Source: an uncultured Maribacter sp. (GTDB lineage: Bacteria > Bacteroidota > Bacteroidia > Flavobacteriales > Flavobacteriaceae). From it: a stretch of DNA of 64,000 bases. Made by a program: the position numbers and the translations under genes. The notes under the pieces were generated by a model. It was not told where the DNA came from and made no database searches. It saw nothing but the letters and a program-made list of their open reading frames with translations. Below, piece by piece: positions 1 to 64,000 of this stretch. The stretch is taken from assembly GCA_947504045.1 (NCBI GenBank), contig CANNFY010000001.1:1178001-1242000 (forward strand), read 5' to 3'. Positions within the stretch are counted from its first letter, which is position 1, and each line of letters begins with the position of its first letter.

Positions 1-1
1 A

Positions 2-118
2 CTTAAAAATAAATTGGTTTTAGAAGCACAGTTTGGAATTCGGGCAAATTTAAATGAAATATGGATTTACGAAGTAGGCATAGTTAGAACTGGTTTTAAA
101 GCAGGATATCGTTTTTAA
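2..118 (+). CDS. C-terminal end of a probable outer-membrane beta-barrel protein (partial)
   Basis: An open frame enters from the left edge and stops at 116-118. Only about 38 residues are present. They alternate polar and apolar residues and end in Gly-Tyr-Arg-Phe, that is, with a terminal aromatic residue. A terminal Phe is the usual recognition signal of outer-membrane barrel strands, so a barrel protein is the best guess. The family cannot be named from this fragment. The next gene starts only 9 bases downstream, which suggests co-transcription. Confidence 0.5.
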   Translation, partial: LKNKLVLEAQFGIRANLNEIWIYEVGIVRTGFKAGYRF

Positions 119-127
119 TAAAAGAAT

Positions 128-703
128 ATGAAAAAAAGTATTGGATTGTTTGTTATTGTTTTAATAGGATTATTATGGGTACAATGCTCCCCGCCAGATG
201 ATGATTATTACTGGAGTTATTTGTACTTAGAAATTGAAGATGCTATACAGGTAGAAAATAGAGAGACCTACACCGTAGGAGACACTCTTTTTTTTGAAAT
301 AAATTTTAGTAGATATCTTCCAGAAGAAGGAGAATCTACCCTTTTAGATGTTTATGAAACTTCTGGAGCAACAGAGTTTAATTATAATTTTAGCTTGTTA
401 AAATATTCTGCATTTTCTGAAAGTTACCAAGGAATTTGGTGGGATGAAAAATTTTTAGTGGCCGAAAAAGGAGGAAAAGAAGGTTCTGATTATTCTAGTC
501 GTGTGTTTGCTGTTTTAAATACAGAAAAAGATGTTTATGAGTCTAGAATAGGACTTATTTTGGCAGAAGAAGGCGAGTTTAAGTTAGATTTTGAGTATTT
601 ACGACTTAGCGCAACTTATAATGCCAGCAAGCCATCAATAGAATTAGAGCATATAATTTCTGAAGAAAACCCATTACAGTTAAATTTTACAGTAAATCAA
701 TAA
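128..703 (+). CDS. hypothetical lipoprotein
   Basis: A 191-residue protein. It has a Lys-rich N-terminus, a hydrophobic stretch (about residues 5-18) and a Cys at residue 20 in the context LLWVQC, a plausible lipoprotein signal. Asp-Asp-Asp follows soon after the Cys, and acidic residues there often mark surface export in Bacteroidota. The rest is rich in Tyr, Glu and beta-type segments with no domain I recognise. It probably shares a transcript with the barrel protein fragment just upstream and may be its partner. Function unknown. Confidence 0.6.
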   Translation: MKKSIGLFVIVLIGLLWVQCSPPDDDYYWSYLYLEIEDAIQVENRETYTVGDTLFFEINFSRYLPEEGESTLLDVYETSGATEFNYNFSLLKYSAFSESYQGIWWDEKFLVAEKGGKEGSDYSSRVFAVLNTEKDVYESRIGLILAEEGEFKLDFEYLRLSATYNASKPSIELEHIISEENPLQLNFTVNQ

Positions 704-755
704 AAAAATTACAATTTCAACCTTTTAAAATGTGTTTTATAAAGCTAAAAGATAT

Positions 756-763
756 TAAATTTG
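756..763 (+). promoter_or_regulatory. putative -7 element in front of bioF
   Basis: TAAATTTG matches the Bacteroidota -7 consensus TAnnTTTG exactly. It ends only 4 bases before the bioF ATG at 768. If it is used, the bioF mRNA would have almost no leader. No clear TTG -33 element is visible, so this is tentative. Confidence 0.35.
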
Positions 764-767
764 GGGC

Positions 768-1925
768 ATGTGTAATTTCCCTTCTATTTTAGATAAAAAA
801 CTAAAAAAAAGAAAACAAGAAGATGCTCTTCGAAGTTTGCCTTTGCCGGGTAATTTAGTAGATTTTTCTTCTAATGATTATTTGGGCTTAGCAACTAACG
901 AGACCCTATACGCAAATACATTTCAACTTTTACTAAATAAAGGAGTTTCTCATAATGGAGCAACAGGTTCTAGGCTTATTTCCGGAAATCATAACCTGTA
1001 TCTAGATTTAGAGGCCGATTTAGCTTCATTCTTTAAATCGGATAGTGCCTTAGTTTTTAATTCTGGTTATGATGCTAATTTAGGATTTTTTAGCGCTATT
1101 CCTCAAAGAGGAGATATTATTTTGTATGATGCTTTAATACACGCTAGTATTCGCGATGGTATTTTATTAAGTAATGCTAAAAGTTATAAGTTTAGTCATA
1201 ACAATATAAAAGATGTAGAAGAAACCTTTAATAAAGCTACAGCTAAAGATTTTAAAGGGGAAGTTTATATTGTAACCGAATCTATTTTTTCTATGGATGG
1301 AGATTCTCCAGATATAGAAGCATTAATAAAATTTTCTAAGAAAAAAAGTGCCCATTTAATAATAGATGAGGCTCATGCTGTTGGTGTTTTTGGCGAGCAA
1401 GGAGAAGGCTTAGTACAGCAAAATAAAGCGTATAAAGATGTTTTTGCTAGAATTATAACCTTTGGTAAAGCTTTAGGTTGCCATGGTGCTGCTATTTTAG
1501 GAAGTGAGCAGTTAAAAGAATATCTGGTAAATTTTTCAAGAAGCTTTATTTATACAACAGCTTTACCGCCACATGCGGTGGCAACAATAACCGCTGCAGT
1601 TAAATTTATAGAGGAAGAAGAAGGAAAAATAGCTAGAAAAAATCTAAAAGAAAAAATAGATTTATTTAAAAATAAAGTTAAAGAATTAAAACTTCAAGAT
1701 TTATTTATTCCTAGTAATTCTGCAATACAATGTTGTCTTATTACAGGAAACGGAAAAGTAAAAAAAATAGCAGATAAACTTCAAGAAAAAGGTTTTAATG
1801 TAAAAGCTATATTAGCACCCACAGTACAAGAGGGTGAAGAGAGGCTTCGGTTTTGTATACATTCTTATAACTCTAAAGAAGAAATAGGCTTAGTCTTACA
1901 AATATTAGCAAATAGTATAAAATAA
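768..1925 (+). CDS. bioF: 8-amino-7-oxononanoate synthase
   Basis: A 385-residue fold-type I PLP enzyme that condenses pimeloyl thioester with alanine in biotin synthesis. Visible motifs are SSNDYLGL (34-41), GATGSRLISG (64-73), DEAHAVG (200-206) and the PLP-lysine motif TFGKALG with Lys234. Length is normal for BioF. No other Met lies near the N-terminus, so the ATG at 768 is the only sensible start. It begins a cluster with a DUF2007 gene (2-base gap) and bioD. Serine palmitoyltransferase and KBL are relatives, but the bioD, bioA and bioB neighbours settle the call. Confidence 0.93.
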   Translation: MCNFPSILDKKLKKRKQEDALRSLPLPGNLVDFSSNDYLGLATNETLYANTFQLLLNKGVSHNGATGSRLISGNHNLYLDLEADLASFFKSDSALVFNSGYDANLGFFSAIPQRGDIILYDALIHASIRDGILLSNAKSYKFSHNNIKDVEETFNKATAKDFKGEVYIVTESIFSMDGDSPDIEALIKFSKKKSAHLIIDEAHAVGVFGEQGEGLVQQNKAYKDVFARIITFGKALGCHGAAILGSEQLKEYLVNFSRSFIYTTALPPHAVATITAAVKFIEEEEGKIARKNLKEKIDLFKNKVKELKLQDLFIPSNSAIQCCLITGNGKVKKIADKLQEKGFNVKAILAPTVQEGEERLRFCIHSYNSKEEIGLVLQILANSIK

Positions 1926-1927
1926 TT

Positions 1928-2311
1928 ATGGAAGATAAATTTTATACGATGGGTTCATTTGAGTTTGCTGCAGATGTACAAATAATTAAAGGAAAATTAG
2001 AATCTGAAGGTATACCAGTATTTTTAAGAGATGAAAACACCTTAAATTCAGACCCTTTAATAAGTAACGCCATAGGTGGAGTAAAGCTTCAAGTATACAC
2101 AAAAGATAAAGAGCGCGCCTTAAAAGTATATAATGAGATAAGAGCATATGCTATAGATGCAAATGGAAAACCTATAGAGTGTCCAAATTGCAAGGCAAAA
2201 AAATCGGAGGTTTTTTATAAGAGAGATTCTATACTTTATAAGTTGTTTCCCTTTTTTGAAAAAAGAAAATACAAATGTCTTAATTGTGGTATAATTACTA
2301 AACCAAATTAA
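1928..2311 (+). CDS. DUF2007-type protein with C-terminal zinc ribbon
   Basis: A 127-residue protein. Residues 1-70 resemble the DUF2007 (putative signal-transducing) fold, with the pattern of a short ferredoxin-like domain binding a regulatory ligand or partner. The C-terminus carries two Cys-X2-Cys pairs (CPNC and CLNC), a likely zinc ribbon. It sits between bioF and bioD with gaps of 2 and 1 bases, so it is certainly translated with the biotin genes. Whether it acts in biotin synthesis is unknown. No role beyond a protein- or metal-binding adaptor can be read from the sequence. Confidence 0.75.
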   Translation: MEDKFYTMGSFEFAADVQIIKGKLESEGIPVFLRDENTLNSDPLISNAIGGVKLQVYTKDKERALKVYNEIRAYAIDANGKPIECPNCKAKKSEVFYKRDSILYKLFPFFEKRKYKCLNCGIITKPN

Positions 2312-2312
2312 A

Positions 2313-2933
2313 ATGCAGAAAATATTTGTTACCGGAATTTCTACAGAAGTAGGAAAAACAGTGGCATCTGCTATCTTAGTAGAGGCTTTAGAAGCAGATT
2401 ATTGGAAACCAGTGCAAGCAGGAGAATTAGAAAATTCTGATAGCCATAAAGTAAAAGCGTTTATAACTAACTCTAAAACAACAATATTTCCTAACAGTTA
2501 TGCACTTAAAACTCCTATGAGTCCGCATGCAGCTGCAGAAATAGATGGTGTTGTTATAAATTTAAAAGATATAAAAGAGCCAACAACAAATAACCACTTG
2601 GTTATAGAAGGTGCAGGAGGTTTGCTAGTACCTTTAAATAGCAAAGAAACTATACTAGATATTATAAAACCAGAGTACAAAGTTATTGTAGTTTCAAGAC
2701 ATTATTTAGGAAGTATAAACCATACCTTATTAACCTTACAGGCTTTGCAAAATAAAGGTATTAAAAACATTGCTTTGGTTTTTAGCGGAAATGAGCATAA
2801 AACTACTGAAGAAATAATTTTAGAAAAAACAGGGATACCAGTAATAGGAAGAATTAATGAGGAAGAAACTTTTACTCCTGAAGTGGTAAAAAAATATGCT
2901 GCTTTATTTAAAGAGCAATTACTTTCGTTCTAA
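2313..2933 (+). CDS. bioD: dethiobiotin synthetase
   Basis: A 206-residue P-loop ATPase that closes the ureido ring of dethiobiotin using CO2 and ATP. The N-terminus carries the BioD P-loop GISTEVGKT (8-16). YWKPVQAG follows, as does the later motif VIEGAGGLLVPL, both typical of the family. It is the third gene of the bioF operon. The last 15 bases overlap the end of the convergent glycosyltransferase gene, so no terminator separates the two. Confidence 0.95.
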   Translation: MQKIFVTGISTEVGKTVASAILVEALEADYWKPVQAGELENSDSHKVKAFITNSKTTIFPNSYALKTPMSPHAAAEIDGVVINLKDIKEPTTNNHLVIEGAGGLLVPLNSKETILDIIKPEYKVIVVSRHYLGSINHTLLTLQALQNKGIKNIALVFSGNEHKTTEEIILEKTGIPVIGRINEEETFTPEVVKKYAALFKEQLLSF

Positions 2934-4403
2934 AATTTCGGCTTTTTCTACAGTTGCTTTAAGGGTATAATGTGTAGATAAATAAGCATCAATATATTCG
3001 TTTTCTTCTATTTCTTTTTTGTCAAAAATGCGTTTATTTTTTCGTGTTATTACAGTTTTTGGTTGTAAAACTTCCATAATATATTTTAGCTCTTGTATAG
3101 CGTTTTTTCTAGGGTTATTAAAAAAACTAAAAAGCTCATCTCGGCATAAATTACTAGGGTGTGTAGCAGCTTTGGTAGGAGGTAGTTTTCCAAGTTGCCA
3201 ATACCCAATATGATATTCTAAAAAAAGAATGTTTTTAGTAGAAAGATTATTTTTTAAAATATATTCAGGAACAGAAATACCTTCGCCATTTAAAAAAGTA
3301 TTTCGTTCTATTTTATTTTTAATAACATTAACTGCTTCTATATAACTCTCCGTAGGCATAAATAGAAGTAATAGTAAAGCAATTGGTTGGTAGTTTATTT
3401 TTTTAAAGAATGTAATTTTAGAAACCGCTATAGCTACAAAAATTACTAAAATAGGGTGTAATTGTATTAAGTAGTGCCCATTTATTCTACCCCCTTGTAT
3501 AAAGGAAAGTAAAACCCCAATAATTACAAATAGTAATAATTGTATTTTCTGATTTTTAAAGGCAACAATTTTCTTTTTCCAAAGTAGAAATATAAAAGCA
3601 CCAATTAATAAAAAAACAGGAGCCATTTTTAAGAAAGAATATCTTCTGGCGTTTGTATATTCTAATGGAGCAAGTATTACAGATTTCCACCAAGTTTCAG
3701 TAATTCCTTTTAGGTAATATGGTAGTATAGTAAGTAAAATAAGAAGAATTATTCCTGTGCCAAAAACCATAGAATTTAGGATGCCTTTTTTAAAGGCATT
3801 ATTTTTTATAGCTATATATATATTATATAATCCTATAATTAAAACAGGGTAAGCCATATTTAATTTGGTCATAACAGACAGACCAAATAAAATACCTGCA
3901 AAAAAATGCCACTGCCACTTATTTTTAGTAACAATTACATATAACCCTGGCATAAAAAAGAACATACAAATATGCTCAGACATTACACCTTGTAAGCTGC
4001 CAAACATACTTAATAAGCTAACACATAAGAAAGAAGACCAAAATGCTATTTTTTTAGTGGTTATTGATAGAGCAGTTTTATACGTAAAAAAAGCTGTACT
4101 AGCTACAATTAAAACCCCAATAGCTCTAAGGGCAATAAAACTTTTTCCAAAAACAGAAATTATAGTTGCAAAAAATAGAAAAGTAATGGGGGGCTTTAAA
4201 TCCCATAATTGTGTATAAGGTAAATGTCCTTCTACCCAAGATTGCCCTAAAAGAATAAAGGTACTTTCATCTCGGTCTATATAATCTCTAAAGAAAAAAG
4301 GAAAACGTAGAATAAATGATATACTACAGAGTAATAAAAATACACTTCTACTTTTTAATTGTGAATAATTAAGAGTTAGCTTAGATATTAGTGCTTTAGT
4401 CAT
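2919..4403 (-). CDS. GT39/ArnT-like integral membrane glycosyltransferase
   Basis: About 494 residues from the ATG at 4403; a TTG two codons earlier is also open. The N-terminal region has the PMT/ArnT signature: RDYIDRDE in the first periplasmic loop, followed by GHLPYTQLWDLKPP. About ten hydrophobic helices follow, then a soluble C-terminal domain. Members move sugars from polyprenyl-phosphate donors to lipids or proteins outside the membrane. The substrate here is unknown. It lies on the opposite strand inside the biotin cluster, is convergent with bioD, and is probably unrelated in function. A second GT39 is encoded near 56 kb. Confidence 0.8.
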   Translation of the reverse strand: MTKALISKLTLNYSQLKSRSVFLLLCSISFILRFPFFFRDYIDRDESTFILLGQSWVEGHLPYTQLWDLKPPITFLFFATIISVFGKSFIALRAIGVLIVASTAFFTYKTALSITTKKIAFWSSFLCVSLLSMFGSLQGVMSEHICMFFFMPGLYVIVTKNKWQWHFFAGILFGLSVMTKLNMAYPVLIIGLYNIYIAIKNNAFKKGILNSMVFGTGIILLILLTILPYYLKGITETWWKSVILAPLEYTNARRYSFLKMAPVFLLIGAFIFLLWKKKIVAFKNQKIQLLLFVIIGVLLSFIQGGRINGHYLIQLHPILVIFVAIAVSKITFFKKINYQPIALLLLLFMPTESYIEAVNVIKNKIERNTFLNGEGISVPEYILKNNLSTKNILFLEYHIGYWQLGKLPPTKAATHPSNLCRDELFSFFNNPRKNAIQELKYIMEVLQPKTVITRKNKRIFDKKEIEENEYIDAYLSTHYTLKATVEKAEILERK

Positions 4404-4466
4404 TAACAAGTATATGATTATTTCTCATCTTTGCAAGATAGATAAAAAGCTTAATTATTAAATCTA

Positions 4467-5741
4467 ATGGCAACAAAAAATCTATCTGAAAGAGACAAAA
4501 AGCATTTGTGGCATCCGTTAACACAGCACAAATTGCATTCTAATATGTTAGGTATTACAAAAGCAAAAGGTGCTTTGTTGTACGATGATCATGATAAAGA
4601 ATATATAGATGGAATAGCATCGTGGTATACTTGTATGTATGGTCATTGTAATGATTATATAATTGAAAAAGCCTATAAACAAATGAAAACCCTAGATCAA
4701 GTAGTGTTTAGTGGTTTTACCCATGAACCAGCAGTACTTTTATCAGAAGCATTAATAAATATATTACCAGAAAACCAAGAAAAATTATTCCTGTCTGATA
4801 ACGGTTCTACTTCTACAGAAATAGGAATTAAAATGGCTTTACAATTCCATTTTAATCAAGGAAATAAACGCCCAGTAATGTTAGCTTTTGAAGACGGTTT
4901 TCATGGCGATACTTTTGGCTCTATGTCGGTTTCTGGTCTTTCAGTTTATAATGGTCCTTTTGAAGATTTTTTTATTGAGGTAGAGCGTATTCCTGTGCCT
5001 ACAGTAGAAAATATAGATACGATTATTTCAGGGTTACTAAATAGATTAAAAAAAGCAGATATAGCAGGTTTTATTTATGAGCCTCTAGTACAAGGGGCTG
5101 CAGCAATGAAAATGCACGATGCGGAAGGTCTTAATAAAATACTTACCGTATTAAAGCAGCATAATGTAATTACAATTGCCGATGAGGTAATGACAGGTTT
5201 TGGTAAAACAGGAAAGAATTTTGCCTCAGATTACCTAACTGTAAAACCAGACGTTATATGTATGTCTAAAGCACTTACCGCAGGTTTGGTTCCTATGGCA
5301 ATTACCAGTTGCACCCAAAAAGTATACGATGCTTTTTATAGTGATGATATAGCAAAAGGATTGTTTCATGGCCATACTTATACAGCAAACCCTATAGCTT
5401 GTACTGCTGCTTTAGCGGGAATAGAATTGTTGCAAAGTAAAGAAATACAAAATAATATAAAACGTATTATTACAATGCATCAAGACTTTAGTAAAGAAAT
5501 AAAAGACCATCCAAAAGTTGCAAATACAAGACAATGTGGAATTATTTTTGCCTTAGATTTAGACATTAAAATGGAACGTTACGGTAATTTAAGAGATAAA
5601 TTATTTAAACATTTTATGGATAATGGGGTATTTTTACGCCCACTAGGAAATACTATTTATATTTTGGCTCCTTATATAATTTCCGAGGTGCAATTACAAA
5701 AAATATATAGTACTATTAAAACCGCATTAGAAATTATTTGA
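4467..5741 (+). CDS. bioA: adenosylmethionine-8-amino-7-oxononanoate aminotransferase
   Basis: A 424-residue class III aminotransferase that converts KAPA to DAPA with SAM as amino donor. WHPLTQ near the N-terminus and the ASWYTCMYGH segment are BioA-specific. HGDTFGSMS follows residue 145, the DE of IADEVMTGFG is at 239-240, and the PLP lysine is Lys268 in CMSKALTAG. A weak -7-like CATCTTTG lies at 4426-4433. The stop is followed 3 bases later by the beta-ketoacyl synthase gene, so the two are co-translated. Confidence 0.94.
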   Translation: MATKNLSERDKKHLWHPLTQHKLHSNMLGITKAKGALLYDDHDKEYIDGIASWYTCMYGHCNDYIIEKAYKQMKTLDQVVFSGFTHEPAVLLSEALINILPENQEKLFLSDNGSTSTEIGIKMALQFHFNQGNKRPVMLAFEDGFHGDTFGSMSVSGLSVYNGPFEDFFIEVERIPVPTVENIDTIISGLLNRLKKADIAGFIYEPLVQGAAAMKMHDAEGLNKILTVLKQHNVITIADEVMTGFGKTGKNFASDYLTVKPDVICMSKALTAGLVPMAITSCTQKVYDAFYSDDIAKGLFHGHTYTANPIACTAALAGIELLQSKEIQNNIKRIITMHQDFSKEIKDHPKVANTRQCGIIFALDLDIKMERYGNLRDKLFKHFMDNGVFLRPLGNTIYILAPYIISEVQLQKIYSTIKTALEII

Positions 5742-5744
5742 TAC

Positions 5745-6905
5745 TTGTTTAATTTGATAAAACCTATTTCCATAACCGCAATTGGCTCCGTTTCTCCATT
5801 AGGAGATTCCTTGGACGAAGTATGGAGTAATTATAAAAAAAACACTCACTTTTTTCAAAAGAAAATTTTTGTTAAAGAAGAAGAATGGGTGGCAAGTTTA
5901 TCTAAAAAAAGTATTGCTGAAATAGATAAATTAAAACAGTCAGATTCTAAGTATAAAAATCTAGATAATACAGTTCTTTTTGCATTATTAGCATCTAGAA
6001 TGGCTATGAAAATGGCAGGTTGGACAGCTCAAGATAATTTTGGAATAAATATGGGTTCTTCCAGAGGAGCAACTGCCTTATTTGAAAAATACCATCAAGA
6101 ATATTTACAAGAAAGTAAAGCGTCCACTTTAAGTTCGCCAACCACCACATTAGGTAATATTTCTTCTTGGTTAGCGCACGATTTACAAACTCAAGGTCCA
6201 GAAATATCCCATTCAATAACTTGTTCTACAGCCTTACATGCATTACTTAATGGAATAGTGTGGATACAAAGTGGTATGGTACATAAATTTATGGTTGGTG
6301 GTAGCGAGGCGCCTTTAACACCATTTACTCTGGCACAGATAAAAGCTCTAAAAATATACTCTAATAGTGTAGAAGACTACCCATGTCAAGCTTTAAATTT
6401 AAAAAAGAAAAGGAATTCCATGATTTTGGGTGAAGGTGCTTCTGTAGCTTGTTTAGAAAATGGAATTACCCAAAATGCTTTGGCCATTGTAGAAGGTGTT
6501 GGTTATGCAACAGAAATTTTAAAACATAATATTTCAATATCTTCAGATGCAGAATGTTTTCAGCGTTCCATGAAAATGGCATTGGGTAATACAAACCCAG
6601 ATGAAGTAGATGTAATAGTTATGCATGCGCCTGGTACCATAAAGGGCGATTTATCCGAATTTAAGGCCATAGAAAAAGTTTTTTGTAACAAAACACCTTC
6701 TTTAACTACCAATAAATGGAAAGTAGGGCATACTTTTGGAGCATCCGGAGCTTTAAGTTTAGAATTTGCTGTTCTAATGTTACTAAACCAAGAGTTTATA
6801 CCAGTCCCATTTATAGAAAGCACTAAGCCATTAAAAATTAGAAAAATTATGGTAAACGCTGTTGGTTTTGGCGGTAATGCAGTTTCTATTTTACTTTCCA
6901 AATAA
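5745..6905 (+). CDS. beta-ketoacyl synthase of KAS I/II type in the biotin cluster
   Basis: 386 residues from a TTG start at 5745; no ATG is available before the conserved ISITAIGSVSPLG strand, and a second TTG lies at 5754. A complete condensing triad is visible: Cys160 in SITCSTALH, His294 in MHAPGTIKGD and His329 in VGHTFGASGA, with the supporting Lys324. This makes it an active decarboxylating KAS, not a chain-length factor. It is tightly coupled to bioA (3-base gap), so a role in building the pimeloyl chain is an attractive inference. It is not BioZ, which is KAS III-like with a Cys-His-Asn triad. Confidence 0.85.
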   Translation: MFNLIKPISITAIGSVSPLGDSLDEVWSNYKKNTHFFQKKIFVKEEEWVASLSKKSIAEIDKLKQSDSKYKNLDNTVLFALLASRMAMKMAGWTAQDNFGINMGSSRGATALFEKYHQEYLQESKASTLSSPTTTLGNISSWLAHDLQTQGPEISHSITCSTALHALLNGIVWIQSGMVHKFMVGGSEAPLTPFTLAQIKALKIYSNSVEDYPCQALNLKKKRNSMILGEGASVACLENGITQNALAIVEGVGYATEILKHNISISSDAECFQRSMKMALGNTNPDEVDVIVMHAPGTIKGDLSEFKAIEKVFCNKTPSLTTNKWKVGHTFGASGALSLEFAVLMLLNQEFIPVPFIESTKPLKIRKIMVNAVGFGGNAVSILLSK

Positions 6906-6974
6906 GAGGGATTTTTCTTATCCTTTTTTCAAAAAATAGTCTATCTTGGATTTCTAACCGAAACATTAAAATTT

Positions 6975-7553
6975 ATGGAAGAATGGTTTGTTGCACTTAC
7001 AGTTTTTGAAAAAGTCTATTGGGTTATTGCTGGAGTTTCGTCAATTATTTTTATCATTTTATTAATTCTGACTCTAATTGGAGGTGATACAGAAGGAATA
7101 GATGGCGATGTTGATGCAGAGATTGATGGCGATACCGGTATAGGGTTTCAATTTTTAAGTTTTAAAAACTTAATGGGTTTTCTTACCATTTTTGGCTGGT
7201 CAGGAATCTCATGTTTAGACGCTGGTTTATCTAAACCGCTAACAATAACCATTTCTATTTTTTGTGGATTATTAATGATGTTTGCAATGGCATCTATATT
7301 TTATTATCTAGGAAAACTACAAAGTAGCGGTACATTACAACTTAAAAATGCACTAAACCAAATAGGAGAAGTGTATTTAACAATTGGAAGTAAACGCTCT
7401 AAAATAGGAAAAGTAAGTATTACAGTACAGGGCTCTTTAAGAGAGTTAGATGCTTTAACAGAAGAGGATAGAGATTTATTGCAAGGTGATGTTGTTAAGG
7501 TAAAAGAAGTTACCAAAAACGGAATATTAATTGTCGAACTTTTAAATAAATAA
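6975..7553 (+). CDS. NfeD-like membrane protein (YuaF type)
   Basis: 192 residues. A first transmembrane helix spans about 17-38, followed by an acidic Asp/Gly-rich loop (GDTEGIDGDVDAE). Two more helices occupy about 55-110. The C-terminal domain (about 120-190) has the beta pattern of the NfeD OB fold. Short NfeD proteins of this kind are encoded beside flotillins, and here the flotillin gene starts 4 bases downstream. The pair probably organises membrane microdomains. There is no serine-protease domain, unlike long NfeD proteins. Confidence 0.8.
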   Translation: MEEWFVALTVFEKVYWVIAGVSSIIFIILLILTLIGGDTEGIDGDVDAEIDGDTGIGFQFLSFKNLMGFLTIFGWSGISCLDAGLSKPLTITISIFCGLLMMFAMASIFYYLGKLQSSGTLQLKNALNQIGEVYLTIGSKRSKIGKVSITVQGSLRELDALTEEDRDLLQGDVVKVKEVTKNGILIVELLNK

Positions 7554-7557
7554 ATAT

Positions 7558-8982
7558 ATGCTATTAGTACCATTACAATTAGGAGGAAGCCCAACTTTAA
7601 TAACTATAGGTTTTGCAGTGCTTTTTTTCTTTATCATTATTATTTCTTTTATACGCAGGTATAAACGTTGTCCATCCGATAGAATTTTAGTTGTCTACGG
7701 AAAAGTAGGTTCTGGTAGTTCCGCAAAATGTGTACATGGTGGAGCAGCATTTATTTGGCCTGTAATTCAAGATTATGAGTTTTTAGATTTAACACCAATT
7801 TCTATAGAAGTAAATTTGGTAAATGCCTTAAGTAAGCAAAATATTAGAGTAAATGTACCTTCAAGATTTACCATTGGGGTTTCTACAGAACCTGGTATTA
7901 TGCAAAATGCTGCAGAGCGTTTGTTAGGTTTAAATCAAGATAATATTCAAGATTTAGCACAAGAAATTATTTTTGGTCAGTTACGTTTGGTGGTTGCATC
8001 TATGGATATTGAAGAAATTAATTCGGATAGAGATAAATTCTTAACTAATATATCTAAAAGTGTAGAGTCCGAACTAAAGAAAGTAGGGCTTAAATTAATA
8101 AACGTAAACATTACAGATATTGTAGATGAGTCTGGTTATATAGAGGCACTTGGTAAAGAAGCAGCTGCACATGCAATTAATGCAGCTCGTAAATCTGTTG
8201 CAGAAAAAACTAGAGATGGTTCTATTGGAGAAGCAAATGCCGTGCAAGATGAAAGAACCCAAGTAGCAGCTGCAAATGCACAGGCAGTAGAAGGAGAAAA
8301 CATCGCTAAAATAAATGTAGCCAATTCAGATTCTTTACGTAGGCAAAGAGAAGCAGAAGCAGAAAGAACTGCAATTGCAGCAGAAAAAGTACAAGCAGCA
8401 AAAGCACTAGAAGAATCTTACGCAGCAGAGAAAGATGCGGAAATTGCAAGGGCAGAAAGAGAAAGAAGTTCGCAAATGGCAGATATTGTAGTTCCAGCTG
8501 AAATTGATAAAAAGAAAGTAGAGATTGATGCAGAGGCGGATGCAGAAAGAATACGTAGAAGAGCAAAAGGGGAAGCAGATGCAATATTGTTTAAAGCACA
8601 AGCAGAAGCAAAAGGTTTGTATGAAGTGTTAACGAAACAAGCTGCAGGTTTAGATGAAATTGTAAAAGCCGCAGGAGACAACCCTAAAGATGCAGTTTTA
8701 TTATTAGTGGCAGATAAACTACCAGAATTAGTAAAAACACAGGCAGAAGCAATTAAGAATATTAAGATTGATAAAGTTACGGTTTGGGATTCTGGAGCAA
8801 AATCTGCAGATGGTAAAGGGTCTACAGCAAATTTTATATCAGGAATGTATAAATCAGTTCCACCTTTACAAGAAATGTTTAATATGGCAGGTATGCAATT
8901 GCCAGAATATTTAAAAGGTAAAAATGTAGTAGATGAAGATGATAGTGTTGCAGAAACTAAAGAAGACGCTAAAGGAAAATAA
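7558..8982 (+). CDS. flotillin-family SPFH protein (YuaG/FloT-like)
   Basis: A 474-residue protein. A hydrophobic N-terminal segment (about 11-30) is followed by an SPFH domain to about 190, then a long Ala/Glu/Lys/Arg-rich coiled coil (about 210-360). The later section has the conserved flotillin C-terminal region. Repeated AEAER and EADAERI patterns are typical of flotillins. It forms oligomeric membrane scaffolds together with the NfeD-like protein encoded 4 bases upstream. A hairpin terminator follows at 9003-9047 and separates it from bioB. Confidence 0.9.
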   Translation: MLLVPLQLGGSPTLITIGFAVLFFFIIIISFIRRYKRCPSDRILVVYGKVGSGSSAKCVHGGAAFIWPVIQDYEFLDLTPISIEVNLVNALSKQNIRVNVPSRFTIGVSTEPGIMQNAAERLLGLNQDNIQDLAQEIIFGQLRLVVASMDIEEINSDRDKFLTNISKSVESELKKVGLKLINVNITDIVDESGYIEALGKEAAAHAINAARKSVAEKTRDGSIGEANAVQDERTQVAAANAQAVEGENIAKINVANSDSLRRQREAEAERTAIAAEKVQAAKALEESYAAEKDAEIARAERERSSQMADIVVPAEIDKKKVEIDAEADAERIRRRAKGEADAILFKAQAEAKGLYEVLTKQAAGLDEIVKAAGDNPKDAVLLLVADKLPELVKTQAEAIKNIKIDKVTVWDSGAKSADGKGSTANFISGMYKSVPPLQEMFNMAGMQLPEYLKGKNVVDEDDSVAETKEDAKGK

Positions 8983-9002
8983 ATTTCTTTAAGGCATAAA
9001 TA

Positions 9003-9047
9003 AAAAGACTTGTTGTATCTTTAAATATAACAGGTCTTTTCTTTTTT
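9003..9047 (+). terminator. rho-independent terminator after the flotillin gene
   Basis: Twelve-base arms AAAAGACTTGTT (9003-9014) and AACAGGTCTTTT (9029-9040) pair with one G-T wobble, around a 14-base loop, followed by a T-rich tract. It ends the bioA-KAS-nfeD-flotillin transcript. Confidence 0.75.
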
Positions 9048-9060
9048 AGAAATTTCTTTC

Positions 9061-9092
9061 TTGGGATATGAGATTTAAAAAGATTATTTTTG
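9061..9092 (+). promoter_or_regulatory. promoter of bioB
   Basis: TTG at 9061-9063 and TATTTTTG at 9085-9092, separated by 21 bases, match the Bacteroidota -33/-7 consensus. The site lies after the flotillin terminator and 28 bases before the bioB ATG, so bioB has its own transcript start. Confidence 0.6.
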
Positions 9093-9120
9093 TTAGCTAT
9101 ATAAAAAACGTCTATAAAGT

Positions 9121-10209
9121 ATGAGTAAAGTAAGACACAATTGGACTAAAGAAGAGATTTTAGAAATTTACAACAGACCATTAATGGAGTTGTTGTATGA
9201 TGCCGCTACAATACACCGTAAGCAGCATAACCCTAATGAAATTCAAGTTTCCACTTTACTTTCTATTAAAACGGGCGGTTGTTCCGAAGATTGTGGATAT
9301 TGCCCACAGGCAGCCAGATATCATACAGATATTGAGGGGAACGATTTAATGTCAGTTTCACAAGTTAAAGCACAAGCATTACGTGCAAAATCATCAGGAA
9401 GTTCTAGAGTTTGTATGGGTGCAGCTTGGCGTAATGTAAAAGACGGACCAGAATTTGACCAAGTGTTAGAAATGGTACGTACTATTAATAAATTAGATAT
9501 GGAGGTTTGCTGTACTTTAGGTATGGTAACAGAAAACCAAGCAAAGCGCTTATCAGAAGCAGGTTTATATGCTTACAATCATAACTTAGATACTTCAGAA
9601 GATTATTATAAAGATGTAATTTCTACTCGTGCTTTTGAAGACAGAATAGATACAATAGAAAATGTTCGTAAAACCAATGTTACTGTTTGTAGTGGTGGTA
9701 TTATAGGTATGGGCGAAAAGTTAGAAGATAGAGCAGGAATGTTAGTGGCACTTTCTTCTTTAAATCCGCAACCAGAATCTACACCAATTAATGCGTTAGT
9801 ACCTGTTGAAGGAACGCCAATGGAAGACATTAAACCTATAGAAATTTGGGAAATGATCCGTATGGTAGCAACTACAAGAATTGTTTTACCAGAAACTCAG
9901 GTAAGACTTTCTGCAGGTAGAACTCAAATGAGTAGAGAGGGGCAAGCAATGTGTTTCTTTGCTGGAGCAAATTCTATTTTTGCCGGAGATAAATTATTAA
10001 CAACACCTAATCCTGATGTAAATGAGGATATGGAAATGTTTAAAACCTTAGGATTAAATCCGCAACAACCATTTAAAAAATCTGCGCAACCAAAAACGGT
10101 AGAAGCAAAAGACTCTAAACTAGATTCTTTAGGAGAAAAACCAAAATGGACAAGGCCAGATCATAAAATAGAGCGTAACGAAGCTGCTAAGGCAAAAGCA
10201 AAGGCTTAA
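9121..10209 (+). CDS. bioB: biotin synthase
   Basis: A 362-residue radical SAM enzyme that inserts sulfur into dethiobiotin. The radical SAM cysteines are Cys54, Cys58 and Cys61 in CSEDCGYC, and YNHNLDTS and the CSGGIIGMGE region are conserved. The last 40 or so residues are a Lys/Ala-rich extension beyond the usual E. coli-length core, probably disordered. It is last in the biotin region and has its own promoter after the flotillin terminator. Confidence 0.96.
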   Translation: MSKVRHNWTKEEILEIYNRPLMELLYDAATIHRKQHNPNEIQVSTLLSIKTGGCSEDCGYCPQAARYHTDIEGNDLMSVSQVKAQALRAKSSGSSRVCMGAAWRNVKDGPEFDQVLEMVRTINKLDMEVCCTLGMVTENQAKRLSEAGLYAYNHNLDTSEDYYKDVISTRAFEDRIDTIENVRKTNVTVCSGGIIGMGEKLEDRAGMLVALSSLNPQPESTPINALVPVEGTPMEDIKPIEIWEMIRMVATTRIVLPETQVRLSAGRTQMSREGQAMCFFAGANSIFAGDKLLTTPNPDVNEDMEMFKTLGLNPQQPFKKSAQPKTVEAKDSKLDSLGEKPKWTRPDHKIERNEAAKAKAKA

Positions 10210-10308
10210 TCTCTCATTCAGAGTTTAATTATTCAAGGTGTATCTATTCTAAATACAAAATGTATTTATTGGAAGCATACTCCTGTTTTTTTGGGATTAG
10301 CATTTCTT

Positions 10309-10779
10309 TCAGATAAGTTCTTTAAGTTTTTCGTATACTAAATGGCTTTCCCATCCGCGATAAAGTAGATAGTCTGCAAGCTTTTTTTTCTTTTTTTGAA
10401 TATTGGTTTCTGTAATTTGAGAAAGTCTTTTCTTGGCTAAAACATCAAGAGTTTCTAGATAGTCTTCTGGCTCTATTTCTTTTAAAGCAATAGTAATATT
10501 GTATTTGGTAATTTGCCTTTGCTTAAGTTCATTTACAATCCGATTTTTGCCCCATTTTTTTATTTTAAATTTTCCACGAGCAAAACTTTTAGAAAAACGC
10601 TCTTCATTTAAATAATTTTCTTGGATAAGGTGGTTTGTAATTTGACTAATAGCTTCCGGAATCATTCCCATATCCCTTAATTTAGTTTCTACTTCTTTAT
10701 GGCAACGGTCTTGGTAAGCACAATAACTTTCTAATTTTTTTGTAGCCTCTGTTACCGAGTAAAACTTTTTATTTTGCAT
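10309..10779 (-). CDS. recX: RecX-family regulatory protein
   Basis: 156 residues, all helical. Typical RecX three-helix repeats are visible, including CHKEVETKLRDMG, YLNEERFSKSFARGK and the C-terminal YLLYRGWESHLVYEKL. RecX binds RecA filaments and tempers recombinase activity. It is not next to recA here. It lies downstream of the RNase G gene on the same strand, behind that gene's terminator, so it probably has its own promoter. It is convergent with bioB. Confidence 0.85.
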   Translation of the reverse strand: MQNKKFYSVTEATKKLESYCAYQDRCHKEVETKLRDMGMIPEAISQITNHLIQENYLNEERFSKSFARGKFKIKKWGKNRIVNELKQRQITKYNITIALKEIEPEDYLETLDVLAKKRLSQITETNIQKKKKKLADYLLYRGWESHLVYEKLKELI

Positions 10780-10800
10780 TTAGCAAATGTATAAAAACAA

Positions 10801-10832
10801 AAAAAGCGACTTCGTTTATGAAGTCGCTTTTA
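10801..10832 (-). terminator. terminator after the RNase G gene
   Basis: Perfect arms AAAAGCGACTTC and GAAGTCGCTTTT around a 6-base loop, directly after the rng stop codon. T-rich sequence lies on both sides, so it could act in either direction. Confidence 0.8.
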
Positions 10833-10835
10833 TTT

Positions 10836-12383
10836 TTAATATATGGTTTTTCCGTCTTTATTTTTAAAACGATACTCTAAATACGTATACGCATCTCGAG
10901 GTTGTATTTTAATCCATCTTTTATGTTCTAAAAACCATTTAAAACGTATAGATGGAAACCCTTTAGTAAGGTAAGCTGCAATAAAAGGGTGTATATTTAG
11001 TGTTATACTGTTATTTTTTGCAGGACCTTTTAAGAGTTTTTCTAAAGCAAAATTTATTTTGTCTATTAAAACAATTGGAGCTTCAACTTGCTTTCCAGAT
11101 TGGTTAGGGTCTTCTTCTGTTGTTTTAATATTCATTTCTGGGCGTACCCTTTGTCTAGTAATTTGAATTAATCCAAATTTACTTGGTGGCAAAATTTTAT
11201 GTTTTGCACGATCATCCTTCATTTCGTCTCTAAGGTGATCAAAAAGTTTTTTACGATGTGGTGCTTTAACCATATCAATAAAATCTACCACAATAATACC
11301 TCCCATATCTCGCAAGCGTAATTGTCTTGCAATTTCGGAAGCTGCTAAAAGATTTACTTCTAAAGCTGTGTCTTCTTGATTTTTAGCTTTATTAGATCTA
11401 TTACCACTGTTAACGTCTACAACATGTAGTGCCTCTGTATGTTCTATAATCAAATATGCTCCTTTACTCATAGAAGCTGTTCGGCCAAAAGATGTTTTTA
11501 TTTGTCTTTCAATACCATATTTTTCAAAAATAGGAACACTAGAATTATGTTGTTTAACAATAGATTCTTTAGCAGGTGCAATTTCTTGAACGTAATCTTT
11601 AATTTGTTCATAAAGTGCTTCATCATCAACGTGTATTCCTGTAAAAGAATCGTTGAATATATCTCTAAGTATAGAAGATGCTCTAGTAAGTTCTACTAAT
11701 ACTTTAGATGGTGTAGGCGCTTTATATAATTTTTTACACATTGCTGACCATTTGTTCAGCAAGTTTTCTAAATCTTTGTCTAATTCTGCTACTTTTTTGC
11801 CTTCGGCAACTGTACGGATAATTACTCCAAATCCTTTAGGTTTAATACTGCGTACTAACCTTTTAAGTCTGTCTTTTTCTTCTGAGCTCGCTATTTTTTG
11901 AGATACAGATACACGGTCAGAAAAAGGTACCATTACTAAATAACGTCCAGCAATAGATAGTTCTGAACTTATTCTTGGCCCTTTAGTGGATATTGGTTCC
12001 TTTACAATTTGTACTAATATTGATTGGTTGGCTTTAATAACATCTGTTATAACACCATTTTTATCAATATCTTTTTCGGTTGGAAAATTTTTAAGGGAAT
12101 AATCTTGAAGTTTCCCTGTGCTTACTTGTTTTGTAAATTTAAGCATAGAAGCTAACTGCGGTCCAAGGTCATGATAATGCAAAAAAGCATCTTTTTCATA
12201 GCCTACATTAACAAATGCAGCATTAAGACCAGTAACGGGTTTTCTTATTTTTGCAATAAAAATATCGCCAACAGAAAAATCGTTGTTGTCTTCTTCTTTG
12301 TGTAATTCTGTAAGTTTTCCATCCTTAAGTAAAGCAAAGTCAACGGAATCAGAGCTTGATCTTACGATTAATTCTCTATTCAC
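10836..12383 (-). CDS. rng: ribonuclease E/G family endoribonuclease
   Basis: 515 residues. An S1 RNA-binding domain (about 35-125, starting VGDIFIAKIRKPVTG) is followed by the RNase E/G catalytic core. The metal-binding aspartates sit in VVDVNSGN and GGIIVVDFIDM. The family acts in mRNA decay and rRNA trimming. No Cys-X2-Cys zinc-link motif is present after RQRVRPE, where E. coli RNase E and G have one; a single Cys occurs elsewhere. The gene is preceded by two inverted repeats at 12400-12461, possible autoregulatory structures, and followed by a strong terminator. Confidence 0.9.
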   Translation of the reverse strand: MNRELIVRSSSDSVDFALLKDGKLTELHKEEDNNDFSVGDIFIAKIRKPVTGLNAAFVNVGYEKDAFLHYHDLGPQLASMLKFTKQVSTGKLQDYSLKNFPTEKDIDKNGVITDVIKANQSILVQIVKEPISTKGPRISSELSIAGRYLVMVPFSDRVSVSQKIASSEEKDRLKRLVRSIKPKGFGVIIRTVAEGKKVAELDKDLENLLNKWSAMCKKLYKAPTPSKVLVELTRASSILRDIFNDSFTGIHVDDEALYEQIKDYVQEIAPAKESIVKQHNSSVPIFEKYGIERQIKTSFGRTASMSKGAYLIIEHTEALHVVDVNSGNRSNKAKNQEDTALEVNLLAASEIARQLRLRDMGGIIVVDFIDMVKAPHRKKLFDHLRDEMKDDRAKHKILPPSKFGLIQITRQRVRPEMNIKTTEEDPNQSGKQVEAPIVLIDKINFALEKLLKGPAKNNSITLNIHPFIAAYLTKGFPSIRFKWFLEHKRWIKIQPRDAYTYLEYRFKNKDGKTIY

Positions 12384-12399
12384 CTGAATTTATTTAAGG

Positions 12400-12422
12400 T
12401 TAATCTGTATAGTACAGATTAA
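12400..12422. repeat. perfect 10-base inverted repeat upstream of rng
   Basis: TTAATCTGTA (12400-12409) and TACAGATTAA (12413-12422) pair perfectly around TAG. It lies 17 bases before the rng start codon, so it is either a DNA operator or an RNA hairpin in the leader. Confidence 0.6.
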
Positions 12423-12443
12423 TAGTTTATATAATACCATAAA

Positions 12444-12461
12444 CAGGTTATATGCAACCTG
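12444..12461. repeat. second inverted repeat in the rng leader
   Basis: CAGGTT (12444-12449) and AACCTG (12456-12461) form a 6-base stem with a 6-base loop. It sits 22 bases further from rng than the first repeat. Together they suggest a structured leader. Confidence 0.45.
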
Positions 12462-12504
12462 CCGAAGTTTTTTTACTTCTATGTCAATGAACGTATGTAA
12501 AAAG

Positions 12505-12531
12505 AAAAAGTAGTTTTTAAAACTACTTTTT
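12505..12531 (-). terminator. terminator overlapping the end of the small ribosomal-type peptide gene
   Basis: Twelve-base arms AAAAAGTAGTTT (12505-12516) and AAACTACTTTTT (12520-12531) with a 3-base loop. The stop codon of the 29-residue gene lies inside the stem, so the last codons are part of the terminator. Confidence 0.65.
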
Positions 12532-12612
12532 CTTGTGTCTGTTAGCTCTCCTACGTTTCTTACGTTTGTGGGTAGCTACCTTATGTCTTTTTCTTTTCTT
12601 ACCACTCGGCAT
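12523..12612 (-). CDS. AURKAIP1/COX24-domain-like basic mini-protein, probable ribosomal peptide
   Basis: A 29-residue protein starting MPSGKKRKRHKVATHKRKK, made almost entirely of Lys, Arg and His. The sequence matches what I recall of the short AURKAIP1/COX24-domain proteins annotated throughout Bacteroidota, related to the C-terminus of mitochondrial small-subunit protein mS38. It probably binds rRNA in the small subunit. It lies 25 bases downstream of the HU gene on the same strand, and its last codons overlap a terminator hairpin. It is short enough to be missed by most gene callers. Confidence 0.75.
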   Translation of the reverse strand: MPSGKKRKRHKVATHKRKKRRRANRHKKK

Positions 12613-12637
12613 AAAATTCTACTTTTAGGTTATTTTT

Positions 12638-12928
12638 CTATTTAACTTGTACGTTGCTCTTAACACCTTCAACAAAAACCTTTGCAGGCTTAAATGCAGG
12701 AATATTATGAGCAGGTATTTTTATTGTTGTATTTTTAGATATGTTTCTTCCAGTTTTTTCAGCTCTTGTTTTAATAATAAAACTACCAAAACCTCTTAAA
12801 TAAACATTATCTCCACTTTCTAAAGAAGTCTTTACTTCTTCCATAAAAGATTCAACTGTTGCTTGTACATCTCCTTTTTCAATTCCCAGTTTATCTGAGA
12901 TTTTCGATACAATTTCCGCTTTCGTCAT
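12638..12928 (-). CDS. HU/IHF-family DNA-binding protein
   Basis: 96 residues with the complete HU fold: the N-terminal helical dimer segment MTKAEIVSKISDKLG, then the LRGFGSF turn, and the beta-arm with TGRN and the IPA motif around NIPAFKPAK. It bends and compacts DNA as a dimer. It has a clear TATATTTG -7 element at 12973-12966 on the minus strand and is probably co-transcribed with the 29-residue basic peptide. Confidence 0.93.
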   Translation of the reverse strand: MTKAEIVSKISDKLGIEKGDVQATVESFMEEVKTSLESGDNVYLRGFGSFIIKTRAEKTGRNISKNTTIKIPAHNIPAFKPAKVFVEGVKSNVQVK

Positions 12929-12965
12929 CTTGAATTTTAGATTTTCTGTATGTTTTTTCGGGATG

Positions 12966-12973
12966 CAAATATA
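12966..12973 (-). promoter_or_regulatory. -7 promoter element of the HU gene
   Basis: On the minus strand the bases read TATATTTG, an exact TAnnTTTG match. It lies 37 bases before the HU start codon. Confidence 0.6.
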
Positions 12974-13054
12974 TAAATTAAATTGAATCTTTTGCCCTAA
13001 AGAACTAATTTTAAGTATTTAAACTACTACTTTTATATTTAACTCTGTAAGATC

Positions 13055-14086
13055 ATGTTGTTTTCGCATAAAATTTTGCTCTGGTATGCCCAAAATAAAA
13101 GGACTTTGCCATGGCGTAATACTAAAAATCCGTACTTCATTTGGTTGTCCGAAGTTATTTTACAACAAACAAAAGTAGCACAAGGAACACCATATTATTT
13201 AAATTTTATAGAAAATTTTCCTACAATACAACATTTAGCAAGTGCACCACAAGAAAAAGTTTTAAAACTTTGGCAGGGTTTAGGTTATTATTCTAGAGCA
13301 AGAAATTTACATGAAACAGCAATTTATATTACGACCAATTTAAATGGAAATTTTCCTGAAACGTATAAAGAGTTAATTAAATTAAAAGGAATTGGAGATT
13401 ATACTGCAAGTGCAATAGCATCTATTTGTTTTAATGCTCAAGAGGCTGTAGTAGATGGTAATGTGTATAGAGTTTTTTCTAGATATTTTGGAATAGATAT
13501 ACCTATTAATAGTACAGAAGGGGTTAAATATTTTAAAAAATTAGCTTTAAAACTATTAGATAAAGAGAATACCAGAGATTATAATCAAGGTATTATGGAG
13601 TTTGGTGCAATACAATGTACACCAAAAAAACCAAACTGTATTTCTTGTCCATTAAATACTAGTTGTGTTGCTTTAGAAAAAGATATTGTAAATACGTTAC
13701 CAATTAAAATAAAAAAGACAAAAATAAAAACACGCTACTTTAATTATATTGTACCTTTAATTAAAGGTAATTTTACAATTTTAAACCAAAGAACAAAAAA
13801 AGGTATTTGGCAAGGCTTGTGGCAATTTCCTTTACTAGAGTTACCTAAAGAAGCTAGTGTAAAAGAGGTAGAAAAGCAGGCTGCATCTTTATTAAAGATT
13901 AAAAAGCCTTTACAGGAATATAATACAGAGCCAATAGTACATAAACTTTCTCATCAGCATTTACATACAAAATTTTGGATTTTAGAAACAACCCAGGAAG
14001 TAGAAAATATGATAAAAATTGAAGATTTAGAAAAATATCCTGTGCCAGTTTTAATAGCAGACTTTATTAAAACCTATAAATTTTAG
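13055..14086 (+). CDS. mutY: A/G-specific adenine glycosylase
   Basis: 343 residues. It removes adenine mispaired with 8-oxoguanine. Visible features are the catalytic Glu33 in WLSEVILQQT, the helix-hairpin-helix LKGIGDYTASA (110-120), and the catalytic Asp134 in VVDGN. The 4Fe-4S ligands are Cys188, Cys195, Cys198 and Cys204 with spacing C-X6-C-X2-C-X5-C. A NUDIX-like 8-oxoG recognition domain follows from about 225. It precedes ssb, whose promoter overlaps the mutY stop codon. Confidence 0.95.
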   Translation: MLFSHKILLWYAQNKRTLPWRNTKNPYFIWLSEVILQQTKVAQGTPYYLNFIENFPTIQHLASAPQEKVLKLWQGLGYYSRARNLHETAIYITTNLNGNFPETYKELIKLKGIGDYTASAIASICFNAQEAVVDGNVYRVFSRYFGIDIPINSTEGVKYFKKLALKLLDKENTRDYNQGIMEFGAIQCTPKKPNCISCPLNTSCVALEKDIVNTLPIKIKKTKIKTRYFNYIVPLIKGNFTILNQRTKKGIWQGLWQFPLLELPKEASVKEVEKQAASLLKIKKPLQEYNTEPIVHKLSHQHLHTKFWILETTQEVENMIKIEDLEKYPVPVLIADFIKTYKF

Positions 14087-14094
14087 TACTTTTG
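14087..14094 (+). promoter_or_regulatory. -7 promoter element of ssb
   Basis: TACTTTTG, an exact TAnnTTTG match, starts right after the mutY stop codon and lies 17 bases before the ssb ATG. It would give ssb-gldE-gldD its own start. Confidence 0.5.
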
Positions 14095-14111
14095 ATTATT
14101 AGATAAAAATT

Positions 14112-14567
14112 ATGAGCGGAACATTAAATAAAGTAATGCTAATTGGGCATTTAGGAGATGAAGTTAAAATGCACTATTTTGAAGGAGGAAATAGTATAGG
14201 ACGTTTTCCCATTGCTACAAACGAAACTTATACAAATAAACAAACTGGGGAAAAAGTTACAAATACAGATTGGCACAATGTTGTTGTGCGTAATAAAGCA
14301 GCAGAAATTTGTGAAAAATACTTGAGTAAAGGAGATAAAGTTTATGTAGAGGGTAGATTAAAAAACCGCCAATGGCAAGGCGAAGATGGTAATACTAGAT
14401 ATACCACAGAAGTACATGTGCAAGATTTTACTTTTTTATCAACTAAAAAAGAAAGTATGGCAAATGCTCAAAGTAGACCACAACAAGAAACACAGGCCCC
14501 TAAGCCAGTATCGCAACAGCCAACCCAAGCAAAGGCTGTAGAAGATGATGATGATTTACCGTTTTAA
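14112..14567 (+). CDS. ssb: single-stranded DNA-binding protein
   Basis: 151 residues. An N-terminal OB fold (about 4-108, starting LNKVMLIGHLGDE), then a Gln/Pro-rich linker and the acidic tip DDDDLPF that recruits repair and replication partners. It lies 17 bases before gldE; the ssb-gldE-gldD order is a familiar one in Flavobacteriia. Confidence 0.96.
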   Translation: MSGTLNKVMLIGHLGDEVKMHYFEGGNSIGRFPIATNETYTNKQTGEKVTNTDWHNVVVRNKAAEICEKYLSKGDKVYVEGRLKNRQWQGEDGNTRYTTEVHVQDFTFLSTKKESMANAQSRPQQETQAPKPVSQQPTQAKAVEDDDDLPF

Positions 14568-14584
14568 ACTTTAAATAATAACTA

Positions 14585-15913
14585 TTGGACCCAGACCCCC
14601 TTAGTTTAATGCTTAATTTTATTACTATGGATAGCGCTTTTACCATTAAAGTAGTTATTCTAATACTTTTATTAGTATGCTCTGCCCTTATTTCTGGTGC
14701 TGAGGTTGCTTTTTTTGGCCTTTCTCAGACAGATATTAAAGAAATAGAAGAGGAAAAAACGGATAAAGGCGATTTAGTAGTAAAATTACTTAGCAAGCCT
14801 AAAAAATTATTAGCTACCATTTTAATAGCTAATAATGCTATAAATATTGGAATTGTACTACTATTTAATGTAATAGGCGACAGTTTGTTTGCAAATGTAA
14901 CAACCGTAATTTTTGGAATTATTTCTGTACGTTTTTTATTAGAAGTTGTAGTTGCTACTTTTTTAATTTTAATGTTTGGAGAAATTTTACCTAAAGTATA
15001 TGCTAATAGAAATAGAATTAGTTTTTCTGAATTTATGGTATATCCTTTAAAAATTTTAGATATAATTTTTTCGCCTTTAAGCTTACCAATGCGTTTTGGA
15101 ACTATATTTTTATACAATAAACTAGGAAAACAAAAATCTAGTTTAAGTGTAGATCATTTGTCTCAGGCTTTAGAACTTACTTCAGACGGTGACACTACCA
15201 AAGAAGAGCAAAAAATTTTAGAAGGTATTGTGTCTTTTGGTAATACAGACACTAAACAAGTTATGTGCCCTAGGATTGACATTTTTGCTTTAGATGAAAA
15301 AATGAAATTTCTTGAAGTTTTAGAGGAAATAAAAACACACGGGTATTCTAGAATTCCGGTTTTTTCGGAAAATATGGATAATGTATTAGGGGTGTTGTAT
15401 GTAAAAGATTTGTTGCCATATTTAGATCGTAAAACTTTTAATTGGCTATCCTTAATGCGAGACCCATTTTTTGTTCCGGAAAATAAAAAATTGGATGATT
15501 TACTATTAGAATTTCAAGAAAAGAAAAATCATTTAGCAGTTGTGGTAGATGAGTATGGGGGCACTTCAGGTATTGTTACTTTAGAAGATATAATCGAAGA
15601 AATTGTTGGAGACATTAGTGATGAGTTTGATGATGAAGATTTAATATACTCTAAATTAGATGAATATAATTATGTTTTTGATGGCAAAACAGCCCTGAAA
15701 GACTTTTATAGAGTTATAAAACTAGAAGATGAAGATTTTTTTGAGGAAGAAAAAGGAGAATCAGAGTCTATTGCAGGTTTTGTATTAGAAATAGCCGGTA
15801 ATTTTCCTAAAAAAGGAGAGCTAGTAAAATTTAAAGACTATAAATTTGTAGTAGAAAGCTTAGATAAAAAGAGATTAAAACAAATAAAAGTAACATTACC
15901 TCATGATTCTTAA
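14585..15913 (+). CDS. gldE: gliding motility-associated protein GldE (CNNM/CBS family)
   Basis: 442 residues from a TTG start at 14585. An N-terminal membrane domain of three or four helices (about 18-160, with SALISGAEVAFFGLS) is the CNNM/DUF21 module. A pair of CBS domains (about 215-340) and a C-terminal CorC/HlyC-type domain follow. Members of the wider family are linked to divalent metal transport. Location between ssb and gldD supports GldE rather than a generic hemolysin-like protein. It overlaps gldD by 11 bases. Confidence 0.9.
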   Translation: MDPDPLSLMLNFITMDSAFTIKVVILILLLVCSALISGAEVAFFGLSQTDIKEIEEEKTDKGDLVVKLLSKPKKLLATILIANNAINIGIVLLFNVIGDSLFANVTTVIFGIISVRFLLEVVVATFLILMFGEILPKVYANRNRISFSEFMVYPLKILDIIFSPLSLPMRFGTIFLYNKLGKQKSSLSVDHLSQALELTSDGDTTKEEQKILEGIVSFGNTDTKQVMCPRIDIFALDEKMKFLEVLEEIKTHGYSRIPVFSENMDNVLGVLYVKDLLPYLDRKTFNWLSLMRDPFFVPENKKLDDLLLEFQEKKNHLAVVVDEYGGTSGIVTLEDIIEEIVGDISDEFDDEDLIYSKLDEYNYVFDGKTALKDFYRVIKLEDEDFFEEEKGESESIAGFVLEIAGNFPKKGELVKFKDYKFVVESLDKKRLKQIKVTLPHDS

Positions 15914-16463
15914 GTATACCCTTAATATAGTATTATTGTTAATTTGTTTGGTAAGCTGTAAAGAGGAAGAAGTGTTGCCTAAGCCAAAAGCACAATTGCG
16001 TTTAGAATATGTTTTAGGAGATAATAAAAAGGTAGAAACAAGTAATTTTGAGTTTCTTTACAACGATAATGCTACGATAGATAAGAAAAAAGACAATTCT
16101 TTTGTTATTGCTTATCCTGATATGAAAGGAGCAATATTTATCAGCTATAAGAAAGTAGAAAATAATTTAAAAAAATTAGTTTCCGATGCAGAAAGGCTAA
16201 GTTATGAGCATGCTGTAAAAGCAGACGGTATTCATCCACAAGTGTTTAGTAATCCCGAAAAAAATGTTCATGGTGTTTTGTTTGAAGTTGTTGGTAATGC
16301 AGCATCGCAATCGCAATTTTTTGCAACAGATAGTACAAAACATTTTATTACGGGTTCTGCGTATTTTTATGTAAAACCAAATTACGACTCAATCTATCCT
16401 GCAGCAGCATATTTAAAAGAGGATATTGGAAAAATTATGGAATCTTTAAAGTGGAAAAATTAG
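15903..16463 (+). CDS. gldD: gliding motility lipoprotein GldD
   Basis: 186 residues. A lipoprotein signal ends in LICLVSC with the lipid Cys at about residue 19, followed by charged residues. The body matches the GldD pattern, including a PKPKAQLRLEY start and the ITGSAYFYVKPNYDSIYP segment near the C-terminus. GldD is needed for gliding and the Type IX machinery in F. johnsoniae. It overlaps gldE by 11 bases, implying translational coupling. Confidence 0.9.
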   Translation: MILKYTLNIVLLLICLVSCKEEEVLPKPKAQLRLEYVLGDNKKVETSNFEFLYNDNATIDKKKDNSFVIAYPDMKGAIFISYKKVENNLKKLVSDAERLSYEHAVKADGIHPQVFSNPEKNVHGVLFEVVGNAASQSQFFATDSTKHFITGSAYFYVKPNYDSIYPAAAYLKEDIGKIMESLKWKN

Positions 16464-16465
16464 GT

Positions 16466-16888
16466 TTACTTTTTAAGTAAAGCCTCTGCTTTAGCAATAC
16501 TAGAGTTCATTAAATTTGCAACTTCTTTAATTTTTTCTTCTTCAATATCAAGTAAATTTTGTTTTTCTGGAGAAAGTGCTTTTCCGCTAAGAACTTCGTC
16601 AGAGTCAAATTTATCACCAAAACCCTGCATCCAATCCATCATAGATTTGTTGGCATTTTTAAGCTCATTAATAGTTTCTCTATATTGTAGCCCCGTTTCT
16701 GTGGAATCTGCCATAGGTTTTAAAGAGGTAATTAATTTTCCTATTTCGCTCATTTTAGGCATGACTTCATCATGAACGGCCATTACATTTTGCATTTGCG
16801 TTGGTTCTGTAGCTACTTTTTTCTCTTCTTTACAAGAAATGTTTATTAAAGTAATAATGGCAAGTAATAGTATAAGGTTCTTTTTCAT
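16466..16888 (-). CDS. helical lipoprotein of unknown function
   Basis: 140 residues with a lipobox around LINISC (Cys19) and an otherwise helical, Glu/Lys-rich body likely to form a coiled coil. It is encoded 6 bases after a heavy-metal-domain lipoprotein on the same strand, so the two are probably co-transcribed and may act on a metal in the periplasm. It is convergent with gldD, separated by 2 bases. No catalytic motif is visible. Confidence 0.65.
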   Translation of the reverse strand: MKKNLILLLAIITLINISCKEEKKVATEPTQMQNVMAVHDEVMPKMSEIGKLITSLKPMADSTETGLQYRETINELKNANKSMMDWMQGFGDKFDSDEVLSGKALSPEKQNLLDIEEEKIKEVANLMNSSIAKAEALLKK

Positions 16889-16894
16889 TGGAGG

Positions 16895-17242
16895 TTATTT
16901 TTTTATTTCAATGTCTTTAATGGTATAAACGTAATCTTTAACTTTTGTATTTGTTATGGTTTTTAAAATACTATCCGCGGAAATTTTTTCAGCGTTAAAA
17001 ATAACCACTCCTTGAGCTTTTTCAAAACTAATCGTAGCTTTTTCAACACCATCTAGTTGTAATAAGCTAGCTTGTATGGTATCTGCACAACCTTCTTGGC
17101 ATGCCATTCCTTCAATGCCAATAATAGCAGTGCTATTTCCGCTATTAACTATTGTGTTTTCGGTATTAGAAATAGGTGTTTTTGTGCTATTACAACTAGC
17201 AAAAACAATTAGAAGAGTTACTATAAGAGTTTTTAGTTTCAT
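16895..17242 (-). CDS. heavy-metal-associated (HMA) domain lipoprotein
   Basis: About 115 residues from the ATG at 17242; a Met seven codons upstream would disrupt the signal sequence. The signal MKLKTLIVTLLIVFASC has a clear lipobox. The body is a single HMA ferredoxin-like domain. Its metal loop reads GMACQEGCA, Cys-X3-Cys in place of the usual Cys-X2-Cys, so metal binding may differ. It could capture copper or another soft metal in the periplasm. It is followed by a helical lipoprotein gene after 6 bases. Confidence 0.75.
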   Translation of the reverse strand: MKLKTLIVTLLIVFASCNSTKTPISNTENTIVNSGNSTAIIGIEGMACQEGCADTIQASLLQLDGVEKATISFEKAQGVVIFNAEKISADSILKTITNTKVKDYVYTIKDIEIKK

Positions 17243-17442
17243 TATTTTTTTATAAAGATACAAACTAAGCTTTTAGTTAGGGGTTATTAAGAGGTAAAGT
17301 AGCTATTTAAATGCGAATTATAAAAATGATAAATTCTTAATAGAATGAGTAAGAAATACGCATCTTTTTTTTAATATAAATCCCATTTTAATTGTCCATT
17401 ATTCCAAAAATATACCCCAATTTTGTAACAAACTACTAATCT

Positions 17443-18333
17443 GTGGATAGTTCAAAAAAAAAGTGGCTTTACCTTGCAGTACTCTCTATTATATGGGGGT
17501 CTTCTTTTATATTAATAAAGAAAGGTCTTATAGGCTTTAATTCTACACAAGTAGGCGGATTACGAATTATTTTTGCTTCGCTATTTTTATTTTTATTTGG
17601 AATAAGAAGTATTAAAAGCTTAAGCTTAAAAGATTGGAAATGGATTACTATAGCAGGTTTTTTAAGTTCTTTTTTTCCACCATTCTTTTTTGCTATAGCG
17701 CAAACGGAAATAGATAGCGGAATAACATCTATTTTAAATTCTATTGTTCCTTTAGGAACAACTTTGGTGGGCTTTTGGTTGTTTGGATTAACAATTAATA
17801 AAAGGCAAATTGTAGGAGTTTTTATTGGTCTTATAGGCACCATAGCCTTAATAATTGTTGGTATGGAGTTTAGTCCAAATCAAAATTATTGGTATTCTAT
17901 TTTTATTTTTTTATCGGCATTAGGGTATGCGTTTAATATAAATATAATTAAGAAACATTTAGGTCATTTAACCCCATTGCAGGTTACTACTGCTAGTTTT
18001 GCGGTAGTAATTATACCAGCAACTATTATGGTTACTTATGCTGGGCTTTTTGAAGTAAATTTTAAAGATGTTGAAATACAAAAGGCTTTAGCATACATTT
18101 TAGTATTAGCAATTTTAGGAACAGCCGTTGCTAATATTCTTTTTAATAAATTAATACATATATCTAGCCCTGTTTTTGCGGCATCGGTAACTTATTTAAT
18201 TCCTTTAGTAGCAATTATATGGGGTGTTTTAGATGGAGAAAAAATAAATTTATACCAAATAATAGGTGGTGTAATAATTCTTTTTGGAGTGTGGTTAGTA
18301 AATAAAAAAAAGAAACCGATAAAAGAGGATTAA
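17443..18333 (+). CDS. EamA/DMT-family transporter, copy 1
   Basis: 296 residues from a GTG start. Ten transmembrane helices are arranged as two EamA repeats (about 5-140 and 150-288), with IWGSSFILIKKGL at the start and a basic Lys-rich C-terminus. The family exports amino acids or other small metabolites; the substrate cannot be told. A closely similar gene lies downstream in the same orientation, so this is one half of a tandem duplication. Confidence 0.88.
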   Translation: MDSSKKKWLYLAVLSIIWGSSFILIKKGLIGFNSTQVGGLRIIFASLFLFLFGIRSIKSLSLKDWKWITIAGFLSSFFPPFFFAIAQTEIDSGITSILNSIVPLGTTLVGFWLFGLTINKRQIVGVFIGLIGTIALIIVGMEFSPNQNYWYSIFIFLSALGYAFNINIIKKHLGHLTPLQVTTASFAVVIIPATIMVTYAGLFEVNFKDVEIQKALAYILVLAILGTAVANILFNKLIHISSPVFAASVTYLIPLVAIIWGVLDGEKINLYQIIGGVIILFGVWLVNKKKKPIKED

Positions 18334-18718
18334 ATTTTAGGTATACCGGGTTTTTTATCATTTTCCTGAGCTTTTAATTATTTGCATTAAGTAGCACTTA
18401 CCTTGCCAATTAAGTTCCGTTTTTTCTTTGTTAATACAAAGAACCTCCTTAGCTATATAATCTTTCATTAATGAAGTACTCTAGTAAAGGCATAACAGCC
18501 CTTTATAGCGAGTATGTATAGAAAGGCAAAAAATATGTAGCGTAAAGTTTCGATACATTTTTTTACGAAGTTAATATACGCTCTAAGAAGAGGTATTATA
18601 AAAACCGTAAAATCTTGTCTAAATCCTTGTCAATCAGTAATTTTTTTGTGAAAATTAATACAATTTTGGGTAGTTATTTTTTCAAAATATTATGCCAAAT
18701 TTGTTGAAAAGATTTAGT
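18334..18718. other. 385-base intergenic region between the two EamA copies
   Basis: No convincing gene, RNA or terminator. It probably holds the promoter of the second copy: CAATTTTG lies about 55 bases before the ATG at 18719, and the same CAATTTTG occurs before copy 1. It looks like ordinary AT-rich spacer. Confidence 0.4.
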
Positions 18719-19621
18719 ATGAATAATTCAAAAAAATGGCTTTACTTTATGTTGCTTTGTTTTATTTGGGGTTCTATATTTATTTTAATAAAAAAGAGTC
18801 TTATAGGTTTTAGTTATATGCAGGTGGGAGGTTTGCGTATAGTATTAGCCTCTTTCTTTTTGTTGTTTTTCGGCTTTAAGAGTTTAAAAAGTTTAAGTTT
18901 AAGAGATTGGAAATGGGTTACCATTGCCGGATTTTTAAGTTCTTTTGTGCCTCCATTCTTTTTTGCAATGGCGCAAACTAAAATAGATAGTGGAATTACA
19001 GCAATTTTAAATTCTATAGTACCTTTAGGAACAACCTTGGTAGGCATTTGGCTTTTTGGTTTGGCAATTACTAAGAGACAAATATTAGGAGTATTTGTTG
19101 GGTTATTGGGAATAGTAGTATTGATAGCAGTAGGGATGCAATTTAGTTCGAATCAAGATTATTCGTATGCATTTTTAATAATTTCATCTGCATTGGGTTA
19201 TGCATTTAATATTAATATTATCAAAAAAGAGTTAAAACACTTAAGTCCGTTAGCAGTAACTACTGCAAGTTTTGTAGTGGTAGTGGTGCCAGCATTAATT
19301 CTTTTGATATATTCAGGTATTTTAAATGTAAATTATCAAGATTCTGCAGTACAATATTCCCTTTTTTTTATTTTAGTTTTAGCTTTATTTGGAACAGCAA
19401 TGGCAAATATTTTGTTTAATAAATTAATTAGTATTTCTAGCCCTGTTTTTGCTGCTTCTGTTACTTATGTATTTCCAATAGTGGCAGTTTTTTGGGGAGT
19501 TTTTGATGGTGAAAAAATATTTTTTTATCAAATCTTTGGGGGGATAATAATATTATTTGGGGTGTGGCTAGTAAATAAAAAGAAGAAAGTTCGGGCTTTG
19601 AATAGATTTTCTAGTAAATAG
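18719..19621 (+). CDS. EamA/DMT-family transporter, copy 2
   Basis: About 300 residues from the ATG at 18719, which aligns with the start of copy 1; an upstream ATG at 18692 would add nine residues. It keeps ten helices and many identical blocks with copy 1, such as LIGF, QVGGLRI, NSIVPLGTTLVG and SSPVFAASVTY. It is clearly the product of tandem duplication. Both copies look intact, so they may have diverged in substrate. Confidence 0.88.
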   Translation: MNNSKKWLYFMLLCFIWGSIFILIKKSLIGFSYMQVGGLRIVLASFFLLFFGFKSLKSLSLRDWKWVTIAGFLSSFVPPFFFAMAQTKIDSGITAILNSIVPLGTTLVGIWLFGLAITKRQILGVFVGLLGIVVLIAVGMQFSSNQDYSYAFLIISSALGYAFNINIIKKELKHLSPLAVTTASFVVVVVPALILLIYSGILNVNYQDSAVQYSLFFILVLALFGTAMANILFNKLISISSPVFAASVTYVFPIVAVFWGVFDGEKIFFYQIFGGIIILFGVWLVNKKKKVRALNRFSSK

Positions 19622-19747
19622 AACTTAATTAGCTGATAATAAGATTATTAAATTAATATCCCTACTTTTTAAGCTATAGACTATAATTAACATTCGTTTT
19701 AAAATTTTATTTTAGGTAAAATAAGCAACAATTTCCGTTGAAATATC

Positions 19748-19777
19748 TTGTAAGTTACCGAATTAACTGTATATTTG
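19748..19777 (+). promoter_or_regulatory. promoter of rplU-rpmA
   Basis: TTG (19748-19750) and TATATTTG (19770-19777) are separated by exactly 19 bases, the ideal Bacteroidota arrangement. The leader to the rplU ATG is about 50 bases. Confidence 0.75.
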
Positions 19778-19829
19778 CACCCGCCTATTTAAAAAATAAA
19801 TAGGTTTTAATATTAAATTAATACACGCT

Positions 19830-20492
19830 ATGTACGCAATTGTAGAGATGGCAGGGCAGCAATTTAAAGTTGCAAAAGACCAAAAAGTGTATGTTCACCG
19901 TTTACAAACGGAAGAAGGAAAAAAGGTAACTTTTGACAATGTACTTCTTTTAGATGATGGTAAGAACGTTACTATTGGCGCCCCAGCTATAGACGGAGCC
20001 GCTGTTGAGGCTAAAGTCATTAAGCACCTAAGAGGTGATAAAGTAATCGTTTTTCATAAGAAAAGACGTAAAGGTTACAGAAAAAAGAATGGTCACCGCC
20101 AATCTTTAACTGAAATCGTAATTGAAAGTATTGTAGCTTCTGGTTCTAAAAAAGCAGCTCCAAAAAAAGAAGCGGCTCCTAAGAAAGCAGCAGCACCAAA
20201 GGTAGAGGCTAAAAAAGCAGCTCCAAAAAAAGCAGCAGCATCTAAACCAGATGATTTAAAGAAAGTGGAAGGTATTGGACCAAAAATAGCTGAAACTTTA
20301 ATAGCTGCAGGAATTTCAACTTTTGCTGATTTAGCAAAAACAAAATCTGAAAAGATTTCTGAAATTATTGCAGATGTTCGTGGAAACCACGTAACAGATA
20401 CTTGGCCAGCTCAAGCAAAATTAGCAGCTGAAGGCAAATGGGACGAGTTAAAAAAATGGCAAGACGAATTAGATGGTGGGAAACCAGCATAA
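19830..20492 (+). CDS. rplU: 50S ribosomal protein L21 with C-terminal helix-hairpin-helix extension
   Basis: 220 residues, about twice the usual L21 length of roughly 100. Residues 1-105 are standard L21 (MYAIVEMAGQQFKV to the KRRKGYRKKNGHRQ signature). A Lys/Ala/Pro linker (about 108-145) follows, then a helix-hairpin-helix domain beginning DLKKVEGIGPKIAETLIAAG. That motif usually contacts DNA or RNA, so the tail may make extra rRNA contacts. Genes with such a tail are common in Flavobacteriaceae to my knowledge. It is followed by rpmA after 27 bases. Confidence 0.95.
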   Translation: MYAIVEMAGQQFKVAKDQKVYVHRLQTEEGKKVTFDNVLLLDDGKNVTIGAPAIDGAAVEAKVIKHLRGDKVIVFHKKRRKGYRKKNGHRQSLTEIVIESIVASGSKKAAPKKEAAPKKAAAPKVEAKKAAPKKAAASKPDDLKKVEGIGPKIAETLIAAGISTFADLAKTKSEKISEIIADVRGNHVTDTWPAQAKLAAEGKWDELKKWQDELDGGKPA

Positions 20493-20519
20493 GTATTAAC
20501 AATATAAAACCGTAACAAA

Positions 20520-20780
20520 ATGGCACATAAAAAAGGTGTAGGTAGTTCTAAAAACGGTAGAGAATCAGAATCTAAACGTTTAGGTGTTAAGATTTATGGT
20601 GGGCAAGCAGCAATTGCCGGAAACATTATCGTAAGACAAAGAGGAACAAGACATAATCCAGGTGAAAATGTTTACTTAGGTAAAGACCATACTTTACATG
20701 CTCGTGTAGATGGTATTGTAAAGTTCCAGAAAAAAGCTGGTGGAAAATCGTATGTTTCTATAGAGCCATTTGAGGCTTAA
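20520..20780 (+). CDS. rpmA: 50S ribosomal protein L27
   Basis: 86 residues with the standard N-terminus [19 protein letters not shown] and the [10 protein letters not shown] core. The N-terminal tail reaches the peptidyl-transferase centre. There is no cleavable N-terminal extension of the Firmicutes type. It is co-transcribed with rplU and ends at a strong terminator. Confidence 0.97.
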
Positions 20781-20803
20781 ATCCTAGTTTTTTACAATAT
20801 TAA

Positions 20804-20832
20804 AAACCTTATCGGAACGATAAGGTTTTTTT
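20804..20832 (+). terminator. terminator of rplU-rpmA
   Basis: Ten-base arms AAACCTTATC and GATAAGGTTT around the loop GGAAC, followed by a run of T. Confidence 0.85.
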
Positions 20833-20845
20833 TGTCCTATATACT

Positions 20846-20886
20846 ATAAAAAAACCTTTACTAAATAAATAGTAAAGGTTTTTATT
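20846..20886 (-). terminator. terminator of ahcY
   Basis: Twelve-base arms AAAACCTTTACT (20851-20862) and AGTAAAGGTTTT (20871-20882) with an 8-base loop. On the minus strand it lies just after the ahcY stop and runs into a U-tract. It is back to back with the rpmA terminator. Confidence 0.8.
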
Positions 20887-20905
20887 TTTCGAACTATTAG
20901 AGTGT

Positions 20906-22222
20906 TTAATATCTATAATACTCTGGCTTAAAAGGCCCTTTAACAGTTACGCCAATATACTCTGCTTGGTCTTCTCTTAATTCTGTAAGTTCTACACCAA
21001 TTTTTGCTAGGTGTAATTTTGCAACCTTCTCATCTAAATGTTTTGGAAGCATATATACTTTATTTTCATAAGCATCTCTATTGGTCCAAAGCTCTAATTG
21101 CGCAAGTGTTTGGTTTGTAAAAGAATTACTCATAACAAAACTTGGGTGACCAGTAGCACAACCAAGGTTTACCAAACGACCTTCGGCAAGAATAATAATA
21201 TCTTTTCCGTTAATGGTATATTTATCTACTTGTGGTTTAATTTCTACTTTGGTATTGCCATAGTTTCCGTTTAACCAAGCCATATCAATTTCATTATCAA
21301 AATGACCAATATTACATACAACAGTCTTGTCTTTCATAGCTTCAAAATGTCTTCCTTGAACTATGTCTTTATTCCCTGTAGTAGTAATAACAATATCAGC
21401 ATTACCAACAACAGTTTCTAAACGTTTTACTTCAAAGCCATCCATTGCAGCTTGTAAAGCACAAATTGGGTCAATTTCTGTAACGGTAACAATTGCTCCA
21501 GCTCCTTTAAAAGAAGCAGCAGAACCTTTACCAACATCACCATAACCACAAACAACTACACGTTTACCAGCTAACATTAAGTCAGTAGCACGTCTTATAG
21601 CATCTACAGCACTTTCACGACAACCATATTTGTTATCGAATTTAGATTTTGTAACCGAGTCGTTAATATTTATAGCAGGCATTGGTAAAGTGCCATTTTT
21701 CATTCTTTCATATAAACGGTGAACACCAGTTGTAGTTTCTTCACTTAACCCATTTATACCAGCTGCAAGTTCTGGAAACTGGTCTAATACCATATTAGTT
21801 AAATCGCCACCATCATCTAAAATAAGGTTTAGAGGTTTTTTGTCTTCGCCAAAAAATAAGGTTTGTTCTATACACCATTCAAATTCTTCTTCTGTCATAC
21901 CCTTCCATGCGTAAACAGGTATGCCTGCCGCTGCAATTGCTGCTGCTGCTTGGTCTTGTGTAGAAAATATGTTGCAAGAGCTCCAAGTTACATCTGCACC
22001 TAAAGCAACTAAAGTTTCTATAAGTACAGCGGTTTGTATGGTCATATGCAAACAACCAGCAATTCTAGCTCCTTTTAAAGGCTGCTGATCTTTATATTCT
22101 TCACGAAGAGCCATTAACCCAGGCATTTCTGCTTCAGCAAGGTTAATTTCTTTTCTACCCCAATCTGCTAGGGAAATATCTTTTACCTTATAAGGTACAT
22201 AAGAAGTAGTTTTGGTGCTCAT
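20906..22222 (-). CDS. ahcY: adenosylhomocysteinase
   Basis: 438 residues. It hydrolyses S-adenosylhomocysteine to adenosine and homocysteine in the methyl cycle. Visible motifs include [16 protein letters not shown], the [16 protein letters not shown] segment, and the NAD-binding loop [11 protein letters not shown]. The C-terminus ends KPEYYRY as usual. On the minus strand an exact -7 element TACCTTTG lies at 22289-22282, giving a leader of about 50 bases. Confidence 0.97.
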
Positions 22223-22281
22223 ATTGTTTATTATTTTTTTACTTTCGTTATTAAGCCTATAAATTGGCCTATTACAGGTTG

Positions 22282-22289
22282 CAAAGGTA
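22282..22289 (-). promoter_or_regulatory. -7 promoter element of ahcY
   Basis: The minus strand reads TACCTTTG, an exact TAnnTTTG match, about 60 bases before the ahcY start codon. No TTG is found at the expected -33 distance. Confidence 0.45.
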
Positions 22290-22309
22290 CAAATAACTTA
22301 AATAAAAGA

Positions 22310-22942
22310 ATGCCACTCTACAAGACAATAGAAGTAAATTCCTCTACTAAAATATACATTTGGAAAATTCAAGAAACAGAAAAAGAACTTTCCAATAATA
22401 TTTTTTTAAACCAACATAGCTTAGAGAGAATTGGGAGAATGAAATCTGAAATGCATAGAAAAGGGTTTTTAAGTATACGACACTTAATGGCCGAAGCGGG
22501 TTATAAAGACTCAGATATGTATTATGATGCTATTGGAAAACCACATTTAAATGATGGTAATAAAATATCTATTACACATTCTAACCATTTTACTGGTATT
22601 ATTATAAGCTCTACAAATGATGTTGGGATTGATATAGAGAAACAGCGAGAAAAAATTTTAAGAATAGCACATAAATTTACCCCTCAAAAAGAATATAGAA
22701 CCATTGCCAATACTGAAGCACTTATAAGAAAACTTACTATTGTTTGGGGTTGCAAAGAGTCTTTGTATAAGATATATGCCCAAGAAGGACTTAGTTTTTT
22801 AAAAGATATTATAATTAATAATTTTGACATGGTAGATGGGAAAACCACAGGAGAAATTATGTATAATAGAAAACACTCTCATTATTCTATTGGGTTTTTA
22901 GAGTTTGAAGAATTTACATGTGTTTATGCGTTAAATAAATAA
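22310..22942 (+). CDS. 4-phosphopantetheinyl transferase superfamily protein
   Basis: 210 residues. The Sfp-type catalytic motifs are visible: VGIDIE with Asp108 and Glu110, and WGCKESLYK with Lys149, Glu150 and Lys154. ISITHSNHFT (86-95) is also characteristic. It transfers the phosphopantetheine arm of CoA to carrier proteins. It is divergent from ahcY and lies 59 bases before the thiamine-binding protein gene, so it may or may not share that transcript. No carrier-protein synthase cluster is nearby. Confidence 0.85.
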   Translation: MPLYKTIEVNSSTKIYIWKIQETEKELSNNIFLNQHSLERIGRMKSEMHRKGFLSIRHLMAEAGYKDSDMYYDAIGKPHLNDGNKISITHSNHFTGIIISSTNDVGIDIEKQREKILRIAHKFTPQKEYRTIANTEALIRKLTIVWGCKESLYKIYAQEGLSFLKDIIINNFDMVDGKTTGEIMYNRKHSHYSIGFLEFEEFTCVYALNK

Positions 22943-23001
22943 TATACTTTTTTTCTTTTATATGTTATATTTATTAAGCGTATAAAGGGTATTTTTATAC
23001 T

Positions 23002-23262
23002 ATGAATATATCTGTAGAATTAACGTTTTCTCCTTTACAGGATGATTTTGAAGAGCATATAATTAATTTCATAAAAAAAATAAGAAGCTCTGGCTTAACT
23101 GTTTTAGAAAATCCTTTAAGCACACAAGTGTATGGAGAATATGATGCGGTAATGAAAGTTCTTTTTGTAGATATAAAAGAAGCTTTTGAAATAATGAATA
23201 AAGGATTACTTTATATAAAAGTAGTAAAAACGGACCGTAGCGAATATGAGCCACATTTTTGA
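23002..23262 (+). CDS. YkoF-like thiamine-binding protein (Thiamine_BP/DUF77 family)
   Basis: 86 residues, the length of a single YkoF/MTH1187 domain. It starts with a beta strand, NISVELTFSPLQ, and carries STQVYGEYDAVM, which resembles the conserved TQI-GDYD ligand region of the family. It overlaps the PnuC-like permease gene by 17 bases, and a TPP riboswitch follows about 3.3 kb downstream. A role in binding or delivering thiamine in the cytoplasm is a sound inference. No signal peptide is present. Confidence 0.78.
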   Translation: MNISVELTFSPLQDDFEEHIINFIKKIRSSGLTVLENPLSTQVYGEYDAVMKVLFVDIKEAFEIMNKGLLYIKVVKTDRSEYEPHF

Positions 23263-23884
23263 TTGGATTTTTGCACAATACCAAGGCACTCCAATACATT
23301 TAATTGTTTTAGAGTTTATTGGGGTTTTTTTTGGCTTTTTAAGCGTTTGGTTTTCTAAAAAAGAAAATATACTAGTTTTTCCAACAGGTATTATTAGCAC
23401 TGCTATTTTCGTATATATTTTATTGGTATTTGGTTTGTTAGGAGATATGCTAATAAATGCTTTTTACTTTATAATGAGTATTTATGGTTGGTATGTTTGG
23501 ACAAGAAAAGTAGATAAAGATAGTTATATACCTATAACTAAAATGACAAACTTAGATAAGAAATACAGTAGTATCATGTTTGTTGGCACAATTATATTTG
23601 TAGGTTTAGTATATTTTATATTTAATAAATTTAATAGCTGGACCGCATACGTAGATACTATTACCACAGCAATATTTTTTGTTGGAATGTGGTTAATGGC
23701 AAAGAAAAAATTAGCCAATTGGGTTTTTTGGATTATTGGCGATATTGTTTCTGTACCATTATATTTATATAAAGGTTTAATTTTTACAGCACTCCAATAT
23801 TTATTATTTACTATTATTGCTATATATGGTTACAAAGTATGGATAAAAAGTTTAAACAAGAGTCCTCAAACATTGTTAAAGTAG
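23246..23884 (+). CDS. pnuT: PnuC-family vitamin transporter, probably thiamine (PnuT)
   Basis: 212 residues with about seven transmembrane helices and the PnuC hallmarks YGWYVWTRK and ANWVFWIIGDI. The family imports nicotinamide riboside, riboflavin or thiamine and depends on a kinase to trap the substrate. The upstream thiamine-binding gene and the downstream kinase and TPP-regulated receptor favour thiamine. Nicotinamide riboside with a NadR-type kinase remains possible. It overlaps both neighbours (17 and 46 bases), so translation is coupled. Confidence 0.8.
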   Translation: MSHIFDWIFAQYQGTPIHLIVLEFIGVFFGFLSVWFSKKENILVFPTGIISTAIFVYILLVFGLLGDMLINAFYFIMSIYGWYVWTRKVDKDSYIPITKMTNLDKKYSSIMFVGTIIFVGLVYFIFNKFNSWTAYVDTITTAIFFVGMWLMAKKKLANWVFWIIGDIVSVPLYLYKGLIFTALQYLLFTIIAIYGYKVWIKSLNKSPQTLLK

Positions 23885-24402
23885 TATTGTTTGGCCCAGA
23901 ATCTACTGGTAAAACAACATTATCAGAACAATTAGCAAGGCATTATAATACGGTTTGGGTTCCAGAGTATGCAAGAGAATATTTGCAAAATAAATGGAAT
24001 AACGAAAGAAAAACCTGCGAACCATCAGATTTACTTCCTATTGCAGAAGGGCAAATACGGTTAGAAAACCAACTTACTAAAAAAGCCACTAAAGTATTAA
24101 TTTGTGATACCGATTTGTTAGAAACTAAAGTATATTCTGAAGCATATTATGTAGGCCATTGCGACCCCGTTTTAGAAAAGTATGCTCTTGAAAATACCTA
24201 TAACTTGTATTTATTAACATATATAGATATTCCATGGGAAGAAGATGACCTTAGAGATAAACCTAACGAAAGAGAAAAAATGTTTTTATATTTTAAAGAC
24301 ACTCTAGAAAAATATAACAAGAATTTTATTATCTTAAAAGGAGAAAAAAAACTACGCCTTAAAACAGCAATTAATTATATAGATAAATTTTTAGAAAAAT
24401 GA
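23839..24402 (+). CDS. NadR-like P-loop kinase (AAA_28), predicted vitamin-trapping kinase
   Basis: 187 residues. The P-loop is FGPESTGKTTLS, followed by VPEYAREYL as in the ribosylnicotinamide kinase domain of NadR. It lacks the adenylyltransferase domain of full NadR. It starts 46 bases inside the permease gene. By analogy with PnuC systems it phosphorylates the imported vitamin: thiamine if the permease is PnuT, or nicotinamide riboside if it is PnuC. The context favours thiamine, but the ligand cannot be read from the sequence. Confidence 0.8.
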   Translation: MDKKFKQESSNIVKVVLFGPESTGKTTLSEQLARHYNTVWVPEYAREYLQNKWNNERKTCEPSDLLPIAEGQIRLENQLTKKATKVLICDTDLLETKVYSEAYYVGHCDPVLEKYALENTYNLYLLTYIDIPWEEDDLRDKPNEREKMFLYFKDTLEKYNKNFIILKGEKKLRLKTAINYIDKFLEK

Positions 24403-25940
24403 TACAACTAACGGATAGTGATAATGCTCAATTAGAAAAAAAAGGAATTTCAAAAGAAAAAGTTAGAAACCAAATAGAAACTTTTATAGAAGGTATACCA
24501 TTTGTAAATCTAGAAAAAGCAGCTATTGTAGAAGAAGGTATTTATAAATTCTCTAAAAATGAAGAAGAAGAATTAATTAAGTACTACGAAACGTTTCCTA
24601 AAAACCTTTCTATATTAAAATTTGTACCAGCATCTGGAGCAGCATCAAGAATGTTTAAAGCTCTTTTTAACTTTTTAGATTCTTATAATTATAAAGAGGA
24701 AACATTTCAGGAGTACGTATCTAGAACAAATGACAAGAGTATGGAAGCTTTTGTTTCTAGTATAGAAAACTTTCCATTTTATAAAAAGGTAAAAAATTTA
24801 ATTGCTGGTAAAACTTCTGATGAAAACGAAGTAATTTTTTTATTTGTAAAACAACTTTTAGGAGAAGAAGGTTTAAACTATGGGTTTTTTCCAAAAGGAC
24901 TTCTTCCTTTTCATGATTATATAGAATATACGGCTACACCTTTTGAAGAACATTTATTAGAAAGTGCTGTTTATGCTAAATCAGGAAAACAAGCAAATTT
25001 ACATTTTACAATTTCTGAGCAGCATAAAGAAATGTTTTTAGAAGAACATGCAAGCATAAAAGATAGAGTATCTAAAAATACCGGAATAGAATATACCATA
25101 TCTTATTCGTTTCAAAAAAGTGCTACAGACACCATTGCGGTAGATATGGATAATAAGCCATTTAGAAATACAGATGGTTCTATATTATTTAGACCAGGAG
25201 GGCATGGAGCATTAATAGAAAATTTAAATGAGCAAGATGCCGATATTATATTTATTAAAAATATAGATAATGTTGTAGTTCCTAAACAAATTGAAATATT
25301 AGGAAATAGTAAAAAGGTTTTAGCTGGGGTTTTATTACAAGCACAAGAAAAAGCATTTAAATATTTAGAAGCTTTGGAAACAGCTACAATTTCTGATGAG
25401 GATGAACTATTAAAAATTAAAAACTTTTTAGAAGATAAGTTAAATGTAAGATTTATAGATAGCTTTAGTACGTACTCTTTAGAAGAAAAAATTAGTGTTT
25501 TAAAAGATAAATTAAATAGACCGATAAGAGTTTGCGGAATGGTAAAAAATGAAGGGGAGCCAGGAGGAGGTCCTTTTTGGGTTAAAGATTCTTCAGGAAG
25601 AACCTCTTTACAAATTATAGAGTCTGCACAAATAGATATGTCTTTAGAAAATCAGGCATCAATTTTAAAGAATGCTACACACTTTAACCCTGTAGATTTG
25701 GTATGCGGAGTTAAAAATTACAAAGGAGAAAAGTATAATCTTTTAAATTTTGTAGATGTTAAACAAGGTTTTATTACAGGAAAAACAAAAGAAGGTAGAG
25801 AATTAAAAGCACTAGAGTTACCTGGTCTGTGGAATGGAGCAATGGCCTTCTGGAATACCATATTTGTTGAGGTTCCGTTAGAAACCTTTAATCCTGTAAA
25901 AACAGTAAACGACCTTTTAAAGCCATCTCATCAGGCATAA
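24399..25940 (+). CDS. DUF4301 family protein
   Basis: 513 residues. The segment FVPASGAASRMFK (near residue 80) resembles the GxGTRM nucleotide-sugar pyrophosphorylase signature, and FRPGGHGALIENLN is the other strong conserved block. Together they suggest a nucleotidyltransferase-like fold. The start overlaps the kinase stop by 4 bases (ATGA), so the two are tightly coupled. Its role in the vitamin operon is unknown. A strong terminator follows at 25961. Confidence 0.8.
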   Translation: MIQLTDSDNAQLEKKGISKEKVRNQIETFIEGIPFVNLEKAAIVEEGIYKFSKNEEEELIKYYETFPKNLSILKFVPASGAASRMFKALFNFLDSYNYKEETFQEYVSRTNDKSMEAFVSSIENFPFYKKVKNLIAGKTSDENEVIFLFVKQLLGEEGLNYGFFPKGLLPFHDYIEYTATPFEEHLLESAVYAKSGKQANLHFTISEQHKEMFLEEHASIKDRVSKNTGIEYTISYSFQKSATDTIAVDMDNKPFRNTDGSILFRPGGHGALIENLNEQDADIIFIKNIDNVVVPKQIEILGNSKKVLAGVLLQAQEKAFKYLEALETATISDEDELLKIKNFLEDKLNVRFIDSFSTYSLEEKISVLKDKLNRPIRVCGMVKNEGEPGGGPFWVKDSSGRTSLQIIESAQIDMSLENQASILKNATHFNPVDLVCGVKNYKGEKYNLLNFVDVKQGFITGKTKEGRELKALELPGLWNGAMAFWNTIFVEVPLETFNPVKTVNDLLKPSHQA

Positions 25941-25960
25941 AATTTAGACTCAAAAAAAGA

Positions 25961-25988
25961 AAAAGCTGCATTTGCAGCTTTTTTTTTG
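25961..25988 (+). terminator. terminator of the predicted thiamine uptake operon
   Basis: Arms AAAAGCTGC and GCAGCTTTT with a 4-base loop, followed by a long T run. It ends the transcript containing pnuT and the DUF4301 gene. Confidence 0.85.
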
Positions 25989-26073
25989 CTCTAAAGTGTG
26001 ACTTTTTAAAAACACCTGTGTCTTAATATATGTAAGGCAAATAATACTAACCTTTTTTAAAACATAAAATAGA

Positions 26074-26163
26074 ATGATTACTACAGTTTTTGCAATAGTT
26101 GGATGTGTAACTTTTATAATATCCCTTTGCGTAATTGCAGCAATATGTTGGGAAAAAGATTAG
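26074..26163 (+). CDS. 29-residue single-helix membrane mini-protein
   Basis: An ATG at 26074 opens a frame of 29 codons that is almost wholly hydrophobic (MITTVFAIVGCVTFIISLC) and ends in WEKD. It has an A-rich upstream region like its neighbours and is followed 19 bases later by another small membrane protein gene. It lies after the DUF4301 terminator. I do not recognise it. The AT-rich background makes chance possible. Confidence 0.4.
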   Translation: MITTVFAIVGCVTFIISLCVIAAICWEKD

Positions 26164-26182
26164 TCTAAAAAAATATAATAGT

Positions 26183-26374
26183 ATGAAGCATTTTATAAAA
26201 TCTGTAATAATGGGTATGGTAACTATATTAATATGGTTTTTAGCAAGTGTTGAAATGAAATCAGAAATGAAATCAGAAAATATTGCAGCAGTAACAATAG
26301 AAAATAATAATGAAAACATACAAAAATCCTTTTTAGAAACACTAACCATGAACTATGAGGATATAATCAATTAA
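26183..26374 (+). CDS. 63-residue membrane mini-protein
   Basis: From the ATG at 26183 it has one transmembrane helix (about residues 5-22), then a polar tail with a repeated MKSE pair and Asn/Glu-rich segments. An in-frame ATG 16 codons upstream is less likely because it would overlap the preceding mini-gene. Probable partner of the 29-residue protein. Family unknown; no enzymatic motif. Confidence 0.5.
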   Translation: MKHFIKSVIMGMVTILIWFLASVEMKSEMKSENIAAVTIENNNENIQKSFLETLTMNYEDIIN

Positions 26375-26581
26375 AATTTCTTTTTAAGCAAGGTTCCCCC
26401 TTTTTTAAGTCGTATTTCTCTTTAAATAAGTAATTGTTTAATTAGTAAAGGGTTTGTTAGTTAATTGCATTTAAAAGTTATACTTATTTTTGGTTGGTTG
26501 TTAGGGGTTGCTTCGGCAGCTCCTTTTTTTTTGCTTTATATTTTTCTTAACATTTTATTATGATAAATTAAAAAGCAGTAT

Positions 26582-26589
26582 TACATTTG
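26582..26589 (+). promoter_or_regulatory. -7 element for the TPP riboswitch transcript
   Basis: TACATTTG matches TAnnTTTG and ends 1 base before the aptamer's CCCC. It would start the mRNA within the first bases of the aptamer. Confidence 0.6.
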
Positions 26590-26590
26590 C

Positions 26591-26672
26591 CCCATCTCAA
26601 AGGGGTGCTTGCATATGTAGGCTGAGATTATACCCAATGAACCTGGGCAGATAATGCTGCCAAGGGATCCGT
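26591..26672 (+). ncRNA. TPP riboswitch
   Basis: The THI-box landmarks occur in the right order: GGGGTGC, GCTGAGA, ACCC, TGAACCTG, the P4/P5 hairpin GGCAG-ATAATG-CTGCC, and AAGGGA. This is a thiamine pyrophosphate aptamer. It controls the downstream TonB-dependent receptor gene, which starts about 110 bases later, and so labels that receptor as a thiamine or thiamine-precursor importer. Confidence 0.95.
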
Positions 26673-26781
26673 TGTAAAGTATTTAGCTTTTTTACAAATA
26701 ATTTATGGTTATTAAATAAGCCATAAAATAAATTAACAACTAGAATAACAGCCCCTTTTATTCGTAACTAATGTAATACGA

Positions 26782-28995
26782 ATGAAAATTTTTTTCGCAA
26801 CAATGGCAACTTTTTGCCTAACTATGGCCGTATGGGCCCAAGATCAGCCAACAGATTCTTTAACGGGTAAAAAAGTAATTCTTGATGAGGTTTTTGTATC
26901 TGCCGTAAGAGTAACAAAAGAATCTCCTGTAACCTTTACCAATTTAACAAAAGAAGAGATTGCGCCTAGAAATTTAGGGCAAGACATTCCTATTTTAATG
27001 AACTTTTTACCTTCTGTAGTAACTACATCAGATGCAGGTGCAGGAGTTGGTTATACCGGAATTAGAGTTCGTGGTAGCGATGCTACAAGAGTAAATGTAA
27101 CTATAAATGGTATACCATATAATGATCCAGAATCTCAAGGTACTTTTTGGGTAAATATGCCAGACTTTGCCTCATCTACAGAAAGTTTACAATTACAACG
27201 TGGTGTAGGTACATCAACAAACGGAGCCGGAGCTTTTGGTGCAAGTTTAAATTTGTTAACCGATGGTTTTTCAGAAGAAGCTTTTGGGCAAATAGCATCT
27301 TCTATAGGTAGTTTTAATACGTTAAAAAATACAGTTAAATTTAGCACTGGGTTATTAAATGATCATGTAGAAATTGCAGGGCGTTTATCCAGAATTACTT
27401 CAGATGGTTATATAGACAGAGCATCGTCAGATTTAGATTCTTATTTTTTACAAGGAACCTTTAAAAGTGATAAAACCTTATTAAAAGCATTATTATTTGG
27501 CGGACATGAAGTAACCTATCAAGCTTGGTACGGAACACCTTTAGCAAGAATTAATAATGATGAAGCGGGTATAGAAGAATTTATTGCAGAAAATTATCTT
27601 TCAGATGCAGAAGCAGAAAATTTAAGAAACTCGGATCGTAGATATAACTACTATACCTATGAAAATGAAGTAGATAATTACAAGCAAAACCATGCGCAAT
27701 TACTTTGGAACCAACAATTAAATACAAATTGGAGCTCTAATTTAGCTTTTCATTATACAAGAGGAAGAGGATATTTTGAGCAGTTTAAAGTAGGTGAAGA
27801 TTTTGCAGATTATGGTATTACTCCAATTAATATTGATGGAGAGGATGTTAACACTACCGATATTATTAGAAGACGTTGGTTAGACAACCATTTTTACGGA
27901 ACAACATTTTCTGCAAATTATATTAACAATAAAATTAATTTAATAATTGGTGGTGCATGGAATAAATATGAAGGAGCCCATTATGGAGAAGTTATTTGGG
28001 CAGAATTTGCTAATAATATTAATTATGGAGATTTGTATTATGATGACGATTCTATAAAAACAGATTTTAGTATTTACACAAAAGCAAATTATAAATTAAA
28101 CCAGCAGTGGAGCGTGTACGGAGATTTACAATTACGTACTGTTGGGTATACAGCTAATGGAGAAGATACAGGAATTGTAGATGATACGTTTACTTTTTTT
28201 AATCCTAAAGCTGGGATTACATTTGATTTAAACAAGAATAATAACTTCTATCTTTCTTATGCAATAGCAAATAGAGAGCCTAATAGAAATGATTATGAAA
28301 ATGGAAATCCTAAACCAGAACGTCTTGGCGATTTAGAATTAGGTTGGCGTTATATTTCTCCTAGTGTACAATTAAATACGAATGTTTATTACATGAAGTA
28401 TAAAGATCAATTAGTACTTACAGGAGAGCTTAACGATGTTGGAGCACCATTACGAGCTAATGTAGGAGATAGTTACCGTTTGGGTCTAGAAGTAGACGCT
28501 AATATTAGTTTGGGAGAACATTTTGCTTTAAGACCAAATATTACTTTAAGTCAGAATAAAAACAAAGACTTTATTTTTCAAAGAGATGGTGTTGTTCAAA
28601 ATTTGGGCGATACAGAAATTTCTTTTTCTCCAAGTGTAGTTGCTGGTGGAGCTTTTGCTTATATGCCTAAAGAAAATATACAATTAGCACTACTAGGAAA
28701 ATTTGTAGGAGAACAATACATGGGTAATATAGATGCTGAGTCTTCTAAGTTAGATAGCTATTCGCAGTTTGATTTTAATGTGCAATATGCTATTTATACA
28801 AATTCATTTATAAAAAGTATTGTTTTATCTGGTTTAGTAAATAACATATTTAATAAAAAATATGTGTCTAATGGATATTTTTTTACATATGACGATACAT
28901 GGTCTAATCCTGGTGTAACAACTACAATAGAAGGAGCCGGGTATTATCCACAAGCAGGCACTAATTTTTTATTAGGAGCTACATTTAATTTTTAA
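26782..28995 (+). CDS. TPP-riboswitch-controlled TonB-dependent receptor, predicted thiamine importer
   Basis: 737 residues. A signal peptide (about 1-20, with the predicted cleavage at VWAQ) is followed by a plug domain (about 30-160, with VRVRGSDATRVNVTING features). A 22-strand barrel occupies the rest, ending in Phe. No N-terminal carboxypeptidase-like SusC domain is seen, so it is a classic vitamin or siderophore type receptor. The TPP riboswitch in its leader points to thiamine or a thiamine precursor. It forms the outer-membrane part of the uptake system whose inner part is the PnuC-type permease. Confidence 0.9.
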   Translation: MKIFFATMATFCLTMAVWAQDQPTDSLTGKKVILDEVFVSAVRVTKESPVTFTNLTKEEIAPRNLGQDIPILMNFLPSVVTTSDAGAGVGYTGIRVRGSDATRVNVTINGIPYNDPESQGTFWVNMPDFASSTESLQLQRGVGTSTNGAGAFGASLNLLTDGFSEEAFGQIASSIGSFNTLKNTVKFSTGLLNDHVEIAGRLSRITSDGYIDRASSDLDSYFLQGTFKSDKTLLKALLFGGHEVTYQAWYGTPLARINNDEAGIEEFIAENYLSDAEAENLRNSDRRYNYYTYENEVDNYKQNHAQLLWNQQLNTNWSSNLAFHYTRGRGYFEQFKVGEDFADYGITPINIDGEDVNTTDIIRRRWLDNHFYGTTFSANYINNKINLIIGGAWNKYEGAHYGEVIWAEFANNINYGDLYYDDDSIKTDFSIYTKANYKLNQQWSVYGDLQLRTVGYTANGEDTGIVDDTFTFFNPKAGITFDLNKNNNFYLSYAIANREPNRNDYENGNPKPERLGDLELGWRYISPSVQLNTNVYYMKYKDQLVLTGELNDVGAPLRANVGDSYRLGLEVDANISLGEHFALRPNITLSQNKNKDFIFQRDGVVQNLGDTEISFSPSVVAGGAFAYMPKENIQLALLGKFVGEQYMGNIDAESSKLDSYSQFDFNVQYAIYTNSFIKSIVLSGLVNNIFNKKYVSNGYFFTYDDTWSNPGVTTTIEGAGYYPQAGTNFLLGATFNF

Positions 28996-29015
28996 AAAAA
29001 AACAAGTGTTTATTT

Positions 29016-29060
29016 AAAAGGGGAATTCTTTGTAGAAAGAGAATTCCCTTTTTTATTTTT
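29016..29060 (+). terminator. terminator of the TonB-dependent receptor gene
   Basis: GGGAATTCT (29021-29029) and AGAATTCCC (29040-29048) pair, extended by an A-T tract, with a T run after. The run overlaps a TATTTTTG -7 element at 29054-29061 that may drive the next gene. Confidence 0.8.
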
Positions 29061-29089
29061 GTTACTACTTACTTTTAAAATAGAAAGCT

Positions 29090-30064
29090 ATGGAAAAAAT
29101 AATTCGTTGGGGAATTATTGGTTGTGGAAACGTTACCGAAATAAAAAGTGGACCACCATACCAAAATACCAATGGTTTTGAACTAGTAGCTGTAATGCGT
29201 AGAAACGCCAAAAAAGCCGAAGATTATGCTAAAAGGCATAATGTTACTAAATTTTATACTAATGCAGACGATTTAATTTTAGATAATAAGGTAGACGCCG
29301 TTTATATTGCTACCCCACCTGATACGCATAAATATTATGCATTAAAAGTGGCAGAAGCTGGTAAACCATGTTGTGTAGAAAAACCAATGGCGCCTTGTTA
29401 TAAAGATAGTTTGTCTATTTACAATGCTTTTAAAAATAAAAATATTCCCCTTTTTATAGCATATTACAGAAGGTCTTTACCGCGTTTTTTAAAAGTAAAA
29501 GAATGGTTAGAAAATAATGAAATAGGTAAAATTCGCCATATACGATGGTTTTTAAGTAAAACACCATCAGACATAGATCTAAGTAATACTTATAATTGGC
29601 GTACAGATGCATCTATTGCCCCAGGAGGTTATTTTGATGATTTGGCAAGCCATGGTTTAGACTTGTTTGCTTTTTTATTGGGTAATATAAAAGATGCTTC
29701 TGGTTATGCAACAAACCAACAAAATTTATATACTGCAAAAGATGCGATAACTGCATCTTGGATTCATGAAAACGGAATTACAGGTGAAGGAAGTTGGAAT
29801 TTTGGTAGTTATACAAGAGAAGATAACGTAGAAATAATTGGAAGTAGTGGTAAAATTGTTTTTTCTGTTTTTTCGGAAGAAGACATAAAATTATGTACTG
29901 AAAAAGAGGAAGTAAAATTATTTATAGAGCATCCAAAACATGTACAAGAGTATCATGTAAAAAATATTCAGAAGCATTTATTTAATCAAAAAGAGCACCC
30001 ATCTTTAGGAAAATCTGGGTTGCATTGTAGTTGGGTAATGGATAAAATATTAGGAAATTTATAA
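29090..30064 (+). CDS. Gfo/Idh/MocA-family oxidoreductase
   Basis: 324 residues. A Rossmann start (WGIIGCGNVTEIKSGP) and the conserved EKPMA (about 97-101) place it in the Gfo/Idh/MocA family. The C-terminal alpha/beta domain follows. Members reduce or oxidise sugars and related polyols with NAD(P). Substrate unknown. It lies between the riboswitch receptor and a convergent lipoprotein and has no evident link to thiamine. Confidence 0.85.
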   Translation: MEKIIRWGIIGCGNVTEIKSGPPYQNTNGFELVAVMRRNAKKAEDYAKRHNVTKFYTNADDLILDNKVDAVYIATPPDTHKYYALKVAEAGKPCCVEKPMAPCYKDSLSIYNAFKNKNIPLFIAYYRRSLPRFLKVKEWLENNEIGKIRHIRWFLSKTPSDIDLSNTYNWRTDASIAPGGYFDDLASHGLDLFAFLLGNIKDASGYATNQQNLYTAKDAITASWIHENGITGEGSWNFGSYTREDNVEIIGSSGKIVFSVFSEEDIKLCTEKEEVKLFIEHPKHVQEYHVKNIQKHLFNQKEHPSLGKSGLHCSWVMDKILGNL

Positions 30065-30070
30065 AACCAA

Positions 30071-30508
30071 TTAATTGGATATAATTACAGTTCCATTACT
30101 GTAAGATGCATTATAATATAACATATTATAGTAACGCTTACCATCATCAGGTACATTAAATAAATCTCCAGTATATAAGGTATACTCAAAACCTTCACAA
30201 GAGCAAGTAACCGTTTGCCCATCTAAAGTCATTGTAGAACAATCGTTAGGGATATGGTTAGGACAGCTAGCTTCAAAAGCTATATATTGATTAAATCCTG
30301 TATTTAAAACAAAAGCGCCCGCAGTTCCTACGCCATTAGCTCCAACGTAAACTGCGCTACCATCATTAGTAAGAGAGCTATATAAAGGTAGGCTTAAGTT
30401 AAGTTCATACCTAAATCCTACCTCTTGTAAATAAGGATTACGATTAACTCTATCCGTTTCACAAGAAAATAAAATAAGACATAAAAAAAGGCTCCATAAA
30501 TATTTCAT
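30071..30508 (-). CDS. lipoprotein with a degenerate Rieske-like cluster region
   Basis: 145 residues with a lipobox at LILFSC (Cys16). The middle holds CPNH and later CSCEGFEY. These recall the Rieske pairs C-x-H and CPCHGS, but the second His is Glu, so a normal 2Fe-2S centre is unlikely. It could be a structural relic or bind another metal. No other function is seen. It is encoded convergently with the oxidoreductase and divergently from greA. Confidence 0.6.
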   Translation of the reverse strand: MKYLWSLFLCLILFSCETDRVNRNPYLQEVGFRYELNLSLPLYSSLTNDGSAVYVGANGVGTAGAFVLNTGFNQYIAFEASCPNHIPNDCSTMTLDGQTVTCSCEGFEYTLYTGDLFNVPDDGKRYYNMLYYNASYSNGTVIISN

Positions 30509-30555
30509 AGTACTATGTAGTTAAAAAACTTTCACAAAAATGAGTAAAATTTATG

Positions 30556-30563
30556 TATATTTG
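30556..30563 (+). promoter_or_regulatory. -7 promoter element of greA
   Basis: TATATTTG is an exact consensus match about 73 bases before the greA ATG. A TTC at 30531-30533 is the nearest -33 candidate. Confidence 0.6.
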
Positions 30564-30635
30564 CGTTAAATCCTCGCTAAAAACCGTATTTATGCGGAAC
30601 AAGTAGAGGATTTTCTGATTTAATAAATTTAGAGT

Positions 30636-31112
30636 ATGAGTAATGTATCCTACTACACAGCTGAAGGGTTAAAAAACTTAAAAGACGAGTTAAACCAATT
30701 AAGAGATATAGAAAGGCCAAAAGCTTCACAAGCAATTGCTGAGGCTAGAGATAAAGGAGATTTATCTGAAAATGCGGAATACGATGCAGCAAAAGAAGCA
30801 CAGGGTTTATTAGAAATGAAAATTTCTAAAATGGAAGCAATTGTTGCAAACGCTAGGTTAATAGATGAGTCGCAATTAGATACTTCTAAAGTTTTAGTTT
30901 TATCTACTGTAAAACTAAAAAACCAAACCAATGGTATGGAGATGAAGTATACACTTGTTGCAGAAAGTGAAGCCGATTTAAAAACTGGAAAAATATCGGT
31001 TAGTTCTCCTATCGGAAAAGGATTGTTAGGAAAACAGGTTGGCGATGTTGCCGAAATTAAGGTTCCTAATGGTACCTTAAAATTTGATATTTTAGAAATT
31101 ACAAGAGCATAA
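30636..31112 (+). CDS. greA: transcription elongation factor GreA
   Basis: 158 residues, standard length. An N-terminal coiled coil (1-75) contains the RDKGDLSENAEYDAAKEAQG tip that enters the RNA polymerase channel; the acidic Asp and Glu there act in transcript cleavage. The FKBP-like C-terminal domain (about 80-158) includes SSPIGKGLLGKQVGD. It rescues backtracked polymerase. A perfect palindromic terminator follows. Confidence 0.95.
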   Translation: MSNVSYYTAEGLKNLKDELNQLRDIERPKASQAIAEARDKGDLSENAEYDAAKEAQGLLEMKISKMEAIVANARLIDESQLDTSKVLVLSTVKLKNQTNGMEMKYTLVAESEADLKTGKISVSSPIGKGLLGKQVGDVAEIKVPNGTLKFDILEITRA

Positions 31113-31140
31113 TAACATAACAAATGTTAATTTTAAATAT

Positions 31141-31174
31141 AAAAAAACCCAGATTTTAAAATCTGGGTTTTTTT
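31141..31174. terminator. bidirectional palindromic terminator between greA and the Lys-rich gene
   Basis: A perfect 17+17 palindrome centred on TTTTAAAA, with A run on one side and T run on the other. It can stop transcription from greA on the plus strand and from the Lys-rich gene on the minus strand. Confidence 0.85.
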
Positions 31175-31201
31175 ATATTTAAAAAAGTGTAGTCTGCTAT
31201 A

Positions 31202-31417
31202 TTAGCTAGCTAATTTTAGTTTAGCTTTTTTTGCCTTTTTCTTTGCAGCTTTTTTAGCAGCAAGCTTTTTAGCAGTTTTCTTTTTTAAAGCTTTTTTAGC
31301 TTTCTTTTTCTTCGCAGCTTTTTTTGCTTTTTTAGCTGCAATTTTTTTAGCTAATTTCTTTTTAAGTTTTTTCTTATCAACTTTTTTACTAGCCTTTTTT
31401 TTGCTCTTCTTCGACAT
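31202..31417 (-). CDS. lysine-rich histone H1-like small protein
   Basis: 71 residues of which 39 are Lys, mostly in KKA and KKAKK repeats with Ala, starting MSKKSKKKASKK. Such sequences resemble bacterial histone H1-like proteins and bind nucleic acids nonspecifically. The low-complexity coding could be mistaken for chance, but the frame is intact, the terminator matches it, and the upstream region is non-coding. It probably condenses DNA or binds RNA. Confidence 0.65.
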   Translation of the reverse strand: MSKKSKKKASKKVDKKKLKKKLAKKIAAKKAKKAAKKKKAKKALKKKTAKKLAAKKAAKKKAKKAKLKLAS

Positions 31418-31581
31418 TGGTTATTTTTTATAAAAATTATAATATAATCACAAAGTTACAAAAATGTTTCTTTAATGTAAATTTAATGTAAATTATTTTT
31501 ATTTCATTTTTTATTTTAGTTACAATTTATAGGTCGTAAATACTACTTTTGTACCTTTAGAGAACCTAAAAAAACAAGTAT

Positions 31582-31971
31582 ATGTCTTCTATTTTTACAA
31601 GAATAATTAATAATGAAATTCCATGTTTTAAAATTGCTGAGGATGCTAATTTTTTTGCTTTCTTAGATATTAATCCAAATGCAAAAGGCCATACATTATG
31701 TATACCAAAAAAAGAGGTAGATAAAATATTAGATTTAGAAGAAGAAACCTATATGGGTTTAATGGCTTTTTCTAGAAAAGTTGGTAAAGCTATAGAAGAG
31801 GCATTAGATTGTAAACGCGTTGGTATAACAGTTATAGGTTTAGAAGTGCCACATGCTCATGTACACCTTATACCACTTAATGAAATGAAAGAAGCAACTT
31901 TTCAAAGTAAAGTAAAATTAACTACAGAGGAATTTGAGGAGATTGCTGCTAAAATTCGGGCTAAATTGTAA
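31582..31971 (+). CDS. HIT-family nucleotide hydrolase (HinT-like)
   Basis: 129 residues with the His-triad motif HAHVHLIPL near the C-terminus and the conserved SIFTRIINNEIPC start. HinT-type proteins hydrolyse phosphoramidates of AMP. A -7 element TACTTTTG lies at 31544-31551. The last 11 bases overlap the end of the convergent zinc-ribbon gene. Confidence 0.92.
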   Translation: MSSIFTRIINNEIPCFKIAEDANFFAFLDINPNAKGHTLCIPKKEVDKILDLEEETYMGLMAFSRKVGKAIEEALDCKRVGITVIGLEVPHAHVHLIPLNEMKEATFQSKVKLTTEEFEEIAAKIRAKL

Positions 31972-32317
31972 TAATTTCAGAGGTATATAAAAATATAGCA
32001 GCACCTATTAATACAATGGCTACAAGTAATAAAATGTAAAATAATGAAGTATACTTTATAGATTTCTTCTCTGGAATAGCCATTTTTTTATAGTACTCAA
32101 AAATACGCTCAATATCATCTGTCCAATTTACTGGGTAAATGTCAGATTTGCAGGTGTTACAAGTAAGTTTGTGTGTAACCTCATTAGTGGTTTTATGCAC
32201 AAACTTTCCATAACTATGTTTTTGATAAAAAGAAAGTTTTAAATCTTGATTAAAACATTCTGGACAATTGTTAGTTATATCGGCTTCTTTTATAACTACT
32301 AACTTTATTTCAGCCAT
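31961..32317 (-). CDS. zinc-ribbon membrane protein of unknown function
   Basis: 118 residues. Two Cys-X2-Cys pairs (CPEC and CNTC) form a probable zinc ribbon in the N-terminal half; one transmembrane helix lies at about 93-112. The start codon overlaps the stop of the histidine-kinase gene (TAATG), so the two are translationally coupled. It may be a small partner of the kinase. No known family is recognised. Confidence 0.65.
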   Translation of the reverse strand: MAEIKLVVIKEADITNNCPECFNQDLKLSFYQKHSYGKFVHKTTNEVTHKLTCNTCKSDIYPVNWTDDIERIFEYYKKMAIPEKKSIKYTSLFYILLLVAIVLIGAAIFLYTSEIITI

Positions 32318-33468
32318 TACGTACTTTTTACTTTTAAGGATATTTGCATTATGGTACCCTCTTTACCAGACGAAAGTACTTTAATTTTTCCATTATGGTA
32401 TTCTTCTACTATTCTTTTTACTAAAGATAAGCCCAAACCCCATCCTCTTTTTTTAGAAGTTACCCCAGGGTTAAATATATTATGGAAATTATTTTTTGAT
32501 ATGCCCGTGCCGGTATCTGCAATTAAAATATTTACATATTTTCCGTTTTGTACAATTTCTATTGCAATGCTACCTTTGCCCTTCATGGCATCTATACCAT
32601 TTTTTACTAAGTTTTCTATAGTCCAATTATATAAAGAACTATTTAGCATAACAGGTAAATAATTTACCTTAGTAATAAATGAAAAATGTATAAGTTTAGA
32701 GCTTCTTCTTTTTAAATACTCATAAGCTTCTTGAGTTTCTTTTACTATATCTGCTTCTTTTAGGGTTGGCAAAGACCCAATTTTAGAAAAGCGTTCTGTA
32801 ATAGTTTCTAATCGGGCAATATCTTTTTCTATTTCTTTAGTAATGTCTTGATTAATATTTTCCATTTTAAGCAACTCATTCCACCCTAATAATGAAGAAA
32901 GTGGTGTTCCAATTTGATGGGCAGTTTCTTTTGCCATACCTGCCCATAGTTTATTTTGCTCTGAGGCTTTGTTGGTCTTAAAAAAGAAAAATATTACAGT
33001 GGCAAAAAGTATAATTATTAATAGAAGAGCAACAGGGTAATACTTTAGTTTGTTTAAAACTTCAGAATTTCCATAATACAAAGTAGCTAAATGTTCTCCT
33101 TGTTGATCTATAGAAATTGGAGTATTCTCATTTTGAAACTGAAGAATTTTTTTTCGAATATAAAGGCTGTCCTCTGTTTTTTTTTCGGGCATGTTATTAA
33201 CCCTAATAGAGCCATCTTTATTTTCTAAAATCATGGGGGTAGAAGAATTATTTTGCAGAACTTTTATGGTTAGGTTTCCTAAATCCATGTTTTCAGAAAA
33301 TTGTAAGAGTTCGGATTGTGCAGTTGCCCAAATCTCCATTTTTAAACGCTCTTCTTCTTTAAATTTCTTAAAAAAACTATTAGTATTCCATAATATAAGA
33401 CTCACAATACCAAAAGCTATTGCTAATAAAACGAGGTTATACGTTTTTTTACGAGAACTAAAATTCAT
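32317..33468 (-). CDS. membrane sensor histidine kinase (orphan)
   Basis: 383 residues. Two transmembrane helices (about 10-29 and 145-163) flank a periplasmic sensor region. The H-box is KETAHQIGTPLSSL with His184. N-box NWTIENLVKNGIDAM and G-boxes IADTGTGI and GWGLGLS are present, so it should autophosphorylate. No response regulator gene is adjacent. A downstream zinc-ribbon membrane protein is coupled by TAATG. The signal sensed is unknown. Confidence 0.9.
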   Translation of the reverse strand: MNFSSRKKTYNLVLLAIAFGIVSLILWNTNSFFKKFKEEERLKMEIWATAQSELLQFSENMDLGNLTIKVLQNNSSTPMILENKDGSIRVNNMPEKKTEDSLYIRKKILQFQNENTPISIDQQGEHLATLYYGNSEVLNKLKYYPVALLLIIILFATVIFFFFKTNKASEQNKLWAGMAKETAHQIGTPLSSLLGWNELLKMENINQDITKEIEKDIARLETITERFSKIGSLPTLKEADIVKETQEAYEYLKRRSSKLIHFSFITKVNYLPVMLNSSLYNWTIENLVKNGIDAMKGKGSIAIEIVQNGKYVNILIADTGTGISKNNFHNIFNPGVTSKKRGWGLGLSLVKRIVEEYHNGKIKVLSSGKEGTIMQISLKVKST

Positions 33469-33504
33469 GTAACATGATTTCTGACTTTAAAGATACATTA
33501 AAAT

Positions 33505-33517
33505 GTAATAATATTAC
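33505..33517. repeat. small palindrome upstream of the histidine kinase
   Basis: GTAATA-A-TATTAC is a perfect 6+1+6 inverted repeat 37 bases upstream of the kinase start. ATTACG also recurs nearby. It may be an operator or chance in AT-rich DNA. Confidence 0.3.
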
Positions 33518-33560
33518 GCTTAAGTATTACGTAAGGGTTTTAAATAGAACACAATTTTCA

Positions 33561-33568
33561 TACATTTG
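33561..33568 (+). promoter_or_regulatory. -7 element for the DUF3127 gene
   Basis: TACATTTG, an exact match to TAnnTTTG, about 113 bases before the ATG at 33682. It implies a fairly long A-rich leader. Confidence 0.45.
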
Positions 33569-33681
33569 TAATTCTATATCTTAGAGATAATATTTTTAAC
33601 AATTAAGGTTAAGAAATAGAAGATAAAAGAATAAAAAATCACTTTTAAAAGAAAAAAGTAAGTACAGTAAACTAAGAGAAT

Positions 33682-34059
33682 ATGGAAGTACAAGGAAAAA
33701 TTAAACTAATTAATCAAGAACAAACTTTCGGCAACAATGGTTTTAGAAAAAGAGAATTAGTTGTTACAACAGATGAGCAGTACCCACAAAGTATAATGAT
33801 TGAGTTTGTGCAAGACAAATGTGACTTGCTAAACAATTATGCCGTAGGACAAGATGTAAAGGTGAGTATTAATTTAAGAGGTAGAGAGTGGACAAACCCA
33901 CAAGGAGAGGTTAAGTACTTTAACTCTATACAAGGTTGGAGAATAGAAAATTTACAAACGGAAGCTCCTAATGCAAATATTCCTCCAGTACCACCAATGG
34001 AAGCTTTTGAGCCAGCAGATAATTTAAAAGAAGAAGATCACGACGATTTGCCTTTTTAA
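33682..34059 (+). CDS. DUF3127 OB-fold protein with SSB-like C-terminal tip
   Basis: 125 residues. The N-terminal part (about 1-95) has the OB-type strand pattern of DUF3127. A Pro-rich linker follows, ending in the acidic tip DHDDLPF, nearly the same as the DDDDLPF tip of the window's SSB. It therefore looks like a second single-strand-binding-type protein that could compete for SSB partner proteins. A terminator follows at 34080. Confidence 0.8.
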   Translation: MEVQGKIKLINQEQTFGNNGFRKRELVVTTDEQYPQSIMIEFVQDKCDLLNNYAVGQDVKVSINLRGREWTNPQGEVKYFNSIQGWRIENLQTEAPNANIPPVPPMEAFEPADNLKEEDHDDLPF

Positions 34060-34079
34060 TTTTAAAATAAAGTAATTTT

Positions 34080-34116
34080 AAAGCCTTCCTAGATAAAATT
34101 TAGGAAGGCTTTTTAA
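34080..34116 (+). terminator. terminator after the DUF3127 gene
   Basis: Twelve-base arms AAAGCCTTCCTA and TAGGAAGGCTTT around a 9-base loop, followed by T. Confidence 0.85.
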
Positions 34117-34135
34117 TATATAAATACATTTAAAA

Positions 34136-34780
34136 ATGTCCTTATATTTTTTAAATCAAGAATTATTTTTTCCGCCAGTTATAAATGCTCATGAAGATGG
34201 CTTGTTGGCAATTGGTGGAGATTTATCTCCGGAACGCTTACTTTTAGCGTATGAGTCTGGAATTTTTCCTTGGTTTAATGAGGGGTCACAAATTCTTTGG
34301 TGGAGCCCAAACCCCAGAATGGTACTTTTTCCTGAGGAAGTTAAAATTTCTAAAAGTATGCGTAAGGTGCTAAAAGGAAACTCTTTTTCTATAACAAAAA
34401 ACCAATGTTTTAAAGATGTTTTAATTAATTGTGCTACTGCAAAAAGAGAAGGACAAGATGGTACTTGGATAACATCCGAAATGATAAATGCTTATGTAAA
34501 ACTACACAAATTAGGTAAAGCGGTTTCTTATGAAGTTTGGGAAAATAAAGAACTTGTTGGTGGGTTGTATGGTATAGATTTAGGAACTGTTTTTTGTGGA
34601 GAAAGTATGTTTAGTACACGTAGTAACGCTTCTAAATTTGCATTTATAAAAATGGCACAAGAACTAGAGGAAAACGGATACAAGCTTATAGACTGCCAAA
34701 TGTACACACCACACTTAGAAAGTTTAGGAGCAAGAGAAATACCAAGAGATAACTTTATTTCAATCTTAAAAGATAATTAA
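34136..34780 (+). CDS. aat: leucyl/phenylalanyl-tRNA-protein transferase
   Basis: 214 residues. It adds Leu or Phe to N-terminal Lys or Arg of proteins for degradation by the N-end rule. The motifs GLLAIGGDLSPERLLLAY, GIFPWF, WWSPNPRMVL and the later GGLYGIDLGTVFCGESMFS are the standard Aat signature. Start ATG at 34136 is preceded by the terminator of the DUF3127 gene. It is convergent with the next minus-strand gene. Confidence 0.95.
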   Translation: MSLYFLNQELFFPPVINAHEDGLLAIGGDLSPERLLLAYESGIFPWFNEGSQILWWSPNPRMVLFPEEVKISKSMRKVLKGNSFSITKNQCFKDVLINCATAKREGQDGTWITSEMINAYVKLHKLGKAVSYEVWENKELVGGLYGIDLGTVFCGESMFSTRSNASKFAFIKMAQELEENGYKLIDCQMYTPHLESLGAREIPRDNFISILKDN

Positions 34781-34792
34781 TACATTACCACT

Positions 34793-35371
34793 TTAGTATA
34801 ATGTATGGTCATAGTTTGGCGGTAAAGTTTCTTTAAAAGAAATCTTTTCTCCATCAGCATTAAAAAGTATCTTATATTGTTTTTTATGGTGCTTTTCTTT
34901 TTTTGCTTTTACTAATAACTCATAGTTAATAAATGAAGTAATTAGGTTCTGAAAAGCAGTTTTTAATATGGTGTCTTCATTGTTTTCTACCAAATATTGT
35001 TGTTGTATTTGTTTAATTTTATAAACTGTAAAATCTTGTTTTAAAAAAAGAAGAATACGCTCATAACTTTCTTCAGGAATATCTATATGTTTAATATTCA
35101 CATTAATTTTTTTTAAAATTCCTTCCTCAGAAAACTCTAGATTATATCGTAAACGATCTTTTTTAAATTTAAGATAGTATATAGCTTTTGAACTATCTAT
35201 TTCTTTATAAAAGGTGGTTTTTTTAGATTCAGTTATTTTTTCTTCAAAAAATTGCAAAGCATTAGTAGGAAATTGCGATTTTCTAATTCTAAATTCTCTT
35301 TCAAATTTTAATTGCGCATGTATTTTAAAAGCGCTAAAAAAGACTATTACTAATAGAAATTTATACTTCAT
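34793..35371 (-). CDS. hypothetical secreted protein
   Basis: 192 residues with a signal peptide (about 1-19, ending KIHAQ) and a charged, beta-rich body with many Lys and Glu. No lipobox. I do not recognise a family. It overlaps the end of the tag gene by 11 bases, so translation is coupled to that gene. Confidence 0.6.
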   Translation of the reverse strand: MKYKFLLVIVFFSAFKIHAQLKFEREFRIRKSQFPTNALQFFEEKITESKKTTFYKEIDSSKAIYYLKFKKDRLRYNLEFSEEGILKKINVNIKHIDIPEESYERILLFLKQDFTVYKIKQIQQQYLVENNEDTILKTAFQNLITSFINYELLVKAKKEKHHKKQYKILFNADGEKISFKETLPPNYDHTLY

Positions 35372-35924
35372 TATACCTAAAACAGTTTATTTCATGATCA
35401 TTTACCATACCTGTTGCTTGCATAAAAGCATAAACAACAGTACTACCCACAAACTTAAAACCTCTTTTTTTTAAATCTTTACTAATAGTATCAGAAAGTG
35501 GGGTGTTAGCAGGAGCTTCTTTGTAATTCGCGACCTTATTTTTTATTGGTTTATGGTCTACATAATCCCAAATGTATTTACTAAAACTACCAAATTCTTC
35601 TTGTACTTTCATAAAAGCTTTTGCGTTAGTAACGGTAGCATTAACTTTTAATTTATTTCTAATTATTCCAGCATCTTGTAATAACGAATCTATTTTTGAT
35701 TGTTTATAGAGTGCAATTTTTTTATAGTCAAAATTGTCAAAAGCTTTTCTAAAATTTTCTCTTTTTTTTAAGATGGTAATCCAACTTAAACCTGCTTGGA
35801 ACGTTTCTAATACTAAAAACTCAAACAACGCATCATCATCTTTCTCAGGAACACCCCATTCTTTGTCATGGTATTGCTCATAAAGGTCATCTCCTAAACA
35901 CCAACCACATTTATGTTTTTCCAT
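35361..35924 (-). CDS. tag: DNA-3-methyladenine glycosylase I
   Basis: 187 residues. It excises 3-methyladenine from DNA. The N-terminus KHKCGWCLGDDLYEQYHDKEWG holds Cys6 and His19, and the C-terminal HEINC gives His and Cys with the four-residue spacing of the Tag zinc site. ETFQAGLSWITIL is also conserved. It is upstream of a secreted protein gene on the same strand, overlapping by 11 bases. Confidence 0.94.
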   Translation of the reverse strand: MEKHKCGWCLGDDLYEQYHDKEWGVPEKDDDALFEFLVLETFQAGLSWITILKKRENFRKAFDNFDYKKIALYKQSKIDSLLQDAGIIRNKLKVNATVTNAKAFMKVQEEFGSFSKYIWDYVDHKPIKNKVANYKEAPANTPLSDTISKDLKKRGFKFVGSTVVYAFMQATGMVNDHEINCFRYNEV

Positions 35925-36042
35925 AATTTACTTTCTAAAAATTAAAGATATGTAAGTTTTGTAAAATTTTACCTACCAATATGATCAATATCAGCTTTTC
36001 TAAAAGCAGACTAAAGTAAATTTGGAAATAAAATTATTTTGA

Positions 36043-36675
36043 ATGGAAACATTAGACAATAATATAATAGAAAAAGAAACAACAACTCTAATTAAAGAAG
36101 CCCTAGATAAAGCTATTTCTTATGAAGAATATAGAGTTTTAGTAGCATCTTTAGCTGAAGAAGAAAAATCTACAGGAGAAAACCAAACAGAGGCTTTAGC
36201 TAATTATACGGTTTTAAATAATAGACGCATGAAGCGCTTAGATAAAACTATAAAAGTAGAGGAAGCCGTTATTGAAAAAGTAAAGACATATTCTAAAAAA
36301 ATTACTTGGTTAGTTTTAACAGAAAGTTGGTGTGGAGACGCAGCTCAAACAATGCCAGTTATGAATAAACTGGCAACAATTAACCCTAATATAAATTTAC
36401 AAGTAATACAGAGGGATCAAAATTTAGAATTAATGAATCGTTTTTTGGTAAACGGAACTCTTTCTATACCTAAACTAATTATGTTAGAAAATGCTACTTT
36501 AAAAGTTATTGGAGAATGGGGTTCTAGGCCAAGTATTGCAGCCAAAATGGTAGAAGATTATAAGAAAGAACATGGTGCTTTAACACCAGAATTTAAACAA
36601 GATCTACAAGTTTGGTATAATAAAGATAAGGGACAAAATACGATAAGCGATTTAGTAAATTTATTATTTGAATAA
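36043..36675 (+). CDS. thioredoxin-fold protein with a single active-site Cys
   Basis: 210 residues. The C-terminal half has the thioredoxin fold with SWCGDAAQTMP, where the usual C-X-X-C is replaced by Cys-Gly-Asp-Ala. It keeps one Cys and cannot form the normal disulfide. This variant is common in Bacteroidota thioredoxin-family proteins. No signal peptide is present, so it acts in the cytoplasm. Role unknown. Confidence 0.8.
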   Translation: METLDNNIIEKETTTLIKEALDKAISYEEYRVLVASLAEEEKSTGENQTEALANYTVLNNRRMKRLDKTIKVEEAVIEKVKTYSKKITWLVLTESWCGDAAQTMPVMNKLATINPNINLQVIQRDQNLELMNRFLVNGTLSIPKLIMLENATLKVIGEWGSRPSIAAKMVEDYKKEHGALTPEFKQDLQVWYNKDKGQNTISDLVNLLFE

Positions 36676-36764
36676 TACAGATTGTTATTTTTAGTATAAT
36701 TAATGCTTTATATTAAGCAGTTATTGTTTATAATTAAGATATTTGGTGCTATATAGTTTATTGT

Positions 36765-37898
36765 ATGAGATTATTACCAATATTATGTAGTGCTTTAGGG
36801 TTTGTTTTTTTGTCATGTAATTCTTCTAACGCTCAAAACGAACCATTAAACATAGAACAAGAAGAGACTGCTATAAATTTTATAGGAGAATATATTTTAC
36901 CAGAAAAACAGCTTATAAATAACACCTTGGTAGGTGGTTTATCTGGAATAGATTATTATAACGGAAATTGGTATTTTATTTGTGACGATTCTAATACCCC
37001 TGTTAGGTTTTATACTGGTGTTTTAGAGTATACTCTAGAGGGTTTTAATAAAGTAAACGTAGTAGATGTTGTAGAACTTAAAGATGAAAATGGAGTAGTT
37101 TTCTCTAGCGGAATAGCAGATCCAGAATCTATACGTGTAACTAAAAACAATACTATAGTTTGGAGTAGTGAAGGAGGGATAAATAAAGGCATAAACCCTT
37201 TTGTTTTTGAATCTTCTTTAACAGGAAATTTTATTAGTTCTTTTAATATTTCAGATAAATTTAAGGTTTCAGAGGAAGAAAATTTTGGCCCTAGAAATAA
37301 TGGTGTTTTTGAAGCTCTTTCTTTAGATGTATCTACAAATGGCTATTGGACAGCTACAGAGTTGCCTTTAAAACAAGACGGCTCAGAACCTACAACAGAA
37401 AATATAGCTACCCCAATAAGAATTGTTTATATTAATGAAGAAGGCAATTTTAATAAAGAATTTGTTTATGAGCTAAATCCAGTTCCTATGCCAGCTATAA
37501 ATGGTACAGGCATAGAAGTTAATGGTTTAGTAGAGTTATTAGCATATGATACAAATAAATTTTTAGCCTTGGAAAGGTCTTATTCTTCGGGTTACGAAAA
37601 TGGAGGAAATACAGTAAAAATATATGACGTAGATATTTCTGAAACTACTGATGTTAGTACAGTAGAAAGTTTAGAAGACGCAGTATATAAAGCATCAAGT
37701 AAAAAATTACTTTTCGATTTTGAGACTATAAGAAATAGATTAACAAATGAAACGGTAGATAATATAGAGGGAATAACTTTTGGCCCTAATTTTGAGAACG
37801 GTAGTCGTTCCTTAGTGCTAATTGCAGATAATAATTTTAATACTTTTGGACCACAATTAAATCAATTTATAGTTCTAGAATTAAAGAATTTAGACTAA
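36765..37898 (+). CDS. phytase-like esterase-domain lipoprotein
   Basis: 377 residues. A lipoprotein signal ends with LGFVFLSC (Cys18). The body matches the phytase-like (esterase-like activity of phytase) family, with SGIDYYNGNWYFICDDSN near the start and beta-propeller-type repeats. It probably acts on phosphoesters in the periplasm or on the cell surface. Single gene, no operon partner. Confidence 0.75.
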   Translation: MRLLPILCSALGFVFLSCNSSNAQNEPLNIEQEETAINFIGEYILPEKQLINNTLVGGLSGIDYYNGNWYFICDDSNTPVRFYTGVLEYTLEGFNKVNVVDVVELKDENGVVFSSGIADPESIRVTKNNTIVWSSEGGINKGINPFVFESSLTGNFISSFNISDKFKVSEEENFGPRNNGVFEALSLDVSTNGYWTATELPLKQDGSEPTTENIATPIRIVYINEEGNFNKEFVYELNPVPMPAINGTGIEVNGLVELLAYDTNKFLALERSYSSGYENGGNTVKIYDVDISETTDVSTVESLEDAVYKASSKKLLFDFETIRNRLTNETVDNIEGITFGPNFENGSRSLVLIADNNFNTFGPQLNQFIVLELKNLD

Positions 37899-37908
37899 GA
37901 AATAATAT

Positions 37909-38628
37909 TTATTTACCCTGAAAAATATAAGTAATTGTACCTTTTTGAGTTTTTTTATCTGAGCTGTTAAATGTAGCTTTATAAGCATATGTAATAGCAT
38001 TGTCTACTAAACAACCGTTAGATGTGCTAGAACTTTTTTCATTAAAAGAAGCATCTGTAACAGTACCAACAGAATTTACCTGTATGTTAATTACAACTTT
38101 TCCGCCTTGTATACAGGTGTAAATTGGTGGAGGCAATTTATAGTTATTTCGGTCTACTAAAGAATACGAAACCGAAGTTTTTCGTTCTGCTAAATTATTG
38201 GTATACGCTTCTTTTTGAGCTTCTCTTTCTCCTAAAAGTTGTTTTTTTTCCTCTCTTTTTTTTGCTAATTCTTTTACACGTGCATTATAATCCGAATTTG
38301 AATTATCGGAAGGGGAATCGCTATTGTCGGTAAGCTCTCTTTCTTCTAAAATTTCGTCTAAAGTTTTTAATGGTTCAGGGTCGCCATAACTTGGCTTTGC
38401 GGTTTCATTAAATGCTAAATGACTTTTAATAGGGTCTACTTTAGACTGTTGTTCTTCTATTTTTTCTTCAATAAGCTCTTCAAGTTCCTCGTCTAACATA
38501 ACCATTTCTACCACATATTCTTCCTTGTTTTGTTCTTTGCCTAAATGTATGTTATACAAGGCTAACACCATGATAGACAAGGAGAAAAAGGTAATTAAAA
38601 AGGATAAATGTTTGCGATTTAATTGCAT
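37909..38628 (-). CDS. TonB-like energy-transducer protein
   Basis: 239 residues. One N-terminal transmembrane helix (about 8-25), a long charged Glu/Lys-rich linker (about 35-140) and a C-terminal domain with the TonB pattern (GGKVVINIQVNSVGTVTDA). The linker is acidic and basic rather than Pro-rich as in classic TonB. It may energise an outer-membrane receptor. No ExbB or ExbD is nearby. It is the last gene of the minus-strand run. Confidence 0.65.
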   Translation of the reverse strand: MQLNRKHLSFLITFFSLSIMVLALYNIHLGKEQNKEEYVVEMVMLDEELEELIEEKIEEQQSKVDPIKSHLAFNETAKPSYGDPEPLKTLDEILEERELTDNSDSPSDNSNSDYNARVKELAKKREEKKQLLGEREAQKEAYTNNLAERKTSVSYSLVDRNNYKLPPPIYTCIQGGKVVINIQVNSVGTVTDASFNEKSSSTSNGCLVDNAITYAYKATFNSSDKKTQKGTITYIFQGK

Positions 38629-38689
38629 AGAGTTATAACCTCTTTTTTAATAAAATATTTTATTATAGCCTTTAAAATGAATAAAAACA

Positions 38690-39397
38690 TTATTCTAAAC
38701 TTTTTCTTTTTGGTAATGTTTCTTCAAATGTAGTAGGGTCTATTGCATTATTTACGTTATAATCCCCAATTTTGGTTCTTCTGAGTGCAGATAAATATCC
38801 TCCAGAATTTAGAGCCTTGCCAAAATCATTAGCTATGGATCTAATATAAGTACCTTTACTACAAACTATTCTAAATTCTATTTCGGGGAGTTTTATAGTT
38901 GTAATTTCAAATTCTGAAATTGTAACTTTTCTTTTTTTAACTTCTACTTCTTTACCTTCGCGAGCATATTCATAAAGTCTTTTTCCATCTTTTTTTAATG
39001 CCGAAAATACTGGAGGTACTTGTTCTATTTCACCCAAAAATTGTGATAAAGTATTCTGTATTAATTCTGAGGTAATATGTTCGGTGGCAAAGGTTTTATT
39101 AACCTTTGTTTCTAAGTCAAAAGAAGGTGTTGTGGCGCCAACAGTTATGGTTCCAGTATACTCTTTGGTTTGCCCTTGTATTTGGGTAATTTTTTTAGTG
39201 AATTTTCCTGTGCAAATAATAAGTAAGCCCGAAGCAAGTGGGTCTAAAGTTCCGGCATGACCAACTTTTATTTTTTTTAAATTAAAAGCTTTTCTAATAC
39301 CCCATTTTAATTTATTTACCACCTGAAAAGAAGTCCAATTTAATGGCTTGTCTACCAACAGCAGTTGGCCTTCTAAAAAATCTTCTTTGGTTTTCAA
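38690..39397 (-). CDS. truB: tRNA pseudouridine(55) synthase
   Basis: 235 residues. It makes pseudouridine 55 in the T loop of tRNA. The catalytic aspartate is Asp52 in GHAGTLDPLASGLL, and LLLVDKPLNWTSF at the N-terminus and the later SKGTYIRSIANDFG are conserved. It is last of four genes in the ftsX-DUF3098-uppP-truB run, 19 bases after uppP. Confidence 0.95.
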   Translation of the reverse strand: MKTKEDFLEGQLLLVDKPLNWTSFQVVNKLKWGIRKAFNLKKIKVGHAGTLDPLASGLLIICTGKFTKKITQIQGQTKEYTGTITVGATTPSFDLETKVNKTFATEHITSELIQNTLSQFLGEIEQVPPVFSALKKDGKRLYEYAREGKEVEVKKRKVTISEFEITTIKLPEIEFRIVCSKGTYIRSIANDFGKALNSGGYLSALRRTKIGDYNVNNAIDPTTFEETLPKRKSLE

Positions 39398-39416
39398 TAG
39401 TTTTTGTTATTGAGGG

Positions 39417-40211
39417 TTATCCTATGTATCCGTATACAATAGCAATAATACCTACTATTAAGCAGTAAATAGCAAAGTAAGAAAGTTTGCTTTTCTTTAC
39501 TAATTGTATCATCCAAGTACAGGCAACTAAACCAGCTAAAAAAGCAGCTATAAAACCAGCTCCCATAGCAAAGTTATTTTCGCCAGTAAAAGTTAAATCG
39601 CCACTAAATAAATCTTTAGCTATTTTTCCAAAAATTAAAGGTATTACCATTAAGAAAGAAAAACGCGCTGCTTTGGTTTTATCAACGCCTAATAAAACAG
39701 AAGTAGAAATTGTTGCTCCACTTCTAGAAATGCCAGGAAGCATTGCAATAGCTTGCGATATACCTACAATAACAGCATTGCTATAACTTACTTTTTTATC
39801 GGTATCTTTTGCTTTATCTGCAAAATAAAGAAGAACAGCAGTAATAAGTAGCATAAAACCAACAAAACGAATATTACCTCCAAAAAAACTTTCTAATTGT
39901 TCTTCAAAAAGTAAACCTACAATAACAGCAGGAAGCATTGACAGAATAATTTTTAAAGAAAATTCTGTTTGTTCATTCCACTTAAACTGTAATAAGCCAC
40001 TAAGTATCTCCCAAATATCTTTTCTAAAAACTACAATGGTACTTAGTGCTGTTGCAAAATGTAATATTACGGTAAAAAGTAAACTTTCTTCTGGTACAGA
40101 ATTATCTCCTAAAATAGCTTTTCCAAGCTCTAAATGGCCACTAGAAGAAACGGGTAAAAATTCGGTTAGACCTTGTATAATTCCAAGGATAATAGCATCT
40201 AATGTTTCCAA
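39417..40211 (-). CDS. uppP: undecaprenyl-diphosphate phosphatase
   Basis: 264 residues with eight predicted helices. It recycles the lipid carrier for cell-wall synthesis. The motifs GLTEFLPVSSSGHLEL and PGISRSGATIS carry the catalytic Glu, Ser, Arg and His residues. It lies 1 base from the DUF3098 gene on the same strand, in the ftsX run, so cell division and wall recycling are co-transcribed. Confidence 0.95.
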   Translation of the reverse strand: METLDAIILGIIQGLTEFLPVSSSGHLELGKAILGDNSVPEESLLFTVILHFATALSTIVVFRKDIWEILSGLLQFKWNEQTEFSLKIILSMLPAVIVGLLFEEQLESFFGGNIRFVGFMLLITAVLLYFADKAKDTDKKVSYSNAVIVGISQAIAMLPGISRSGATISTSVLLGVDKTKAARFSFLMVIPLIFGKIAKDLFSGDLTFTGENNFAMGAGFIAAFLAGLVACTWMIQLVKKSKLSYFAIYCLIVGIIAIVYGYIG

Positions 40212-40212
40212 T

Positions 40213-40479
40213 TTATTTTTTCTTATGTGGATTTAACAATATCGCATAAACCTCTATGCCAAGCCCTATTAATACAAGGGTTGGTGCTAAGCGTATTCTT
40301 CTAAAATTATAAATATCATCATTAAAAACAGTAGGGTCGTTACTGCCACCACCACTCATTAGAATAAAACCTATAGCAATACAAGCTAATCCTATAAACA
40401 TAAATAGGTAGTTTTTCTTTTGAAAAATAAACTCTTGTTTTTGAGAGTTACCCTTATTAGAATTTTGTTTTTGGTTCAT
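40213..40479 (-). CDS. DUF3098 membrane protein
   Basis: 88 residues. A Lys/Gln-rich cytoplasmic N-terminus, then two transmembrane helices (about 26-44 and 64-82) joined by a short loop. Its place between ftsX and uppP is typical of Bacteroidota. Function unknown; a role near the division site is possible because of its neighbours. Confidence 0.8.
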   Translation of the reverse strand: MNQKQNSNKGNSQKQEFIFQKKNYLFMFIGLACIAIGFILMSGGGSNDPTVFNDDIYNFRRIRLAPTLVLIGLGIEVYAILLNPHKKK

Positions 40480-40488
40480 AGGGCAAAT

Positions 40489-41367
40489 TTAATAATATAA
40501 TTCGTCTGTTCTAAGATTTAAGAAGCGTTGTGTAGCAAAATAGGTGCTAATAAACGAAATAAGTATACCTAAGACAAGAATAGAGACTAGGAGAATAACT
40601 AAAATAGTAGGATCTTTAAAAAGACCAAGGGTTGCAAAATGTTCATTAACATAAAAAAGAACTCCACTAAGTGCTAGTATAGCTATAATAGCACCAAGAA
40701 TACCCAGTTTTATGTTATTTAAAATAAAAGGACGTCTAATAAAAGTTTTTGTAGCCCCTACCATTTGCATTGTTTTTATAATAAAACGCTTAGAATATAT
40801 AGATAGGCGTATAGAACTGTTAATTAATAACACAGCTATAAAAGTAAAAATGCCGCTTGCTATTAAAATCCATATTCCAATTTTTTTAATGTTTTCTGTT
40901 AACAAGCCAACTAATGGTTTATCGTAGCTTACTTCGTCTACATATCCTTTTCCAGATATTTCTTTAGCAATAGCTTCTATTTGTTCAGGAGAAACAAAAT
41001 CGGCATTTAATTGTACATCAATAGAATTTTTTAAAGGATTATAACCTAAAAAATCCTGAAAATTTTCTCCTAATTCTTCAGTATGTTGTTCTGCAGCTTC
41101 TTCTTTAGAAACATAAATGGCCTGTTTGGTGTACTCTGCCATAGAAAGGCTTTTTTGCATTTGGTCTATTTCCACCTCTTTGGCGCTATCTTTTAAAAAT
41201 ACAGATATTGTAATTTGCTCTTTAAAATGATCTCCCATCTTTTTAGTATTCAACACTAAAAGACCTAAAATACCTAATAAAAATAGTACTAAGGCAATGC
41301 TAAGTACCACAGAAAAGTAAGAAGAAATTAATTTTCTTTTTTGATAATTTTCAAAAGATTTGCTCAT
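40489..41367 (-). CDS. ftsX: cell-division protein FtsX
   Basis: 292 residues. Four transmembrane helices with an extracellular domain between helices 1 and 2 and the FtsX permease region in the C-terminal half. With FtsE it controls wall hydrolases at the septum. No ftsE is adjacent. It begins the minus-strand run followed by DUF3098, uppP and truB with gaps of 1 to 19 bases. Confidence 0.92.
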   Translation of the reverse strand: MSKSFENYQKRKLISSYFSVVLSIALVLFLLGILGLLVLNTKKMGDHFKEQITISVFLKDSAKEVEIDQMQKSLSMAEYTKQAIYVSKEEAAEQHTEELGENFQDFLGYNPLKNSIDVQLNADFVSPEQIEAIAKEISGKGYVDEVSYDKPLVGLLTENIKKIGIWILIASGIFTFIAVLLINSSIRLSIYSKRFIIKTMQMVGATKTFIRRPFILNNIKLGILGAIIAILALSGVLFYVNEHFATLGLFKDPTILVILLVSILVLGILISFISTYFATQRFLNLRTDELYY

Positions 41368-41436
41368 AATAGGTATTCCGTAATGTAAAAATAGGAAAGT
41401 AATTTTAAAAGAAAAGTAAATAATATGAATGGTTTG

Positions 41437-43317
41437 CTATCTTTTTAAAGAAAAGTGACCTTTACTTACAGTATTATCTACAACTATAACATACCAGTAG
41501 TCCGATGCGGGTAATTTATTTCCTTTAAAAAAGCCATCCCATCCATAAGAAGTATTTAAAGTATTAAAGATTAGTTTTCCAAAGCGGTCATAAATAGTTA
41601 AAGAATACGGTGTAGTATTAGGAATTCCTTCTGGTTTAAAAGTATCATTAAACGTATCTCCATTTGGGGTAAAAAACTTTGGAATTACTATATGTAAATA
41701 AGGTTGGGTAATTTCTCCGCAAAAATTTAGGTCTCTTATTTTAACCAAATATTGCCCTCCAGCTACCGTATTAAATATTGGGCTAGTTTGGTACACACCA
41801 GAATTTAAAGTATATTCAAAGTTTCCGGTGTTTTCTGTTTTTATTAGTATAGATAGTCCATCAGATTGTATAGATTCTAAAATAGGTAGGTCTATTTGCT
41901 TAAGAAAAATGGTTTTTTCATCGGAACATCCGTTGGCATCTGTTACAATTACGGAATACGTGCCTGGTGTATTTACCGTAATTTCATAAGTGGTTTCTCC
42001 GGTACTCCATAAATAGCTTGTATTTGTAATATCTGCAGATAAAGTTATGGTTTCACCTTCGCAAAAAGTTAAATTTTCATCATGTACTACTGGTAACGGA
42101 TTAAATAGTGCACTTACCAAAGTTCTTGTTGGGGCATTACAGCCTCCTAACTCAGAAATTGCTTCAGCATAATAGGTGCCTGCAGTATTGGTCTGAAAAA
42201 ATCTATTATTAGCATGTATTAAATTGCCACCAGTTGGAGCATCATACCAATTAACAGTAACTCCATTAGCAACACTAACACTAAGCTCTGTTTGCTGCCC
42301 TTGGCAATTAGTAACATCACCATTACTAACGGCAGAAAGTGGAATAGGAATTATATGTATACTAAATACCTCAGAAATAACATTGCATAAATTATTGGCA
42401 ATGTTTATGGCATCTTCACTAACTATTACACGATAATGGGTGGTAGTATTTATTGGAGGAGTGGTGTAGGTAGAGTTGGTTTCTCCAATAATGTTTGTCC
42501 AATTAAGGTTATCTGTACTTTGTTGCCATTGGTAACTATGGGTGTTAAAAACGGAAAAGTCGGCTTTAGCGGTTAATGTTGTAGATACTGGACCAAGGTC
42601 TTCACATTGCACTAATTGGTTATTGTTATTTTCATTTTCTATGGTAATAAAGTCTCCACAAGATTTAAACACAATATCATCTATACCTAAATCATTACCG
42701 CAACCACCATTGCCGTTATTTAGCATTTTTAAGATTACAGAAGTTTGCCCCGGAACTGTTGTAAAAACTAAAGCATATTGTTCCCATACTGGGCTAGAGT
42801 TACTTGTTATGTTTCCTGTGTCTCCTGATGCTAAAAGAGTAGTATCTGTAGAATCCCAAATTTGAAAACGGACATTAATAGGTAGTCCACCATTAGGGCA
42901 ACCACCATTTGATTTTTGAAGGTTAATTAGCCAAGAGGAAAATTCGTAAGAAGTATTTTCGCATAAACCGTTTACTGTTCTTCTATAAAATTCACCTGCT
43001 GTAAAATCAGCGTTTACAATAAAAGTTTTTCCATTAATATCTCCTGGCGTGTGGTCTGTAGTATTGTGCCAATCATAAAAATTAGTGTTACTACTTATGG
43101 TATAATCACCATCGTTTGGTACGCCAGTTGTGTAAAAATAGCTTGTGGTTCCTGCTGGTAGGCTAGGTCCTCTATCGGTACCGGTTCCAAAGGTTTCGGT
43201 AAAAATAGGGTCACCAGAATTTCCTCCACAAAAACCTAACTGTCCTAATATAATTTGGGTGGATGTAAGACTAAAAAAGAGGAATAGAAGGAGAGAAAAA
43301 GTGGTATAAGTTTTCAA
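41437..43317 (-). CDS. large T9SS type B sorting-domain surface protein
   Basis: 626 residues. A signal peptide (about 1-25) is followed by a region with Gly, Asn and Asp-rich loops and two or three Ig-like modules (about 225-450). The C-terminal domain begins [13 protein letters not shown] and ends in a short Lys/Arg tail, the type B gliding-associated sorting domain. It should be secreted by the Type IX machinery to the cell surface. Ligand unknown; adhesion is likely. It is divergent from the UbiA gene. Confidence 0.9.
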
Positions 43318-43384
43318 TTGTAAAATATAGTAATTAAGCTTGCGTTAAGATAATCATTTTAAGCAAGTTTAAAGGTAAAACAGA

Positions 43385-44260
43385 GTGTCAAATTTTTTAA
43401 ACAAGTTACTTTTTCATATTAAAATTTCTAGGCCAGGATTGTGGTTTCCTACTATTTGGATATATCTAGTACCATTTAGTGGAAAAACTGCATTTTGGAA
43501 TACTTTTCCTTTTTGGATTGGGCTTTTCTTTGTGACATTTCCTTTAAATTATCTAGTTTATGGACTAAATGATTATAATGATGTAACTGCAGATGCAGTT
43601 AATAAACGTAAAGGCAATTTCTTGTTTGGTGCTAGTGCTTCTAAAGAAGAGTTAGAAGGTCTTTTAGGGAAAATAGCCGCTGTTATTTTACCATTTATAG
43701 TGTGGTTTTCGGTGACATCTGGATTTTACATGTTATTGTTGTTGGTTTTTATGGTGCTCATTAATATCGCTTATAATTTTGAACCTTTTAGAATTAAAGA
43801 AAGACCTCCGTTTGAGATTTTTATTCAGGTTGGTTATGTAACTACAGCTCTTTTTAGTATTCAATTAAATAATCTGCCAGAACTACCTTGGCAAACGTTA
43901 GTATATTTAGCCCTTTTCGCTTTTCAGGCACATATTGCAGGAGAAATAATGGATATTGAGCCCGATGTATTGGCGGGTAAAAAAACCACTGCAGGAATAT
44001 TAGGCAGAAAAAAATCTAAGATGCTTATGACCGCAATTGTATTACTAGAAGCCTTTTTAGTTTGGTTTTGGTTTCATGATATAGTTTTGGCTCTTTTTCT
44101 AGCATTTTTTAGTATTTGGTTGTTTCTAGATATTTTAATTTTCTTTAAAGACAAACCATATACCTTATCTCAAATGAAATTATTTGGTTATGCTATTAAT
44201 ATTTCTGCCATAGTATCTATGTTTTGGGTGTTATATAGCGGAAAATTACTACTACCATAA
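43385..44260 (+). CDS. UbiA-family prenyltransferase
   Basis: 291 residues from a GTG start, with about eight helices. The first Asp-rich motif is NDYNDVTADAVNKRKG and the second is DIEPDVLAGKKTT, both expected to bind Mg-prenyl diphosphate. Members prenylate quinones, heme or lipids. The substrate is not evident because no menaquinone genes are close. It is divergent from the T9SS cargo gene. Confidence 0.85.
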   Translation: MSNFLNKLLFHIKISRPGLWFPTIWIYLVPFSGKTAFWNTFPFWIGLFFVTFPLNYLVYGLNDYNDVTADAVNKRKGNFLFGASASKEELEGLLGKIAAVILPFIVWFSVTSGFYMLLLLVFMVLINIAYNFEPFRIKERPPFEIFIQVGYVTTALFSIQLNNLPELPWQTLVYLALFAFQAHIAGEIMDIEPDVLAGKKTTAGILGRKKSKMLMTAIVLLEAFLVWFWFHDIVLALFLAFFSIWLFLDILIFFKDKPYTLSQMKLFGYAINISAIVSMFWVLYSGKLLLP

Positions 44261-44278
44261 ACTAGACGTTGCTTTAAC

Positions 44279-44309
44279 TTTCCTCTTTCCTATATTAAAC
44301 CTATTTTTG
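44279..44309 (+). promoter_or_regulatory. promoter of leuS
   Basis: TTG at 44279-44281 and TATTTTTG at 44302-44309 are separated by 20 bases, matching the Bacteroidota consensus. The leader to the leuS ATG is short, about 20 bases. Confidence 0.6.
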
Positions 44310-44332
44310 CCGGGAATAAAAGTATACCTATC

Positions 44333-47272
44333 ATGCAGTACAATTTCAATGAAATTGAAGCCAAGTGGCAAAAATATTGGGCAGAAAACCAAACGTTTAA
44401 AGCAGAAAACAATTCGGACAAAGAAAAATTTTATGTGTTAGATATGTTTCCTTATCCTTCTGGAGCAGGGTTGCATGTTGGGCATCCGTTAGGATATATT
44501 GCTAGTGATATTTATGCACGTTACAAAAGACACAAAGGTTTTAATGTGATGCATCCGCAGGGGTACGACTCTTTTGGTCTTCCGGCAGAACAGTATGCAA
44601 TACAAACAGGGCAACACCCAGCTATTACTACAGCAACCAATGTTAAAAGATATAGAGAGCAGTTAGATAAAATTGGATTTTCTTTTGATTGGAGTAGAGA
44701 AGTAAGAACATCAGACCCAAAATATTATAAGTGGACACAGTGGATTTTTATACAGTTGTTTAATTCTTGGTATAATAAAAACACAGACAAAGCAGAAGAT
44801 ATTTCTACTTTAATTGCAGTTTTTGAAAAAGAAGGTAATGCAACTATTAATGCAGTTTCCGATGAAGATGTAGCTATTTTTAGTAGTGAGGAATGGAAGT
44901 CTTTTGATAGTAAAAAACAACAAGAAGTTTTATTACAATATAGATTAACCTATTTGGCGGAAACTGAAGTTAACTGGTGCCCAGCATTAGGAACGGTTTT
45001 AGCTAATGATGAAATTGTAAACGGCGTATCTGAACGTGGAGGGCATCCTGTAGTTCGTAAAAAAATGACCCAATGGAGTATGCGTATTTCCGCCTATGCA
45101 CAACGTTTATTAGATGGTTTAGATAAGATAGATTGGCCACAACCTTTAAAAGATTCGCAAACCAATTGGATAGGAAGAAGTCAGGGTGCTTCAGTAAAGT
45201 TCAGAGTTCAGAATTCAGAGTTAGGAGTTGCATCAGAGAACCCATCACTTTTTATTGAAGTTTTTACAACCAGACCCGATACTATTTTTGGAGTAAGTTT
45301 TATGACTTTAGCTCCAGAGCACGATTTAGTATTACAAATAACTACTCCAGAACAAAAGGCTGACGTAGAGGCGTATATTGAAGCGACAGCAAAACGTTCC
45401 GAACGTGACCGTATGGCCGATGTTAAAACCATTTCTGGTGCTTTTACAGGTGCGTATGCAGAACATCCGTTTTCTAAAGAACCTATTCCTATTTGGATAG
45501 GAGACTATGTGTTGGCAGGTTATGGTACAGGAGCAGTAATGTCTGTGCCATGTGGGGATCAGCGCGATTATGATTTTGCAAAACATTTTAATATACCAAT
45601 CCCTAATATTTTTGAAGGCGTAGATATTTCTGAAGAAGCTTTTGCAGATAAGGATAAAACCGTGATTGCAAATTCTGATTTCTTAAACGGATTAAAGTAT
45701 AAGAAAGCCATGAAATTGGCTATTTATGAGTTAGAGAAACTAGGACAAGGACAAGGGAAAATAAATTACAGATTGCGCGATGCAGTTTTTAGTAGACAGC
45801 GTTATTGGGGAGAACCATTTCCAGTGTATTATGTAGACGGAATGCCGCAGATGATAGCGCCAGAACATTTACCAATTGCATTACCAGAAGTAGAAAAATA
45901 TTTACCTACAGAAACAGGAGAACCACCATTAGGTAATGCTGAGGTATGGGCGTGGTGTACGAAAGAAAATAAAGTAGTGCCTAATAGTGAGATAAATAAC
46001 ACGTGTACTTTTCCATTAGAATTGAATACTATGCCAGGTTGGGCAGGAAGTTCACAGTACTTTAATAGATACATGGATCCACATAACGAGAATGAAATTT
46101 TCTCTAAAGAAGCCATAAATTACTGGCAAGATGTAGATTTATATATAGGTGGTAGCGAGCATGCAACTGGGCATTTATTGTACAGCCGTTTTTGGCAAAA
46201 ATTTATGTTCGATAGAGGTTTTGTTCCTAAAGACGAGTTTGCTAAAAAATTGATTAATCAAGGGATGATTACGGGGACGAGTGCCTTTGTTTATGAGGCA
46301 TTAACTCCGGAAAATGTTCCTAATGTTTACTTTTCTGCTGAAGTGTTTACTCAGGATGATTTTGTAGAAAGTCCTGAGCATTGGACAGAGTTAGAAGAGT
46401 TTTGTAATAAGTATGGTTTAAATAAAAAAGAGCTAACTTCAACAATTAGATCAATTCATATTGATGTTAGTTTTGTTGATAATCAAAGTTCTATTGATAT
46501 CGATGCATTACGAAAATGGCGAGAAGAATTTTCTGAAGCAAAATTTTTCTGTGAAAATGATGGAAAAATGCTAGCTCATCATGAAGTAGAAAAAATGTCT
46601 AAGTCTAAATACAATGTGGTAAACCCAGATGAAATTTGCGAGGAGTACGGTGCAGATTCTTTGCGTTTATACGAAATGTTTTTAGGCCCATTAGAGCAAT
46701 CTAAACCTTGGAATACGGCAGGTATTACAGGAACACACAGTTTCTTAAAAAAACTATGGCGTTTGTATTTTGATGATAATGGCGCAAAGTTTACCAATGC
46801 AGAGCCAACTAAAGACAACCTTAAAACCTTACATAAAACTATTAAAAAGGTAGAAGAAGATATTGCTAATTTCTCTTTTAATACATCGGTATCTACTTTT
46901 ATGATTTGTGTAAATGAGTTGTCTTCGCAAAAATGTACAAGTAAATCGGTATTAGAATCGTTGGCTATTTTAGTATCGCCATATGCACCACATATAGCAG
47001 AAGAATTATGGAGCCAATTAGGAAATGCGGAGTCTATTTCTACAGCGCCTTTCCCAGCTTTTGATGCTAGCCATTTAGTAGAAAGCAGTAAAGAATACCC
47101 TATATCTTTTAATGGTAAAATGCGTTTTAAATTAGAGTTACCAATGGATTTTTCTAAAGACCAAATAGAAGAAGCAGTAATGGCTCATGAAAAAACAGCA
47201 CAGCAATTACAAGGTAGAACCCCTAAAAAGGTAATTATAGTACCAGGTAAAATTGTAAATATTGTAGGCTAA
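44333..47272 (+). CDS. leuS: leucyl-tRNA synthetase
   Basis: 979 residues. The HIGH-like motif is GLHVGHPLGY (about 49-58) and KMSKS is in VEKMSKSKYN. Editing-domain TTRPDTIFG is present. The length is greater than E. coli LeuRS (860), with insertions after WIFIQLFNSWY and before KMSKS, which to my knowledge occur across Bacteroidota. A short stretch FRVQNSELGVASEN at the start of the editing domain is encoded by a 7-base imperfect tandem repeat and is unusual. Confidence 0.97.
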   Translation: MQYNFNEIEAKWQKYWAENQTFKAENNSDKEKFYVLDMFPYPSGAGLHVGHPLGYIASDIYARYKRHKGFNVMHPQGYDSFGLPAEQYAIQTGQHPAITTATNVKRYREQLDKIGFSFDWSREVRTSDPKYYKWTQWIFIQLFNSWYNKNTDKAEDISTLIAVFEKEGNATINAVSDEDVAIFSSEEWKSFDSKKQQEVLLQYRLTYLAETEVNWCPALGTVLANDEIVNGVSERGGHPVVRKKMTQWSMRISAYAQRLLDGLDKIDWPQPLKDSQTNWIGRSQGASVKFRVQNSELGVASENPSLFIEVFTTRPDTIFGVSFMTLAPEHDLVLQITTPEQKADVEAYIEATAKRSERDRMADVKTISGAFTGAYAEHPFSKEPIPIWIGDYVLAGYGTGAVMSVPCGDQRDYDFAKHFNIPIPNIFEGVDISEEAFADKDKTVIANSDFLNGLKYKKAMKLAIYELEKLGQGQGKINYRLRDAVFSRQRYWGEPFPVYYVDGMPQMIAPEHLPIALPEVEKYLPTETGEPPLGNAEVWAWCTKENKVVPNSEINNTCTFPLELNTMPGWAGSSQYFNRYMDPHNENEIFSKEAINYWQDVDLYIGGSEHATGHLLYSRFWQKFMFDRGFVPKDEFAKKLINQGMITGTSAFVYEALTPENVPNVYFSAEVFTQDDFVESPEHWTELEEFCNKYGLNKKELTSTIRSIHIDVSFVDNQSSIDIDALRKWREEFSEAKFFCENDGKMLAHHEVEKMSKSKYNVVNPDEICEEYGADSLRLYEMFLGPLEQSKPWNTAGITGTHSFLKKLWRLYFDDNGAKFTNAEPTKDNLKTLHKTIKKVEEDIANFSFNTSVSTFMICVNELSSQKCTSKSVLESLAILVSPYAPHIAEELWSQLGNAESISTAPFPAFDASHLVESSKEYPISFNGKMRFKLELPMDFSKDQIEEAVMAHEKTAQQLQGRTPKKVIIVPGKIVNIVG
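45200..45227 (+). repeat. 7-base imperfect tandem repeat inside leuS
   Basis: Four units: TTCAGAG, TTCAGAA, TTCAGAG, TTAGGAG. A period of 7 is not a codon multiple, so each unit encodes different residues. It lies in frame in leuS at the edge of the editing domain. Confidence 0.75.
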
Positions 47273-47280
47273 AAAATTGT

Positions 47281-47312
47281 TTCCTTTCCTAAATTTATTT
47301 TTAGGAAAGGAA
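47281..47312. other. strong stem-loop after leuS without a T run
   Basis: Thirteen-base arms TTCCTTTCCTAAA and TTTAGGAAAGGAA around a 6-base loop, starting 8 bases after the leuS stop. There is no T run on the plus strand. On the minus strand a T run follows, but no minus-strand gene is known upstream. It may act as an mRNA-stabilising hairpin. Confidence 0.5.
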
Positions 47313-47367
47313 CAAAAGTTAAAAACTATAACTACAAATAGTTTATTACGTTTTAACCAGTTAAACT

Positions 47368-47625
47368 ATGAAAAGTATAGAAATTTTAGGTTTAATAGCT
47401 GCCGTGTTTACAACATCTTCCTTTTTTCCTCAAGTTTATAAAGCTTGGAACGAAAAATCTACAAAAGGAATATCTTTAACCATGTATATAGCTTTTTTAA
47501 TAGGCATAATACTATGGTTAATTTATGGCTATTATATTAATAGCCTATCTATGATAGTTGCTAATACAGTAACCTTATTTTTGGTTCTTTTAGTTATTGT
47601 ATTAAAGTTAAAATACAAGGATTAA
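47368..47625 (+). CDS. SemiSWEET-type PQ-loop transporter
   Basis: 85 residues with three helices and the PQ motif in TTSSFFPQVYKAW, the size of a SemiSWEET monomer that dimerises to transport sugars. WNEKSTKGIS follows the PQ motif as in known members. Substrate unknown. It is a single gene between leuS and a long non-coding region. Confidence 0.85.
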   Translation: MKSIEILGLIAAVFTTSSFFPQVYKAWNEKSTKGISLTMYIAFLIGIILWLIYGYYINSLSMIVANTVTLFLVLLVIVLKLKYKD

Positions 47626-47960
47626 TAAATTTCTCCTTTACTTCTGTATTACCTATCTCTAATTCTTTTTAAGAATTCTACAAAATACATTCATTTACTA
47701 CATAAAATGTAAGTGTAGTTCTATTGGTGTTGTTTTTAAATTAATTTTATGATTATTTTCATATTTTTATATTACCCCCTATAAAATCTGAATAATTATT
47801 AATTAAATAATAGAATATTCAATTTTACCCCTTAAAAAATAGGGGTATCATATTTCAATTAGTATAATTTTAATACTCAACCCCTATTTTTTTAATAAAA
47901 TATTTTTTTATTTCAATAGTTTATCACAAATTTGCTTTATTATTATTAAAATCATAACAA
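47626..47960. other. 335-base non-coding region upstream of ald with repeated ACCCCTA-type motifs
   Basis: Very AT-rich with four copies of a CCCC-containing motif: TACCCCCTA at 47773-47781, TACCCCT and its inverted partner AGGGGTA at 47826-47832 and 47841-47847, and AACCCCTA at 47879-47886. The last lies about 75 bases before the ald ATG. It probably contains the ald promoter and a regulator site. No gene or RNA is seen. Confidence 0.5.
47826..47847. promoter_or_regulatory. candidate operator upstream of ald
   Basis: TACCCCT (47826-47832) and AGGGGTA (47841-47847) form a perfect 7-base inverted repeat with an 8-base A/T spacer. Related direct copies flank it. Confidence 0.45.
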
Positions 47961-49061
47961 ATGATAGTTGGTGTTCCTAAAGAAATTAAGAATAACGAGA
48001 GTCGTGTAGGAATGACTCCGGCAGGTGTCTTTGAGCTTGTTCGTTCTGGGCATACAGTATACATACAATCTGGCGCAGGAGTCGGCAGTGGTTTTACTAA
48101 TGAAGATTACCAACAAGTTGGGGGCGTTATTTTAGATACTATTGGTCAGGTATATGCCATGAGTGAAATGATAGTTAAAGTAAAAGAACCAATAGAAGAA
48201 GAATATTCTTTAGTGCAAGAAGGGCAAATTTTATTTACCTATTTTCATTTCGCATCTAGCGAAGCTTTAACAAAAGCTATGATAAAAAGTAAAGCTATTT
48301 GTATTGCTTATGAAACAGTAGAAGATGAAGATGGTACGTTACCTTTATTAACACCAATGTCTGAAGTAGCAGGTAGAATGGCTATACAACAAGGTGCTAA
48401 GTATTTAGAAAAGCCTGTAAAAGGAAAAGGAGTGCTTTTAGGTGGTGTTCCAGGAGTAGCACCAGGTAAAGTTTTAGTGCTTGGAGCAGGTGTAGTTGGT
48501 ATACAAGCTGCTAAAATGGCAGCAGGTTTAGGAGCACATGTCACTATTTTAGATATAGATATGAAACGCTTACGATATGTAAATGATGTAATGCCACCAC
48601 ATGTTGTAACGGAATTTTCTAATGAGTTTAATATTAGAAAACATATTAAAACACATGATTTAATTATTGGAGGAGTTTTGCTTAAAGGAGCAAAAGCACC
48701 AAATTTAATTACAAGAGATATGCTTAAAGAAATGCAGCCTGGAACTGTAATTGTAGATGTAGCTGTAGATCAAGGTGGGTGTGTAGAAACTACAAGGCCT
48801 ACAACTCATGAAAACCCAACGTATATAATAGAAGACGTTGTGCATTATACGGTTGCAAATATGCCAGGAGCAGTACCATATACCTCTACAATGGCACTTA
48901 CAAATGTTACGTTGCCATATGTACTAGCATTAGCAAAAGATGGTTGGGAAGAAGCGTGTATTAAAAAACCAGCATTACAAAAAGGATTAAATATTGTAAA
49001 TGGTGGTGTAGTATATAAAGAAATTATAGAAGCCTTTGGATGGCAATCTTCTATGGTATAA
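47961..49061 (+). CDS. ald: alanine dehydrogenase
   Basis: 366 residues. It interconverts alanine with pyruvate and ammonia using NAD. The catalytic Lys75 and His96 are in place. The NAD-binding segment VLGAGVVGIQAAKMAAG is near the middle, and the C-terminal NMPGAVPYTSTMALTN is conserved. A long leader with repeated CCCC motifs precedes it. An Lrp/AsnC gene lies 0.9 kb downstream on the other strand and is a candidate regulator. Confidence 0.96.
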   Translation: MIVGVPKEIKNNESRVGMTPAGVFELVRSGHTVYIQSGAGVGSGFTNEDYQQVGGVILDTIGQVYAMSEMIVKVKEPIEEEYSLVQEGQILFTYFHFASSEALTKAMIKSKAICIAYETVEDEDGTLPLLTPMSEVAGRMAIQQGAKYLEKPVKGKGVLLGGVPGVAPGKVLVLGAGVVGIQAAKMAAGLGAHVTILDIDMKRLRYVNDVMPPHVVTEFSNEFNIRKHIKTHDLIIGGVLLKGAKAPNLITRDMLKEMQPGTVIVDVAVDQGGCVETTRPTTHENPTYIIEDVVHYTVANMPGAVPYTSTMALTNVTLPYVLALAKDGWEEACIKKPALQKGLNIVNGGVVYKEIIEAFGWQSSMV

Positions 49062-49082
49062 AATTAAGGACTAGTTAATTTT

Positions 49083-49142
49083 AAAAAACCCCCGTCAATT
49101 TTCCTTTTTGGCTAATTCAGGAATATTGGCGGGGTTTTTGCT
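49083..49142 (+). terminator. terminator of ald
   Basis: AAAACCCCC-type arm pairs with GGCGGGGTTTT with a bulge and a wobble, followed by TTTT. Loop is long (about 30 bases). Confidence 0.6.
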
Positions 49143-49212
49143 TTCTATTAATTAAAGATTTTTAGTAAAATAAATTCTTTAGTATATTTAATTAAAATTA
49201 AAAATAGAAAGT

Positions 49213-49911
49213 ATGTTTGGATTTGATATAGGATACATTGTAATTGCAGGAGCTTTTGGGTTATTTAGCATGTTTGTAAGTAATCGTCTTAAAAGTAAAT
49301 TTAAAAAGTATTCTCAGGTACACCTGCGAAATGGATTAAGTGGAGCAGAAATTGCTGAAAAAATGTTAGCGGATCATGGTATTAGAGATGTAAAAGTTAT
49401 TTCTACACCAGGAATGTTAACAGACCATTATAATCCTGCTAATAAAACAGTTAATTTAAGTGAAGGGGTTTATGCGCAAAGGAATGCTTCTGCAGCTGCA
49501 GTTGCAGCACATGAATGTGGACACGCGGTACAACATGCAACAGCATATAGTTGGTTACAAATGCGTTCTAAATTAGTGCCAATTTTAAATATTACTTCAA
49601 GATTTTCTATGTGGGTAATTTTTGGTGGAATGGCACTTATGAGTACTACTGCAATAGGCGGAACCATTGCATGGGTTGGTGTAGCATTATACGGTATAGG
49701 AACTTTATTTAGTTTTGTAACACTACCTGTAGAATATGACGCTAGTAATCGTGCATTAGCATGGTTAAAGAATAAAAATATGGTTAGCCAAGAAGAATAT
49801 GCTGGGGCAGAAGATGCGCTTAAATGGGCTGCTAGAACGTATTTAGTTGCTGCTATTGGTGCGTTAGCAACATTATTATACTTTGCTATGCGTGTAGCAA
49901 GTAGAGATTAA
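49213..49911 (+). CDS. neutral zinc metallopeptidase (Zn_peptidase_2 family)
   Basis: 232 residues. A transmembrane helix at the N-terminus, then the zinc motif HECGHAVQHA (about 97-106), followed by two more hydrophobic segments (about 130-175) and a last helix. Membrane-bound zinc protease of the kind encoded widely in bacteria. Substrate unknown. A terminator follows at 49934. Confidence 0.85.
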   Translation: MFGFDIGYIVIAGAFGLFSMFVSNRLKSKFKKYSQVHLRNGLSGAEIAEKMLADHGIRDVKVISTPGMLTDHYNPANKTVNLSEGVYAQRNASAAAVAAHECGHAVQHATAYSWLQMRSKLVPILNITSRFSMWVIFGGMALMSTTAIGGTIAWVGVALYGIGTLFSFVTLPVEYDASNRALAWLKNKNMVSQEEYAGAEDALKWAARTYLVAAIGALATLLYFAMRVASRD

Positions 49912-49933
49912 TTGCAATAGAAATAAAATATAT

Positions 49934-49960
49934 AAAGCCTCCTTTTCGGAGGCTTTTTTT
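49934..49960 (+). terminator. terminator after the metallopeptidase gene
   Basis: Arms AAAGCCTCC and GGAGGCTTT with loop TTTTC, then a T run. The convergent Lrp gene ends just beyond it. Confidence 0.85.
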
Positions 49961-50429
49961 ATATAGTTATTTGACGATTTATTTGTTGATCTAATGAAAT
50001 GAAAGTCTCTGTTCTAGAAACTCCTTCAATTTGTTGTATGTCTTTATTCAATACATTCATTAAATGCTCATTATCTCGGCACAATACCTTTATTAATATA
50101 GACCAGTTTCCTGTGGTATAATGGCATTCTAATACTTCGGGTATTTTTTCTAAATATTTAACAGCAACTGGGTTACTCATAGCTTTATCTAAATAAATAC
50201 CAATATATGCCATAGTGGTGTATCCCATTACTTTTGGGTTTATTATAAATTTAGAACCTGCTAAAAGACCAGAAGACTCTAGTTTTCGAAGTCTTTGGTG
50301 TATTGCAGCTCCAGAAATGCCAATACTTCTTGCAATTTCTAAGACAGGTTTTCTGGCATCTGACATTAAAAATCTTAAGATTTTTTTGTCTATACCGTCT
50401 ATTTTAACATTTTTGGTAGAAGATTTCAT
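49959..50429 (-). CDS. Lrp/AsnC-family transcriptional regulator
   Basis: About 156 residues from the ATG at 50429; an upstream Met 15 codons earlier is not part of the fold. N-terminal HTH (about 10-60, DGIDKKILRFLMSDARK start and AAIHQRLRKLE), followed by the RAM ligand domain (about 75-150). Such regulators usually sense amino acids. The gene lies 48 bases after a saccharopine-dehydrogenase-like gene on the same strand, whose promoter has a perfect inverted repeat that fits an Lrp site. Confidence 0.92.
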   Translation of the reverse strand: MKSSTKNVKIDGIDKKILRFLMSDARKPVLEIARSIGISGAAIHQRLRKLESSGLLAGSKFIINPKVMGYTTMAYIGIYLDKAMSNPVAVKYLEKIPEVLECHYTTGNWSILIKVLCRDNEHLMNVLNKDIQQIEGVSRTETFISLDQQINRQITI

Positions 50430-50477
50430 AAAAGTAGTTTCAAATACATCGTAAATGTAAAGAAAAGCTAACACATA

Positions 50478-51851
50478 TTAACTTGTAGTACTTTTTAGAT
50501 TATAACCAACATACGGAACTTCTTGCTCGTTAAACAGTATTCCATAATTTTCTAATTCTTTAAGAATAGGTGTATAGACTTCTTTTTTAAGAGGAATTTG
50601 AACTCCAGGAGTTGTAATTTTTTTATTTAAAACTAATAACGTGGCAATTGCGGTAGGTAATCCAACGGTTTTAGCCATAGCGGTATAATTTTTATTTTCG
50701 CCAAGCACTACCATATTAGCATCTATTTGATGTTTTACGCCATCTAATTCGTATCCAATTTTATGATACATAATAATCATGTCTTTATCCTCTTCGCTTA
50801 AAGACCAACTATTTTCTAATATTTCTTGTAATATTTGTGCTGGTGTAGCATTGTCTAGAGTAATTTTATTGTTTGTATCAAATAAATTTAGCTCTACAAG
50901 TTTACTCCATATAATATCATCTTGCTCTATGTTTAGGTAATAGCGTAATTTAAGTTCAACAGAGTCTGTTGGGGAATAGGGTAAAAATAAGTTAACAAAC
51001 TCTCTATAGTTCATGCCAAGAGAATTTTCAATAGTATAGGTGTCGTCTGTCATTCCTAATTGAACAAACATATCCCAAGCTTTAGAAAAGCCAACTTTTC
51101 TTAAAGTTCCTCGGTATAATGTTAACACATCTTTTAAGCCATAAGCTTCTCTATAATTTAAAGAATCTCTATTTGCGTATCCTTCAAATTGCCCATAACC
51201 TGGAACAGTAAAAAATTCTGTTCTTCTAAATAATTTATGGTAAGGTATGTATTTATAGGTTCCTTCCTGTATAAATTTTGCTGCTCCACCTTGGCCAGCT
51301 AACACCACGTTTCTTGGGTTCCAAGTAAATTTATAATTCCATAAGTTTGTATCACTTTCTGGAGCAACTAATCCACCTGTAAAAGATTCAAAAAGAAGAA
51401 TTTTGCCGCCTTTATCTCTAATATTATCTAGTAAGTGCATGGCGCTCATATGATCAATACCAGGATCTAAACCAACTTCATTCATAAAAACCAAACCTTT
51501 CTCCTTTGCTTGTTTGTCTAAAGATTTTATTTCATCACTAACATAAGATGCAGTAATTAAATGTTTAGCGTACGTAATAGAATCTTTAGCAACTAAAAAA
51601 TGAAAACGAGCAGGTAACATAGATACTACAATTGTACTAGCACTAATAGCTTTTTGTCGTTCTTCATCATTAAAAACATCTAGTTTTACTATAGTACAAG
51701 CAGGATGATTGGGCAACCTATCTGAAATAGCTTTTGGATTTATGTCTCCAATAGTTATATGTAATTTTTCGGATTCCGATTTTTCTAAAAAATAATCGAT
51801 TAAATAAGAAGTAGATTTACCGGCACCTACTATAAGTATTTTTCGCAACAT
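50478..51851 (-). CDS. saccharopine dehydrogenase-like protein
   Basis: About 457 residues from the ATG at 51851; the longer frame adds an implausible hydrophobic leader. The N-terminal Rossmann motif is ILIVGAGKSTSYLIDY, and the central part has the saccharopine reductase pattern (NEVGLDPGIDHMSAM). It probably acts in lysine breakdown or a related amino-acid route. It is followed by the Lrp/AsnC gene on the same strand, so regulation by amino acid is likely. Confidence 0.85.
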   Translation of the reverse strand: MLRKILIVGAGKSTSYLIDYFLEKSESEKLHITIGDINPKAISDRLPNHPACTIVKLDVFNDEERQKAISASTIVVSMLPARFHFLVAKDSITYAKHLITASYVSDEIKSLDKQAKEKGLVFMNEVGLDPGIDHMSAMHLLDNIRDKGGKILLFESFTGGLVAPESDTNLWNYKFTWNPRNVVLAGQGGAAKFIQEGTYKYIPYHKLFRRTEFFTVPGYGQFEGYANRDSLNYREAYGLKDVLTLYRGTLRKVGFSKAWDMFVQLGMTDDTYTIENSLGMNYREFVNLFLPYSPTDSVELKLRYYLNIEQDDIIWSKLVELNLFDTNNKITLDNATPAQILQEILENSWSLSEEDKDMIIMYHKIGYELDGVKHQIDANMVVLGENKNYTAMAKTVGLPTAIATLLVLNKKITTPGVQIPLKKEVYTPILKELENYGILFNEQEVPYVGYNLKSTTS

Positions 51852-51874
51852 GGCTTTTTGTAATTTTGTGTTAG

Positions 51875-51897
51875 TATTACAAATAGAATTTGTAATA
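51875..51897. promoter_or_regulatory. perfect inverted repeat, candidate Lrp/AsnC operator
   Basis: TATTACAAAT (51875-51884) and ATTTGTAATA (51888-51897) pair perfectly around AGA. It lies between the saccharopine-dehydrogenase-like gene and the divergent DUF423 gene, just downstream of a minus-strand -7 element TACATTTG (51912-51905). A related palindrome TTACA-AA-TGTAA sits at 51902-51913. Confidence 0.6.
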
Positions 51898-51933
51898 AAT
51901 GTTACAAATGTAAAAATAACAATAAAATAAGTT

Positions 51934-52314
51934 ATGAACAAAACAATTTTTACTACAGGAATTCTTTTAGGTGCTCTTTCTGTAATTTTAGGAGCCTTTG
52001 GTGCTCATGCTTTAGAAAAAGTATTAGATTTTGATAGTTTGCAGAGTTTTGAAACTGGGGTTCGTTACCAAATGTACCATGCTTTACTTTTATTAATCTT
52101 AAGTAATGTATCTGTACTAAATTTGAAAAGTAAAAAACAGGTTTACTATTTAATTACTACTGGTATTGTTTTATTTTCTTTTTCAATTTATTTATTAGCA
52201 ACTAATAATTTAACAAGTTTTAATTTTAAGTCTATTGCTTTAATAACTCCTATTGGCGGCACTATATTAATTGTTGGATGGTTTGTTTTAGGGTATAAAG
52301 CTTTAAAAAAGTAA
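51934..52314 (+). CDS. DUF423 (TMEM256-like) membrane protein
   Basis: 126 residues with four helices. The start MNKTIFTTGILLGALSVILGAFGAHALE carries the GAFGAHAL block of DUF423, and YQMYHALLLL is conserved. Function unknown. It is divergent from the saccharopine-dehydrogenase-like gene, so the same operator may affect both. Confidence 0.88.
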   Translation: MNKTIFTTGILLGALSVILGAFGAHALEKVLDFDSLQSFETGVRYQMYHALLLLILSNVSVLNLKSKKQVYYLITTGIVLFSFSIYLLATNNLTSFNFKSIALITPIGGTILIVGWFVLGYKALKK

Positions 52315-52335
52315 CCCTATTTTGTCAATTTAGTA

Positions 52336-52365
52336 TTGGTTTGAGCAAAAATTTACATATGTTTG
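52336..52365 (+). promoter_or_regulatory. promoter of pckA
   Basis: TTG (52336-52338) and TATGTTTG (52358-52365) are exactly 19 bases apart, the ideal Bacteroidota spacing. The leader to the ATG at 52386 is about 15 bases. Confidence 0.7.
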
Positions 52366-52385
52366 TGCTCTAAAACATAATTTAT

Positions 52386-54002
52386 ATGGATAAAAATGTC
52401 CTGTTTACGAAAACGATTTCGTTAAAAGAATATGGAATACATCATAACAAGATTAATTACCAACTTTCAGCAAATAAGTTACATGAAATTTGTATTGAAA
52501 AAGGCATAGGAGTAGAAACCTCTAGTGGAGCATTAGCTATTAAAACAGGGGAGTTTACTGGAAGGTCGCCAATGGATCGTTTTATTGTAAAAGATAGTAT
52601 TACTAAAGATAAAATTTGGTGGGGAGATATTAATATTCCTTTTGCTCCAGACGCTTTTGATAGGTTGTATACTAAAGTAATAGCGTATCTAGATAAAAAA
52701 GAACTATTTGTGCGCGACTGTTATGCTTGTGCAGACATTAATTATAGAATGAATATTAGGGTAATTAACGAGTACCCATGGTCTAATATGTTTGCTTATA
52801 ATATGTTTATTAGGCCTACAGAAGAAGAGCTTAAAAATTTTGAAACGGAATGGACAGTTATAAATGCTCCAGGCTTTATGGCAGATGCAGAGGTAGACTT
52901 AACAAGGCAACATAATTTTGCAATATTAAATTTTACAAAAAAAATTGCTCTTATTGGAGGTACAGGGTATACTGGAGAAATAAAAAAAGGCATTTTTTCT
53001 GCTCTTAATTTTATTTTACCAGTGCAAAAAAATACCTTACCAATGCATTGTTCCGCTAATGTAGGTAAAGATGGAGATACTGCAATTTTCTTTGGATTAT
53101 CAGGAACAGGTAAAACAACTTTGTCTACAGACTCTACTAGAAAATTAATTGGTGATGATGAACACGGTTGGAATAATGAAAATGCGGTTTTTAATTTTGA
53201 AGGAGGTTGTTATGCAAAAGTAATTAACCTATCTAAAGAAAATGAACCAGAAATTTATGGTGCCTTAAAAAAGGGAGCCATCTTAGAAAATGTGCTAGTA
53301 GATACTATGGGTAATGTAGATTTTACAGATACAAGTATTACGCAAAATACCAGAGTTAGTTACCCATTGTACCATATAGAGAATATAAAACAACCCTCTA
53401 TAGGTCATAATCCAAAAAATATTTTCTTTTTAACAGCAGATGCTTTTGGGGTGCTACCTCCAATATCTAAGCTTACACCAAACCAAGCGGCATATCATTT
53501 TATATCTGGTTATACCGCAAAAGTTGCCGGAACAGAAGCAGGAGTGGTAGAACCACAGCCTTCTTTTTCTGCCTGTTTTGGAGCTCCTTTTATGCCGTTA
53601 CACCCAGCAGAATATGCAGAAATGCTGAGTAAAAAAATGAAAGATGCTGGGGTTAATGTATGGCTTGTAAATACAGGTTGGACAGGTGGCCCTTACGGTA
53701 TAGGTACGCGTATGAAATTAAAATATACTCGTGCAATGATACATGCAGCTCTTAATGGTAATTTAGGGTCATATTCTTATGACACCTATCATATACACTC
53801 TGTTTTTGGTGTAGCGCAACCAAGGTTTTGCCCTGGTGTTCCTACTGAAGTACTTAGTCCGAGAGCTACTTGGAATGATGATGAAAAATATTATAAAACA
53901 GCGTTTAAATTAAGTAATGCTTTTAGGAAAAATTTTGAAAAGTTTGAATCCTACGCTAGCGAAGAAATTAGACGAGGAGGACCCCAGCGGTATGCGTTTT
54001 AA
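52386..54002 (+). CDS. pckA: phosphoenolpyruvate carboxykinase (ATP)
   Basis: 538 residues, the normal length of ATP-type PEPCK. It converts oxaloacetate to PEP. Visible are GEFTGRSPMDRF near residue 50, the kinase P-loop GLSGTGKTTLS, and the metal and substrate regions around HCSANVG and IGDDEHGW. It ends with a perfect hairpin terminator. Central metabolism; single gene. Confidence 0.97.
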   Translation: MDKNVLFTKTISLKEYGIHHNKINYQLSANKLHEICIEKGIGVETSSGALAIKTGEFTGRSPMDRFIVKDSITKDKIWWGDINIPFAPDAFDRLYTKVIAYLDKKELFVRDCYACADINYRMNIRVINEYPWSNMFAYNMFIRPTEEELKNFETEWTVINAPGFMADAEVDLTRQHNFAILNFTKKIALIGGTGYTGEIKKGIFSALNFILPVQKNTLPMHCSANVGKDGDTAIFFGLSGTGKTTLSTDSTRKLIGDDEHGWNNENAVFNFEGGCYAKVINLSKENEPEIYGALKKGAILENVLVDTMGNVDFTDTSITQNTRVSYPLYHIENIKQPSIGHNPKNIFFLTADAFGVLPPISKLTPNQAAYHFISGYTAKVAGTEAGVVEPQPSFSACFGAPFMPLHPAEYAEMLSKKMKDAGVNVWLVNTGWTGGPYGIGTRMKLKYTRAMIHAALNGNLGSYSYDTYHIHSVFGVAQPRFCPGVPTEVLSPRATWNDDEKYYKTAFKLSNAFRKNFEKFESYASEEIRRGGPQRYAF

Positions 54003-54041
54003 AACTAAAAAGCCTGAGAATGTTCTCAGGCTTTTTAGTTT
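54002..54041. terminator. terminator between pckA and hemD
   Basis: Nineteen-base perfect arms with a 2-base TG loop, starting AAACTAAAAAGCC. It can serve both pckA and, on the minus strand, hemD. Confidence 0.85.
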
Positions 54042-54063
54042 AGAATAGTTAGTAAACTATATC

Positions 54064-54810
54064 TTATTTTTTATTAGCATCGTTAATATACTTTTGTAAC
54101 GCCATTGTCATAGAAGGCGTGTCTGGTGTTGGTGCTTTAATATCTATACGCAAACCAGCTCCAGTTGCAGCTTTTACGGTAGAATTACCAAAAACAGCTA
54201 TTCTAGTATCATTTTGTTCAAAATCAGGAAAATTTTGTAATAAAGATTCGATACCAGATGGGCTAAAGAAAACTAGTACATCGTAATATACGTTTCTTAA
54301 ATCAGATAAATCGCTAATTACAGTTTTGTAAAAAATACCACGTGTCCATTGTACTCCTAATTCATCTAAAGTTTCTGGTACAATTGGTTTTAATACATCA
54401 GAAGAAGGTAATAAGAATTTTTCATCTTTATACTTTTTAAACAACGTAACTAAATCGGCAAAGTTTCTTTTACCAACATATATTTTACGTTTTCTGTACA
54501 CTACATATTTTTGTAAATAATAGGCAACAGCTTCCGATTGGCAAAAATACTTCATGCTATCTGGAACCTTAAAACGCATTTCTTCAGCAATTCTAAAAAA
54601 ATGATCTACTGCATTTCTACTAGTAAGAATAATAGCAGAATACTTATGTAAATCTATTTTTTGTTGTCGTACATTCTTAGCGTCTACTCCTTCTACATGA
54701 ATAAAAGGTCTAAAATCAACTTTAACCTTTTCTTTATCAATAAGTCTAGAATATGGAGAGTTTTCCATTTTTGGTTCTGGTTGAGATACCAAAATCGTTT
54801 TTACTTTCAT
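54064..54810 (-). CDS. hemD: uroporphyrinogen-III synthase
   Basis: 248 residues. The two-domain HemD fold is suggested by the N-terminal KTILVSQPEP segment, then IILTSRNAVDHFF, and the C-terminal FFSPSGIESLL and VFGNSTVKAA. It closes the tetrapyrrole ring in heme synthesis. HemD sequences vary widely. It lies 13 bases after the DUF4271 gene on the same strand and may share its transcript with GT39. Confidence 0.85.
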   Translation of the reverse strand: MKVKTILVSQPEPKMENSPYSRLIDKEKVKVDFRPFIHVEGVDAKNVRQQKIDLHKYSAIILTSRNAVDHFFRIAEEMRFKVPDSMKYFCQSEAVAYYLQKYVVYRKRKIYVGKRNFADLVTLFKKYKDEKFLLPSSDVLKPIVPETLDELGVQWTRGIFYKTVISDLSDLRNVYYDVLVFFSPSGIESLLQNFPDFEQNDTRIAVFGNSTVKAATGAGLRIDIKAPTPDTPSMTMALQKYINDANKK

Positions 54811-54823
54811 ACGTTTTACTATT

Positions 54824-55474
54824 TTATAGTAGGCTTCCCATAATCACGAAGGGTGCAATTTCGAGTGCGCAAAGGTACAAAATAAAATAGAAAAAATTGT
54901 GAGCAATTATTTTTTGATGGTTCTTTATTACTGTAACCCAGCCAATGGCATTAATAATTACCACTAAAATTACTGTTAAGTATACTACAGTTTTAGATTC
55001 TTTAAGAATATAACAAAGTATCACATTAGCAATAAATACAAGTATTGCACTATAGTTTAAGTAAGAAATTTTTTTAAAAACTAGATCCGAAAATGTTTTT
55101 AGATTACTAAAAATAAAACCGTTGCCAATTTGTAAAATAAATTTTATAGTTTGAAATAAAATTACAGCTGCGAGTATAATAAAATACCCAAAAAGCTTTT
55201 TATTTTCTGGTGGATGCGATATAATAGACCATGCAAAAAAAATAAAAAGAGAGAAATTAATTATTTGAAATAGGGTAAAAAAAACATTAAACCAGTTCAT
55301 TAATTTTTCCTTCTTATTGTACATAAAAATGTATTTATTATTAAAAGGAAGAATTATATAGTTTAAAAATTTGGTGTAAAAAAGACTTTTTGCGGTAATA
55401 ATAAAAACTAAACTACTAAAAAGTAATATAGTTACCCAATCTGCTGTTCCTGTTATTCTAGCTATTGGTTCCAT
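54824..55474 (-). CDS. DUF4271 membrane protein
   Basis: 216 residues with about six hydrophobic segments, matching the DUF4271 pattern that in Bacteroidota often precedes hemD. The start overlaps the stop of the GT39 gene (TAATG). Function unknown. Confidence 0.82.
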   Translation of the reverse strand: MEPIARITGTADWVTILLFSSLVFIITAKSLFYTKFLNYIILPFNNKYIFMYNKKEKLMNWFNVFFTLFQIINFSLFIFFAWSIISHPPENKKLFGYFIILAAVILFQTIKFILQIGNGFIFSNLKTFSDLVFKKISYLNYSAILVFIANVILCYILKESKTVVYLTVILVVIINAIGWVTVIKNHQKIIAHNFFYFILYLCALEIAPFVIMGSLL

Positions 55475-57141
55475 TAATTTAATTTAATGTTAGAGCCATT
55501 TAATCCTGATAATAATCCGTTTTCAGAAATACTAATTTTAAAATAACTAGGGGTATCCATTTTTGATGCGGGTAAATGTATTTTAAAATTAGTAGTGTCT
55601 TTAGGTTTTAAAGTTAAAGTATTTTCATGTAATACTTTTGGTGTAATTGGAAGTAAGTCTTTTACTTTTTTATAGGCATCTAAATAGGCAACCGAAAATT
55701 TTAATTTTTTTAGTGCAACGGCAGTGTCATAAGGGTTATACACTTGTAATGTTACCTCTCTAGTAGTATCTAAAGTGGTAACATCTTCTTTAATACTACA
55801 TTTTAATTTTCTATACGATTCAAAATTGTTTATAAAATTCCCGTATACAACAGTTCCATTAATACGGTTATATTTTAGCTCTCCTTTTGTTAAGTATTTA
55901 GATACATATGCTATTTTTTGATGCTGTACTTTACTTTCAGAAGAGTCTATAGTAAATTGGTTTTGTCTGTAATAAATATTGTTTAATGAAAATGTTTTAC
56001 TACCAGAATAAAAAGCATACATAGGAGCGTACCGGTATGAGTTTTCAAAAACTACAGGCATATCTCCAATTTGTGTTTTTAAATTGGAAACCCAAAACTT
56101 ATTACCGTGGGTTTCATAATAAATAGGGAAAAGAGGCTTGTAAATTAGTCCTACTCTTAAAACTAAAAGAATTATACAATTAAGAATAGCGGCTCTATAA
56201 ATCCATTTTAATGCATTCTTATTGGTAAGCATATAATTATATGCAATTAAAAATAAAGGTATAGATATTATAATAACCCATTGTGTTTGTATTCTTCGAT
56301 TAAAACTAGATATAAAGAAAAACAGAATAAAACCGTAGGTTAGGTATAACAAAGCTTTAGTAAAAAGGTCTTTCGATTTTGTTTTATAAAGTGCTTTATA
56401 CACCCAAGGAAAAGTAAAACCTAATATAGCTACTAAATTTACAAAGAAACCTAAAGTGTACTTCTCAAAATGATACGCTCCATTTGGTCTTTCATAAATA
56501 TGGTATTTTATAGAAACAAAATCGTGCTCATATAGCCATAAAAAATGAGGCGAATAACAAAGTAGAGCTACAGCTACAGCTACCCAAGCATATTTGTTTA
56601 AAGCTAATTTTAGGTTAGATAAAATAATAAAGAAAACTACTAAAAATGCATGGTATTTACTATACATTAAAGCTGCAATAATAATACCTAAAAAGAAAGC
56701 TAAATAGTAATTTGGACTTTTAATAAACTGTTTATATACTAAAAGAAAAACGCAAGTAAAAAATACAAGAGGTGTATCTGGTAAGGTAAAAAAACCATAA
56801 GCGTTTAAGAGTGTTAGAGAAAAAGAAAATAAGAAAAAAGGAAGTACATGTTCTTTTTTTTTAGGGTTATCTACTAAAAACCATAATATTAAAACGGTAC
56901 CAATAGAGAGTAAGCAGCTTACAAAACGAACGCCAAGTTCACCATCAAAGAAAAAACTACTAATTTTTATAAGAAAAGCAACCATTGGCGGGTGGTCAAA
57001 ATAGCCCCAATCTAAATTTTGGGCATAATGCCAATAATAAGCCTCATCATAAATAAGCTCAGTAAAATAAGCCTGTATTAAATTTATAATTAGAAGGCAG
57101 CCTAGTAAAATAACTAGTAATTTGGGAAGCTTTTTTAGCAT
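55474..57141 (-). CDS. GT39/ArnT-like membrane glycosyltransferase (second copy)
   Basis: 555 residues. The first periplasmic loop holds ELIYDEAYYWHYAQNLDWGYFDHPP, the acidic motif of the ArnT/PMT fold, followed by about ten helices and a soluble C-terminal domain (about 390-555). It transfers a sugar from polyprenyl phosphate. A polyprenol-phosphate mannosyltransferase gene is encoded divergently 130 bases away, and that enzyme could make the donor. Functional link is inferred only. Confidence 0.85.
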   Translation of the reverse strand: MLKKLPKLLVILLGCLLIINLIQAYFTELIYDEAYYWHYAQNLDWGYFDHPPMVAFLIKISSFFFDGELGVRFVSCLLSIGTVLILWFLVDNPKKKEHVLPFFLFSFSLTLLNAYGFFTLPDTPLVFFTCVFLLVYKQFIKSPNYYLAFFLGIIIAALMYSKYHAFLVVFFIILSNLKLALNKYAWVAVAVALLCYSPHFLWLYEHDFVSIKYHIYERPNGAYHFEKYTLGFFVNLVAILGFTFPWVYKALYKTKSKDLFTKALLYLTYGFILFFFISSFNRRIQTQWVIIISIPLFLIAYNYMLTNKNALKWIYRAAILNCIILLVLRVGLIYKPLFPIYYETHGNKFWVSNLKTQIGDMPVVFENSYRYAPMYAFYSGSKTFSLNNIYYRQNQFTIDSSESKVQHQKIAYVSKYLTKGELKYNRINGTVVYGNFINNFESYRKLKCSIKEDVTTLDTTREVTLQVYNPYDTAVALKKLKFSVAYLDAYKKVKDLLPITPKVLHENTLTLKPKDTTNFKIHLPASKMDTPSYFKISISENGLLSGLNGSNIKLN

Positions 57142-57246
57142 CTTTATAAATTAATAAAAGCCAAAATTACGAATTCTAGTTCTTATCTTTTCATTTAAAA
57201 AAATCATAAATACTAAAATCTCATTTTTCTAGAGATATTAAAACAC

Positions 57247-57254
57247 TATTTTTG
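57247..57254 (+). promoter_or_regulatory. -7 element of the polyprenol mannosyltransferase gene
   Basis: TATTTTTG, an exact TAnnTTTG match, 20 bases before the ATG at 57275. Confidence 0.45.
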
Positions 57255-57274
57255 TTAAAATTCAAAAGAATTCG

Positions 57275-58003
57275 ATGTCCGATAGTTTAGTCATAATCCC
57301 AACATATAATGAGATAGAAAATGTTGAGGCTATAATCCATGCTGTTTTTGAGTTACGAAAAGAGTATCATATTTTAATAGTAGATGATAATTCGCCAGAT
57401 GGCACAGCTGAGGCGGTTTTTGAGCTACAAAAAAAGTATGCAGATAAACTTTTTATAGAAATAAGGAAAAAAAAGTCTGGTTTAGGTACAGCCTATATTC
57501 ACGGTTTTAAATGGGCTATAGAAAAAAAATATGATTATATTTTTGAAATGGATGCCGATTTTTCACATACACCATCCGATTTAATAAGGTTACATAACGC
57601 ATGTATAAATGGAGCAGATGTTTCTGTTGGTTCACGCTATAAAAAAGGAGTAAATGTGGTTAACTGGCCTTTGTATAGAGTGTTACTTTCTTATGGGGCT
57701 TCTTTTTATGTAAAAATGGTTACTGGTATGCGCGTACATGATCCTACCGCAGGTTTTGTATGCTATAGAAGATATGTTTTAGAAAATATAAATTTAGATT
57801 CAGTTCGTTTTATTGGATATGCTTTTCAGATAGAAATGAAATTTAGAGCATACTTACAAAAGTATACTATAGAAGAAGTTTCTATTGTTTTTAGAGACCG
57901 TGTAAGAGGAAAGTCTAAAATGAGTGGTTCTATTATAAAAGAAGCAGTTTGGGGGGTTTTGGCAATGAAAGTAAGAAGTTTTTTTCAAAAAAATAAGTTT
58001 TAA
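57275..58003 (+). CDS. polyprenol monophosphomannose synthase (GT2)
   Basis: 242 residues. A GT2 fold with VIIPTYNEIENVE at the start, LIVDDNSPDGT, and the DxD-type motif EMDADFSH. The C-terminal lacks a long membrane domain, as in bacterial Dpm1-like enzymes. It makes the polyprenyl-phosphate sugar donor used by GT39 enzymes, one of which is encoded divergently. It is followed by the dihydroorotase gene after 2 bases. Confidence 0.9.
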   Translation: MSDSLVIIPTYNEIENVEAIIHAVFELRKEYHILIVDDNSPDGTAEAVFELQKKYADKLFIEIRKKKSGLGTAYIHGFKWAIEKKYDYIFEMDADFSHTPSDLIRLHNACINGADVSVGSRYKKGVNVVNWPLYRVLLSYGASFYVKMVTGMRVHDPTAGFVCYRRYVLENINLDSVRFIGYAFQIEMKFRAYLQKYTIEEVSIVFRDRVRGKSKMSGSIIKEAVWGVLAMKVRSFFQKNKF

Positions 58004-58005
58004 GT

Positions 58006-59340
58006 ATGGGTAAAATAGTAATAAAGAATGCTAAAATAGTTAATGAGAATACTATTGTAGAAAGTGATATTCTAATACAAGATGATATTATCCTAAAAAT
58101 AGAAAAAAATATTAGTGATACTACTGCTAAAGTTATAGATGTAGAGGGCAACTATGTTTTTCCGGGTGTAATAGACGATCAAGTACATTTTAGAGAGCCA
58201 GGCTTAACCCATAAAGGAAATATTGCAACAGAAAGTAGGGCTGCTGTAGCAGGCGGAATTACTACTTTTATGGAACAACCTAATACGAATCCGCAAACTA
58301 CTACTATAGAAAAATTAGAAGCTAAATTTAACTTAGCTAAAGATATTTCTTTTGCCAATTATTCTTTTCTATTTGGTGGCACAAACGATAATTTAGAAGA
58401 AATTAAAAGGTTAGACAAAAATGCATGTTCTGGAGTAAAGTTATTTTTAGGTTCTTCAACCGGAAATATGTTGGTAGATAATGAGCAGGTAATAGAAAGT
58501 ATTTTTAATAGTACACAAATGGTTATTTCTGCACATTGTGAAGACGAGACTACTATTAGAGAAAATATGGCAACCTATAAAGCTACATATGGAGATGATA
58601 TTCCTGTAAAATATCATCCAGAAATTCGTAGTGCAGAAGCATGCTATATTTCTTCATCAAAAGCAATAGCACTTGCTAAAAAAACGGGAGCAAGGTTTCA
58701 TGTTTTTCATTTATCAACCGCAAAAGAAATGGAATTATTTACAAATGATATTCCGTTAGAACAAAAGAAAATAACAGCAGAAGTTTGTGTGCATCATTTA
58801 TGGTTTTCAGAAGAAGATTATGCTACAAAGGGTACTTTTATAAAATGGAATCCTGCAGTAAAAAAAGCAACCGATAGAGAGGCTTTATGGCAAGCACTTT
58901 TAGATGACCGTATAGATGTTATTGCAACAGACCATGCTCCACATACTTTAGAGGAAAAGAAAAATGTGTATACAAAAGCTCCTTCTGGAGGGCCATTAGT
59001 ACAACATGCGTTGCCTGCACTTTTACAAAAGTATAAACAAGGAGTAATTTCTTTAGAGAAAATAGCGCAGAAAATGTGTCATAATCCGGCTATTTTATTT
59101 GAAATAGAAAAAAGAGGTTTTATTAAAGAAGGATATTTTGCAGATTTAGTTGTGGTAAATACTAACGATGCATGGAAAGTAACCAAAGAAAATATAGCGT
59201 ATAAGTGTGGTTGGTCTCCTTTTGAAGGAACTACTTTTGATGCTAAAATTACACATACCTTTGTTAATGGACATTTAGCATATGAAAACGGAGTGTTTTC
59301 TGAAAAAAGCAACGGAAAAAGGTTAACTTTTAATAGGTAA
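58006..59340 (+). CDS. pyrC: dihydroorotase with a Gln in place of the first metal His
   Basis: 444 residues. Amidohydrolase fold: the first metal motif reads DDQVHFREPG, with Gln59 instead of the usual His of H-x-H, and His61 kept. The carboxylated-Lys region GVKLFLGSSTG, the SAHCED and FHVFHLST histidines, and the final ATDHAPH Asp are present. It catalyses ring closure to dihydroorotate in pyrimidine synthesis. The DDQVH form is one I recall in other Bacteroidota dihydroorotases, so activity is likely. It is 2 bases from both neighbours. Confidence 0.9.
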   Translation: MGKIVIKNAKIVNENTIVESDILIQDDIILKIEKNISDTTAKVIDVEGNYVFPGVIDDQVHFREPGLTHKGNIATESRAAVAGGITTFMEQPNTNPQTTTIEKLEAKFNLAKDISFANYSFLFGGTNDNLEEIKRLDKNACSGVKLFLGSSTGNMLVDNEQVIESIFNSTQMVISAHCEDETTIRENMATYKATYGDDIPVKYHPEIRSAEACYISSSKAIALAKKTGARFHVFHLSTAKEMELFTNDIPLEQKKITAEVCVHHLWFSEEDYATKGTFIKWNPAVKKATDREALWQALLDDRIDVIATDHAPHTLEEKKNVYTKAPSGGPLVQHALPALLQKYKQGVISLEKIAQKMCHNPAILFEIEKRGFIKEGYFADLVVVNTNDAWKVTKENIAYKCGWSPFEGTTFDAKITHTFVNGHLAYENGVFSEKSNGKRLTFNR

Positions 59341-59342
59341 GC

Positions 59343-59765
59343 ATGAAAAAAATAAGCTTTTTTATTATACTAATTTCTCTTTTTGCTTGCAATGAAAAGC
59401 TTTTAGAAAAACCAGAAAATCTTATTCCAAAAGAAAAAATGGTTAAAATTCTTAAAGAAATTTCTATTATAAATGCTGCAAAAAATTCTAATGCAGGGTT
59501 ATTAAGAGATACGAATATAGATCCTACAGATTTTGTTTTTAATAAATATAAAATAGATAGCGCACAGTTTGTTGAAAGCGATAAATACTATGCATCCATG
59601 CCGTTAGAATATGAATCTATTTATAAAGAAGTAGATACATTACTTTATATTGATAAGGAGAACTTAAGAGCAATAAAAAAAGCGAAAGACAGTATTATTA
59701 AGTTAGAGAAAAAAGCCTTAAAAAAAAGGCAAGACAGCATAAAGAAAGCAAAAAATAATAAATAG
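59343..59765 (+). CDS. DUF4296 lipoprotein
   Basis: 140 residues with a lipobox at LISLFAC (Cys16), an all-helical body and a very basic Lys-rich C-terminus (KKALKKRQDSIKKAKNNK). It matches the DUF4296 pattern (PENLIPKEKMVKILKE). It is the last gene of the mannosyltransferase-dihydroorotase run. Function unknown. It ends next to a convergent SDR gene. Confidence 0.8.
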   Translation: MKKISFFIILISLFACNEKLLEKPENLIPKEKMVKILKEISIINAAKNSNAGLLRDTNIDPTDFVFNKYKIDSAQFVESDKYYASMPLEYESIYKEVDTLLYIDKENLRAIKKAKDSIIKLEKKALKKRQDSIKKAKNNK

Positions 59766-60770
59766 TTACTGTTCTTTTTTAAAAATAGTAGAACAAAATA
59801 AAATTGTTTTATTAAGATCTTCAAACTCTATATTTAGCGCTTTTTTAATTTTTTCATTAGAATATAGTTCTCTGTTTTTTAAAGAATAAATGGTGTTTTT
59901 TGTAATACGCCTTTCTTTTTTTGAAAATAAACAACGTAGCCAGTCTAAATAGCAACCTATTTGAAGTTGCCAAATTTTTAGTTCTTTTTTGGGAGTTTTT
60001 TTATCTAATTTAACCGCAATAAGAGTTAGTATTTCTTTAAAACTTAAATTGGTAGATACAAGAATAAAACGCTCGTTTTGTATTGGCAATGCCATTAAGC
60101 TAATTAGTATATTAACCACATCTAAAATAGCAATAAACCCAGTTCCTCCAGGAGGGTAAAAAGAATACCCTTTATTAGCAGTGGTAAAAAAAGAGCCGCT
60201 ACCATTTTCCCAAAAACCAGGGCCAATAATTACCCCAGGATTAATAATAACAACAGGCACATTTTCTTGAGAGGCACGCCATACTTCCATTTCTGCATTA
60301 TATTTTGTTAATGCATATACATTGGTATGGTCTTCTTTCCATTCGTTATTTTCTGTAGCTTTTTGGTTTGTAAAACTTTTGCCTATAGCACCAATAGTAC
60401 TTACATAGGCTAGTTTTTTAATGTTATAAGCAATACAAAGGTTTACAATATTAGCAGTGCCAATTACATTTACGTTATGTAAACGGTTATAATTTTTTGG
60501 ATTAAAAGATATAAATGCAGCAGCATGGTATACATATTTAATATTTAAAAAAGCAGCTTCTAAAGCAGGTATATCTAATACATTGGCCTTTACCCATTCT
60601 ATTTTATCAAATAATTCTTGCGCATTTTCTACATAATAAGAAAAAACAGTAACTACACGGTTTAAGTTACTACCCTCTCTATAAATTGCTCTAATACGTT
60701 CTTTATTCTGTACTAATTGCAGAAGAAGATGAGAGCCCACTAAACCAGTACCACCAGTAACAAGAATCAT
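59766..60770 (-). CDS. NAD-dependent epimerase/dehydratase-family (extended SDR) protein
   Basis: 334 residues. Rossmann motif TGGTGLVGSH at the N-terminus and the catalytic YALTK in the middle. Extended SDRs of this kind reduce or epimerise sugar-nucleotide or terpenoid substrates. Substrate unknown. It ends beside the convergent DUF4296 gene with no gap. Confidence 0.85.
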   Translation of the reverse strand: MILVTGGTGLVGSHLLLQLVQNKERIRAIYREGSNLNRVVTVFSYYVENAQELFDKIEWVKANVLDIPALEAAFLNIKYVYHAAAFISFNPKNYNRLHNVNVIGTANIVNLCIAYNIKKLAYVSTIGAIGKSFTNQKATENNEWKEDHTNVYALTKYNAEMEVWRASQENVPVVIINPGVIIGPGFWENGSGSFFTTANKGYSFYPPGGTGFIAILDVVNILISLMALPIQNERFILVSTNLSFKEILTLIAVKLDKKTPKKELKIWQLQIGCYLDWLRCLFSKKERRITKNTIYSLKNRELYSNEKIKKALNIEFEDLNKTILFCSTIFKKEQ

Positions 60771-60895
60771 ATATCAAATGTAGCAAAAGCATAAGTAGTT
60801 AGCATAATGTTCTACATAATTTTTAGAAATAGGTTTTTTAAAATTAAGGAGTAATAAGATTGCTTATCTAGATGGGAGAATGCAGTAATTACTTT

Positions 60896-60903
60896 TATAT
60901 TTG
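60896..60903 (+). promoter_or_regulatory. -7 promoter element of tyrS
   Basis: TATATTTG is an exact consensus match 28 bases before the tyrS ATG at 60932. It also shows that an in-frame ATG at 60872 lies upstream of transcription and cannot be the start. Confidence 0.65.
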
Positions 60904-60931
60904 CATCTTAATTATTGAAAATAGAATTACA

Positions 60932-62227
60932 ATGACAACCAATTTTGTAGAAGAATTAAAATGGCGCGGAATGTTACATGATGCAATGCCAGGAACCGAA
61001 GAACATTTATTATCTGGTATGCAATCTGCATATGTAGGTATAGATCCAACCGCAGATTCTTTACATATTGGGCATTTAGTTGGGGTAATGATGTTAAAAC
61101 ATTTTCAATTAGCAGGTCATAAACCATATGCTTTAATTGGTGGTGCAACAGGTATGATTGGTGATCCATCTGGTAAATCTGCAGAACGTAATTTGTTAGA
61201 TGAAGAAACCTTACGCCATAACCAAGCAGGGTTACAAGAGCAATTATCTCGTTTTTTAGATTTTAAAAGCGATGCCAAAAATGCTGCGGTTCTTGTAAAT
61301 AATTATGATTGGATGAAAGATTTTTCATTCTTAGAATTTATTAGAGATGTTGGTAAACATATTACGGTAAATTATATGATGGCAAAAGATTCTGTAAAAA
61401 AGCGTCTTTCATCAGAAGCAAAAGAAGGTATGTCTTTTACAGAGTTTACGTACCAAATGGTACAAGGATATGATTTTTTACACCTTTTTAAAGAGCATAA
61501 TTGTACTCTACAAATGGGCGGTAGTGATCAATGGGGAAATATAACTACAGGAACAGAGCTTATAAGAAGAATTGGTGGTGGAAAAGGGTATGCATTAACC
61601 TGTCCTTTAATTACAAAAGCAGACGGTACTAAGTTTGGAAAAACAGAAGGTGGCAATGTTTGGTTAGATGCTAATAGAACCTCACCGTATAAATTTTATC
61701 AGTATTGGTTAAATACATCAGATGCAGATGCAGAAAAGTATATAAAAATATTCACTTTTATCTCTAAAGAAGATATAGATGCTTTAGTAAAAGAACATCA
61801 AGAAGCACCACATATGCGTTTGTTACAAAAAAGGTTGGCCGAAGAAATTACAGTTGCAGTGCATTCTAAAGAAGATTTAGATAATGCGCTACAAGCAAGT
61901 GCTATTTTGTTTGGAAAATCTACTTCTGAAGATTTAAAAAAATTAAATGAAAAAACTTTTTTAGATGTTTTTGAAGGTGTGCCACAAGCAGAAATTTCTA
62001 TCTCTGAATTAGAAGAAGGGTTAGATATGATTGGTGCATTAGCTGCAAAAACAGGATTTTTAGGATCCAATGGGGAAGCACGTAGAGAGCTTAAGCAAAA
62101 CTCAATATCTGTAAATAAAGAAAAGGTAAAAGAAGACTTTAAGATTACTAAAGAGGATTTAATTAATAACAAATTTGTTTTACTACAACGTGGTAAAAAG
62201 AACTATTTTGTTTTAGTAGTTAAATAA
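60932..62227 (+). CDS. tyrS: tyrosyl-tRNA synthetase
   Basis: 431 residues from the ATG at 60932. HIGH motif is SLHIGHLVG (about 45-53), the tyrosine site includes GGSDQWGNI, and the KMSKS-type loop reads KFGKTEGG. An S4-like RNA-binding domain ends the protein. An in-frame ATG 20 codons upstream would give a longer N-terminus but lies before the promoter. Core translation gene. Confidence 0.97.
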
Positions 62228-62313
62228 ACCTCTTATACAAAAGAGTTTTTTAGATGCTAAATTACAAGTTTGCGGTGGTGGGGATTTAGAATATTAATTA
62301 TTACAGAAGTAAA

Positions 62314-63294
62314 TTATAAAACCAATAAATTACACCCTCTAATATCTGAGTGGTCAAAACGGCCAAGAATTTCAAAACTATTATTTGCATAAACTTTGCC
62401 TAAATCTTGTGTAGCTATAAAAGAACAAGAATTTACATTGGCAAGATCTATAACATTAATACCACCAGTTTTTCCATAGTTTTGTAGTGTTAATGGATCT
62501 TCCGGATCTCTTGTTAGAATTTTCATCCAAGGAGGACAATTAAAAATACCATTTCCTTTAGAGTAGGCTTGCGATAATAACTCTGTCATGCCATATTCCG
62601 AATGAATTTCAGAAACACCAAATCCATTTTTTAAGGTATGGTGTAGTTCTTCTCTAATCATTTCTTTACGTCTACCTTTCATGCCGCCAGTTTCCATTAT
62701 TATGGTGTTTTTTAGCTTTAGTTTTTTGGTTTCTACTAAATCTAATAAAGCAAAAGAAACCCCTATTAAAAGTGTTTTGGTAGCAGATTGTTGTACTTCT
62801 TTTAAGGTATTTAGAAGGGCATCTATATTATTTAAAAAAAAGCCACTTTTAGTATGGTTACTTTTCTTTATCAAATCATTTGCCATATATATTAAAGAAG
62901 AGCCTTTGCGCTCTAAATACGAAGGTAATAGTGCTAAAACACAATATTCTTCTATAGAACCATAAAAGTGTTTAAAAGCCTTTAAATAGCTTTTTTCATA
63001 AAGATTAATATCTGTAACATAATGTTTACTAGTTACAGAGCCAGTGGTACCACTACTGGTAAAAATGGCAGATGCTTTTTGTGGTCCAGAAACTATATTT
63101 TTAGATTTAAAAAAATCTATGGGTAGAAAAGGTATTTCTTGTACATTGGAAACGTTGGAAACATTTTTTCCTAAATGATTGCAAAATTCTTGATACACCA
63201 AATTTGTTTTAAATTGATGTTTAAAAATTTGTAATGCCATGGCATTAAAATCTTCTTCAGAATTAATTGCGAAAATTGAATTTGTATCTGTCAT
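62314..63294 (-). CDS. LuxE/PaaK-like acyl-protein synthetase or acyltransferase
   Basis: 326 residues. The adenylate-forming fold is seen in AIFTSSGTTGSVTSKH (about 80-95), and later SEYGMTEL resembles the PaaK/LuxE motif. It should activate a carboxylic acid with ATP. No luciferase or phenylacetate genes are nearby, so the substrate is unknown. It is divergent from nothing nearby and precedes tyrS convergently. Confidence 0.8.
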   Translation of the reverse strand: MTDTNSIFAINSEEDFNAMALQIFKHQFKTNLVYQEFCNHLGKNVSNVSNVQEIPFLPIDFFKSKNIVSGPQKASAIFTSSGTTGSVTSKHYVTDINLYEKSYLKAFKHFYGSIEEYCVLALLPSYLERKGSSLIYMANDLIKKSNHTKSGFFLNNIDALLNTLKEVQQSATKTLLIGVSFALLDLVETKKLKLKNTIIMETGGMKGRRKEMIREELHHTLKNGFGVSEIHSEYGMTELLSQAYSKGNGIFNCPPWMKILTRDPEDPLTLQNYGKTGGINVIDLANVNSCSFIATQDLGKVYANNSFEILGRFDHSDIRGCNLLVL

Positions 63295-63352
63295 TTGCTA
63301 GCACAAAAATAGCAAAAAGACAAGGTTTAAATAGTTGTAGTGGAATAGAAAT

Positions 63353-63679
63353 TTATTTTACAACTAATTTTCTAGTAATAGATTTTTTGTCTTCTATAAC
63401 GGTTACCACATAAACCCCTGATACTAATTTAGAAACATCTAAGTTTTTATTGTAAATACGGTTTGTTAGTACAACCTCTCCAAAAACATCATAAATTAAA
63501 ACTTCTTTTTCTTTATTGTTTTTGGTAGTAATATGCACTAGTCCGTTAGAAACCGGATTGGGGTATAGTTTAAAATCTGCAATTTCAGTACTAGCGGTAT
63601 TTGTAAAAGCGCTTGTATTATCCTGAGCAGAAATAGTATAGGAAACTACTAAAAGTAGGATGAAGTAGATTTTTTTCAT
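63353..63679 (-). CDS. very short T9SS type A cargo protein
   Basis: 108 residues. A signal peptide (about 1-18, ending SAQ) is followed by about 15 residues of linker and then almost at once the type A sorting domain starting DFKLYPNPVSNGLVHI and ending RKLVVK. There is no room for a normal passenger domain. It is either a minimal secreted peptide or a decayed cargo gene. The next gene upstream on the same strand ends in a similar domain. Confidence 0.75.
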   Translation of the reverse strand: MKKIYFILLLVVSYTISAQDNTSAFTNTASTEIADFKLYPNPVSNGLVHITTKNNKEKEVLIYDVFGEVVLTNRIYNKNLDVSKLVSGVYVVTVIEDKKSITRKLVVK

Positions 63680-63833
63680 AAATATTGATTTGGGGTCAAC
63701 ATTATAAAGGTATACTATTGTTATATTGGTATTTGTAAAATGTTGTGAATTGCAAAAAATTGTATGTCAATAAATTACACTGCGTATTTCATCGATTTTA
63801 TTTGCAAAATAACGATAGAGAAGTAAGGGTTGT

Positions 63834-64000
63834 TATTTAACAATAAGCTTTCTAGTGGCAACTTTGTTTTTTTCAAAAACACGAAGTACGTATACTCCAG
63901 CATCAATATTACTTAAGTTAAGTTGTTTGCCTAAAATGGTAGTTTTAACTATTTGTGTTCCAAAAACATCAAAAATCAATATTTTTTTTGGAGCATTTTC
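63834..64000 (-). CDS. C-terminal end of a second T9SS type A cargo protein (partial)
   Basis: About 55 residues reach the right edge. They form the end of a type A sorting domain: KKILIFDVFG, then a middle strand pair, and the final VATRKLIVK before the stop. The body lies outside the window. The 154-base gap to the short cargo gene holds its promoter. Confidence 0.8.

Follow-up and report, generated by a model that had tools for sequence, protein, structure and literature searches.

A riboswitch-associated locus of Flavobacteriales predicted to import thiamine and trap it with a stand-alone NadR-like kinase

Gene order and the TPP riboswitch

The window, the whole 64-kb stretch of DNA that was analyzed, carries the following plus-strand genes and features between positions 22310 and 28995:

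22310..22942, + strand: 4'-phosphopantetheinyl transferase (Pfam PF01648); start of the span described in the first-pass annotation
23002..23262, + strand: Thiamine_BP/YkoF-like protein, 86 aa (Pfam, 23.8 bits against a cut-off of 24.9; the orthologue at locus L041 is over the cut-off)
23246..23884, + strand: Pnu-family permease, predicted PnuT-like thiamine importer, 212 aa (Pfam PnuC PF04973, 5e-53; tree)
23839..24402, + strand: stand-alone NadR-like P-loop kinase, predicted thiamine kinase, 187 aa (Pfam AAA_28 PF13521, 7e-43)
24399..25940, + strand: DUF4301 protein with a UDP-sugar-pyrophosphorylase fold, 513 aa (Pfam PF14134, 6e-219; structure model)
26503..26532, + strand: terminator-like hairpin with T tract, located after the operon and before the riboswitch unit (pattern match only)
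26591..26684, + strand: TPP riboswitch aptamer within the receptor leader (Rfam covariance score and covariation)
26782..28995, + strand: TonB-dependent outer-membrane receptor, predicted OMthi-like thiamine receptor, 737 aa (Pfam; its place after the riboswitch is kept in relatives)

The open reading frames and overlaps given in the first-pass annotation of this DNA agree with the ORF coordinates: the gene for the 86-residue protein and the permease gene share 17 bases, the permease and kinase genes 46 bases, and the kinase and DUF4301 genes 4 bases. The 4'-phosphopantetheinyl transferase gene is the first of the conserved neighbourhood and adjoins ahcY in relatives too; it probably has no functional tie to the thiamine genes.

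The same annotation had placed a TPP riboswitch at 26591-26672 in the leader of the TonB-dependent receptor gene, and both its presence and its position were confirmed, with an aptamer reaching to 26684. The aptamer scores 42.0 bits (E 1.2e-6), which is under the gathering score of Rfam RF00059 (54.3), and a scan of the window at that gathering score reported no TPP riboswitch. For the covariation test we used 22 homologous leaders, with base pairs assigned manually after the Rfam consensus. Changes on both sides were seen in 8 of the 16 aptamer pairs, and pairing was kept in 96.0% of the 352 cells. The covariation score was 0.393; 500 shuffles averaged 0.147 and none reached the observed value. 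Shuffling ignores relatedness, but the slid controls, which keep it, gave at most 0.131. The TPP riboswitch is real and conserved, and a TPP riboswitch match was found in 75 of 80 Flavobacteriales genomes.

The riboswitch is not the leader of the pnuT operon, since its aptamer comes only after the last operon gene. Because it is located past the terminator-like hairpin as well, the riboswitch can in cis serve the receptor only, and control of the whole operon in cis was rejected. The terminator-like site is weak on its own, with four such sites found between 22000 and 29200 and 2.9 expected by shuffling. No second convincing aptamer was found in the window; the next best match (17.1 bits, 49562-49647, minus strand) was taken as chance, and so was a third, weak TPP match of the same genome (L004, 20.6 bits), where the surrounding ORFs are not thiamine genes as judged by eye.

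The kinase and the permease

By Pfam the kinase is an AAA_28 protein only, and its 187 residues contain neither an NMN adenylyltransferase domain nor a TPK catalytic domain. It reaches 109 bits with the NCBIfam NadR equivalog, for which the cut-off is 341, and its best solved relatives are NadR proteins. Term searches of an open-licence library found no description of this kinase. A second AAA_28 gene of the same genome, beside a recQ-like helicase, was considered as the thiamine or nicotinamide riboside kinase and rejected, since it falls in a different group of the tree (100/100).

An 82-row kinase tree gave two groups, one of 17 rows including the window (85/91) and one of 41 rows (100/98), with the NadR rows and one kinase of family f8 lacking a resolved place beside them. 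An earlier tree without the window row had shown a single group (83/92), which became two after adding the window and rows from other orders; a single kinase clade was not rejected (p-AU 0.378), though the 82-row tree itself gives two. Both trees omit L067 and L180, which had no matching P-loop pattern; in L067 a P-loop is present in frame, upstream of the start codon chosen for analysis.

The permease exceeds the cut-off of the NCBIfam model for the nicotinamide riboside transporter PnuC (TIGR01528, 101.5 against 42.45 bits), no PnuT model was among its matches, and the genome contains one PnuC gene. PnuT was reportedly termed a facilitated-diffusion carrier by Jaehme in 2018. Specificities in the Pnu family have been deduced earlier from riboswitch class (PMC7749635). 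In the permease tree the window permease falls in a 22-row group (100/99), and none of the five NadR-adjacent PnuC rows used (L233's PnuC was left out) lies inside it. A single permease clade tracking the kinase was not found, as this label needs eight changes on the tree.

The PnuC score, together with a kinase that shares family and fold with the NadR kinase, could point to nicotinamide riboside uptake by PnuC and a nicotinamide riboside kinase, with the thiamine receptor merely adjoining. We regard this as unlikely, since the kinase, the Thiamine_BP gene and the receptor stay together in loci of several families where the permease has moved away (L039, L040, L041 and L072), and since a bifunctional NadR with an adenylyltransferase domain and its own PnuC is encoded at a separate place, as domain scans show for G102 and G161 and as length alone suggests for G094. 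Nicotinamide riboside uptake would in addition leave ThiL in 40 genomes without an identified supply of thiamine monophosphate (see below). No NAD genes, which the first-pass annotation had named as evidence against thiamine, appeared in homologous operons among the mapped loci, though these were not scanned for NAD genes as such. That annotation's choice of thiamine over nicotinamide riboside finds support in the conserved neighbourhood, in the distribution of TPK, ThiL and ThiE-family genes over whole genomes, and in the separate placement of bifunctional NadR.

Thiamine genes across genomes

PnuC was surveyed in 118 Flavobacteriales genomes and the other families in 80 of these, the omissions being our own choice and mostly from f4, f6 and f14; rows under the cut-off were dropped from two surveys, including that of PnuC. 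As the 80 top-ranked of 584 relatives, the named loci are biased towards the family of the window. Kinases within 4.5 kb of a TPP aptamer were at first counted in 45 of 52 TPK-less genomes. Widening the distance to 5.5 kb added G104, and G006, G018 and G039 (L067, L070 and L074) were added by hand, bringing the count to 49 of 52; we made these decisions with the data already in view.

The window's own genome (99.7% complete) has no match to TPK_catalytic PF04263 at E 0.01, a ThiL match of 315 bits and an apparently complete thi operon. Among the 80 genomes, 49 have the kinase only, 18 TPK only, 10 both (all of one genus, g2) and 3 neither, a distribution with a Fisher p of 3e-8, not corrected for relatedness. 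Forty genomes have ThiL over the cut-off, no ThiE-family match over the cut-off and no TPK, and all forty have the kinase. A strict count retains 34 of them, leaving out G006, G018 and G039, where the kinase is away from the permease and the riboswitch, G104 with its degenerate P-loop, and two f8 genomes with the riboswitch on another contig. Eight of the forty (G001, G031, G056, G061, G066, G071, G075 and G098) belong to the window's kinase group in f1 and f2; in G098 the kinase is fused, its P-loop is kept and TPK is missing. ThiE-family absence was judged by one family model, PF02581, which was over the cut-off in 30 of 80 genomes, 29 being used after the marginal match of G030 was counted as absent, and YjbQ may substitute for ThiE (PMC5613172). 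Of 51 ThiE-less genomes, 50 have the kinase or TPK; the one that has neither is 0.3 Mb in size and lacks a ThiL match too. ThiE is present in the two other genomes that lack both enzymes.

Since the kinase replaces TPK in this pattern, it might be a direct pyrophosphokinase converting thiamine to TPP. This appears highly improbable to us, because the ThiL kept in the 40 ThiE-less genomes would then have no substrate, whereas three TPK genomes of 0.6 Mb, as a direct enzyme predicts, show ThiL matches of just 22-27 bits, far below the cut-off. NadR-type kinases, moreover, yield monophosphates. We likewise give little credence to uptake and phosphorylation of a thiamine precursor (HMP or thiazole alcohol) instead of thiamine. 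The window's own genome could use precursors because of its apparently complete thi operon, but 41 TPK-less kinase genomes have no ThiE-family match and therefore could not join precursors by the ThiE route.

Sampling 16 genomes from other orders of the class gave 15 with a kinase-profile match and no TPK among the matches listed and one with the reverse, assuming that both counts come from the same genome draw. No riboswitch was found near 12 of 15 kinase loci from other orders with a model built from Flavobacteriales leaders. Of 88 genomes from the wider phylum, 38 lacked both TPK and any stand-alone kinase of the NadR-like type.

DUF4301 and the thiamine-binding-like protein

The structure model of DUF4301 (pLDDT 91.7) matches eukaryotic UDP-glucose and UDP-GlcNAc pyrophosphorylases (Foldseek 3r3i, E 2.9e-11; TM about 0.4-0.5), and the protein narrowly misses the Pfam UDPGP cut-off (21.1 against 22 bits). 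The first-pass annotation had proposed DUF4301 as a further step of the thiamine system; its place in the operon is borne out by the 4-base overlap, but a part in a thiamine step can be called no more than possible, as no thiamine-locus genes were found within about 5 kb on either side in 16 of 16 loci outside Flavobacteriales. Nor was there a consistent neighbour among the 13 scanned there. A glycogen synthase adjoins DUF4301 in three scanned loci (f2, f8), and two Aquimarina loci retain DUF4301 while permease and kinase are absent. These observations and the fold make it somewhat probable that DUF4301 is a housekeeping NDP-sugar pyrophosphorylase merely sharing the operon. Against this, kinase and DUF4301 are fused in 21 ORFs of Flavobacterium and some relatives, the P-loop being intact in each, and in 6 named loci that lack the kinase DUF4301 overlaps or abuts the permease gene.

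RibF pairs a kinase with an adenylyltransferase. By likeness to the corresponding pairing in NadR, kinase and DUF4301 might in Flavobacteriaceae constitute a two-step nucleotidylation module, in which the kinase would make thiamine monophosphate and DUF4301 would attach a nucleotide to it, yielding a nucleoside thiamine diphosphate. The fusion is the main argument for such a module and the separation of the two genes in other lineages the argument against it, and we consider it a very long shot.

For the 86-residue protein, one of five orthologues scanned (L041) passed the cut-offs of both PF01910 and Ykof PF07615, and the kinase adjoins the Thiamine_BP gene in L039, L040, L041, L067 and L072, where the permease sits elsewhere. 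The protein probably buffers thiamine or hands it over, and the kinase may, by inference only, be the recipient.

Predicted pathway and known systems

Substrates and activities of all locus proteins are predicted from sequence and genome context. Our best reading, which we hold to be probable, is a thiamine salvage locus with a NadR-derived thiamine kinase feeding ThiL. The riboswitch-controlled receptor would bring thiamine across the outer membrane and the Pnu permease across the inner membrane; the stand-alone kinase would convert it to thiamine monophosphate, trapping the vitamin in the cell, and ThiL, encoded elsewhere in the genome, would complete TPP. The kinase would thus fill the slot of TPK (Tnr3) in Bacteroides and of ThiK in E. 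coli. If true, this identifies the thiamine-trapping enzyme that has been missing in many Flavobacteriales and in neighbouring orders, whose genes family models would assign to NAD salvage. It would be an instance of a kinase fold from vitamin B3 metabolism put to use for vitamin B1, and would change which Bacteroidota are predicted to survive on thiamine from outside. DUF4301, on which searches of the open-licence library found one paper, would also gain a functional context.

The kinase resembles the ribosylnicotinamide kinase domain of NadR (1lw7, 8x7f, 6gye) in its P-loop kinase fold with Walker A and DTD motifs, and a W-x-x-D-x-x-R motif is common to it and the NadR proteins 1lw7 and 8x7f. 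Unlike NadR it has no NMN adenylyltransferase domain and is surrounded by a riboswitch and thiamine-type genes. ThiK of E. coli, reportedly described as a thiamine kinase by Melnick in 2004, is of the APH-type kinase family; the predicted route from thiamine to thiamine monophosphate and on to ThiL is like that of ThiK, whereas the kinase family is another.

The uptake-and-trapping system of the first-pass annotation is supported as to thiamine as its substrate, but its receptor-to-PnuT part was already known from Bacteroides, and the trapping enzyme is the part that differs. The receptor and permease of the OMthi/PnuT/Tnr3 system of Bacteroides thetaiotaomicron matter at low thiamine (Costliow and Degnan 2017, PMC5613172). 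Compared with that description, the locus is similar in its TPP riboswitch, TonB-dependent receptor, nearby Pnu permease and predicted trapping by phosphorylation, and differs in that the riboswitch stands solely ahead of the receptor and in that the genome, having no TPK (Tnr3), instead has a NadR-like kinase, a Thiamine_BP-like protein and DUF4301.

Gene order and riboswitch of the locus

The first-pass annotation had described a TPP riboswitch in the leader of a TonB-dependent receptor and, upstream of it, a row of Thiamine_BP/YkoF-like, permease, NadR-like kinase and DUF4301 genes. The row was recovered by ORF and Pfam scans, with overlaps of 17, 46 and 4 bases along it, and the riboswitch was borne out by a relaxed Rfam scan and by covariation in 22 leaders.

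Features of the locus (window G000:C1:1178001-1242000, in a genome of 3.46 Mb)
20906-22222, divergent, upstream of the plus-strand cluster: ahcY (ORF and Pfam scan)
22310-22942, plus: 4'-phosphopantetheinyl transferase (PPTase), first gene of the row
23002-23262, plus: 86-residue Thiamine_BP-like protein
23246-23884, plus: Pnu permease
23839-24402, plus: stand-alone NadR-like kinase
24399-25940, plus: DUF4301 protein
26503-26532: terminator-like hairpin and T tract, 3' of DUF4301 and 5' of the aptamer
26591-26684: TPP aptamer, 97 bases 5' of the receptor start
26782-28995, plus: TonB-dependent receptor

At the gathering score the Rfam scan of the window gave no match, and the relaxed scan of 1,001 bases gave a TPP aptamer at 42.0 bits (E 1.2e-6) that is without one variable hairpin of the consensus. 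In 75 of the 80 Flavobacteriales genomes a TPP match reaches E <= 0.01, and in 30 it exceeds the gathering score. Across the 22 homologous leaders 96.0% of 352 cells keep the consensus pairing and both sides change in 8 of 16 pairs; the covariation score, 0.393, is above all 500 shuffles and six slid versions. A model built from these leaders, the window's own included, gave a single convincing match in the window (90 bits; runner-up 17.1) and 64 matches in 61 of the 80 named DUF4301 loci (three loci with two), which are the best-scoring of 584 relatives, so that the window's family is over-represented. A second TPP aptamer lies just 3' of the receptor gene at L107:12596-12693, L110:17220-17317 and L117:13819-13917. 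Separately, genomes G081 and G026 (loci L043, L045) and, by coordinates, G072, G080 and G099 have a second pnuT that is immediately preceded by a TPP aptamer; in L043:5996-7731 and L045:5990-7738 this pnuT is followed, overlapping, by an acyl-CoA-dehydrogenase-like protein of 330-343 residues (weak Pfam matches).

All 61 aptamer-bearing loci fall within the 63 with a permease, which comprise 41 with a separate kinase, 16 with a kinase-DUF4301 fusion and six where the permease adjoins DUF4301 and the kinase is missing. Two of the remaining 17 have only ahcY/PPTase and DUF4301, and 15 none of these genes. The closest named DUF4301 relative found is from an uncultured Maribacter (77% identity; the genome's own records were possibly excluded). 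A frequent order in other families is divergent ahcY, PPTase, PcrB, Thiamine_BP, permease, kinase, riboswitch and receptor, mostly without DUF4301; five loci (L039, L040, L041, L067, L072) lack the permease and retain Thiamine_BP and kinase. The PcrB-family gene, between PPTase and Thiamine_BP/permease in many relatives (e.g. L008:5102-5857), is missing from the window. In genus g43 (family f6) the kinase lies within a single ORF of 401-409 residues (L085:1232-2461, L185:1482-2687), and a PPTase profile match in the L085 ORF suggests a PPTase-kinase fusion.

A candidate source of thiamine monophosphate

In profile searches the window's genome gave no match for thiamine pyrophosphokinase (TPK) and contains ThiL; it also has what looks like a full thi operon, led by a strong TPP riboswitch (79.6 bits), the operon's genes being named by eye apart from two PF02581 genes. 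Among the 80 Flavobacteriales genomes TPK was over cut-off in 28, ThiL in 75, AAA_28 in 71 and PF02581 (ThiE and TenI) in 30, 29 of which were used for counts. To be scored as thiamine-linked, a kinase had to lie no more than 1 kb from a pnuC of its own strand or no more than 5.5 kb from a TPP aptamer; three located elsewhere (G006, G018, G039) were added. Such a kinase is present in 59 genomes, 49 without TPK and ten with it; TPK alone occurs in 18 and neither enzyme in three. All ten genomes with both belong to one genus (g2), each with the kinase fused to DUF4301 (open frames 733-800 residues). The g2 TPK (L205:1417-2079, L207:1417-2079) scores above the TPK equivalog cut-off and has DSAI where four other aligned TPKs have DGGAN or DGGGN.

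ThiL acts on thiamine monophosphate, which, where ThiE and TPK are both missing, must come from phosphorylated thiamine. Forty genomes have ThiL without a ThiE-family match or TPK, and all 40 have the kinase, which is the candidate source at the thiamine locus; ThiE absence here means one family model, and the genomes are related, hence not independent. Eight (G001, G031, G056, G061, G066, G071, G075, G098) carry the window's kinase group (f1, f2). Removing two f8 genomes with the riboswitch on a different contig from the kinase, G104 with a degenerate P-loop, and three whose kinase is near neither permease nor riboswitch leaves a strict count of 34. The argument also accommodates the three genomes lacking both enzymes: ThiE is present in two, and the third, of 0.3 Mb, gave no match for ThiL. 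In the three TPK-bearing genomes of 0.6 Mb ThiL does not reach the cut-off.

A second sample covered 118 phylum genomes, the kinase and TPK searches being taken as the same draw. Of 16 from other orders of the class, 15 have a kinase-profile match without a listed TPK match (ORFs of 168-210 residues in 13, 284 and 481 in two) and one has TPK without kinase. The permease adjoins the kinase in 10 of these 15 loci, and the riboswitch, sought with the model from Flavobacteriales leaders, is near 3. Among 88 more distant genomes TPK is found in 50 and a kinase-profile match in four, all within longer NadR-like proteins (open frames 300-412 residues; G129, G142, G146 and G202). Of three scanned, G129 has a CTP_transf_like domain that passes the cut-off, G202 one that falls short of it, and G142 none. 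Neither TPK nor a stand-alone kinase of this kind was found in 38 of the 88, so the kinase-or-TPK rule, on present evidence, stops short of the distant genomes. In one distant relative (L187:2072-3304) a sodium:solute symporter, and no Pnu permease, follows receptor and TPK; ORFs resembling it by eye follow TPK in several other loci.

Thiamine or NAD: relationships of permease and kinase

Nicotinamide riboside had been named as the alternative substrate. Within the class, genomes G102 and G161 contain, apart from the thiamine-type kinase, a NadR-like protein (adenylyltransferase domain over cut-off) with its own PnuC, as does G094, where it was identified by length. The group that holds the window's permease (22 rows, 100/99) also takes in the riboswitch-led L043 and L045 and the TPK-adjacent L215, whereas all five NadR-adjacent PnuC rows lie elsewhere; TPK-adjacent L192 is likewise outside, near the NadR rows.

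The kinase model (pLDDT 94.7) best matches NadR 8x7f (TM 0.86 on query). In an 82-row tree the kinases are clearly separate from other AAA_28 genes, including recQ-linked ones (100/100), and form two groups, 17 rows including the window (85/91) and 41 rows (100/98). Placement of the NadR rows and one f8 kinase, which sits near them, is unsettled beside these groups. Since the test does not reject a single clade (p-AU 0.378), recruitment from a NadR-type ancestor may have happened once or twice. The window genome's second AAA_28 kinase is directly 5' of a recQ-like helicase (L063:4109-6572), an arrangement that G011 (L065) shares.

DUF4301 and comparison with known systems

DUF4301 occurs in 25 of the 80 Flavobacteriales genomes; across the phylum the count is 33 of 198. 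Outside the order no thiamine-locus genes were found in 16 of 16 fetched loci (roughly 5 kb each side). Its neighbour is glycogen synthase in three loci scanned from f2 and f8. Chance placement is argued against by 21 kinase-DUF4301 fused ORFs, all with an intact P-loop (16 from named loci, most of them in Flavobacterium and the others in Croceivirga and uncultured Bacteroidota; five from survey genomes), and by the six named loci where DUF4301 overlaps or abuts the permease. Its model (pLDDT 91.7) resembles the fold of UDP-glucose and UDP-GlcNAc pyrophosphorylases (best E 2.9e-11, TM 0.46 on query), and invariants across 28 sequences include P-A-S-G followed by R-M-F, P-K, R-P-x-G-H-G, K-N-x-D-N and G-G-G-P-F. 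Of the two readings, the safer is that of an enzyme of sugar nucleotides, and the bold one is thiamine nucleotidyl transfer.

Searches of open-licence PMC literature, judged on titles, opening lines of abstracts and excerpts, turned up no description of a NadR-like thiamine kinase; an earlier description elsewhere is possible. The receptor and PnuT part is already known from Bacteroides, for which excerpts of PMC5613172 and PMC6977713 give a TonB-dependent receptor with PnuT, TPP riboswitches and Tnr3 as the enzyme. Whereas the Bacteroides system employs a TPK, the window's genome, with no TPK match, has the NadR-like kinase as the candidate instead.
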